Assembly (NCBI GenBank): GCA_016871675.1
Contig: VHCN01000030.1
Span: 1-37,888, forward strand
Length of the DNA stretch: 37,888 bases
Source: Verrucomicrobiota bacterium
Lineage (GTDB): Bacteria; Verrucomicrobiota; Verrucomicrobiia; Limisphaerales; VHCN01
Direction of reading: 5' to 3'
This document shows positions 1 through 37,888 of this stretch, piece after piece (within the stretch, counting starts at the first letter, position 1; every line of letters begins with the position of its first letter). Below the pieces are notes generated by a model. The model was given only the letters and a program-made list of their open reading frames with translations, searched no databases and had not been told where the DNA came from. The translations under genes were made by a program, and so were the position numbers.

Positions 1-46
1 TATAAGATTGGCATGCATCTAAACAACCTCAAGCAAACGAAGACGA

Positions 47-820
47 ATGAAAGTGGTTATTTTGTGCGGCGGTCTCGGCACGCGGCTGCGTGAGGAAACC
101 GAATACCGGCCCAAGCCCATGGTGCCCGTCGGGGGTCGGCCTATCCTCTGGCACATCATGAAGCTCTACGCTCACCACGGGCACCGGGACTTCATCCTCT
201 GCCTTGGCTACAAGGGCGAGGTCATCAAGGACTACTTCCGCAACTACCATTGGAACACCAGCGACGTGACGCTCAAGCTCGGCCGCAACCCGCAGATCAC
301 CTATCACAACACGCACGACGAGGAGGACTGGACGGTCACCTTGCTCGACACCGGCGCGGAGACACAGACCGGCGGCCGCCTGCGCCGAGCGATCGACCAT
401 GTCCCGGACGACACCTTCCTACTTACCTATGGCGACGGCCTGACGGACAGCGACATCAGCGCTTCCATCCGCTTCCACCAGCAGCACGGAAAACTGGCTA
501 CTGTCACGGCGGTTCGACCCTCGGGCCGCTTCGGTGAACTGGCGATGGACGGGCACACCATCACTGGCTTCAATGAGAAGCCGGAGCAGGAAAGCGCCTT
601 CATCAACGGCGGTTTCTTTGTGCTTAACCGCCGCGTAGGCGAATATTTGGACAACGACGCCTGCGTGTTCGAACGCGCTCCCTTGGAACGACTGGCGCGC
701 GAGGGCAACTTGCAGGCCTATCAGCATCAGGGCTTTTGGCAGTGCATGGACACCTACCGCGAGCAGCAGATGCTCGACAAAATGTTCAACGCCGGTCAGG
801 CTCCATGGAAAGTCTGGTGA
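47..820 (+). CDS. rfbF: Glucose-1-phosphate cytidylyltransferase
   Basis: It joins CTP and glucose-1-phosphate to give CDP-glucose, the entry step to CDP-6-deoxyhexoses for O-antigen-like polymers. The 257-residue length is normal for the family. The nucleotidyltransferase signature is intact: GGLGTRL at residues 8-14, PKPMVPVGG at 22-30, and the metal-binding YGDGLTD at 128-134. The start at 47 gives the conserved N-terminus directly. Its last codons overlap the start of the rfbG remnant (805), the usual rfbF-rfbG coupling, so it heads the sugar operon. The promoter lies at or beyond the left edge. The family assignment is firm; the final sugar is not known because the next enzyme is truncated. 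Confidence 0.95.
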   Translation: MKVVILCGGLGTRLREETEYRPKPMVPVGGRPILWHIMKLYAHHGHRDFILCLGYKGEVIKDYFRNYHWNTSDVTLKLGRNPQITYHNTHDEEDWTVTLLDTGAETQTGGRLRRAIDHVPDDTFLLTYGDGLTDSDISASIRFHQQHGKLATVTAVRPSGRFGELAMDGHTITGFNEKPEQESAFINGGFFVLNRRVGEYLDNDACVFERAPLERLAREGNLQAYQHQGFWQCMDTYREQQMLDKMFNAGQAPWKVW

Positions 821-915
821 GTGCCCCGTTCCTCAACCACTACGCCGACCGGCGGGTGTTCGTCACCGGCCACACCGGCTTCAAGACACGCCTAGATATC
901 ACAAAAACTCACTAA
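805..915 (+). pseudogene. rfbG: 5' remnant of CDP-glucose 4,6-dehydratase
   Basis: A 36-codon frame starts inside the end of rfbF, as rfbG normally does, and encodes RRVFVTGHTGFK at residues 16-27, the nucleotide-binding start of CDP-glucose 4,6-dehydratase. Intact family members continue with GSWL and about 330 more residues. Here the match stops after codon 27 (about 885), followed by nine unrelated codons and a stop. The unrelated tail is A/T-rich and runs straight into the lower-GC gene at 918, so the junction looks like a recombination breakpoint that replaced the rest of rfbG. An intact copy may lie elsewhere in the genome. Confidence 0.8.
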
Positions 916-917
916 AT

Positions 918-1961
918 ATGCGCATTTTGATTACTGGTAACCTTGGTTACATCGGGCCTGTGGTGGTCCGCCATTTGAGGAAAGTCTGGCCGGCTGCCGA
1001 GCTGATAGGCTTCGACACCGGCTATTTCGCTCATAGTCTAACCGGGGCCTCATTCCTCCCTGAATGCCGCTTGGATCGCCAGATTTTCGGCGATCTTCGC
1101 ACATTTCCCGCCGAAATCCTCGAGGGCGTGCAAGCGGTGGTCAATCTGGCTGCCATATCAAACGATCCGATGGGGAACCAGTTCGGAGCCGTAACAGAGC
1201 ACATCAATCATCTTGCTGGAATTCGTCTGGCCAAGGCGGCCAAGGCGGCAGGCGTCGAGTCTTTCGTCTTCGCGTCCAGTTGCAGTGTTTACGGCTTTGC
1301 CGCAGATGGTGCTCGCACAGAGAGCTCCCCGCTCGACCCCCTTACCGCTTACGCACGCAGCAAGGTGTCGACAGAGTGCGACCTCATTCCACTGGCAGAC
1401 TCTACTTTCAATGTCAGCTGCTTGCGCTTTGCAACTGCCTGCGGTTGGAGTGATCGCCTTCGGCTCGACCTAGTCCTCAATGACTTCGTTGCTTCGGCCA
1501 TTGCCACGAAGAAGATCAACATTCTGAGCGATGGCACGCCATGGCGACCACTCATTCATGTGGAGGATATGGCCAGGGCCATTGAGTGGGCGGTCAACCG
1601 AAAATCAGACAACGGCGGGCCTGCTGTTGTGGTGAACGTCGGCTCAGATGAATGGAACTACCAAGTCAAAGATCTGGCAGATGCAGTTGCGGGAGCCTTC
1701 TCGGATGTGGCTGTCTTGGTGAACGCTACGGCGGTGCCGGATCGTCGGAGTTACAGGGTTGCTTTTGCGAAGTTTCGTTCGTTGGCACCCGCTCATCAGC
1801 CTAAGTTCACCTTGGCGTCAGCCGTTGTTGGGCTCAAAATTGGACTGGAAGCCATGGGTTTTAGCGACTCTGACTTCCGTCAATCATCCCTCATTCGCCT
1901 CCATACCCTGCGAGCGCATGTCGCTGCCTCCCGCCTTAACGAAGAGCTAAAATGGATTTAA
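918..1961 (+). CDS. NAD-dependent epimerase/dehydratase (extended SDR)
   Basis: A 347-residue extended short-chain dehydrogenase that probably oxidises, epimerises or reduces a nucleotide sugar. It has the Rossmann motif GNLGYIG at residues 7-13, the catalytic Ser in SSCSVYG (120-126) and the YxxxK pair in YARSK (145-149). It begins two bases after the stop of the rfbG remnant and its stop overlaps the possible second start of the next gene (TAATG). Base and codon use are visibly less GC-rich than in rfbF upstream or the methyltransferase downstream, with many A/T-ending codons, which suggests acquisition by recombination. Substrate and exact reaction cannot be read from sequence. Confidence 0.85.
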   Translation: MRILITGNLGYIGPVVVRHLRKVWPAAELIGFDTGYFAHSLTGASFLPECRLDRQIFGDLRTFPAEILEGVQAVVNLAAISNDPMGNQFGAVTEHINHLAGIRLAKAAKAAGVESFVFASSCSVYGFAADGARTESSPLDPLTAYARSKVSTECDLIPLADSTFNVSCLRFATACGWSDRLRLDLVLNDFVASAIATKKINILSDGTPWRPLIHVEDMARAIEWAVNRKSDNGGPAVVVNVGSDEWNYQVKDLADAVAGAFSDVAVLVNATAVPDRRSYRVAFAKFRSLAPAHQPKFTLASAVVGLKIGLEAMGFSDSDFRQSSLIRLHTLRAHVAASRLNEELKWI

Positions 1962-3187
1962 TGACCGCCTTCACATGCCGTGCCTGCGGCTCAACCCGCG
2001 GCGAACTCGTGCTCGACCTCGGCCTGCAGCCGCTGGCGAACAACCTCCTGCGCCCGGAGGACCTCGGCAAGCCGGAGCCTCGCTTCCCGCTGCGCGTGTT
2101 CATCTGCCCGGATTGCTGGCTGCTCCAGATCACCGACCTCGTGCCGCCGGTCGAAATGTTCACCGAGTATCTCTATTTCTCCTCGTTCTCTGACACGATG
2201 CTCCGCCATGCGCGAACGGCGGCGGAGCGCTACCTCGCCGAGTTCCAGCTTGGGCCGGACAGCTTCGTGGTCGAGGTGGCAAGTAACGACGGCTACCTTC
2301 TCCAGAACTTCTCGCGTGCGGGCGTGCCGTGCCTGGGCATCGAACCGGCGGCGAACATCGCGAAAGTTGCGCGCGAAAAAGGCATCGAGACATGGACCGA
2401 GTTCTTCGGCCTGAAGCTGGCGCAACGGCTGGGCACGGAGCGGCGGCAGGCGGACCTGATTCTCGGCAACAACGTCTTCGCCCACGCGCCGGGCATCAAC
2501 GACTTCACAGCCGGCTTGCACGAGCTGCTCGCGCCCGGCGGACGCGTGGTGCTGGAGTTTCCCTACGGCGTCGAGTTGGTCGAGAAGACGGAGTTCGACA
2601 CGATCTACCACGAGCACGTCTTCTACTTCACGCTTACGCCGCTGATGCCGCTCTTCCGTCGGCACGGGCTGGAGATTTTCCATGTCGAGCGTTTGCCCAT
2701 TCATGGCGGCTCGCTGCGGCTCTTCGCCGGGCATGCGGGCGCGCAGCCGGTGCGGCCCAGCGTGGCCGCGCTGCTGGCGGAGGAGCGCGCGAAGGGCGTA
2801 GACCAGCCGGCGTTCTATCGCGGCTTCGCCGAGCAAGTCCGCCGACTGCGCGAGGACTTGATCGCGAAGCTCTCCGAACTGAAGCGACAGGGCCAGACCC
2901 TCGCGGCCTATGGCGCTTCGGCGAAGGGCAGCACGCTCCTGAACTACTGCGGGCTGGGCCGCGAGACGCTGGATTTCGTGGCCGACCGCAGCACGCACAA
3001 GCAGGGCCGCCTCACGCCCGGCACACATCTACCGATTGTCGGTCCGGAGGAATTGGCCAAGCGTCAACCCGACCACACGCTGTTGCTCACTTGGAATTTC
3101 GCGGACGAGATACTCGAACAGCAGCGCGCTTACCGGGAGCGCGGCGGCAAGTTCACCATCCCCATTTCCAAGGTGCGGACGGTATGA
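1952..3187 (+). CDS. Nucleotide-sugar C-methyltransferase
   Basis: A SAM-dependent C-methyltransferase of the TylC3/TcaB9 type that would methylate a keto-deoxysugar carbon to make a branched sugar. Of its 411 residues, the N-terminal zinc module has Cys9, Cys12, Cys52 and Cys55. The SAM-binding motif VEVASNDGYLL is at 107-117. The YHEH motif at 219-222 matches the Tyr/His catalytic group known for TcaB9. The C-terminal third fits the family's second Rossmann-like domain. The start at 1952 overlaps the previous gene by ten bases; an in-frame ATG at 1961 is an alternative. Substrates of this family are usually 4-keto-6-deoxy sugars, which fits rfbF and the epimerase neighbours. Family is certain, product is inferred. 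Confidence 0.9.
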   Translation: MDLMTAFTCRACGSTRGELVLDLGLQPLANNLLRPEDLGKPEPRFPLRVFICPDCWLLQITDLVPPVEMFTEYLYFSSFSDTMLRHARTAAERYLAEFQLGPDSFVVEVASNDGYLLQNFSRAGVPCLGIEPAANIAKVAREKGIETWTEFFGLKLAQRLGTERRQADLILGNNVFAHAPGINDFTAGLHELLAPGGRVVLEFPYGVELVEKTEFDTIYHEHVFYFTLTPLMPLFRRHGLEIFHVERLPIHGGSLRLFAGHAGAQPVRPSVAALLAEERAKGVDQPAFYRGFAEQVRRLREDLIAKLSELKRQGQTLAAYGASAKGSTLLNYCGLGRETLDFVADRSTHKQGRLTPGTHLPIVGPEELAKRQPDHTLLLTWNFADEILEQQRAYRERGGKFTIPISKVRTV

Positions 3188-3226
3188 GTCGTTTCCTATC
3201 TCGTCTGGCGGTCCCCAGCTTTTTCT

Positions 3227-3305
3227 CCCTCGCCCCCATTGGGGGAGAGGGCCGGGGTGAGGGGGCTTTCGAAATTCGAGTTCCTTCGTGTCTATTCGTG
3301 GTTCA
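3227..3305. repeat. Intergenic palindromic repeat with TTCGTGTC-type tail
   Basis: The 133-base gap between the C-methyltransferase and the epimerase holds a near-perfect hairpin (CCCTCGCCCCC / GGGGGAGAGGG, loop ATT, 3227-3251). A G-rich tail follows, then a TTCGTGTCTATTCGTGG block at about 3283-3301. The second block belongs to the same unit family as the inverted repeat at 23091-23163. The hairpin could slow or stop transcription inside the sugar operon, but there is no T-tract. Confidence 0.6.
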
Positions 3306-3320
3306 AGCGCGGAGTGCGGC

Positions 3321-3857
3321 ATGAAGTTCACGCCGACAAAAATCGCGGGCGTCTGGATTGTGGACATGGAACGCCATGAAGACGACCGAGGCTGGTTCGC
3401 GCGAACGTGGTGCGCCGAGGAGTTCCGAAAGCGCGGCCTAAACCCGGACCTCTCGCAATGCAGCGCCTCCTTCAACCGACAGCGTGGGACGCTGCGCGGC
3501 ATGCACTGGCAGGCCGCGCCGCACGAGGAGGCCAAGCTGGTGCGCTGCGTGCGCGGCGCGATGTTCGACGTGGCGCTAGACGTGCGCCCGGGCTCGGCGA
3601 CATTCCGGCAATGGGTGGGCGTGGAACTGACCCCGGACAACGGCCGCGCGCTCTACATCCCCAAAGGCTGCGCGCACGGCTTTCAGACCCTTGCGGACGA
3701 CACGGAGGTCTTCTACCAGATTGCCGGCGAGTATCACCCGGCGAGCGGCTGCGGGGTGCGGTGGAATGATCCGGCAGCCGGTATCGCTTGGCCCGTGGCC
3801 GCAGCCTACCTGTCGGAGCGTGATCGTGGTCTGCCCCTGTTGGCGGACCTGCGTTGA
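3321..3857 (+). CDS. RfbC-like nucleotide-sugar 3,5-epimerase (cupin)
   Basis: A 178-residue cupin of the dTDP-4-dehydrorhamnose 3,5-epimerase family. It would epimerise a 4-keto-6-deoxy nucleotide sugar at C3 and/or C5. The catalytic His is in RGMHW (His62), IPKGCAHGF lies at 113-121 and the catalytic-type Tyr at about 132. The frame stays open back to 3288, but those codons come from the intergenic repeat, and ATG 3321 gives the normal family N-terminus. No clear ribosome site is visible. With rfbF and a C-methyltransferase alongside and no rfbA or rfbB seen, the substrate is more likely a CDP-sugar than dTDP; this is inference. Confidence 0.87.
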   Translation: MKFTPTKIAGVWIVDMERHEDDRGWFARTWCAEEFRKRGLNPDLSQCSASFNRQRGTLRGMHWQAAPHEEAKLVRCVRGAMFDVALDVRPGSATFRQWVGVELTPDNGRALYIPKGCAHGFQTLADDTEVFYQIAGEYHPASGCGVRWNDPAAGIAWPVAAAYLSERDRGLPLLADLR

Positions 3858-3863
3858 AGCGCC

Positions 3864-4748
3864 ATGCGGATTATTGTCACTGGCGGAAGCGGATTTCTCG
3901 GGTCGGCCTGTGTGCGGGCCGCCACGGCTGCTGGCCACTCGGTGGCCGTGCTGACCCGGTTCCCACGTCAGGGGAGCGCGGCGGAACAGTTGCTCGGCTC
4001 GGTGGAGCAACCGCCTTGGACGGCCATCCGTAACTTTGCTCCCGATGCCTGCGTGCATGCCGCATGGATCGCCACCCCGGGGCTTTATTTGGAATCACCC
4101 GAGAATGCCGACTGGGTGCGCTGGAGCCTGGCTTTTCTCAATGAGCTACCCGCCCTCGGGGTGCGCCATATCACGGTGTTGGGAACCGGGATTGAGTATC
4201 AGATTACCGGCCAGCGGTTGAGGGAAGACACAACGCCGCTGCAGCCGCTGTCGGGTTATGCGCGCAGCAAGTGCGAGCTACACGTGCAGTTGGCGGCCTG
4301 GCGGCAGGATGCGCGGTTGGCTGACCTCGGGCTTGCGTGGGCGAGAATTTTTTATCCCTACGGCGCGGGAGAACATCCGGCCCGCTTGGCCAGCTCGCTG
4401 ATCGCCAAACTTCGACGGGGGGAACCGGTCCAGTTGAAAACACCGCACAGCACGAAGGATTACATCCATGTGGACGACGTGGCGACAGCGTTGCTAACGG
4501 TGCTGGAGCGGCGTTACTGCGGCGCGATCAACGTGGGCACTGGCGTGGGGGTAACGGTGGACACGGTGGCGCAAAAGCTCGGGCATTTGCTCGGCCGGGC
4601 AGACTTGGTTCAGCCGCCCACCAACGCCCCAGCGAATTCGCTGGATTACGTCGTGGCCGATGCCGGACGCTTGCACGCGCTGGGCTGGCGGCCGCAGGTG
4701 GCGCTTGAAGCCGGACTGCGTCGGCTGGTAGAGGTGAGTTGGAAATGA
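3864..4748 (+). CDS. NAD-dependent epimerase/dehydratase (nucleotide-sugar reductase candidate)
   Basis: A 294-residue extended SDR. The Rossmann motif GGSGFLG is at residues 7-13 and YARSK at 132-136. The usual catalytic Ser/Thr region reads GTGIEYQ at about 107-113, so a Thr would replace the common Ser. DYIHVDDVA near 195 is the conserved sugar-binding segment of the family. It starts seven bases after the 3,5-epimerase stop, so the two are likely co-translated. A 4-ketoreductase completing a 6-deoxyhexose is the most economical role given the C-methyltransferase and epimerase upstream, but the substrate is unproven. Confidence 0.85.
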   Translation: MRIIVTGGSGFLGSACVRAATAAGHSVAVLTRFPRQGSAAEQLLGSVEQPPWTAIRNFAPDACVHAAWIATPGLYLESPENADWVRWSLAFLNELPALGVRHITVLGTGIEYQITGQRLREDTTPLQPLSGYARSKCELHVQLAAWRQDARLADLGLAWARIFYPYGAGEHPARLASSLIAKLRRGEPVQLKTPHSTKDYIHVDDVATALLTVLERRYCGAINVGTGVGVTVDTVAQKLGHLLGRADLVQPPTNAPANSLDYVVADAGRLHALGWRPQVALEAGLRRLVEVSWK

Positions 4749-4752
4749 TGCC

Positions 4753-4887
4753 ATGTCCCATTGTATCGCCACGGACCCACGCCTGCTGTGCCTGGGCCTC
4801 ATCGTCATTGCCAACTCCAACTCCGTCCGGGAGATTCGGGCCGTATTGCGACCGCGCGGCTACTCCAGCCACATCCAGACCCACTAG
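4753..4887 (+). CDS. Possible 44-residue ORF, unknown
   Basis: A short open frame fills the space between the SDR stop (4748) and the next start (4891) almost exactly. It carries a short hydrophobic stretch (LLCLGLIVIA, residues 11-20) and an Arg-rich tail, and no family is recognised. The tight fit on both sides suggests either a real small gene or a decayed piece of a longer one. Codon use is similar to the flanking genes. Evidence is positional only. Confidence 0.25.
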   Translation: MSHCIATDPRLLCLGLIVIANSNSVREIRAVLRPRGYSSHIQTH

Positions 4888-4890
4888 AAT

Positions 4891-5655
4891 ATGAAGCTAA
4901 CTATCGACACCGAGCAGAAAACCCTCGTTTGCGAGACCGCGACGAGTCGAGAGCAACTGCCGCTCTACTCCGACCGCGCGTTCGATCTACTGGCCGAGCA
5001 ATGGGTGAAAGTTGGCTGGAACCAGCGCTACCCCTACACGTTCTCCTGGCTTGGTCGGCCCATCATCCAGTTGCCGGAGGACATGGTGCGCACGCAAGAA
5101 GTAATCCACCGCGTGAAGCCAGATGTGATCTTGGAAACCGGCGTCGCGCATGGCGGCTCGTTGATCTTCTACGCGTCCCTCTGCAAAGCCTTGGGGCATG
5201 GGCGGGTGATCGGAATCGACATCGAAATCCGTCCCCATAACCGGCAGGCCATTGAGGCCCACGAGCTGGCTGCCCTAATCACGCTGATTGAAGGGAGTTC
5301 GACGGCGCCGGAAATTGTGGCCACGGCCAAGTCGCACATTCGCCCGGGGGAACGCGTGCTCGTGCTTTTGGATTCGAACCACACCCGGCAACATGTGCTG
5401 GACGAGTTGGAAGCGTATCACAGACTGGTCGGGCCAGGCTCCTACATCGTGGCGACCGACGGCATCATGAAAGACTTGACCGATGTGCCTCGGGGTCAAG
5501 CCGACTGGGACTTCAACAACCCGGCGGCAGCGGCCCAAGAGTTTGCCCGGCACCATCCTGAATTCGTGCTGGAACAGCCAGCCTGGCCCTTCAACGAGAG
5601 CAGCCTATCACGGAACATCACCCATTGGCCGAGCGCGTGGCTGCGCCGGGCATGA
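4891..5655 (+). CDS. CmcI-family (cephalosporin hydroxylase-like) methyltransferase
   Basis: A 254-residue protein of the CmcI/rhamnosyl O-methyltransferase family. These are Rossmann-fold SAM-dependent enzymes often found in polysaccharide clusters, where they O-methylate sugars. The SAM-binding segment LETGVAHGGS is at 81-90, the acidic strand end GIDIEIRP at 108-115, and LLDSNHT near 155-161 matches the conserved Asp/His region. Length is typical. It starts three bases after the small upstream frame and is followed ten bases later by a glycosyltransferase, so it probably acts on the same glycan. O-methyl transfer is inferred from family and context; the name cephalosporin hydroxylase is historical. 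Confidence 0.85.
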   Translation: MKLTIDTEQKTLVCETATSREQLPLYSDRAFDLLAEQWVKVGWNQRYPYTFSWLGRPIIQLPEDMVRTQEVIHRVKPDVILETGVAHGGSLIFYASLCKALGHGRVIGIDIEIRPHNRQAIEAHELAALITLIEGSSTAPEIVATAKSHIRPGERVLVLLDSNHTRQHVLDELEAYHRLVGPGSYIVATDGIMKDLTDVPRGQADWDFNNPAAAAQEFARHHPEFVLEQPAWPFNESSLSRNITHWPSAWLRRA

Positions 5656-5665
5656 AGTAGCGACC

Positions 5666-6883
5666 ATGCGCACCCCTCGCTTCAGCATCGTGCTGCCGAC
5701 CAAAGGCCGCAGCTTTCTGGTCGGTCACGCCATCCGCAGCGTGCTGGCCCAGACGTTTGCAGACTTTGAACTGATCGCCACCGACAACGATGACGGAGAT
5801 GCCACACGCCTTGCGGTGCAAACCTTTGGCGATCCCCGGCTCCGCTATGTCCGCACCGGCGGCCTGAACATGCAGGACAACTGGGAGCGCGGAGCCGCCG
5901 AAGCGACCGGGGAATACCTGCTCATCCTTGAAGACAAGCAGATGCTAAAATGCACGGCCCTCGCGCAACTGCTGGGGCACATCGATCGCTTCCAACCCGA
6001 GGTGCTGCGATGGACGAGCGACAGCTTCGACGACGAACTGGTCCCGGCACGGATCCGCCGTGGCAAAGGCGACGGCTCCGTGGCGATGGTCAGCTCGGAT
6101 GCCTTGCTCGCTGGCTTCCTGGGAGACCTGCGGCAAAGCTACAAAAACACGCTACCTCTGCCACAACTTGCGTGCCTGCGCCGCTCCGTGCTCGATCGGA
6201 TCAAGACCGGGCCAATGGGGCGCCTGTTCCACCCCGTGTCGCCGGATGTTGTGCTTGGCCTCCTGCTGCTCAACGAGACAGACCGCGTGTGCGTGATCCA
6301 GTCGTCACTGGTTTTGTATGTTTCCAGCAAGCACAGCAACGGGCGCAGCGTTACCCACAAGGGCTCAACCGGACAGCAGTTCCTCAAGCAACTACCCGGC
6401 GGACAGGGGGACACCTACGACCATGTGCCGGTGAAATGTGTGAACGTGCCCGGCTCTATATTCAACGACTTCCAACGGCTGCGCGGGAAGGTGGGGGGGC
6501 GGCTCATGCGCCACGAACTCAACTGGACCAAATATTTCGTGGAATGTTTCGGCGCTTTGCTCGGCCCGATGGCCGCAGGCGTGGACATGGCTCCGGAACT
6601 GGCCGAGTGGAAACGGGCCTTGGCCGAGCAGCCCGCGATGGTGCAGGAATCCGTGCGGGCGGCCATCGCGGCGCAGCGGCTCAAGGTGCCATCCAACTCC
6701 AGCCTCGCGCGCAAGAAACTTGCACGCGCATTGGGACTGCCCCGGCTGACCCGCACGATGAAGCATCTCATTCGCGGCCGCCTCAAGCACGATCCCGAGT
6801 GGCGCTTCACCGACCCCATCGCCTACTACGAGTGGGAGTGCGAGCAAGCCCGTGCTGCCGACCGTTCAGCCGCGCGCCAGTAA
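5666..6883 (+). CDS. Family 2 glycosyltransferase
   Basis: A 405-residue inverting GT-A glycosyltransferase acting at the cytoplasmic side of the membrane on a lipid-linked glycan or acceptor. The N-terminal GT2 signature IVLPTKGR is at 8-15, the nucleotide-binding ATDNDD at 38-43, and LEDK at 88-91 takes the place of the DxD metal site. The frame extends upstream inside the CmcI gene, but ATG 5666 gives the canonical N-terminus. About 200 residues beyond the GT core are unassigned. It ends the plus-strand cluster and overlaps the tail of the opposing FkbM gene by 18 bases. Confidence 0.87.
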   Translation: MRTPRFSIVLPTKGRSFLVGHAIRSVLAQTFADFELIATDNDDGDATRLAVQTFGDPRLRYVRTGGLNMQDNWERGAAEATGEYLLILEDKQMLKCTALAQLLGHIDRFQPEVLRWTSDSFDDELVPARIRRGKGDGSVAMVSSDALLAGFLGDLRQSYKNTLPLPQLACLRRSVLDRIKTGPMGRLFHPVSPDVVLGLLLLNETDRVCVIQSSLVLYVSSKHSNGRSVTHKGSTGQQFLKQLPGGQGDTYDHVPVKCVNVPGSIFNDFQRLRGKVGGRLMRHELNWTKYFVECFGALLGPMAAGVDMAPELAEWKRALAEQPAMVQESVRAAIAAQRLKVPSNSSLARKKLARALGLPRLTRTMKHLIRGRLKHDPEWRFTDPIAYYEWECEQARAADRSAARQ

Positions 6884-7600
6884 GCCCGGCTGCACGTAGA
6901 GGGCGTTCGTGTAGACCAAGTTTCCGTCCGGCCCTTTGCGGAACTCGTGGAAGGAGCGGAGTTTGAAACCCAGCGGCGTGAGCAGATTGTGCAGCTCGGG
7001 GAAGAGCGCCGCGCCGCGATAACATTCCTCGAACCACACCTCGACGAAGATCTGTCGCACCTGTGTCAGTGCCCGCTGGCCGCCGGCGATCAACAGCCGC
7101 TCCGCGCCTTGGATGTCCACCTTCATCAGGTCAATCACCGGCAACTGGTGCTGTTGGAACAGGTCATCCAGTGACAGGGCCGGCACGCGCACCGTGCGCG
7201 ATTCAGCCATGGATTTTTTGGAAATTCCCTCCGTCTGCGCGGCGATGGGCACGATCGAACTCGAAGGCCGGTGTTCGTTCACGCGGAACTCCGCCGTGCC
7301 GGACCGGTCCGCCACCGCCGCCGCGATGACGTGGCAACACGGTTGAGCCGCGAACTTTTTCTGCAACGCCGCAGCTTGATCAGGATCCGCCTCCACGAGC
7401 CAGATGTGCTGGGGGGCGAAGTAAGCCAGCAAGCTATCCGTGAATTCGCCTTCGTAAGCGCCCACATCCAGAAAGTTCTGGTAAGGGCAGGCTGGGAACG
7501 AACGGAACAAGCGATGCGCGCGGCGGAGGCGGGATTGGAATGGTAACAAGATCCGCTTGTGCAGCGGCCATTGCGATAGCGGCGAGGAGTGCGTCTTCAT
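6866..7600 (-). CDS. FkbM-family methyltransferase
   Basis: A 244-residue SAM-dependent O-methyltransferase of the FkbM family, common in exopolysaccharide loci. Motif I is FLDVGAYEGEF (43-53), the acidic ribose-binding strand end is VEADPD (69-74), and the family hallmark MKVDIQGAE is at 159-167. It is the last gene of the minus-strand series after the GT4-like gene, with a gap of about 160 bases in which nothing clear was found. Its 3' end overlaps the 3' end of the GT2 gene. Likely substrate is a sugar hydroxyl; not determined. Confidence 0.87.
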   Translation of the reverse strand: MKTHSSPLSQWPLHKRILLPFQSRLRRAHRLFRSFPACPYQNFLDVGAYEGEFTDSLLAYFAPQHIWLVEADPDQAAALQKKFAAQPCCHVIAAAVADRSGTAEFRVNEHRPSSSIVPIAAQTEGISKKSMAESRTVRVPALSLDDLFQQHQLPVIDLMKVDIQGAERLLIAGGQRALTQVRQIFVEVWFEECYRGAALFPELHNLLTPLGFKLRSFHEFRKGPDGNLVYTNALYVQPGLLARG

Positions 7601-7761
7601 CCGATAAAATCCGGCGCAAATTGACTACAATTGCCCCCTGCGCCGCAATGCTGGTCTGGAGGCTGGAAACAAAAACGCGTGCCGGCGGTTTTCCCCGAAC
7701 CATTCCACTGGTAGCGGCGCAGTGGCCGGAGCATTGCGTCCAAGGCGGGGGTAACGCTGGA

Positions 7762-8760
7762 TCATGCGCTTGGTTCAAGAGCCGCCGGCAACGTGGTCAT
7801 CAAGCGGTGGAGCACGTGTGCCTGCCGCGCTAGATCATACCGAGCCTCGAAATGCGCGCGTCCCGCATGGCCCCGTTGCTTGCGCAGTTCGGCATCGCTC
7901 AACAGCGCACTGAGTTCCATCACCCACTCGTCCTGTCGCGTGGCAAAGGCCGCAGCGGAACTCCCGGCGAATAGTCCTCGAGTAGCCTCCAACGGAGTCG
8001 CCACGACAGGCAGGCCGCAGGCAAGATATTGCAGCCCCTTGATGGGTGATTTGCCAGCGGCGAATGGAGAATCTTCCAACGGCAGGAGGCCAATATCAAA
8101 ACCAGCGACCGCGCCCTGCTCCGCACCTGGCTGCCACGGCACATGCTCGAACTCCAACCGCGCGAAACGCGGGCGTTCACCGCAGAGCACCACGAGCCGG
8201 GCTTGGGAATGCCGCTCCATCAACTTCGCCAACGCAGGTTCAATCGCTTCGAGATAGCGTAGGTTCGCAGGTGCCCCGGACCAGCCGAGGCGCACCAAGT
8301 CATCCGCCGGCCGCTGGCGCGGCTGCCACAATTGTCCATCCAAGGCCATGGGGAAAATTTCGAGCCGCCTCGACCAAGGGCGCAGATGTTGAGCCAGCAC
8401 CTCATTGGCCGTAAGGCACAGGTCCGCCGCTGAAACGATGTGCTTCAAACGGCGGTTCGTCCGCCAGCGGGTGAACCAGTGGTGGCGGCGTTGATGCGGA
8501 AGCCAGATGGCGTCATCCACATCATAGATGAGGCGTCGCGCCTGCCGCCGGATCGCACGCACTCGCGATACGTTGAACAGTTTCTTTTGCACGATGACGC
8601 CATCGTATTTCGCCAGATCGTCCCATCGCTCGAACTGGTTTGCCTCCTCACATTCCACTGCCAAGCCCATGGCCTGCAGCGTGGGTTTGAAGGCGTGGAT
8701 GCGATACCACGAACTCGCGCACTGGGCTCCGCCGAAATTGAGGCTTAGGAATCGCATCAT
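7762..8760 (-). CDS. GT4-like glycosyltransferase
   Basis: A 332-residue GT-B glycosyltransferase. The N-terminal half has the Tyr-Asp-Val-Asp-Asp-Ala-Ile-Trp segment (79-86), frequent in a subgroup of GT4 proteins from polysaccharide clusters. The donor site in the C-terminal half reads GKSPIKGLQYLACGLPVVAT at 236-255, where Lys and the Gln/Tyr segment stand at the usual EX7E region. Its ATG overlaps the GT9 stop (ATGA, 8757-8760), which argues for translational coupling. The probable role is adding one sugar to an LPS-core-like or exopolysaccharide chain. Confidence 0.83.
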   Translation of the reverse strand: MMRFLSLNFGGAQCASSWYRIHAFKPTLQAMGLAVECEEANQFERWDDLAKYDGVIVQKKLFNVSRVRAIRRQARRLIYDVDDAIWLPHQRRHHWFTRWRTNRRLKHIVSAADLCLTANEVLAQHLRPWSRRLEIFPMALDGQLWQPRQRPADDLVRLGWSGAPANLRYLEAIEPALAKLMERHSQARLVVLCGERPRFARLEFEHVPWQPGAEQGAVAGFDIGLLPLEDSPFAAGKSPIKGLQYLACGLPVVATPLEATRGLFAGSSAAAFATRQDEWVMELSALLSDAELRKQRGHAGRAHFEARYDLARQAHVLHRLMTTLPAALEPSA

Positions 8761-9863
8761 CGGATCGCGGCCTCACTCCTCGTCGACGCCAGCATTTCCA
8801 GACACGCGGCGTAAACCTTTGCGGTCGGCACCCCATCGGTGCTCAAACTCGGCACGCGGCTCAGAAAGTCAGGCGTTTCTTGGGCCTCGTTCGCGCTCTC
8901 CGGCATCACCACCCGATGCGCCACGCGCCACGGCCGCCAAAAATGCAGCACAGACGGCCCGAACAGCGCCACCGTTGGACACTGACATGCTGCCGCCAGA
9001 TGCATCGCCGCCGTGTCCACGCCCACGAACAGACGCGCTTTTCCCAGCAACCCGGCCAGTTGCGCCCAAGTGGTCTGCCCATCCGTGTTCAACACACTGG
9101 GACCCAGTTCCTGTTGCAAGCGCCGCGCCCCCTCGCGTTCTTCCGCATCGGGCCCCGAGCTGAGCACCAGCTTCAAGTTCCGGGCCTGAAGCATCCGCCC
9201 CAACTCAACCCATCGCTCGAACGGCCACCGCTTGCGCTGCCAGCGCGTCCCGGGATGCAGCACCACAAACTCGTCCGGCGTGGCGGCTGGCGACCACTCC
9301 GCCCTCCGCTCCCGGCTGAAGGCCAAAGGCGGCACCGGCGATCCCAACGAGATCGTCTCGTGCACCAGCGTAAAATCCTTCTCCACCCGGTGGCCTTGCA
9401 GCCAGTCAGTGTCTGAGAAACGGGTGATCGCCCGGCGTGCGAGCCAGCTTATCCTTGCGTAGAATCGGGTGGCGACGCGTTCTCGTGCCCCGCTCAACCA
9501 CGCCAGCCAACGCCCTCGATCGCTGTCGCTAAACTCAAACGCATAATCAAAGTGTTGCCGCCGCAACTCCCTCACCAGCTTGACATCGTCCCGCAGCGCC
9601 GACAGCCCGCGTCTTTTTGCCTCCGGTGCCGCCGTGGTCACGATGCGATCGATGGCCGGACACCCCGCCAGGATGGATTCCGTGCCGCGCCGCACCAGCA
9701 CCCAAATCATCGCGGCAGGATAACGCTCCCTCACCGCCATCAGTGTGGGCGTGAGCAGTAGCGCGTCACCGATGTGTTTGGGCTTGAGGAACAGCAAATG
9801 CACAAGCGGGACTTGTTTAGGCGGTGCCGTCCGGGTTGACGAACACATTCTCGGCCGAAGCAT
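8757..9863 (-). CDS. Family 9 glycosyltransferase (heptosyltransferase-like)
   Basis: A GT9 protein related to ADP-heptose:LPS heptosyltransferases. From the ATG at 9863 it has 368 residues, with IGDALLLTPTL at 31-41, HPGTRWQRKRWP at 203-214, and the donor-site motif VGVDTAAMHLAA at 280-291 followed by FGPS at 301-304. All are GT9 hallmarks. The start is uncertain: the frame is open to 9986, ATG 9848 and GTG 9803 are alternatives, and GTG 9803 would place the conserved first strand nearest the N-terminus. About 120 bases separate it from the parvulin gene upstream. Presence of a GT9 supports an LPS-type outer membrane. Confidence 0.88.
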   Translation of the reverse strand: MLRPRMCSSTRTAPPKQVPLVHLLFLKPKHIGDALLLTPTLMAVRERYPAAMIWVLVRRGTESILAGCPAIDRIVTTAAPEAKRRGLSALRDDVKLVRELRRQHFDYAFEFSDSDRGRWLAWLSGARERVATRFYARISWLARRAITRFSDTDWLQGHRVEKDFTLVHETISLGSPVPPLAFSRERRAEWSPAATPDEFVVLHPGTRWQRKRWPFERWVELGRMLQARNLKLVLSSGPDAEEREGARRLQQELGPSVLNTDGQTTWAQLAGLLGKARLFVGVDTAAMHLAAACQCPTVALFGPSVLHFWRPWRVAHRVVMPESANEAQETPDFLSRVPSLSTDGVPTAKVYAACLEMLASTRSEAAIR

Positions 9864-9982
9864 TTCCGCTTGCCGGTGCTTTTGAGCCGTCCGCACACTC
9901 CAGCAAATGGCTGTCCGATCAACCGCCCGCACCCGCGCCGCCGAAATCCAGCGCAAGCACCCGCAGGGCGTCGTGCCCCGTC

Positions 9983-11023
9983 TCACGGCTTGAGGCGCTC
10001 ATCCAGATACTCGACGCCCGCCGCCTTCTTGAGTTTCTCCACGTAGGCGGGCAGTTGCTTGTCGGCCTCCTGCTGGCTGAGGAACTCGCGGATGTTCTCC
10101 TGCACGCGGTCGAACGCGGTTTTCCGGGCCGGGATGCGCTCGGCGACCTTGATGATGTGGAAGCCGACCTTGGTGGTGACGAGGTCGCTGACCTGGTTCG
10201 CGCCCAGCGTGAACGCCGCGGCCTCGAATTCGGCGGCCATCATCCCGCGCGGAAACACATACTCGCCGCCTTTGTCCTTCGAGGGGGCGTCGTCGCTGAA
10301 GTCCTTCACCAGTTTCGCGAAGTCCTCGCCCTTGCGTGCGCGCTCGAGCAATCCCTCGGCGACGCGCCGCTTTTCCGCCCGCTTTGCCTCGTTCAAGTCG
10401 AGCTGGCTCTGGGGGTCACGGGTGCTGATGAGGATGTGGCTGGCGCGGACCATCTCGGGCGTTTCAAATCGCGACGGGTTGTCGTCGTAGAATTTCTGCG
10501 CGGCCCCGGTGGTGATTTGAATCTTGTCCTTGATGTCGCGCGTGAGCACCTGCTTGGCGATGGCGGTCTCGAGGAGCCTGCCCTTGTAGACTTCGTAGAT
10601 CGCGCCGGTGGACTCGACCTGCCGCCGCAGCGCCTCCTCGGAGCCGACGCGCTTGCGCATCTCATCGAGGAATGCCGTGACTTTCTCGCCGGCCTTCGCG
10701 CGGTCCGCGTCGTCGGCCTTGATGAGCAGCAGTTCGGTGACGATGAAGTGCTCGAGGATGCGCTTCTCGTAGGTGAGGCGCTCGGCCTCGCGGATGACCT
10801 TGCCCTGCGCCGCCATCGCCGAGCGCATCGCGGCGAATTCCTCCTCCACCTTGCTCGCCTTGATGGTGATGTTGGTCGAGCGGGCCAGGACTTTGTCGGG
10901 GAACAGATCGAGGGTCGAGACGGGTTTGGACTTCGGTTCCGCGGGCTTGGCTTGCGGCTCCGCGCCCGTGGACACGGCGGCTGCGAGGATCGCCGCGGCG
11001 GCCAGAAGTTTCGTCGGGCTCAT
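9983..11023 (-). CDS. Periplasmic peptidyl-prolyl isomerase (parvulin/SurA-like)
   Basis: A 346-residue exported PPIase that would help fold outer-membrane or periplasmic proteins. It has a signal peptide (MSPTKLLAAAAILAAAVSTGA), a Lys/Pro-rich linker, an N-terminal helical SurA-like chaperone region (about 55-180), and one parvulin domain at about 192-296 bounded by RASHILIS (193-200) and GFHIIKV (287-293). A helical tail follows. It starts 27 bases after the serA stop, so the two are probably one transcript, an unusual pairing of amino-acid biosynthesis with envelope biogenesis. The next genes are glycosyltransferases. Confidence 0.9.
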   Translation of the reverse strand: MSPTKLLAAAAILAAAVSTGAEPQAKPAEPKSKPVSTLDLFPDKVLARSTNITIKASKVEEEFAAMRSAMAAQGKVIREAERLTYEKRILEHFIVTELLLIKADDADRAKAGEKVTAFLDEMRKRVGSEEALRRQVESTGAIYEVYKGRLLETAIAKQVLTRDIKDKIQITTGAAQKFYDDNPSRFETPEMVRASHILISTRDPQSQLDLNEAKRAEKRRVAEGLLERARKGEDFAKLVKDFSDDAPSKDKGGEYVFPRGMMAAEFEAAAFTLGANQVSDLVTTKVGFHIIKVAERIPARKTAFDRVQENIREFLSQQEADKQLPAYVEKLKKAAGVEYLDERLKP

Positions 11024-11050
11024 GTTTCAACCGCGGAGCGTAGCGCTGTG

Positions 11051-12643
11051 CTACAGTTTCACAACCCGAACGTTTGTGATGTCGGGGTCCTTGCGGACTT
11101 CCTCGACGAGTTCCGCGGGAGGCAGGCTGTCCAGGTTCAGCACGGTGAGCGCCTGCCCGCCGGCGGTGTCGCGGTTGAGGCTCATGTTGGCGATGTTCAC
11201 CTTGTATTTGGCCATGAGCGAGCCGATGAAGCCGACGATGCCGGGCCGGTCCTTGTTGGAGACGATGAAGAGGACGCCCTCGGGGACGATTTCGACGGGT
11301 TGCTTGTTGAACCGCACGATGCGCGGCAGGTGCCGCGAGCCGATGATCGTGCCGCCCGCGGAGAAGCGCTGTTCGCCCGCGAAGACCGCCACGTGCAGCC
11401 ACTCGTTGTAATCCGATTCCTCGTTGGACTTGATTTCCTCGACGAGCAGGCCGAGCGATGTGGCGAGCGAGCGCACGTTGACCTGGTTGACGTCCTTGCC
11501 GCCCGCGTGCTCGAGGAATCCTTTGAGGACATAGCGCGAGATCGGGTCGGCCGGCACCTCCGTTGCCTTGCCGCCGTAGGTGATCACGATGCGGTCGCAG
11601 CGGTTGGGCGCCGTCTGGCCGAGCAGGCGGCCGAGTTTCTCGCCGAGGCCGAGATAGGGTTTCACGTGAGCGTAAGTCTTCGCGTCGAGGTTTGGCATGT
11701 TGACCGCGTTCCGGATCGCGCCGTTGGCGAGGTAATCGGTGATCGCCTCGGCGACCTCGATGCCGACGTTTTCCTGCGCCTCGTCCGTGCTCGCGCCGAG
11801 GTGGGGCGTCATGACGACGTTTGGATGCGCCCGCAGCGGCGAACCCGCGGGCAGCGGCTCCACCTCGTAAACATCCAGCGCGGCGCCGGCGACGTGGTTG
11901 ATGTCCATCGCGACGAGCAGGTCGCGCTCGTTGACGATCCCGCCGCGGGCGCAGTTGAGAATCTTCACGCCGCGCTTCATGAGCGAGAAGGCGCGCGCGT
12001 CGAGCATGCCCTTGGTCTGGTCGGTCAGCGGCATGTGGACGGTGATGAAGTCGGCGAGCTTGTAAACCTCCTCGAGGCTTTCGAACAGCTCGACCTGCAG
12101 CGCCTTCGCGCGGGCGAGCGAGAGGAACGGATCGAACGCGAGCACGCGCATGCCGAACGCCTGAGCCCGCTTGGCGACCTCGGTGCCGATGCGTCCCATG
12201 CCGAGGATGGCGAGGACCTTCCCGTGCAGTTCGACGCCGGAGTAGGCCTTGCGGTTCCACTCGCCGGCCTTCATCGAGGCGTTCGCCTGCGGGATGTTGC
12301 GCGCGAGCGACATGAGCATCGCGAACGTCAGTTCCGCGGTGGAGACCGTGTTGCCGCTCGGCGTGTTCATCACCACGATGCCACGCTCGGTCGCCGCCTC
12401 CACGTCCACGTTGTCCACGCCCACGCCCGCGCGCCCGACGACGCGCAACCGCGTGGCCGCCTCGACGACCTTGCGGGTGATCTTGGTCTCGGAGCGGACG
12501 ACGATGGCATCCATTTTCGCCACGACCGGGAGGAGTTCCGCCTCGGAGTGGCGCTTGTCGAGGATGGTGACCTTGAACTCAGTCCGGGCCTGGAAAGCCG
12601 CGATGCCGCGCGGCGATATCGGGTCGCAGATCAACACGTTCAT
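11051..12643 (-). CDS. serA: D-3-phosphoglycerate dehydrogenase
   Basis: It oxidises 3-phosphoglycerate to 3-phosphohydroxypyruvate, the first step of serine synthesis, in the cytoplasm. The 530 residues match the long SerA form: catalytic domain, NAD domain with GMGRIG at 148-153, catalytic Arg233 (CARGG), Glu262 and His281, an intervening domain, and a C-terminal ACT domain from about 455, so serine feedback is possible. The frame stays open to 13051, but ATG 12643 gives the standard N-terminus MNVLICD. A good promoter with an overlapping palindrome sits just upstream (12657-12685). Confidence 0.97.
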   Translation of the reverse strand: MNVLICDPISPRGIAAFQARTEFKVTILDKRHSEAELLPVVAKMDAIVVRSETKITRKVVEAATRLRVVGRAGVGVDNVDVEAATERGIVVMNTPSGNTVSTAELTFAMLMSLARNIPQANASMKAGEWNRKAYSGVELHGKVLAILGMGRIGTEVAKRAQAFGMRVLAFDPFLSLARAKALQVELFESLEEVYKLADFITVHMPLTDQTKGMLDARAFSLMKRGVKILNCARGGIVNERDLLVAMDINHVAGAALDVYEVEPLPAGSPLRAHPNVVMTPHLGASTDEAQENVGIEVAEAITDYLANGAIRNAVNMPNLDAKTYAHVKPYLGLGEKLGRLLGQTAPNRCDRIVITYGGKATEVPADPISRYVLKGFLEHAGGKDVNQVNVRSLATSLGLLVEEIKSNEESDYNEWLHVAVFAGEQRFSAGGTIIGSRHLPRIVRFNKQPVEIVPEGVLFIVSNKDRPGIVGFIGSLMAKYKVNIANMSLNRDTAGGQALTVLNLDSLPPAELVEEVRKDPDITNVRVVKL

Positions 12644-12656
12644 AAACAGGGCGCGC

Positions 12657-12685
12657 AGTTTAGGGAGCGACCAGAGACTGGTCAA
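12657..12685 (-). promoter_or_regulatory. serA promoter with overlapping palindromic operator
   Basis: Reading the minus strand, TTGACC (12685-12680), a 17-base spacer and TAAACT (12662-12657) make a good sigma-70-type promoter ending 13 bases before the serA ATG. A perfect palindrome, GACCAG-AGA-CTGGTC (12669-12683), covers part of the -35 box and spacer. A repressor bound there would block polymerase. The regulator is not identified. Confidence 0.5.
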
Positions 12686-12730
12686 ATGAACACAGCGGCG
12701 ATGCTCACGCCGGGTGGAGAGGACAAGTTC

Positions 12731-12825
12731 CGACTCAAGTGTTCCTGCAAACAGCGCAGGCGCAAGTTTGGACTTGCGAACGCATTCCGCGGCGGCAAAG
12801 TCCACGGAGACCCAAGTTTGAGTCG
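12731..12825 (+). promoter_or_regulatory. Nested inverted repeats in the prepilin gene leader
   Basis: CGACTCAA (12731-12738) pairs with TTGAGTCG (12818-12825), which ends two bases before the prepilin-like ATG. Inside it a perfect hairpin CGCAAGT-TTGG-ACTTGCG lies at 12761-12778. The arrangement could fold into an RNA structure next to the start codon or mark a protein site between the divergent genes. No function is known. Confidence 0.35.
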
Positions 12826-12827
12826 TT

Positions 12828-13736
12828 ATGCAGGCTAAAAACCATTCATCGCGGTCATGCGCCACGCGGCGACCCATCGCCGTCTCCGCCTTTACGCTCA
12901 TCGAATTGCTCGTCGTCATCGCCATCATCGCGATTCTGGCCGGGATGCTCCTCCCGGCGCTCGCGAAGGCGAAGCAGAAGGCGGGCAACATCACCTGCCT
13001 GAACAACATGAAGCAGATGGCGGTTTCATGGCAGTTGTATTCCGGCGACAACGACCAGCGGCATGTCCACGGCCATTACAACTTGACCAACGCGACCGGC
13101 GGCACGGTGGCCTCCACTCTCAACACGCTGGCTTGGAGCCTTGGCGACCAGAGGGACACGCGGGCCAATCCGTATCCGCCCTATACAACGTTCCGCGACT
13201 CGATCACCAACAAGTGCCTCGAGGACGGCCTCCTGTATCGCCACGTCGGAAACGTGAAGAGCTACAAGTGCCCTGCCGATCGCCGCACGGAACCCACCAC
13301 GACCCAGCCCCGAAACCGCAGCTACTCGATGAACAGTTGGGTGTCCGAAGTCCGCGTCGGAGGCACCGGCACCGGCCCGTGGGGCCAGAACAGCCAGTAC
13401 GCGCTGTTCCGGCGTGAGGCGGATTTCAGCGCGACGTCTCCCGCCAATGTCTGGGTTTTGATTGACGAACATGACAACGGAATCAACGACTCGTGGTTTG
13501 CCGTGGACATGGGCGGCAGCCGGACGTGGCTCGACATCCCGTCAGCCCGGCACGGTGGCGCTTATGCGCTGAACTTCGCCGACGGCCATGCGGAGATCTT
13601 CAAGTTGCAACAGGTCGGGCTTTTTGAGAAATGGGGCATCGGTCCCAATCCGCCCAATTTCCTCAACGTGCAGTTCGCAGTCCAGATTGCCGCGCAGGAC
13701 TGGCAGAAGCTCCGCGATGTGTCAGGTGGCCAGTGA
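12828..13736 (+). CDS. Type IV prepilin-like protein (N-terminal methylation motif)
   Basis: A 302-residue protein with a 21-residue basic leader, then [12 protein letters not shown] from residue 22 and a long hydrophobic helix, the prepilin peptidase recognition region. Residue -1 is Ala rather than the usual Gly. LPALAKAK follows the helix and CLNNMKQ comes soon after, the pattern typical of the large Verrucomicrobiota/Planctomycetota pseudopilin families. The C-terminal part ends in an FADGH motif like the H-x-DG domain. It is probably exported and displayed or secreted; the true role of this abundant family is unknown. A small lipoprotein gene follows nine bases later. Confidence 0.88.
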
Positions 13737-13745
13737 CATGACGCC

Positions 13746-14159
13746 ATGAGGAACTCGTTCGCCATGGTAGTGGCAACCGCCAGCATCGCCCTTGGCGGTT
13801 GCGGCAAGCCGGCGACTTCCACGCCGCCACCGGTCGTGGCCCAACCACCGGGCCGGCACGCACCCCAACCGTCACAGGCGGCCCCGGCCGCGGCGGCGCA
13901 GCCGGGTTCCGCCGCCGAGCCATCCACGCCGTCTGCCGCGGCGTCCGGGGTGGCACTCAGCCCCGCGCAGGAGGCAGCCATCGTTTCGCCGGTTCAAGCC
14001 GCCCTCGACGCATTTCAGCGGGCCAAGAACAAGGTGCCGAACGACCTTAATGAAGTGATCGCCGCCGGGTATCTCCGGGGGATGCCGGTCGTTCCGGCTG
14101 GGACAAAGATATTCTACGATCCTATCACGGTGACGGTTTCCGTTGGCCCAGCGCGCTAG
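13746..14159 (+). CDS. Small Pro/Ala-rich lipoprotein, unknown function
   Basis: A 137-residue predicted lipoprotein. The signal peptide ends in the lipobox LGGC with Cys19. Residues about 23-70 are a Pro/Ala/Ser-rich linker of the kind that tethers a domain away from a membrane. The last 65 residues form a compact segment (helix, then GYLRGMPVVPAGTKIFYDP), resembling short tails seen beside pseudopilin-like genes in this phylum. It sits nine bases after the prepilin-like gene and is probably co-transcribed with it. It converges on frdA with nine bases between stops. No family name can be given. Confidence 0.75.
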   Translation: MRNSFAMVVATASIALGGCGKPATSTPPPVVAQPPGRHAPQPSQAAPAAAAQPGSAAEPSTPSAAASGVALSPAQEAAIVSPVQAALDAFQRAKNKVPNDLNEVIAAGYLRGMPVVPAGTKIFYDPITVTVSVGPAR

Positions 14160-14168
14160 CTCCACGTT

Positions 14169-15869
14169 TCAAGGAGGAGCGAGCCTGCTGGTCCTTACCG
14201 GCGCTGTCTCGACTTGTGGACCTTCCGCGCCAGCCGAAAGGACAATGTTCTTCAACCATGCCGTGTCATTCGATTGCGGGAAGTCGGATCGGTAGTGCGC
14301 GCCGCGGCTTTCCTCGCGCAGCAATGCACTTCGCGCGATCAGTTCCGAGGCGGTCAGCAGGTTGTGCAAGTCGAGCGCCTGCTGCCACGCGAGGTTGAAT
14401 GCGCGCGGGCCGGGCACACGGAGCTGCTCCACACGGGCTCGCAGCGCGGCAAGTCCCTCGAGCGCCGCGCGCAACCCGGCGCCGCTCCGGATGATGCCCG
14501 CCTTCTCCCACATCAACTTTCCGAGCTCATCGCGAAGCGCGAAGGGGCCTTCGGATTGTCGATTGAGGATTGAGGATTGGGGATTGAGGATCTTCCCGGC
14601 GGCGGCAACCGCCACGTCCACCTGCGCGGTTTCGATGTCACCGTGGCTTTGACCTTTCACCCACCGCGCCGCGGCTTCGCCCGCGCGCGCGCCGAACACC
14701 GTGCTCTCAGCCACGCCGTTGCCGCCGAGCCGGTTCGCGCCGTGGACGCCCGCGGCGTCCTCGCCCGCGGCGAACAGTCCGGCGAGGTTCGTGAAGCCGT
14801 CGCGGTTGATGCGCACGCCGCCCATGTTGAAGTGCGCCGTCGGCGCGACCTCGATGCGCTCGCGCGCGAGGTCCACGCCGAGGCGCAGGCACCGCTCGCG
14901 CATCCCGGCGAAGTTCGTCTCGACGAACTCCGCGCCCAGATGCGCCACGTCAATCCACACCGCGCCGTTCGCCGTGCCGCGGCCCTCGGCAATCTCGGTG
15001 AAGCACTCGCGCGACACGCGGTCGCGCGTGCTGCGCTCCTTGCGCCCGGGATCCGCGCGCTCCATGAAGCGCTCGCCGCGTCCGTTGAAGAGATGCGCGC
15101 CCGCGCCGCGCAAGCCTTCCTCGAGCAGCGCGCCGTTGAGCCGCGAGCCGGGCACGACCATCCCGGTCGGGTGGAACTGCACCATCTCCATGTCCATCAG
15201 GTGCGCGCCGGCGCGGAAAGCCGCTGCGAGGCCATCGCAGGTCTTTTCCTGCGCGCACGCGGCGCGTTGATACATGAGCGGCCCGGCGCCGGTGGCGAGC
15301 AGCACGGCCCTGGCGCGGACCGCGATGAACTCGCCGCTGCGCTGGTCGAGCAGCACCGCGCCACAGACGCGCGACCCGCCGGCGGAGGTGAGCAGTTCGA
15401 GCGCGCGCGTTTCTTCAAGACACGGGATTCCAAGCGCGAGCACCTGGTCGCGCAGGCGCGCCATGATTTCGATGCCGGTCAGGTCGCCGACGTGGACGGT
15501 GCGGTCGAAGGTCTGCGCCGCGAAGGCCTTTTGGTGGATGCGGCCGTCCGGCGCGCGGTCGAAGAGGCAGCCGATTTTGTTTTCCAGCTCGAGCACGACG
15601 CGCGGCGCGTCCTCGCAAAGCGTCCACGCGAGTTCCTGGTCGTTGAGGAAGCCGCCGCCGCGCACGGTGTCCTCGAAGTGCGCCTGCACGGAGTCGCGCG
15701 CGTCGAGGACGGCGTTGTAGCCGCCCTGCACCATGCGCGTGCAGCCGGACTTGCCGAGCAGTCCCTTGCTCACAAGCAGGATGCCGAGCGACGGGTCGAG
15801 CCAGCGCGCGTGCAGCGCGGCCATCAGCCCCGCGCCGCCGGTGCCGAGGATGAGCAGGTCGGTCGTCAT
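14169..15869 (-). CDS. frdA: Fumarate reductase/succinate dehydrogenase flavoprotein subunit
   Basis: A 566-residue flavoprotein interconverting succinate and fumarate. FAD-binding GTGGAG is at 9-14. The catalytic set is complete: His233 (FHPTG), Arg282 (RDRVS), His346 (AHFNMGG) and Arg380 (HGANRLGGN). The position that carries the FAD-linking His in SdhA/FrdA is Cys43 here, so flavin is probably not covalently bound, as in NadB or methanogen TfrA. The ATG at 15869 overlaps the frdB stop (ATGA). Residues 427-439 are encoded by an in-frame heptamer array. NadB was considered, but pairing with FrdB rules it out. Confidence 0.9.
   Translation of the reverse strand: MTTDLLILGTGGAGLMAALHARWLDPSLGILLVSKGLLGKSGCTRMVQGGYNAVLDARDSVQAHFEDTVRGGGFLNDQELAWTLCEDAPRVVLELENKIGCLFDRAPDGRIHQKAFAAQTFDRTVHVGDLTGIEIMARLRDQVLALGIPCLEETRALELLTSAGGSRVCGAVLLDQRSGEFIAVRARAVLLATGAGPLMYQRAACAQEKTCDGLAAAFRAGAHLMDMEMVQFHPTGMVVPGSRLNGALLEEGLRGAGAHLFNGRGERFMERADPGRKERSTRDRVSRECFTEIAEGRGTANGAVWIDVAHLGAEFVETNFAGMRERCLRLGVDLARERIEVAPTAHFNMGGVRINRDGFTNLAGLFAAGEDAAGVHGANRLGGNGVAESTVFGARAGEAAARWVKGQSHGDIETAQVDVAVAAAGKILNPQSSILNRQSEGPFALRDELGKLMWEKAGIIRSGAGLRAALEGLAALRARVEQLRVPGPRAFNLAWQQALDLHNLLTASELIARSALLREESRGAHYRSDFPQSNDTAWLKNIVLSAGAEGPQVETAPVRTSRLAPP
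14554..14592. repeat. Heptamer array GATTGAG inside frdA
   Basis: Five and a half tandem heptamers are visible: GATTGTC, GATTGAG, GATTGAG, GATTGGG, GATTGAG, GATC. The block is 39 bases, exactly 13 codons, so frdA stays in frame and gains ILNPQSSILNRQS at residues 427-439. The site lies between the capping/FAD domains and the C-terminal helical domain, where a loop should be tolerated. Confidence 0.85.
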
Positions 15870-16603
15870 TGCGCCGCCGCCTTGCCAAGCAATCTGGCCA
15901 GCCAGCGCCGCACCTGGGCGCCGAGCGCCAGCCGCTTCAGCCGCTCGATGGACTGCGTGGGCGAGATGCCGCGCGGACACGTCTCGCGGCAGTTGCCGAG
16001 CGTGTGGCAGCGGAACGCGCCGTCCTCGCCCGCGACTCGGGCGAGCCGTTCCTGCTTCGCACCGTCGCGCGGGTCCACGAGCAGCGAGAGGGCGCGGTTC
16101 AGCGCCATGGGCCCGAGGTAACGCGGGTTCATCGTGACGAGCGAGCAAGCGGACCAGCACGCGCCGCAGTCAATGCACTGTGGCTGGTGGTTGAGCGCCT
16201 GCCACTCCGCGGAGTCGTGCGGCAGACGATGGAAGTCCTCCAAATCTGCGCGCGGGTGGAAGTGCGGGAGCGAGCGTTGATACGCATCGAAGAACGGCGT
16301 CATGTCGGCCGCGAGGTCGCGCACGACGGGCAGGTTGCGGAGCGGTTCGACGCGGAGTTCGTTCCCGATGGTCCGCACGAGCGCGGCGCAGGCGAGGCGT
16401 TCGCGGCCGTTCACGACCACCGCGCACGAGCCGCACATGCCGACGCGGCAGGAGTAGCGGAACGCAAGGTCCGGCGCGGACTGGCGCTGCACGGCGAGGA
16501 GCGCGTCCAGCACGCTGGCTTGTCCGCCGACCTCGACTTCGTGCCGCTCGAACCGCGGCGCGCCCCCGCCCGTGCGGCGCAGGTGAAGCGTGACGGCGGG
16601 CAT
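15866..16603 (-). CDS. frdB: Fumarate reductase/succinate dehydrogenase iron-sulfur subunit
   Basis: A 245-residue electron-transfer subunit. The N-terminal 2Fe-2S domain has Cys52, Cys57, Cys60 and Cys72. The C-terminal domain binds two further clusters: Cys143, Cys146, Cys149 with Cys153, and Cys199, Cys205, Cys209. The set matches SdhB/FrdB. It precedes frdA with a four-base overlap. No sdhC/sdhD membrane subunit lies on either side, and no CCG (heterodisulfide-type) domain as in TfrB is present. How it exchanges electrons with a quinone or a soluble carrier is unclear. Confidence 0.92.
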   Translation of the reverse strand: MPAVTLHLRRTGGGAPRFERHEVEVGGQASVLDALLAVQRQSAPDLAFRYSCRVGMCGSCAVVVNGRERLACAALVRTIGNELRVEPLRNLPVVRDLAADMTPFFDAYQRSLPHFHPRADLEDFHRLPHDSAEWQALNHQPQCIDCGACWSACSLVTMNPRYLGPMALNRALSLLVDPRDGAKQERLARVAGEDGAFRCHTLGNCRETCPRGISPTQSIERLKRLALGAQVRRWLARLLGKAAAQ

Positions 16604-16689
16604 GTCGCGAGTATGCGCGGCTTCGGCCCGCGAGGCAACGGGGTGGTGGCGCGCCCCGGGGTTCCTTTGCCGGCGCGTCGCGGCAGGCG

Positions 16690-17223
16690 CTACTTCGCCT
16701 CGAGCTTTTTCTTCAAGTTATCGAGGCCGGCCTGCAAGTCGGGGCCCATCATCGAGTCCATCCGCAGCCCGAACCAGCGGTTCATCGGGTTGCCGCCGAG
16801 CTCGCCGTAATTCACCCACTTGACCTTCACCGCGTCGCCCTCGGGCGCGAAGGAAATCTCACCCTTGGACACATGCTTGCCCTGCTCGAAGTCGAGGTCG
16901 TAGACGATCAATTGCGCCGCCTCGGCCTTCGTGATCTGCAACTTGCCGCTGCCGCTCGACTTGCCGGACCACTGGTAGGTCGCGCCCGCGCCCGACCCGG
17001 GGCCGGAAAACTCAATCTTCATGTCCGGGAATCGCGCGACGGTCCAGGCCGTCCACTCCGGCCAGGTCTTGAGGTTGTTGACGATGGTGAAGGCGGCGTC
17101 GGGCTTGGCCGCGATGGTCTGCGAGCGCTCGACGCGATACGAGCCGGGCAACAAGAACCCGATGACCGCCAGCAATGCCACGACGATGACCAATCCGGGC
17201 ACGATGTGCTTGAACCATTTCAT
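16690..17223 (-). CDS. Membrane-anchored SRPBCC-domain protein
   Basis: A 177-residue protein with one N-terminal membrane helix (about residues 7-26), then an SRPBCC (polyketide cyclase 2-like) fold starting at YRVERSQTIAAKPDAAF, with WPEWTAW near 54-60 as in the family. Such proteins bind hydrophobic ligands and are often annotated as polyketide cyclase/dehydrase; no enzyme activity can be inferred. ATG 17223 is chosen because the frame beyond it (to 17316) has no domain content and would overlap the divergent esterase promoter. It is separated from frdB by 86 bases. Confidence 0.82.
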   Translation of the reverse strand: MKWFKHIVPGLVIVVALLAVIGFLLPGSYRVERSQTIAAKPDAAFTIVNNLKTWPEWTAWTVARFPDMKIEFSGPGSGAGATYQWSGKSSGSGKLQITKAEAAQLIVYDLDFEQGKHVSKGEISFAPEGDAVKVKWVNYGELGGNPMNRWFGLRMDSMMGPDLQAGLDNLKKKLEAK

Positions 17224-17263
17224 GATGAGCGCGGAGGATGCCAGCGGGCGTGGTCGTGGCAAG

Positions 17264-17299
17264 CTTTGAACTTGGAAACGCCGTGTCCCTCCGCATAGT
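17264..17299 (+). promoter_or_regulatory. Candidate promoter of the first esterase, -35 in heptamers
   Basis: Two heptamers, CTTTGAA (17264-17270) and CTTGGAA (17271-17277), precede the gene. TTGGAA (17272-17277), a 16-base spacer and CATAGT (17294-17299) form a modest promoter ending nine bases before ATG 17309, which would make the mRNA nearly leaderless. Confidence 0.35.
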
Positions 17300-17308
17300 G
17301 CGCGCGTC

Positions 17309-18235
17309 ATGAACATTTCCCGGATTCTCTCCGCGTGCGGCGTCGCCGTCTCGCTCGCCGCGCCGCTCCAAGCCGCCGATGACTATCAACTCGGCGAGGA
17401 TTCGAAGCCCCAAGCCGGCGTGCCGCAAGGCGCGGTCGAGAAGTTCTCGTTCAAGGCGAGCAAGATTTTTCCCGGCACGGAGCGCGACGGGTGGGTTTAT
17501 GTCCCGAAGCAATACGACGCGGCGAAACCCGCGTGCCTGATGGTGTTCCAGGACGGCGCGGGCTACATGGGCACCAACGGCCAGTTCCGCGCGACGGTGG
17601 TGATGGACAACCTCATCGCGAAAAAGGAAATGCCCGTGACCCTCGGCGTGTTCATCCAGCCCGGCACGGTGCCGGCGGCCGAGGCGGGGCAGAAGGCGCG
17701 CAGCAACCGAAGCTACGAATACGACTCGCTCGGCGACGCCTACGCGCGCTTCCTCATCGAGGAGCTGCTGCCCGGGGTGGAGAAGAAGTGGAACGTGACG
17801 AAGGATCCCGCGGGCCGCTGCGCCGTGGGCATCAGCTCGGGCGGCATCTGCGCGTTCACGGTGGCGTGGGAGCGGCCGGAGTCGTTCGGCAAGGTCATCA
17901 GCCACATCGGCAGCTTCACGAACATCCGCGGCGGGCACGCGTATCCATCGCTCATCCGCAAGTCCGCCGGCCCGCCGCCGCGCGACCTGTCCGACACGGA
18001 CAAGGCGCGCTGGGACGCGCGCAAGAAACTGCGGGTGTTCCTGCAGGACGGCTCGAACGACCTGGACAACCTGCACGGCAACTGGCCGCTGGCCAACCAG
18101 GACATGGCCGCGGCGTTGAAGTGGGCGAAATACGATTCTGATTTCAAGCTCGGCGACGGCGGCCACAGCGGCAGGCACGGCGGGTCAATCCTGCCGGACA
18201 CGATGCGCTGGATGTGGCGGGACCACGCGAAGTGA
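17309..18235 (+). CDS. Secreted esterase (enterochelin esterase-like alpha/beta hydrolase)
   Basis: A 308-residue exported hydrolase of the esterase D/Fes-like alpha/beta fold. A signal peptide ends near ALA-type QAA (residues 21-23). The nucleophile elbow GISSGG is at 174-179 (Ser176), acidic residues DLD at 251-253 and His286 or His290 (GGHSGRHGG) complete a plausible triad. Many relatives in this phylum are annotated as esterase or gluconolactonase and may act on plant cell-wall esters, but the substrate is unknown here. The gene directly downstream is a paralogue over its whole length, so this is a tandem duplication. Confidence 0.85.
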   Translation: MNISRILSACGVAVSLAAPLQAADDYQLGEDSKPQAGVPQGAVEKFSFKASKIFPGTERDGWVYVPKQYDAAKPACLMVFQDGAGYMGTNGQFRATVVMDNLIAKKEMPVTLGVFIQPGTVPAAEAGQKARSNRSYEYDSLGDAYARFLIEELLPGVEKKWNVTKDPAGRCAVGISSGGICAFTVAWERPESFGKVISHIGSFTNIRGGHAYPSLIRKSAGPPPRDLSDTDKARWDARKKLRVFLQDGSNDLDNLHGNWPLANQDMAAALKWAKYDSDFKLGDGGHSGRHGGSILPDTMRWMWRDHAK

Positions 18236-18247
18236 TGCCGGCGCGCA

Positions 18248-18386
18248 AATGACGAATGACGAAATCCGAATGACGAAAGAAGCCCGAAGCCCAATTTTCA
18301 AAATGAACCCCCACTCACTCGCTCGCCGTATCGTGTCGTTCGTGCTTCGCCATTCCTTCGCCATTCCGACTTCGTCATTCGTCCTT
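18248..18386. repeat. Inverted heptamer repeat spanning the second esterase start
   Basis: The left arm (18248-18289) reads as heptamers AATGACG, AATGACG, AAATCCG, AATGACG, AAAGAAG, CCCGAAG. The right arm (about 18341-18386) is the approximate reverse complement, with CGCCATT, CCGACTT, CGTCATT, CGTCCTT. About 30 bases pair with few mismatches. The ATG at 18303 lies in the loop. The left arm follows the upstream stop by 12 bases; the right arm is translated as the signal-peptide core of the next protein. Confidence 0.85.
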
Positions 18387-20174
18387 GCGGGCTTTGCCGC
18401 CTCCGCCGCCGATGACTTCAAACCCACGCCGGACCATCAGTTCAATCCGGCCGTCCCGCACGGGCGCGTGATCGAGCACAAGGACTGGCAGAGCAAGGTG
18501 TTCACCAACACCATTCGCGACTGGTGGGTTTACGTGCCGGCGCAATACTCCGCCGACAAGCCCGCGAGCGTGATGGTCTTTCAGGACGGCCGCGGCTACG
18601 CCTCGACCAACGGCCCGTGGCGCGCGCCCATCGTCTTCGACAACCTCATCGCGCGCGGCGAGATGCCCGTGACCATCGGCATCTTCATCCAGCCCGGCGA
18701 CAACCGCGCGCCCGGCACGCCGCCGCGCAAGGACAAGTCCGGCAAGGCCGCCGGCGCGAGCAACCGCAGCTTCGAATACGATTCGCTCGGCGACCGTTAC
18801 GCGCGGATGCTCGTCGAGGAAATCCTGCCCGAGGTGGAGAAGGACTTCCGTCTGTCGAAAAATCCAGATGACCGCGCGATTTGCGGGGCGTCCAGCGGCG
18901 GCATCTGCGCGTTCACGGTGGCGTGGGAGCGGCCGGACCAGTTCCGCAAGGTGCTCTCGACCATCGGCAGCTTCGTGCATCTGCGCGGCGGATTCGATTA
19001 CCAGGCGCTCATCCGAAAGACCGAGCGCAAGCCGTTGCGTGTGTATCTCGCGGACACGAGCGGCGACCTGGACAATCCCTTCGGCCACTGGCCGACGGCG
19101 AACCGGGCGATGCACGCGTCGCTCAAATACATGGGCTACGACGTGAAGTTCGAATGGGCCGAGGGCTACGGCCACAATCCGAACCACGGCGGCAGCCACT
19201 TCCCCGACGCGCTCCGCTGGCTCTGGCGCAAAGAAACGCACAAGCCGGAAATCAACACGAAGCAGGACCTCGGCGGCGACATGACGCTGCACCGCCTGCT
19301 CGTCGAGGGCGAAGGCTGGCGCGTGGTCGCCGACAACATTGCGTTTGCTGACGGCCTCACGCCGGACGCGGAGGGCAACCTGTGGTTTGCCGAGATGCGC
19401 TCGACGCCGCCCGCGGTGTGGAAGGTCTCGCCGGGCGGCGCGAAGACGAAGATGATCGAAGGCACGTCTTGCAGCGGGCTCAAGTTCGGTCCCGACGGCA
19501 GACTCTACGCCTGCGTCGGCAAGGACAAGCAGCTCGTGTCGTTCGAACTGCCGTCGGGCAAGAAGACCGTCGTGGCCGAGGACGTGCAGCCCAACGACCT
19601 TGTCGTTTCGCACAAGGGCCACATCTACTTCACCGAGACGGGCAAGAAGCAGGTCACGTTCGTCAACGCGAAGACGGGCGAGAAGCGCGCCGCCGACACG
19701 GGCATCACCGCGCCCAACGGCATCACGCTCTCGCCCGACCAGGGGACGCTCGCGGTGAGCGATTACCGCGGGCAGTTCACGTGGGTCTTCCGGATCGAGG
19801 CGGACGGCTCGCTGTCGGCGAAGGAGCCTTACATGACCATGCGCATGCCGGTTGACCCGAAGGGCGAGTGGAAGTTCAACGAACCGCCGCCGAAAAGCGC
19901 CGCGAGCGCCGGTGACGGCATGGTGAGCGACAGCCTCGGCCGCTACTACGTGACCAGCGCGCTCGGCGTGCAGGTGTTCGACCCGACGGGCCGCATGTGC
20001 GGCGTGCTGCCGAATCCCGGCGACAAAGGAATGACGAGCGTCACGATCGCGGGCGACAAGCTCGAATGGCTCTACGTGGCCTGCGGCGACAGGATTTTCC
20101 GCCGCAAGGTGCAGGCGACCGGAAATCTCTTCTTCAAATCACCCGTCGCCGAGGCGCCGGCGAAGAAGAAGTAG
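18303..20174 (+). CDS. Secreted esterase fused to SMP-30/gluconolactonase domain
   Basis: A 623-residue exported two-domain protein. Residues about 40-315 are an esterase closely similar to the upstream gene, with nucleophile elbow GASSGG (195-200, Ser197), DLD near 255-257 and a His-rich GYGHNPNHGG near 288-297. Residues about 335-615 form an SMP-30/gluconolactonase-like beta-propeller. The start is taken at ATG 18303; an open frame back to 18249 only translates repeat DNA (MTNDEIRMTK). The signal peptide (residues 1-36) is largely encoded by the right arm of the repeat. The two activities could act in turn on a sugar ester and a lactone, but that is inference. Confidence 0.83.
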   Translation: MNPHSLARRIVSFVLRHSFAIPTSSFVLAGFAASAADDFKPTPDHQFNPAVPHGRVIEHKDWQSKVFTNTIRDWWVYVPAQYSADKPASVMVFQDGRGYASTNGPWRAPIVFDNLIARGEMPVTIGIFIQPGDNRAPGTPPRKDKSGKAAGASNRSFEYDSLGDRYARMLVEEILPEVEKDFRLSKNPDDRAICGASSGGICAFTVAWERPDQFRKVLSTIGSFVHLRGGFDYQALIRKTERKPLRVYLADTSGDLDNPFGHWPTANRAMHASLKYMGYDVKFEWAEGYGHNPNHGGSHFPDALRWLWRKETHKPEINTKQDLGGDMTLHRLLVEGEGWRVVADNIAFADGLTPDAEGNLWFAEMRSTPPAVWKVSPGGAKTKMIEGTSCSGLKFGPDGRLYACVGKDKQLVSFELPSGKKTVVAEDVQPNDLVVSHKGHIYFTETGKKQVTFVNAKTGEKRAADTGITAPNGITLSPDQGTLAVSDYRGQFTWVFRIEADGSLSAKEPYMTMRMPVDPKGEWKFNEPPPKSAASAGDGMVSDSLGRYYVTSALGVQVFDPTGRMCGVLPNPGDKGMTSVTIAGDKLEWLYVACGDRIFRRKVQATGNLFFKSPVAEAPAKKK

Positions 20175-20236
20175 CCCTGTTCTCCACCAAGAATTGGTTG
20201 GCGTCCGACCCGGCCCTCCACCAACTTCTCCGCGAA

Positions 20237-20255
20237 GGTGCGGTCGCGCCGCACC
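20237..20255 (+). promoter_or_regulatory. Palindrome upstream of the Lrp/AhbAB-like gene
   Basis: A perfect 7-base inverted repeat GGTGCGG-TCGCG-CCGCACC ends 15 bases before ATG 20271. Lrp/AsnC-type proteins often bind near their own promoters, so an autoregulatory operator is possible; an RNA hairpin is equally possible. Confidence 0.3.
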
Positions 20256-20270
20256 GTCTGAAATCTCCGC

Positions 20271-21401
20271 ATGAGCGCCATCGCCGTCCCCGTTGAGTTC
20301 GCCGATCCGCTGAACGCCCGCATCCTCGCGGTGAGCGAGGATCAGTTGCAGGGATTCCAGCGCGACCCGCTCGGCGAAATCGCGCGGCAGACCGGCCTGC
20401 CGCTGGACACCGTCATCGAGCGCATCCGCGCGATGCTCACCGCCGGCAACATCCGCCGCGTGCGCCAGACGCTGCTCGCCACGAACCTCGCGCAGGGCGC
20501 GCTCGTCGCCTGGCAGGTGCCGCAGGACAAACTCGACGCCGCGTTCGATTGGATGTTCCAGCAGGACCCGTTCAGCGGGCACGTTGTCACCCGCTCGACC
20601 GACGCGGCGACGCCGGGATCAAGTTACAAGCTGTGGACGACGCTGAAAGTCCCGCAGGGCTTCTCGCTGCGGAAGCACTGCGAGTTCCTCTGCACACGGA
20701 CGGGCGCGGAGAAGTTCGTGCTGCTGCCTGCAAAGAAGCTGTTCGCGCTCGGTGTCGGCCATGTGCGGCGTCGCGGCATGGAACCCGGCAGCCGCGCCGA
20801 CGTGCCCGCCGAGGCGACGGATGTTTCCGTGGTCGCGCTCAACGACCTCGAATGGCGCGTGCTCACCGCGCTCAAGCGCGAGTTTGAGCCGGAGGAACTC
20901 GTGCCGGACCTGTGGGCGGCGCGCGCGGCGGAAGCAGGCGTGCCGCCCGCCACGTTCATCGAGTTCGCCGAGGAGTTCGAGCGGCGCAAGATCATCGGGC
21001 GCTTCTCGACGTTCCTCGAACACGTCAAGCCGCAGAGCGACGGCGGGCGGGTGACGCGCTTCAACGCGCTCTTCCACTGGGCGGTGCCGCCGGGCCGCGA
21101 GATGGACGCGGGCCGCGAGGTGGGCCGGCATCACATCATGACCCACGCCTACTGGCGCGAGGGCGGGCCGGAATTCCGCAACGTGAACGTGATGGGCGTG
21201 GCGCACGGCACCGACAAGACGGTCGTGCTCGCGCACAAGTCGGCCATCGACGCGCACCTTCGTGAGGCGGGCATCGAGGTCGGCTACACGAACGTCTTTT
21301 GGGGCGGTCGCAGCGAAATCAAGCCCAGCGAAATCGCGCCGCAGGCGTATCGCGACTGGTGCGCGACGATGGGCCTCGAGGCTGAGCGGATGCGGGAGTA
21401 G
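20271..21401 (+). CDS. Fused AhbA/AhbB-like (siroheme decarboxylase / Lrp-AsnC type) protein
   Basis: A 376-residue protein made of two Lrp/AsnC-like units. Each has a winged-helix part (about 27-72 and 195-250, with AGNIRRVRQTLLAT and RRKIIGRFSTFLE closing each) followed by an alpha/beta ligand domain. This order and segments such as THAYWREGGPEFRNVNVMGVAHG (starting at residue 291, given here in two parts: THAYWREGG and MGVAHG) recall the AhbA/AhbB and NirD/L siroheme decarboxylases, where the usual text is SHCYxRP and MVHG. The typical HCY is HAY here and no haem-synthesis gene is nearby. It may be a decarboxylase of an alternative haem route, a regulator, or a diverged relative. Confidence 0.6.
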   Translation: MSAIAVPVEFADPLNARILAVSEDQLQGFQRDPLGEIARQTGLPLDTVIERIRAMLTAGNIRRVRQTLLATNLAQGALVAWQVPQDKLDAAFDWMFQQDPFSGHVVTRSTDAATPGSSYKLWTTLKVPQGFSLRKHCEFLCTRTGAEKFVLLPAKKLFALGVGHVRRRGMEPGSRADVPAEATDVSVVALNDLEWRVLTALKREFEPEELVPDLWAARAAEAGVPPATFIEFAEEFERRKIIGRFSTFLEHVKPQSDGGRVTRFNALFHWAVPPGREMDAGREVGRHHIMTHAYWREGGPEFRNVNVMGVAHGTDKTVVLAHKSAIDAHLREAGIEVGYTNVFWGGRSEIKPSEIAPQAYRDWCATMGLEAERMRE

Positions 21402-21493
21402 CGAAGCCGGCCTTCCGTGGCATCAATCTGCGGCGGTCGGTCGTATCGGTTCCCTCCAACGGGACTCAGCCGTCCGCGCGGGTGCCCGCGCTT

Positions 21494-22072
21494 CTACACC
21501 GCCTGCAGCTTCAGGAAGTTCCGCATGATCTGCCTGCCGTTCTCCGTGAGGATGCTCTCGGGATGGAACTGCACGCCCCAGATCGGCCGCTCCTTGTGCC
21601 GCACGCCCATGATTTCACCCTCGTCCGTCTCGGCGGTCACTTCGAGGCACGCGGGCATCGAGTCGCGCCGGATCACGAGCGAGTGGTAGCGCGTGGCGTT
21701 AAAGGGATTCGCCATGCCCTCAAACAGATCGCGGCCGTCGTGGCGGATGGGCGAGGTCTTGCCGTGCATCATGCGGTGGTTCACCACCACGTCCGCGCCG
21801 AATGTGTGTCCGATGCACTGGTGCCCGAGGCACACGCCGAAGACCGGCACGCGCTGCCGCTCGCCGAACTCGCGGATGATCTCGTTCGAGAGCCCCGCCT
21901 CGCGCGGCGAGCATGGCCCCGGCGACACGAGCACGCGCTCCGGCCGCAACGCGCGCGCCTGCTCCACGGTAAGCTGGTCGTTGCGGTGGACCTGCATCGC
22001 CACGCCCAGTTCGCCGAGATACTGGACGAGGTTGTAGGTGAACGAATCGTAGTTGTCCAAGACCAGCACCAT
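21494..22072 (-). CDS. trpG: Anthranilate/aminodeoxychorismate synthase glutamine amidotransferase
   Basis: A 192-residue class I glutamine amidotransferase that supplies ammonia to a chorismate-utilising partner (TrpE or PabB) for tryptophan or folate synthesis. The catalytic triad is Cys81 (GVCLGHQ), His170 and Glu172 (FHPES); the N-terminus [13 protein letters not shown] is typical. The frame is open upstream to 22264, but ATG 22072 is the family start and has a candidate promoter just before it. No trpE/pabB is in the window, so TrpG and PabA cannot be separated; many bacteria use one protein for both. Confidence 0.93.
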
Positions 22073-22084
22073 GCGTCGCGCGCG

Positions 22085-22112
22085 AACGTATCGCACGGGA
22101 GCGCGGGGGCAA
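22085..22112 (-). promoter_or_regulatory. Candidate trpG promoter
   Basis: On the minus strand TTGCCC (22112-22107), a 16-base spacer and TACGTT (22090-22085) lie 12 bases before ATG 22072. The match to consensus is moderate. Confidence 0.3.
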
Positions 22113-22133
22113 GCGGCGAAATGCGGACTGGAG

Positions 22134-22161
22134 CCGAGGCGTGAGACGCGAGAGGTGAGAA
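22134..22161. repeat. Short heptamer array between trpG and the GNAT gene
   Basis: Consecutive degenerate heptamers CCGAGGC, GTGAGAC, GCGAGAG, GTGAGAA are visible in the divergent intergenic region. It has the same period as the other arrays but a different unit. Confidence 0.5.
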
Positions 22162-22193
22162 GTGGCGGACCGGCAGCGCGGAGTGATTTAGTT

Positions 22194-22222
22194 TTGCCCG
22201 CAAACCGCACAGCCGCTACAGA
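22194..22222 (+). promoter_or_regulatory. Candidate promoter of the GNAT gene
   Basis: TTGCCC (22194-22199), a 17-base spacer and TACAGA (22217-22222) end five bases before ATG 22228, which would give a leaderless transcript. The match is weak to moderate. Confidence 0.25.
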
Positions 22223-22227
22223 AGGCC

Positions 22228-23091
22228 ATGCCCGACCCGCTGCGCATCCGGAGGATGACTTCACAGGATGTGGGTTTTGGGATGGAACTCTGCGCGCTCG
22301 CGGGGTGGAACCAGACTCGGGACGACTGGATGAACTTGTTGCGTTGCGCCCAGGACGGCTGCTTCGTCGCCGAGTGGGAAGGCAAACCGGCAGGCACAGT
22401 CACGACGACGCGCTACGGCACCGACCTCGCGTGGATTGGCATGATGCTGGTGCATCCGTCGCAAAGGCGACAGGGCATCGGCCGCGCACTGATGCTCCAC
22501 GCCCTTTCCCGCCTCCACGAACGTGGTGTGCGCTGCATCAAACTCGACGCCACGCCGGCCGGCCGGCCGCTCTATGAGAAGCTCGGTTTCCAAACGGAAT
22601 GGACGTTTACCCGGTGTGTTCACGCGCGGCTCCCAGTGGTTGAGCCTCCTGCCAACTGCAAAGTCCGAAAGCTGCTGCCGTCAAGCTACGAGCCAGTTCA
22701 AGCCCTCGACTTGAAGGCGTTCGGAGCTGACAGGTTTTTCTTGGTGCGACGGATGCAGGACTTGGTGTCGCGCTCCCTTGTTGGCGCCACGATGAAGGCA
22801 CGCGTGAACAGTTTCGGCTTCGTCCGAAGGGGGACCATTGCGTCCTATCTCGGGCCGATCGTTGCCGGGTCGCTTCCCGCCGCGGCGCCGGTGATCAAGT
22901 CCCTGCTGAACCCTCTCCAAGGTCGGGCTGTCCTTTGGGACATTCCCGACGCGCAGACAGGCGCGATCGAGTTCGCGAAGCGACTCGGCTTCGAGCCCGC
23001 GCGGCAGCTCACGCGAATGTTCCTCGGCGAAAACCTCTGTCCCGGCGTTCCGCGGATGATCTTTGCCCTCGCCGGCCCGGAGATTGGATGA
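22228..23091 (+). CDS. GNAT-family N-acetyltransferase, two-domain
   Basis: A 287-residue protein. Residues 1-130 are a GNAT fold with the acetyl-CoA loop RRQGIGRAL at 80-88 and the closing LYEKLGFQ near 115-122. Residues about 160-287 look like a second, degenerate GNAT-type domain ([17 protein letters not shown] near the end), as in proteins joining Acetyltransf_1 with Acetyltransf_18. The acceptor is unknown. The stop codon abuts and shares a base with the inverted repeat at 23091. It is divergent from trpG. Confidence 0.82.
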
Positions 23092-23163
23092 ACCACGAAG
23101 ACACAAAGACACGAAGCGAAGGCGTTCTTCTTCGTGTCTTCGTGTCTTCGTGCCTTGGTGGTT
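23091..23163. repeat. Long inverted octamer repeat after the GNAT gene
   Basis: The left arm (23091-23116) contains GAAGACACAAAGACACGAAG; the right arm (23130-23163) reads TTCGTGTC, TTCGTGTC, TTCGTGCC, TTGGTGGT. The arms pair over about 26 bases with one extra unit on the right. It would form a strong hairpin between two same-strand genes and may act as a transcription stop or a REP-like element. A relative occurs near 3283-3301. Confidence 0.85.
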
Positions 23164-23175
23164 GTCGTTGATTTC

Positions 23176-24786
23176 ATGAACTCTCATCACGACGTTCTCC
23201 TTCTCGGCACCGGGCACAACGCGCTCGTGCTGCAGGCGTATCTCGCGCGGTGCGGGCTGCGCACACTCACGCTTGAGCGCGCCGCCGAACCCGGCGGCGG
23301 CTTGCTCACGATGGCGAACCCGCGGCTGCCCGGATTCACGCATCACCCGCACTCGTTCTTCCACCGTGCCATCACGCGGATGCCGTGGTTCCGCGACCTC
23401 GAACTTGCGCGCCACGGCGTGCGCTACATCGAGCCGGAGTTGAACGTGGCCATGCTGCTCCGCGATGGCAGTGCGTTGGAGTGGTGGACGGATTTCGAGC
23501 GCACCGCCGCGTCCTTCGCCGGATTCTCGCGCAAGGACGCCGAAGCCCTGCGCCGCTGGACCGAGGAGTTCCGCCCCATCGTCGAGCAAATCCTCGTGCC
23601 CGAAGCGCAGTCGCCGCCGCTGGAGCCGGAGCATCGCCGACAACTGCTCTCACGGAGCAAGCTTGGCCGTCGCCTGCTCGAAGTCTCCGCGCTCTCGCCA
23701 ATCGAATTTGTCTCGCAGAACTTCGAGCACGACGCCCTCCGCGCCGGGCTGCTCTTCTTCAACGGCCTGCGCGAGGTGGACCTGCGTCAGCCCGGCTTCG
23801 GCCACGCCATCCCCGCGCTGCTCGCCTCACCCGCGAAGGCGCAGATGTGCGTGGGCGGCTCGGGCAACCTCGCGCGCGGGCTCGTCGCTGACATCGCGGA
23901 ACACGGCGGCGAAGTGCGCTGCGGGGTGAACGTGGAGCGAATCGTCGTCCGTAACGGTCGCGCGTCCGGCGTGGCGCTCGACTCCGGCGAGATGCTGTCG
24001 GCGGACGCAATCGTGTCCGGGCTCAATCCACAGCAGACGTTCCTCCAATTGCTCGCGCCCGGGTCTGCACCCGAGGCGTTGCGCGAACGCGCGCGCAGGT
24101 TCCAATACAACCTGCTCGCCCCGCTCTTCGCGCTGAACGTCGCGCTCGACGAACCGCCGCGCTGGGCGGCATCCGCGCGGCGGCCGGAGCTCGGTCGCGC
24201 ATTCATGTTCATCCTCGGACTCGAGCGGTTCGGGCAGTTTCACGACATCGTCTCGGCTCACGAGCGCGGTGAAATCCCGGCGACTGTCGCGTGGGGCGCG
24301 TGCCCGACGCTGTTCGACCCATCGCAATCGCCTGCCGGGAAACACACGGCGTTTCTGTGGGAGAAACTGCCCTTCGCGCTGCGCGGCGACGCCCGGGAGT
24401 GGGACCGCGAGGCCGCCGGGCACGGTTCGCGGCTGCTGAAGTTCTGGTCGCAGTTCGCGCCGAATCTCGCGGGGGGCGCGGTGCTCGACTGGTTCGCGCG
24501 CTCGCCGCTGGACACCGAGCGCACGCTGCCGAACATGACGGGTGGCGACTTGCTCGTCGGCTCGTTCGCGAACGGACAGGTGGGTTTCAACCGGCCGTTT
24601 CCCGGCGCGGGAAACTATCGCACGCCCATCGAGGGGCTTTACCTGTGCGGCGGTTCGACGCATCCGGGCGGCAACGTCACCGGCCTCTGCGGCTACAACG
24701 CGGCTCGCGTCATCGCCACCGACTGTGGCAAGCCGGTGTGGTGGAATCCGCCGGACATCGAGCCGCGACTCGCTGCGCTGGCTTGA
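23176..24786 (+). CDS. FAD-dependent oxidoreductase, phytoene desaturase (CrtI)-like
   Basis: A 536-residue flavoprotein of the CrtI/phytoene dehydrogenase-like superfamily. The dinucleotide-binding start GTGHNALVL is at 11-19 with ERAAEPGGG at 34-42. The C-terminal flavin motif reads GLYLCGGSTHPGGNVTG around 490-506. ATG 23176 is preferred; codons from 23134 only translate the upstream repeat. Relatives include carotenoid desaturases/isomerases and the PYROXD2-like group; no crtB or other carotenoid gene is nearby, so the substrate is open. Confidence 0.82.
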   Translation: MNSHHDVLLLGTGHNALVLQAYLARCGLRTLTLERAAEPGGGLLTMANPRLPGFTHHPHSFFHRAITRMPWFRDLELARHGVRYIEPELNVAMLLRDGSALEWWTDFERTAASFAGFSRKDAEALRRWTEEFRPIVEQILVPEAQSPPLEPEHRRQLLSRSKLGRRLLEVSALSPIEFVSQNFEHDALRAGLLFFNGLREVDLRQPGFGHAIPALLASPAKAQMCVGGSGNLARGLVADIAEHGGEVRCGVNVERIVVRNGRASGVALDSGEMLSADAIVSGLNPQQTFLQLLAPGSAPEALRERARRFQYNLLAPLFALNVALDEPPRWAASARRPELGRAFMFILGLERFGQFHDIVSAHERGEIPATVAWGACPTLFDPSQSPAGKHTAFLWEKLPFALRGDAREWDREAAGHGSRLLKFWSQFAPNLAGGAVLDWFARSPLDTERTLPNMTGGDLLVGSFANGQVGFNRPFPGAGNYRTPIEGLYLCGGSTHPGGNVTGLCGYNAARVIATDCGKPVWWNPPDIEPRLAALA

Positions 24787-24801
24787 TCGTCGCGGCTTGC
24801 G

Positions 24802-25383
24802 TCAGCGGATTCCCGGCAGGCCGACGCTCGCCTCGATTTCCTGAAGCGGCCCGAGCGGGCGCTTCTTTTGGTCGTAGCGGTCGATGTTCGGCTGCCCGCT
24901 CCACAGTTTGTAAACCACCGTGCCGTCGTTCACGAGCACGAGCGCCTTGAACTGCCAGCCCGTCTCGTGGGTCTTGCGGTTGAAGCGGAACATGTCCATC
25001 ACGAGATTCCCGTGGCGCCGGTTGCGCGTGACGGTGATGTCCATCTCGTAGCCCATCGCGCGGTCTTGGGCGGCGATGCACTGGCGCACCGGCACGGGCA
25101 GATCCTCGAGCCGGATGGAGTGGTTGGGCATGAAGCGCTGCATCAGTTCGAGGTGGTTCAGGATTTTCACGTTCGGGTTCGAGAACGGGTCGAAGCCCGA
25201 CGTCTTGAGTTCGCACGCCGAGTCGGCGCCGAGCCCGATGCCGTCGAAGGCCGCCTTGGCGTCGTCGAAACTGCGCCACGGCGACTTGTCGGTGTGGCCA
25301 CCGCTCGGGAACACACTGGCGCAACCCGCGCCCGTCAACAGCAACGCGGCGCACGCGGCCAGCCTGAGAGTCTGGATTTTCAT
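24802..25383 (-). CDS. Putative lipoprotein, unknown function
   Basis: A 193-residue protein with a signal peptide and probable lipidated Cys21 (TGAGC). The mature part has no motif I recognise. It contains SPWRSFDDAKAAFDGI near 34-49, a segment with conserved-looking His and Arg residues (MPNHSIRLEDLPVPVRQC) and ends with GLPGIR. It converges on the CrtI-like gene with 15 bases between stops and is divergent from trpS. The fold is likely a small mixed alpha/beta domain. Function unknown. Confidence 0.75.
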   Translation of the reverse strand: MKIQTLRLAACAALLLTGAGCASVFPSGGHTDKSPWRSFDDAKAAFDGIGLGADSACELKTSGFDPFSNPNVKILNHLELMQRFMPNHSIRLEDLPVPVRQCIAAQDRAMGYEMDITVTRNRRHGNLVMDMFRFNRKTHETGWQFKALVLVNDGTVVYKLWSGQPNIDRYDQKKRPLGPLQEIEASVGLPGIR

Positions 25384-25565
25384 GTGAAGTGGGGGTGAGA
25401 TTCAAAAGAACCACAAACCGGGACAAAGCCGGTTCCGGCGCCTCAAACGGGTTCCTTGAAGCCCGTCCTCAATGCCGAGGCAAGGTAGCACGAATTGCCC
25501 GCACCTCAACCAGCCGGGGCTCAGGGAAAACACCGAGATTCGAGCGGCCTGTCGCCCCCCCCATG

Positions 25566-25617
25566 CTTTGAACCAAAACTTTGAACTTTGAACTTCCGTT
25601 CGCCTCCCTGCTACCGT
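25566..25617 (+). promoter_or_regulatory. trpS upstream heptamers and candidate promoter
   Basis: The heptamer CTTTGAA occurs at 25566-25572, 25579-25585 and 25586-25592. The last copy contains TTGAAC (25588-25593), and TACCGT (25612-25617) follows after 18 bases, seven bases before ATG 25625. The repeat thus seems to supply the -35 box of a nearly leaderless trpS transcript. The rest of the 241-base gap (25384-25624) shows nothing clear. Confidence 0.4.
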
Positions 25618-25624
25618 CCCGCCC

Positions 25625-26590
25625 ATGCGAATTTTGTCCGGCATCCAGCCCTCGGGCGCGCTGCACCTCGGCAACTACTTCGGCATGATGCGCCCGGCCA
25701 TCGAACTGCAGGCGCGGGGCGAGTGCTTCTACTTCATCGCCGACTACCACTCGATGACGTCGCTGACGGACCCCGCCGGGCGCCGACGCAACACGCTCGA
25801 CGTGGCGCTGGACTTCCTCGCGTGCGGACTCGACCCGGCGCGCTCGGTCTTCTTCCGCCAGTCGGATGTGCCCGAAGTCACCGAACTCACGTGGCTGCTC
25901 TCGAGCGTGACGCCGATGAGCCGGCTCGAACTCTGCCACAGCTACAAGGACAAGGTCGCCCACGGCCTCTCTCCGAACCACGGCCTCTTCGCCTATCCCG
26001 TGCTCATGGCGGCGGACATCCTCATCTACGACTCGAACCTCGTGCCCGTTGGGCGCGACCAGAAGCAGCACGTCGAAATCACCCGCGACATCGCCGCGAA
26101 GTGGAACGAACTCTACGGCCAGACCTTCGTCATCCCCGAGGCCGAAATCCGCGACGCCGTCGCCGCCGTGCCTGGCACCGACGGCCAGAAGATGAGCAAG
26201 AGCTACGGCAACACCATCGAGATTTTCGGCGACGAGAAGGCGCTGCGGAAAAAGATCATGTCCATCGTGATGGACAGCCGCGCGCCGCAGGAGCCCAAGC
26301 CGGACGCGGACAAGAATATCGCCGTGCAACTGCTCCAGCTTGTCGCGCCGCCGGACATTGCCAGCGGCTTCGAGCAACGCCTGCGCGCCGGCGGCCTCGG
26401 CTACGGCGACTTGAAGAAGGCGCTCTTCGAGCACTACTGGAACTGCTTTGCACCCGCCCGCGCGCGGCGGGCTGAATTGGAGAAAAACCTCGACCACGTC
26501 CACACCGTGCTCCGCAACGGCGCGGCGAAAGCGCGCGCGCTGGCGCAGACGGTGGTGAACCGCGCCAGGTCGGCGAGCGGGTTGACGTAG
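25625..26590 (+). CDS. trpS: Tryptophan--tRNA ligase
   Basis: It charges tRNA-Trp with tryptophan. It is a class I synthetase of 321 residues, near the usual 320-340. The HIGH-equivalent is ALHLGN (12-17) in GIQPSGALHLGNYFG, and the second signature KMSKS is at 189-193. The tryptophan-pocket region (YHSMTSL, ADILIYD) is normal. ATG 25625 gives the standard N-terminus. No T-box or leader peptide is visible upstream. Confidence 0.97.
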   Translation: MRILSGIQPSGALHLGNYFGMMRPAIELQARGECFYFIADYHSMTSLTDPAGRRRNTLDVALDFLACGLDPARSVFFRQSDVPEVTELTWLLSSVTPMSRLELCHSYKDKVAHGLSPNHGLFAYPVLMAADILIYDSNLVPVGRDQKQHVEITRDIAAKWNELYGQTFVIPEAEIRDAVAAVPGTDGQKMSKSYGNTIEIFGDEKALRKKIMSIVMDSRAPQEPKPDADKNIAVQLLQLVAPPDIASGFEQRLRAGGLGYGDLKKALFEHYWNCFAPARARRAELEKNLDHVHTVLRNGAAKARALAQTVVNRARSASGLT

Positions 26591-26617
26591 CCCGGCGGCA
26601 CGAGAAGGACGTCGGGG

Positions 26618-27715
26618 CTAACCTCGCCCGTCCGCGGCTCGGTGCTCGATTTGTGCCGTTGCCCATCGTGCATGCTCCGCGATGAGCGGCTCTGGATCGC
26701 GGGTCGCCTTCAAGAGTGCAGGCCGTGCGTCTTCGTGCCCCGTGTTCCCGAGCGCGACGCAGACGTTGCGCAAGAGGCCGCGCCGTTTGGTCCGGAGGAT
26801 CGGCGTGCCGGCGAAGCGCTGCTTGAATGCCGCGTCGTCGAGCGCGAGCAGTTCGAGCAAGTCGGACTGCGCGAGGTCCGCACGGGCGTGGGCTTTCATC
26901 ATCCGGCCTTCGCGGGCAAACCTGTTCCAGGGGCAAACTTCGAGGCAGTCGTCGCAGCCGAAGATGCGCGCGCCCATCGCGGGACGGAGTTCGACGGGGA
27001 TGCTGCCTTTCAACTCGATCGTGAGGTAGGAGATGCAGAGCCGCGCATCGAGTTCGAACGGCGCGGTGATGGCGCGCGTCGGGCACGCCGTGATGCAGCG
27101 CGTGCACGTGCCGCAGCGGTTGCGCTCGGACGCGTCGGGCTCCAGCTCCAGCGTGGTGAGGATTTCGGCGAGGAAGAACCAGTTGCCGAGGGCGCGGTTG
27201 ATGAGGTTCGTGTGTTTGCCGATGAAGCCGGCGCCCGCGCGTTGCGCAAGGTCGCGTTCGAGCACGGGACCGGTGTCCACATACCACAGCGAGCGTGTGC
27301 CGGAGCCGCCGAGCGCGTCCACGAACGCGGCGAGTTCTCGCGACCGCTCGCCGAGCACGTCGTGGTAATCGCGGAACCGCGCGTAACGGGCGATGATGCC
27401 GGGCCTTGGGTCGCGGGTCTCGGGTTTCGGCTTGGCGCCGTCTGGCGCGGACTCCGCGCCCGAAACCTGAAACCGGGGCGACGAAACTGCGCCAGCGTAG
27501 CTGGCGACGAGACAGATCACGGACCGCGCGCCCTCGAGCACGCGCTGCGGCTCGACCCGTTTCGGCGCGTTGCGCGCGAGGTAGCCCATGTCGCCGTGGC
27601 GTCCGTCGGCGATCCACCGCTCGAAGTTCGGCGCGCTCGCGGGCGGTCGCGCCGTGGTGAAGCGGCAGTCGTCGAAGCCGAGTTCGAGCGCCCGCGTGCG
27701 AATGGCGTCCTTCAT
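26618..27715 (-). CDS. queG: Epoxyqueuosine reductase
   Basis: It reduces epoxyqueuosine to queuosine in the tRNA wobble base, using cobalamin and two 4Fe-4S clusters. It has 365 residues. The catalytic-type Asp is at 147 (VDTGPVLER). Cluster ligands are Cys201, Cys204, Cys207 and Cys211, plus Cys254, Cys257 and Cys261 (GCDDCLEVCPW) with Cys227. A HEAT-like tail follows. ATG 27715 overlaps the aroK stop (ATGA). Residues about 79-106 form an extra Pro/Arg/Lys-rich loop encoded by an inverted heptamer repeat, absent from typical QueG where this region is short. Confidence 0.93.
   Translation of the reverse strand: MKDAIRTRALELGFDDCRFTTARPPASAPNFERWIADGRHGDMGYLARNAPKRVEPQRVLEGARSVICLVASYAGAVSSPRFQVSGAESAPDGAKPKPETRDPRPGIIARYARFRDYHDVLGERSRELAAFVDALGGSGTRSLWYVDTGPVLERDLAQRAGAGFIGKHTNLINRALGNWFFLAEILTTLELEPDASERNRCGTCTRCITACPTRAITAPFELDARLCISYLTIELKGSIPVELRPAMGARIFGCDDCLEVCPWNRFAREGRMMKAHARADLAQSDLLELLALDDAAFKQRFAGTPILRTKRRGLLRNVCVALGNTGHEDARPALLKATRDPEPLIAEHARWATAQIEHRAADGRG
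27401..27479. repeat. Inverted heptamer repeat inside queG
   Basis: The left arm reads GGGCCTT, GGGTCGC, GGGTCTC, GGGTTTC (27401-27428). The right arm reads CCCGAAA, CCTGAAA, CCGGGGC (27459-27479). Pairing of 27416-27430 with 27460-27474 is 13 of 15, and the centre holds a perfect hairpin GGCGCGG-ACT-CCGCGCC (27444-27460). The queG frame stays open across it. Confidence 0.85.
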
Positions 27716-28251
27716 CCTGACTTCTCGCGCGCCTGGCGGAATTGCAACAGCACATGTTGCGCGACTTCGCGGATGGAGCGCGACTCGGTGTTGATGAGCA
27801 GGTCCGCCTGCTTGTAAGCCTTCTCGCGCTGCGCGAGGAGTTCGCGAATCTTCGACAGCGGGTCGGGGTCTTGCAGCAACGGCCGGTGGGTGTGCCCGCG
27901 CGTGCGCTCCAGGATGGTCGCGGGCGTCGCCCACAGGCAGGCGACAAGCGCGTGCGACTTGAGGCTCGCGAGGTTCGCGGGATTCACGATGAGGCCGCCG
28001 CCCGTGGAAATCACCATGTCGGCACGCGCCGCGAGCCCGTCGAGCACCTCGGTTTCGAGGCGCCGGAACAGGGCCTCGCCCGCCTCGGTGAAGATGTCGC
28101 CGATGTTGCGGCCTGTCCGCGCCTCGATCATCGCGTCCGTGTCCACGAATTCGAAGCCGAGCTCCTGCGCGACGAGCTGGCCGACGGACGACTTGCCCGT
28201 GCCCATGAAGCCCGCGAGGGCGAGGTTGCGGATGGTTCGGGGCTCGGCCAT
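27712..28251 (-). CDS. aroK: Shikimate kinase
   Basis: It phosphorylates shikimate with ATP in the chorismate pathway. It has 179 residues, the usual length. The P-loop GFMGTGKSS is at 14-22, FVDTDAMIE with the shikimate/metal Asp residues near 35-43, and the STGGGLI substrate loop at 82-88. It is the first gene of a two-gene unit with queG (four-base overlap) and is divergent from parE across an 86-base gap. Chorismate supply links it loosely to trpG. Confidence 0.96.
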   Translation of the reverse strand: MAEPRTIRNLALAGFMGTGKSSVGQLVAQELGFEFVDTDAMIEARTGRNIGDIFTEAGEALFRRLETEVLDGLAARADMVISTGGGLIVNPANLASLKSHALVACLWATPATILERTRGHTHRPLLQDPDPLSKIRELLAQREKAYKQADLLINTESRSIREVAQHVLLQFRQAREKSG

Positions 28252-28337
28252 GTGGCGAGGATGCCGGACGCGGCGCGGCCCGTCACGTTTCCAGTTGGCA
28301 ATTCGCGCGCGGCGTTCCCATCATTCGTGCGCGACGC

Positions 28338-30167
28338 ATGGCCGACAACAAGAAGCACGTTTACGACGAGAGCAAGATCAAGACGCTCTCGAGCATCGAG
28401 CACATCCGCCTGCGCACGGGCATGTATATCGGGCGGCTCGGCGACGGCTCGCACTATGACGACGGCTGCTACATCCTCCTCAAGGAGGTCTTGGACAACG
28501 CGGTGGACGAATTCATCATGGGCCACGGGCGCGAGGTCCATATCGAACTCAAGGACGGCGTGGTGTCCGTGCGCGATTTCGGCCGCGGCATCCCCCTGGG
28601 CAAGGTGATTGACTGCGTGTCGCAGATCAACACGGGCGCGAAATACAACGACGACGTGTTTCAGTTCAGCGTCGGCCTCAACGGCGTGGGCACCAAGGCG
28701 GTCAACGCGCTGTCGCAGGCGTTCCTCGTGCGCAGCCATCGCGAGGGCGAGTTTGTCGAGGCGGCGTTCAAGCAGGGCCGGCTCAAGAAGGATGGGAAGG
28801 GCAAAACGAAGGAGGCGGACGGCACGTTCGTGCGGTTCACGCCGGACCCGGACATCTTCAAGGACATCCAGTGGCGCGACGAGTTCATCGAGAAACGCCT
28901 CCGCCACTACGCGTATCTGAACACGGGGCTGAAGCTCGTTTACAACGGCAAGCCCTTCGTCTCGCGCCACGGGTTGAGCGACCTGGTGATGGAGAACCTC
29001 GCCGCGGACAACGCCGAGCCGATCTACCCGCCGCTGCATTACACGAGCAAGATGCTCGAGTTCTGCTTCACGCACAGCAACAGCCGCTACGGCGAGGTGA
29101 TCCTGTCGTTCGTGAACGGCCAATACACGAGCGACGGCGGCACGCACCTGTCGGCGTTCCGCGAGGGGTTGCTCAAGGCGGTGAACGAGTTCAGCAAGGG
29201 CGGCTTCGAGGGCGACGACGTGCGCGAGGGCATCGTGGGCGCGGTGGCGATCCGGTTGAAGGACCCCGTGTTCGAGTCGCAGACGAAGAACAAGCTCGGC
29301 AACACGGAAATCCGCACCGAGCTGGTGAACAACGTGCGGCAGGAACTGCTGCACTTCTTCAGCCGCAACAAGAACATCGCCGAGATGATCCTCGCAAAGG
29401 CCGAGGACAGCCGGCAGCTCCGCAAGGAATTGCAGGAGGTGAAGAAGCTCGCGCGCGAACGCGCCAAGGCCATCACGCTGCGCATCCCGCAGCTCAAGGA
29501 CTGCAAGCGGCACTTCGACAAGGAGCGCGGCAAGGGCGGCGGCTCGATGATCTTCATCTGCGAGGGGCAGAGCGCCGCGGGCTCGATCGTGAGCTGCCGC
29601 AACGTGGACACGCAGGCCATCTTCACGCTCAAGGGCAAGCCGCTCAACGTGTGGGACCTCAAGCGCGACGCCGTCTACAAGAACGACGAGCTCTACAACC
29701 TCATGCGCGCGCTCGACATCGAGGACAGCATCGCCAACCTCCGCTACGAGAAGGTCATCCTCGCCACGGACGCCGACGTGGACGGGCTGCACATCCGCAA
29801 CCTGATGATCACCTACTTCTTCCGCTTCTTCGACCCGCTCGCGCACGACGGGCACCTGTTCGTGCTGGAGACGCCGCTGTTCCGCGTGCGCACCAAGGAG
29901 CGCACCACCTACTGCTACAGCGAAGCCGAACGCGACGCCGCCGTTGCGGCGATGGGAAAGAGCGCCGAGATCACGCGCTTCAAGGGGCTCGGTGAAATCA
30001 GCCCGAAGGAATTCGCGCAGTTCATCGGCGACGACATGCGCCTGAGCCAGGTGGAATACGCGCCCAAGACCGAGGCGACAGGCATTCTGGGATTCTACAT
30101 GGGCAAGAACACGCCCGAACGGCGCGACTACATCATGGAGAACCTCGTCGTGCCGGTGGAGGACTGA
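28338..30167 (+). CDS. parE: DNA topoisomerase IV/gyrase-type subunit B
   Basis: The ATPase subunit of a type IIA topoisomerase. It has 609 residues, closer to ParE than to long GyrB. The GHKL ATP site has Glu50 and Asn54 (LKEVLDNAVDE), Asp80 with GRGIP, and SVGLNGVGTKAVNALS at 111-126. The TOPRIM domain has catalytic Glu409 and the DxDxD of TDADVDG (478-482). The first TOPRIM motif reads EGQSAAGS instead of the usual EGDSAGGS. ParC lies 827 bases downstream, separated by the YchF-like gene. ParE is preferred over GyrB by length, the partner's tail and neighbourhood; GyrB cannot be excluded. Confidence 0.93.
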   Translation: MADNKKHVYDESKIKTLSSIEHIRLRTGMYIGRLGDGSHYDDGCYILLKEVLDNAVDEFIMGHGREVHIELKDGVVSVRDFGRGIPLGKVIDCVSQINTGAKYNDDVFQFSVGLNGVGTKAVNALSQAFLVRSHREGEFVEAAFKQGRLKKDGKGKTKEADGTFVRFTPDPDIFKDIQWRDEFIEKRLRHYAYLNTGLKLVYNGKPFVSRHGLSDLVMENLAADNAEPIYPPLHYTSKMLEFCFTHSNSRYGEVILSFVNGQYTSDGGTHLSAFREGLLKAVNEFSKGGFEGDDVREGIVGAVAIRLKDPVFESQTKNKLGNTEIRTELVNNVRQELLHFFSRNKNIAEMILAKAEDSRQLRKELQEVKKLARERAKAITLRIPQLKDCKRHFDKERGKGGGSMIFICEGQSAAGSIVSCRNVDTQAIFTLKGKPLNVWDLKRDAVYKNDELYNLMRALDIEDSIANLRYEKVILATDADVDGLHIRNLMITYFFRFFDPLAHDGHLFVLETPLFRVRTKERTTYCYSEAERDAAVAAMGKSAEITRFKGLGEISPKEFAQFIGDDMRLSQVEYAPKTEATGILGFYMGKNTPERRDYIMENLVVPVED

Positions 30168-30226
30168 CCGCATCCGCCCGTGGTTCCACCCTTGACCCCG
30201 CCCGCACACGGGACTAAGCAGGGCCG

Positions 30227-30928
30227 GTGAAATTTTCCCTCTTCGGCATCACTTCGATCACGCCCGGCCGGCATAATCTCAAGGACCCGCGACTCGACCA
30301 GGTGGACAAACTCGTCGAGGCGCAGAAGAAGGCTTGCGCGCAGGTGGACGTCGTCACCGACAAGGAACTGCTCACAGCCGACGCCATTCTCACAACGCGC
30401 GCCGCGCTGAGCGACCTGTTGATGAAGGACCTCGAAGCCGTCGAGACGCGCCTCGGCCGCGGGCCCGCCGCGGCGGAGAAGGCCGTGCTCGAAAAACTCG
30501 CCGAGGCGTTGATGAGCGAGAACCCCGTGTCCTCCGCCGGGCTCGCTCCGGAGGAACTCGCGGCCATCTCGGCGCACAACTTCATCTCCACCAAGCCGGT
30601 CGTCGCCGCCGACGCCGCGGAACTTGCGGAGCCGGACGCGCTGCTGTTGCGCGCGTTCGCGGAGAGCGGGTGGATCAGCTTCCTCACCGTCGGCGGGAAG
30701 GAGAACCGCGCGTGGCCCATCCGCGCCGGCTCGACCGCGTGGGAGGCCGCGGGCAGCATCCACACCGACATCCAGAAGGGGTTCATCCGCGCCGAGGTCA
30801 TCAGCTTCGCGGACCTCGTCGAATGCGGCGGCGAGACGCAGGCCAAGCGCGCCGGCAAGCTGCGCCTCGAACTCAAGACCTACGTGATGCAGGACTGCGA
30901 CGTGGTGAACTTCCGGTCGGGCAAGTAG
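30227..30928 (+). CDS. YchF C-terminal-domain protein lacking the GTPase P-loop
   Basis: A 233-residue protein with a GTG start. Residues about 150-231 match the C-terminal TGS-like (DUF933) domain of the YchF/OLA1 ATPase: RAWPIRAGSTAWEAAG, IHTDIQKGFIRAEVISF, and GKLRLELKTYVMQDCDVVNF. Upstream, LSDLLMKDLEAVETRL (61-76) matches the YchF coiled-coil and DPRLDQ (20-25) matches a segment of its G domain. The P-loop (GLPNVGKS in YchF) and the other nucleotide motifs are missing, so it cannot bind nucleotide as YchF does. Full YchF is about 363 residues. It lies between parE and parC, with a 59-base and a 66-base gap. Function unknown. Confidence 0.8.
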   Translation: MKFSLFGITSITPGRHNLKDPRLDQVDKLVEAQKKACAQVDVVTDKELLTADAILTTRAALSDLLMKDLEAVETRLGRGPAAAEKAVLEKLAEALMSENPVSSAGLAPEELAAISAHNFISTKPVVAADAAELAEPDALLLRAFAESGWISFLTVGGKENRAWPIRAGSTAWEAAGSIHTDIQKGFIRAEVISFADLVECGGETQAKRAGKLRLELKTYVMQDCDVVNFRSGK

Positions 30929-30955
30929 CCGCCCATTGCTGCGCGCCGCCCAAAC

Positions 30956-30984
30956 TTGCCTCGGCCTGTCCGCTCCGGTCTAAT
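30956..30984 (+). promoter_or_regulatory. Candidate parC promoter
   Basis: TTGCCT (30956-30961), a 17-base spacer and TCTAAT (30979-30984) lie ten bases before ATG 30995. The -10 box matches consensus at five of six positions, which implies a nearly leaderless parC message. Confidence 0.4.
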
Positions 30985-30994
30985 CCGCGTGACG

Positions 30995-33109
30995 ATGAGC
31001 GCCGCCAGAAACAAGCCCGACGCCGCACAGCCCGAGCTTCCCATCGGGGGCGCACCGAAGCCCGCACCATCGAAGTCGCGACGCGACGGCAACGGCTCCG
31101 GCCGCATCGTCGCTGAATCCGTCACGTCGCCGCACGCGGCGGCGCGTCCGTTTGTGCCGGGCAAGATCGAGCTTCCGCTGCACCGTCGCATGGACCGCGG
31201 CTTCCTCGAATACGCCAGCTACGTCATCCGCGACCGCGCCATCCCGCACCTCGCCGACGGCCTCAAGCCTGTGCAGCGGCGCATCCTGTGGGCGCTGCAC
31301 GAGAAGGACGACGGCAAGTTCATCAAGGTCGCCAACGTCACCGGCCACGCGATGCAGTATCACCCGCACGGCGACGCCTCCATCGGTGACGCGCTCGTGG
31401 TGCTCACGAACAAGCGCTACCTCATCGAGGGCCAGGGCAACTTCGGCAACGTCTTCACCGGCGACCTCGCCGCCGCGCCGCGTTACATCGAGTGCCGCCT
31501 CACCGAGCTCGCGCGCAACGAGCTGTTCAACGACGAGATCACCGCGTTCGTGCCGAGTTACGACGGGCGCAACCGCGAGCCCGTCACGCTCCCGTGCAAG
31601 CTGCCCCTGCTGCTCATGCTCGGCACCGAGGGCATCGCGGTCGGTTTGTCGGCGAAGATTCTTCCGCACAACTTCCCCGAGCTGCTCGCGGCGCAGATCG
31701 CGATCCTCAAGAAGGAATCGTTCAAGTGCCTGCCCGATTTCCCAACGGGCGGGCTGATGGACGCGCGTGATTATCGCGACGGCCGCGGCACGGTAAAGGT
31801 GCGCGCCAAGATCAAGGTCAAGGACGAGCAAACCGTCGTCATCAAGGAAATCCCGCCCGGCACGACGACCGACTCGCTCATCGCGTCCATCGAGGACGCC
31901 GCGCGCAAGGGCAAGATCAAGGTCAAGACGATCAACGACTTTACGTCCGAGGACGTCGAGATCGAGATCAAGGCGCCGGCGGGTGTGAGCGCGGCGCAGT
32001 TGGAGGACGCCCTCTACGCATTCACCGACTGCGAGGTCACCATCGCGAGCCGCATCGTGGTCATCCGCGAGAACCGCCCCGTCGAACTGACCGTCAGCGA
32101 GGTGTTGCGCGAGAACACCGGGCGCGTCGTCGCGCTGCTCAAGCACGAACTCGAACTCAAGCAGCGCCAGCTCGAGGACGAGCTGCACTTCCGCACGCTG
32201 GAGCGCATCTTCATCGAGGAACGCATCTACAAGCTCATCGAGAAATGCCGGACCCGCGACGCCGTGCTCGCGGCGGTGCGCGACGGCTTCAAGCCGTTCC
32301 GCCGCCAGTTGCTCCGCGAGTTGACCGACGCCGACGTCGAGCGCCTGCTGCAGGTGCGCATCCGGCGCATCTCGCTCTTTGACATCGCGCAGCACCGCGA
32401 GGAGATGGAGCAGACCAAGACCGGGCTCGGCGAGACGCGCCGGCACCTGAAGAACGTGGTGAAGTTCGCCCTCGCGCACCTTGAAGCGCTGCTGGAGAAA
32501 TACGGCCCGCAGTATCCGCGGCTCTCGACGAAGTCCTCGCGGCACGAGGAGGTGGACGCGAAGGCCGTCGCGTTCAAGGCGTTCAAGGTCGCCTACGACC
32601 GCGAGAGCGGCTACGTGGGCCACAAGGTCAGCGGCGACGAGTTCAAACTCGAATGCACCAAGTTCGACAAGGTCCTCATCGTCTCGAAGGACGGCACCTA
32701 CAAGGTCACGGAGCTGCCGGAGAAACTGTTCGTCGGGCCGGATCTGTTCTACTGCGGGCTGCCCGAGCGCGAGCGCGTGTTCACCTGCGTTTACACCGAC
32801 CGTGAGGCGACCTATCTGAAGCGCTTCACCTTCGGCGGCTCGATCCTCAACAAGGTTTATCGCTGCATCCCCGACAAGGCGCGCATTTTGTTCTTCGCGC
32901 CCGACACGCCCAAGCTGCTTTACGTGCGCTACAAGCCCGCGTTGCATCAGAAGATCCACCAGCAAACGTGCAAGCCCGACCAGGTGGACGTGAAAAGCCC
33001 GAAAACCCGCGGCCGGATGATCTCGGTCAAGGCCATCGGCTCCGTGACCGCCGAGCCCACGCGCGGCTGGGACGAGCATGCGACGACGACCGAGATTCTG
33101 TTTGCGTGA
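30995..33109 (+). CDS. parC: DNA topoisomerase IV/gyrase-type subunit A
   Basis: The DNA-cleaving subunit of a type IIA topoisomerase. It has 704 residues from ATG 30995 (the frame is open to 30956). The first 55 residues are a charged, low-complexity extension. The winged-helix region includes DGLKPVQRRIL (88-98) and the catalytic Tyr164 in AAPRYIECRL. The C-terminal third has beta-pinwheel-like repeats but no GyrA-box (QRRGGKG), so decatenation (topoisomerase IV) is likelier than supercoiling. It pairs with parE upstream. Confidence 0.93.
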   Translation: MSAARNKPDAAQPELPIGGAPKPAPSKSRRDGNGSGRIVAESVTSPHAAARPFVPGKIELPLHRRMDRGFLEYASYVIRDRAIPHLADGLKPVQRRILWALHEKDDGKFIKVANVTGHAMQYHPHGDASIGDALVVLTNKRYLIEGQGNFGNVFTGDLAAAPRYIECRLTELARNELFNDEITAFVPSYDGRNREPVTLPCKLPLLLMLGTEGIAVGLSAKILPHNFPELLAAQIAILKKESFKCLPDFPTGGLMDARDYRDGRGTVKVRAKIKVKDEQTVVIKEIPPGTTTDSLIASIEDAARKGKIKVKTINDFTSEDVEIEIKAPAGVSAAQLEDALYAFTDCEVTIASRIVVIRENRPVELTVSEVLRENTGRVVALLKHELELKQRQLEDELHFRTLERIFIEERIYKLIEKCRTRDAVLAAVRDGFKPFRRQLLRELTDADVERLLQVRIRRISLFDIAQHREEMEQTKTGLGETRRHLKNVVKFALAHLEALLEKYGPQYPRLSTKSSRHEEVDAKAVAFKAFKVAYDRESGYVGHKVSGDEFKLECTKFDKVLIVSKDGTYKVTELPEKLFVGPDLFYCGLPERERVFTCVYTDREATYLKRFTFGGSILNKVYRCIPDKARILFFAPDTPKLLYVRYKPALHQKIHQQTCKPDQVDVKSPKTRGRMISVKAIGSVTAEPTRGWDEHATTTEILFA

Positions 33110-33192
33110 CGCTGCGCCGGACGTGACGCTCGGCGTTCGACCCGCGGAGCTGAATTGGGGCCGGTGACGGCCGGAAAGAAACGACCCGACTT

Positions 33193-33390
33193 ATGCCAGA
33201 CGACTATCAAATCGGCTCCGATGTGGAGTGGCTCAAGCACTCGAACGAGGAACTCGCGCGGCTGCTGAAGAAGCGCGACCGGCACATCGCGTTGCTTCGC
33301 ATCACACTGCTGCTCGCGCTCGGCGCGCTCGGCTGGGCGGTGTGGAAGTTCAGCCGGAAGGCGCCGGTGAACGAGTTGTGGAACTTCTGA
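33193..33390 (+). CDS. Small single-pass membrane protein, unknown
   Basis: A 65-residue protein with a charged N-terminal half (SNEELARLLKKRDRH) that could form a short amphipathic or coiled-coil helix, followed by one membrane helix at about 34-51 and a basic tail (KFSRKAP). It begins 83 bases after parC; a weak 5-base hairpin (33159-33172) lies between. No family is recognised. Codon use and the clear membrane helix support a real gene. Confidence 0.6.
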   Translation: MPDDYQIGSDVEWLKHSNEELARLLKKRDRHIALLRITLLLALGALGWAVWKFSRKAPVNELWNF

Positions 33391-33433
33391 GCCGGGCGCG
33401 CGCGATCCGGGCGGAGGGGCACAGCCGCCGTCG

Positions 33434-35224
33434 TCAGTGATACTCCTGCACGGTGCGGACTTCGTAGCCGGACTTTTTCAGCGCGGCGATGCCGAGGGCG
33501 GCGGCGCGCGCGCCCGAGAGCGTCGTCATGATCGGCGTGTTGGTGTAAACGGCGGTGGTGCGAATCTTCACCTCGTCGGCGCGCGGCGTGGCGCCGCTGG
33601 GCGTGTTGATGACGAGTTGGATGTCCCGGTTCTTGAGCAGGTCAATGGCGTTGGGCCGGCCTTCGGACAGCTTGAAGACGCGTTCCACTTCCAGCCCGGC
33701 TTTTTCCAGCACCGATGCCGTGCCGCCGGTGGCGACGAGGTCGAACCCGAGACCGGCGAACTGTCGCGCGACTTCGGCCACGTCTTTCTTGTGGTGGTCG
33801 CTGACGCTGATGAAGACCCTGCCCTTGAGCGGCAACGGCGCGAGCGCGGCCATTTGCGACTTGGCGTAGGCGATGCCAAGGTCGGCGTCCAGACCCATGA
33901 CCTCGCCGGTCGAGCGCATCTCGGGCGAGAGTAGAATGTCCTGCCCGTGAAAGCGGTTGAACGGGAATACGGACTCCTTCACGGCCCAATACTTCGGCCA
34001 AACTTCCTGGGTGAAGCCGAGTGCCTTGAGCGACTTGCCGGCCATGACTTTCGCGGCGAGTTTCGCGAGCGGGAATCCGATGGCCTTGCTGACGAACGGC
34101 ACGGTGCGCGACGCGCGCGGGTTGACCTCGAGGCAATACACATCGTCGCCCTTCACGGCGTATTGCACGTTCATCAGGCCGATGACCTTGAGTTCGCGCG
34201 CCATCGCGTGCGTGTAATCGCGGATGGTGGCGATGACGTTCTCGGAAAGCGTGTGCGGCGGCAGCACCATCGCGGCGTCGCCCGAGTGGACGCCGGCGAA
34301 CTCGATGTGCTCGAGCATCCCGCCGAGGATGATCGTGCCGTCAGCCGGGTTGTCGAAGTGCCCGACATCGGCGATGCAGTCCACGTCCACCTCGGTGGCG
34401 TCCTCGAGGAATTTGTCCACGAGCACGGGACGTTCGGGTGAAGCCTCGACGGCGAACCTCATGTAGTGCGACAGCTCCGCGTCGGAATAGACGATCTGCA
34501 TCGCGCGACCGCCGAGCACAAAGCTCGGGCGCACGAGCACGGGATAGCCGAGTTTCTTCGAGGCCGCGAGCGCCTCGGCCTCGTTCACCGCAAGGCCGTT
34601 GGCCGGCTGCGGGATGTTGAGCTTGCGCAGCATCGCGGCGAAGAGCTTGCGGTCCTCGGCGGTCTCGATGCTCTGAGGCGAGGTGCCGATGATGTTGACG
34701 CCGTTCTTCTGGAGGCCGAGCGCGAGGTTGAGTGGCGTCTGCCCGCCGAATTGCGCGATGGCGCCCCAGCATTGCTCGCGCTCGTAAATGTGCAGCACGT
34801 CCTCGAGCGTGAGCGGCTCGAAGAAAAGTTTGTCGCTCGTGTCGTAGTCGGTCGAGACTGTCTCGGGATTGGAGTTGACCATCAGCGTCTCGAAGCCGTC
34901 CTCCTTGAGCGCGAAGGCGGCGTGGACGCAGCAGTAGTCGAACTCGATGCCCTGCCCGATGCGGTTCGGGCCGCCGCCGAGGATCATCACCTTCTTCTTC
35001 GGCGTGGCCTTCACTTCGTCGTCGCCGCGGTCGTAGGTCGAGTAGTAATAGGGCGTGTAAGCCTCGAACTCGGCCGCACAGGTGTCCACGAGGCGGTAGC
35101 TCGGCACAAGGCCGAGGTGCTTGCGTTGCGCGCGGATGTCGTCCTCGGTCCGGCCGGTAAGATGGGCGACCTGCCGGTCGGAGAAGCCGAGCGACTTGGC
35201 TTTGGCGAGTTGTTCGGGCGTCAT
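33434..35224 (-). CDS. carB: Carbamoyl-phosphate synthase large subunit, C-terminal half (split CarB)
   Basis: A 596-residue protein equal to the second half of the roughly 1070-residue CarB. It starts inside the oligomerisation domain (LGFSDRQVAHLTGRTEDDIR), continues with VDTCAAEF, the second ATP-grasp domain (GGGPNRIGQGIEFDYC, NSNPETVSTDYDTSD) that phosphorylates carbamate, and ends in the MGS-like allosteric domain (about 465-590). The first ATP-grasp half is not upstream: 164 noncoding bases and then an unrelated gene. Split carB genes are known in some archaea and Aquifex. A partner for residues 1 to about 470 must be elsewhere for pyrimidine and arginine synthesis to work. Confidence 0.92.
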   Translation of the reverse strand: MTPEQLAKAKSLGFSDRQVAHLTGRTEDDIRAQRKHLGLVPSYRLVDTCAAEFEAYTPYYYSTYDRGDDEVKATPKKKVMILGGGPNRIGQGIEFDYCCVHAAFALKEDGFETLMVNSNPETVSTDYDTSDKLFFEPLTLEDVLHIYEREQCWGAIAQFGGQTPLNLALGLQKNGVNIIGTSPQSIETAEDRKLFAAMLRKLNIPQPANGLAVNEAEALAASKKLGYPVLVRPSFVLGGRAMQIVYSDAELSHYMRFAVEASPERPVLVDKFLEDATEVDVDCIADVGHFDNPADGTIILGGMLEHIEFAGVHSGDAAMVLPPHTLSENVIATIRDYTHAMARELKVIGLMNVQYAVKGDDVYCLEVNPRASRTVPFVSKAIGFPLAKLAAKVMAGKSLKALGFTQEVWPKYWAVKESVFPFNRFHGQDILLSPEMRSTGEVMGLDADLGIAYAKSQMAALAPLPLKGRVFISVSDHHKKDVAEVARQFAGLGFDLVATGGTASVLEKAGLEVERVFKLSEGRPNAIDLLKNRDIQLVINTPSGATPRADEVKIRTTAVYTNTPIMTTLSGARAAALGIAALKKSGYEVRTVQEYH

Positions 35225-35308
35225 CGGTTGTGGGCGGCGGAAAAAAAGTCCGGCGAAGTAAGCCTGACCCGGAGGGCGGCTGGCAAGCCTGTTGAGGCCT
35301 GCCCACGC

Positions 35309-35369
35309 TTCCTCATCTTCATCTTCATCCTAATCCCAATCTCTCCAGCGAGACGATGAGGATGAGGAA
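35309..35369. repeat. Inverted CATCTT/GATGAG repeat upstream of carB
   Basis: TTCCTCATCTTCATC (35309-35323) pairs with GATGAGGATGAGGAA (35355-35369) at 14 of 15 positions around a 31-base loop containing CTAATCCCAATC. It lies 20 bases past the stop of the membrane-protein gene on the minus strand and upstream of carB, so it may end that transcript. Confidence 0.6.
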
Positions 35370-35388
35370 CACGATCGTGGCTCGGGTG

Positions 35389-36624
35389 TTAAGGACGTTC
35401 CCCGAGTTTGGGCGGCGCGCCGGATCCGCCCTCCGCGAGGGGCACGTTCATCGCGCGGCGCAGTTCCGTGGCGAGCCATGCGAGTTCCTCGTTGGTGCGG
35501 CCGGTGAAGAAGCCGTGCTTTGTGCCGCCGGCGGCGATGACCTGCAGTTCCATCACGGGCACTGCATTGACGGTCATGCCGCTCGGGCCGACTTGGATGG
35601 ACGTGATTTCGGCGCGCGTGGACTTGAAGGTCTTCGAGCCGAAGGGCGACTGTCGGACGATCATGAGGTCGGTTGGCGAGGCGCGCAGCGAGGCCTTTCG
35701 ACGCGCGAGGTTGATGGCGCCGAGTAGCATGCCGATGCCGATGGCTTCGAATCCCGCGAGGAAGACGAAGATGAACCATGGCGGCTTGTCGCCTTTCACG
35801 CTGTCCGAGAGCCCAGCCACGGTGAACGCGGCGAGCACGACGCTGGAAAGCAGCAGCCAGAAAATCGAGAAGATCAACAGGAACCGCGCCTGGCCTTTGA
35901 AGCCCGTTGGTGGAAGCGTAGCGAGGATCGCGTCGCCTTGCGGCATGACCCGGATGTTGGTGCCGGTCGGCGGTTCGCGGCGTTCTTCGTTGACGAGCGC
36001 CTCGGCGGTGGATTCACCCGGCCCGAAAACCTTGGTTGCCTCAAGGGGAACGCCGGTTTCCTTGCCGAGCTTGGTGGAGAGTTCGCTGGCGAGCGCCTCG
36101 ACGAGCGCTCGCGGGTAGCCGAGCACGATGAAGCGCGGCTTGCCGTCATCCATCTCGGCCATGAGCGTGCCGACGTCCGAAAGCGGTCCTGAGGTGACGG
36201 GCTGGTCGTTGATGCGCGCGGCGCCGGAGGAAGCCATGAAGCGCCGGATGGCGCCCGGCTTGAACCGGCGGGTCCAGTGGAACGGCCCGCCGCGCTCACG
36301 GGCGCGCAGCTCGCCTCCTTCGGACTCGATTTCGCAATGGCCGATCATGGATATGACGCCGAAACCGATGATGAAAAGGCCGGCGAGAATGAAGGGAATT
36401 CCGAACAGGGCGAACAACACGCCACCGATGCTGAAGGCGCTTTTCTGCGTTATCACCAGCGCCATGACGGTCCAGAAGACGGCAAAGCCGCCAAACAGGA
36501 CGCCAAATGCGACGGCCACGCAACCGACCGCTTTCAGCTGGCCTGTCTGACGCCGTGGCAGCACGTAGCGTGTGCCGTGGCGAATGAGTTCAACGCGGAT
36601 TTCGGGAGGCAGCGGCGATGCCAT
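35389..36624 (-). CDS. Four-helix membrane protein, unknown
   Basis: A 411-residue membrane protein built as two similar halves. Each has a helix pair (about 31-58 and 64-93; then about 247-270 and 284-305) followed by a beta-rich cytoplasmic or periplasmic domain. The halves may be an internal duplication: both domains have a region like RxPF/G followed by charged strands and a closing Asn/Glu-rich helix (EALASELSTKLG; EELAWLATELRRAM). The fold resembles pairs of PH-like domains. No catalytic motif is visible and the family is not recognised. It is upstream of carB on the same strand. Confidence 0.7.
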   Translation of the reverse strand: MASPLPPEIRVELIRHGTRYVLPRRQTGQLKAVGCVAVAFGVLFGGFAVFWTVMALVITQKSAFSIGGVLFALFGIPFILAGLFIIGFGVISMIGHCEIESEGGELRARERGGPFHWTRRFKPGAIRRFMASSGAARINDQPVTSGPLSDVGTLMAEMDDGKPRFIVLGYPRALVEALASELSTKLGKETGVPLEATKVFGPGESTAEALVNEERREPPTGTNIRVMPQGDAILATLPPTGFKGQARFLLIFSIFWLLLSSVVLAAFTVAGLSDSVKGDKPPWFIFVFLAGFEAIGIGMLLGAINLARRKASLRASPTDLMIVRQSPFGSKTFKSTRAEITSIQVGPSGMTVNAVPVMELQVIAAGGTKHGFFTGRTNEELAWLATELRRAMNVPLAEGGSGAPPKLGERP

Positions 36625-36672
36625 AACGTGACAAAAGACAATGGCCGCGCTGCAAGAGTTGCAAGCCGGATT

Positions 36673-37377
36673 TCAGAAATCCCAGCCGTCCTGGCTGTGG
36701 AAACTCCACCAGTCGTTCTCGCTGGGCAATCCCTTGTAGCGTCCGGCGTGGCCGTCCTTGTAAACGAGGTTGATGCCCATGTTGTGCGGCATGGTGCGGA
36801 AGTCCCAGTAGGGCATCTCCCAGATGAGCACGGCGTCCTGCGGGCGCACGGATGCGCTGTCGTGCCGGCCGCTCACGGGGCGGGGCAAGTCGTAGTTGTT
36901 GATCTGGCGGTTCCAGTAGATGTGGTTCCAGACGTAAGTGTTGGTGAAGTTGGCGACCACGCGCGTCCACAGCACGTCGTTGCGGAGTTGGATGCCCTTG
37001 ATGCCGCCGGCGCATTGAAAGCTTTTCGACTGCACGTTGGTTTGGACACCGAGATGCATGGCGAGCAGTTCGGGCAGCCAGATGGCCTCGGTCCGAAGCG
37101 GAAAGGTGTTGCCCCAGTAGCGGCCCCAGTTGCGCGGGAGCGGCAGGCGTTCGTCCGCCTCCTGCGTGTAGAGCCCGATGGCCAGGCCGAGCTGGCGCTC
37201 GTTGTTGAGGCAGCTCGCCTCATGCCCCTTGGCCTTTGCCTTGGCCAGCGCCGGGAGAAGCATCCCCGCAAGAATTGCGATGATGGCGATGACGACGAGA
37301 AGTTCGATCAGCGTGAAGGCACGCGCGCCCCCGGTCGGGCCGAAGCAGATCCGGGTGGTGCGAAGGGTCGGTCTCAT
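36673..37377 (-). CDS. Type IV prepilin-like protein (N-terminal methylation motif)
   Basis: A 234-residue pseudopilin-like protein. After a basic leader, [12 protein letters not shown] starts at about residue 21, again with Ala at -1. [11 protein letters not shown] follows the helix, then [11 protein letters not shown]. The tail has YKDGHAGRY, a variant of the H-x-DG motif. ATG 37377 is preferred; the frame is open to 37557 but those codons lack any leader feature and would cover the divergent promoter region. It shares the layout of the protein at 12828 but little of the middle sequence. It lies upstream of the four-helix membrane protein, 48 bases away. Confidence 0.87.
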
Positions 37378-37480
37378 ATCGGTAAGGCTGGAACGGTCGC
37401 GGGCAGTCGTGCCCAGAGTTGTGCGCACCCTACGAAGGCCGAGGAGGCGAGTCAACGACCACCCTGATGCCAGATGACTG

Positions 37481-37509
37481 CTGACAAATCGGGCCGGCGC
37501 GACTATTCC
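37481..37509 (+). promoter_or_regulatory. Candidate promoter of the amidohydrolase-like gene
   Basis: CTGACA (37481-37486), a 17-base spacer and TATTCC (37504-37509) lie 20 bases before the GTG at 37530. The -35 box is good and the -10 weak. Confidence 0.3.
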
Positions 37510-37529
37510 TCCATCAACACGATTCAGCC

Positions 37530-37888
37530 GTGAAGCCGTCCCTCCTTGCCGCAGCACTTCTCATTGCCATGCCTCGCGCCGCCTTGCCACAGGATCACCC
37601 GCTCGCGCCCGACCTGGTCGTCCTCAACGCCGACATCCGCACCCTGCACCCGCGCAATCCGCGCATGCAGGCGCTCGCCGTCCGGGACGGCCGGATTTTC
37701 CTGCTGGGCGACTCCGCGACGGTCCGGAAGCTCGCGATGAAGCAAACACGCGTCATCGACGCGAAAGGGATGCTCGCGCCCGGCATGCTCGCGGACTTTG
37801 TGATGCTCGACCGCAACCTCTTCACCGTGCCGCCCGACGAACTCCAGCATGCGCGGGTCGCCCTCACGGTCATGGACGGCCGCGTCGT
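37530..37888 (+). pseudogene. Amidohydrolase-like gene with the barrel deleted (runs off the window)
   Basis: A GTG-started frame remains open to the window end (119 codons). It has a signal-peptide-like start, then the N-terminal part of the amidohydrolase beta-sandwich (LVVLNADIRTLHP, VIDAKGML). Directly after that comes the family's C-terminal part (GMLADFVMLDRNLF, VALTVMDGRV). In intact YtcJ/imidazolonepropionase-like enzymes several hundred residues with the metal-binding TIM barrel lie between these. A 9-base direct repeat ATGCTCGCG at 37771 and 37786 marks the join. It is either a deleted pseudogene or a stand-alone composite domain. Confidence 0.65.

Follow-up and report, generated by a model that had tools for sequence, protein, structure and literature searches.

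Introduction

In Yersinia, the YPAL/RU-2 MITE contributes to the signal peptide predicted for YPO1552, whose relatives carry unrelated signal peptides (Delihas 2007; PMC2759123, PMC2229807). Rickettsia palindromic elements (RPE; Ogata 2000) are likewise read within Rickettsia proteins (PMC2229807), and REP elements of the GTAG/CGTC kind have been reported in Verrucomicrobia, namely in Opitutus terrae (PMC3733652). A literature search on the heptamer family described here, and on heptamer repeats in Verrucomicrobia, found no paper. We analyzed a stretch of 37,888 nt from a Verrucomicrobiota bacterium (hereafter, the window), in which one arm of an inverted heptamer repeat is read as most of the hydrophobic core of a predicted signal peptide. 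As in the case of YPO1552, the repeat lies in the leader and relatives of the protein carry unrelated leaders. The relevant features of the locus are as follows.

17309..18235, + strand: esterase-only paralogue that lacks the repeat and has an ordinary signal peptide (leader MNISRILSACGVAVSLAAPLQA, cut before ADDYQ)
18248..18290, + strand: left arm of the palindrome, made of (ATGACGA)n-type heptamers and containing the in-frame ATGs 18249 and 18270
18291..18343, + strand: inter-arm loop, with ATG 18303 and GTG 18333 inside
18303..20174, + strand: fusion of a putative esterase (PF00756) and an SGL/gluconolactonase propeller (PF08450), predicted to be exported; in-frame ATGs upstream at 18249 and 18270
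18303..18407, + strand: predicted signal peptide MNPHSLARRIVSFVLRHSFAIPTSSFVLAGFAASA (home-made scoring), with cleavage predicted after ASA to leave a mature protein that begins ADDFKP
18344..18386, + strand: right arm, (TCGTCAT)n type, translated as LRHSFAIPTSSFVL, which closes the n-region and forms most of the hydrophobic core

Results

The repeat and the leader of the fusion esterase

Each arm of the inverted repeat is 43 nt long; the arms are 81% complementary, lie 53 nt apart and consist of heptamer arrays, (ATGACGA)n on the left followed by (TCGTCAT)n on the right. Seven near-matches (at most one mismatch) to AATGACGAA fall within the 139 nt of the repeat, compared with a maximum of three in any 139-nt stretch of 200 Markov-shuffled windows, so that the clustering far exceeds chance. 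The predicted RNA fold has an energy of -61.2 kcal/mol (z = -5.7), which none of 200 shuffles equaled. A scan of positions 18100-18500 for promoters and terminators found none.

Read from ATG 18303, the precursor of the fusion protein is MNPHSLARRIVS-FVLRHSFAIPTSSFVL-AGFAASA, followed after the predicted cut by ADDFKP; the middle block, FVLRHSFAIPTSSFVL, is the right arm and corresponds to residues 13-28, and past AGFAASA the sequence continues as ADDFKPTPDHQF. These results agree with the original prediction in its inverted heptamer repeat (right arm placed at about 18341-18386), in the translation of that arm as signal-peptide residues 13 to 28 or so, and in the ordinary signal peptide of the neighboring paralogue. 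The predicted position of the start codon in the loop holds insofar as ATG 18303 lies between the arms, but four other in-frame candidates precede the hydrophobic core, namely ATG 18249, ATG 18270, GTG 18333 and GTG 18342, the last of which extends one base from the loop into the right arm. The core is included from every candidate start up to GTG 18342, and the next in-frame start past the arm, GTG 18468, is within the conserved region. We infer from the sequence that the fusion protein is translated, exported and cleaved from this leader.

Other arrays were seen in the window. At 23089-23160, a palindromic array of an octamer, GACACGAA and then TTCGTGTC, has a different unit and a similar layout; it directly precedes the start of an amine-oxidase-like gene (ATG ~23177). 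A GGATTGA heptamer array (14553-14591, 5.6 copies) lies in frame inside the gene for an SdhA/fumarate reductase flavoprotein (14169-16160, minus strand), where its translation, ILNPQSSILNRQS, separates the FAD domain from the C-terminal domain.

To be regarded as a Sec signal peptide, a leader had to have a positive n-region, an uncharged hydrophobic core of at least 8 residues and small residues at -3/-1; scores were computed on a simple home-made scale from the uncharged hydrophobic stretch and the -3/-1 residues. By these measures the window leader, with ASA before ADD, qualifies as a Sec signal peptide and scores 31.8 on the home-made scale, within the range of the ordinary leaders of orthologues (24.6-48.1). 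It keeps a proline in its core, and most orthologue leaders are more hydrophobic. In the right arm, now degenerate, the core is uncharged only in the frame that the gene uses; the remaining two score 0. When composition-shuffled arms were placed on the unchanged cleavage region, 20% scored as high as the window leader, indicating that the repeat allows a leader to form without being particularly suited to it; the ease with which shuffled arms yield a leader makes recruitment believable and, in its sequence demands, unremarkable. The window leader and those found in two other genomes (G002 and G119, see below) fit a core from which arginine and histidine have been lost. This loss was considered as a mark of adaptation and rejected as proof of selection, because the left arm read in the same way scores 30.2, against 31.8, and because of the 20% of shuffles that match.

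Orthologous leaders and the age of the duplication

The comparison drew on the N-termini of ~50 esterases, taken from 58 genomes of the order as well as from named records of Verrucomicrobiota and Opitutia. In nearly all of them an ordinary hydrophobic leader, for example, MLHRLILLGALLALPAVRAADDFKPT (G002) or MRLKSWITAATMALSLPAMAADEFKPT (G024), precedes a common mature start (AADDFKPT...), which the orthologues share with the fusion esterase; none has a repeat-made leader or heptamers. A common mature start behind unrelated, repeat-free ordinary leaders suggests that the export signal was replaced in the window lineage, and among the sequences compared the predicted repeat-made leader of this esterase is confined to that lineage.

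This comparison of orthologues had been proposed as a check of the original prediction, and the repeat-free orthologues do not carry the N-terminus of the window protein. The suggestion that the repeat had rebuilt the export signal is thus upheld, the arm supplying the hydrophobic core in place of the unrelated leaders of the orthologues. Its proposed link with gene duplication fared differently. In a tree of 27 esterase domains, the fusion esterase falls into a 99/99 clade with orthologues from several families, all repeat-free, while its neighboring paralogue branches outside this clade; the duplication hence predates the repeat and was rejected as the trigger of the leader replacement.

A dispersed family of palindromic heptamer elements

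Genomes were searched for two GAATGACGAA units within 20 nt of each other, with the reversed pattern as control. Among 320 genomes of the order it was present in 55, representing 33 of 118 genera, with up to 139 matches per genome, against a single match of the control across all 320; in an evenly drawn phylum-wide sample it occurred in 19 of 387 genomes. In the loci that were fetched, 85 unique elements are ordered left arm to right arm, with a median loop of 48 nt, and the opposite order was seen only in five neighboring pairs, as expected of adjacent elements. The median arm identity across the 85 elements is 0.83 (0.82 for the window element). Since palindromy is common to the family wherever its members are located, the hairpin is a family property and not a feature of the esterase gene. 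Paired inverted arms and a total size of mostly ~90-200 nt agree with the terminal inverted repeats and the ~100-200 bp of MITEs. The genomes are draft assemblies, in which palindromes are open to misassembly.

The window genome holds few copies. Besides the one at the esterase locus, a copy on contig C32 sits between oppA-like and oppB-like genes, and another is found on contig C1 (L019 1864-1886; G000:C1:132348-132387), where an arm contains the ATG of a 322-aa ORF (MTKETPNPKFDE...), so that left arms may supply start codons. The repeat noted at the esterase locus is real, and it belongs to a dispersed element that appears to have been recruited repeatedly; we infer that insertion or spread, not local expansion, brought the element to this site. 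A RAYT/Y1 transposase was considered as the mobilizer and rejected: no Y1_Tnp (PF01797) was detected in the window genome (96.9% complete), and only 3 of the 28 Y1_Tnp loci looked at in five further genomes have an arm within ~1.5 kb, so that the regular linkage of REP elements with RAYT is not seen.

Long pure tandem heptamer arrays of about a dozen or more units were observed in some genomes (G220:C2:41794-41922; G134:C134:7314-7400; L142 2981-3101 in G019), in contrast to the short paired arms found elsewhere.

Arms as N-termini of downstream genes

As seven is not divisible by three, a TCGTCAT array gives the same hydrophobic, stop-free heptapeptide in every frame: pure (TCGTCAT)n translates as FVIRHSS (SSFVIRH...) in all three frames, whereas pure (ATGACGA)n translates as MTNDE*R, stop included, in all three. 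An open array extends the downstream gene whatever its frame, so that right arms easily become the N-terminus of the next gene, and, given the order left arm to right arm, the outward-facing arm is always open on either side of an element. Of 266 outward arms examined, 121 precede a coding ORF of 150 aa or more (ORFs being called by length and third-position GC only), and in 88 of the 121 the frame is open into the arm. Only seven of these 88 open arms, in five genomes, make up part or all of the core of a plausible Sec leader.

The proteins with candidate repeat-made leaders are the window esterase, a PSCyt protein of G002, sulfatases of G017 and G144, and three paralogues of G119. For those of G002, G017 and G119, relatives with ordinary leaders were found. 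The G002 PSCyt1/PSCyt2/PSD1 protein has the leader MKARAILVSSFVIGHSSFGAADG, as against MKLVLTLLTALLLGPLAAVHTAEP in an orthologue of 84-89% identity, and a further ordinary-leader orthologue (78% identity) is encoded in the window genome itself. Homologues of the G017 sulfatase, too, have ordinary leaders in place of the repeat-made one; the candidate leader in G144 belongs to a second sulfatase. The G119 paralogues, a family without a Pfam match, belong to a two-gene unit with an upstream gene ending in ...YRKP. Three copies of the unit have the element and the repeat-made leader, and in a fourth the element is absent and the leader is ordinary, making it a near-natural control for leader replacement. 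In the mature protein the second and third copies are only ~41-44% identical to the first, and the arm is present in all three, which suggests retention, although exchange between copies could also account for it.

In addition, the prepilin leaders of a T2SSG, a T2SSJ and an N_methyl protein (L129 3067-3543 and 4621-5427; L199 3245-4054) are read from arms, and to judge from their sequences these three pilin-type leaders look repeat-made. High-scoring arms at L138 and L240 were rejected, since a normal leader begins downstream or the ORF is doubtful. In one of the three G119 paralogues (L147 3023-3077; G119:C14), two 14-nt units set the body of the protein out of frame with the upstream ATG (MTRPGNPK...). 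A change in unit number would shift the frame and could disable the leader, so that phase variation of export is conceivable; the frame break may also be an assembly error.

Discussion

The explanation that we consider probable is that a dispersed heptamer element lies between the esterase genes and that its right arm replaced the start and core of a Sec leader, with the cleavage region kept. A copy of the palindromic element would have come to sit between the two genes, and the right arm would then have supplanted the beginning of the old signal peptide together with its hydrophobic core, the original cleavage region (AGFAASA before ADDFKP) being retained. Later changes in the used frame (R to P and an H position to T) would have stripped the charge to leave the uncharged stretch FAIPTSSFVLAGFAA. 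A wider proposal is possible but remains tentative: in Verrucomicrobiota the family would be a constant supply of export leaders that works in any frame and is repeatedly selected into Sec and prepilin leaders, and repeat number might switch the export frame.

The hairpin could instead act at the RNA level, controlling how the fusion gene is translated or how stable its mRNA is, with coding incidental. The highly stable fold is in keeping with this, as are the ~12 unpaired nucleotides ahead of ATG 18303, which is itself paired, and the effects of enterobacterial and neisserial MITEs on mRNA (PMC2229807). However, no Shine-Dalgarno-like site was seen near ATG 18303, and the whole family is palindromic at any location. 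As the main account of the repeat we judge this unlikely, but an RNA-level role is compatible with the coding role and does not exclude it. Less likely still is that the repeat is an untranslated or N-terminal read-through spacer, with the start at GTG 18468 or later or with the export signal lost. GTG codons do occur downstream of the arm, and several arm-adjoining genes in other genomes have an obvious start past it. Yet between the arm and GTG 18468 there is no start codon, and initiation at GTG 18468 would delete ADDFKPTPDHQFNP, the conserved N-terminus of the mature protein. Leaders are present in nearly all orthologues, and a retained AGFAASA cleavage region would be hard to explain if the core were missing. 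We give least credence to chance local slippage on an existing leader with no mobile element involved: heptamer number is clearly variable in relatives, with the long pure arrays of G019, G220 and G134, but in element-rich relatives the paired arms recur at dozens of unrelated sites in each genome, and the left arm falls outside any leader.

The replacement of the leader by the arm of a dispersed element would offer a traceable route along which a non-coding repeat turns into a functioning piece of conserved enzymes; orthologues and copies within the same genome serve as natural controls. The repeat has apparently been so used in at least four other genomes, which suggests that junk-like DNA can repeatedly replace a functional part of a protein. 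FVIRHSS-like N-termini in verrucomicrobial annotations are repeat-derived and may represent either real leaders or wrong start calls.

Like the REP elements of the GTAG/CGTC kind, the heptamer elements are short dispersed palindromes, chiefly intergenic and patchy across related genomes; they differ in their longer modular arms (~30-55 nt), their ~48-nt loop and the lack of a regular Y1/RAYT transposase. With RPE they share the in-frame translation of dispersed palindromic elements in conserved protein genes, but RPE are tolerated inserts of 105-146 bp, whereas the heptamer arm takes over a functional part, the predicted export signal. The closest precedent is that of Yersinia, where RU-2 offers a single open frame of 56 residues, in contrast to a heptamer array that reads alike in all frames. 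Compared with YPO1552, the cases described here involve mostly conserved enzyme or cytochrome-type families and span five genomes and four protein families. What appears to be new relative to the Yersinia case is thus a different element, its frame-independent reading and several probable recruitments in predicted exported proteins.
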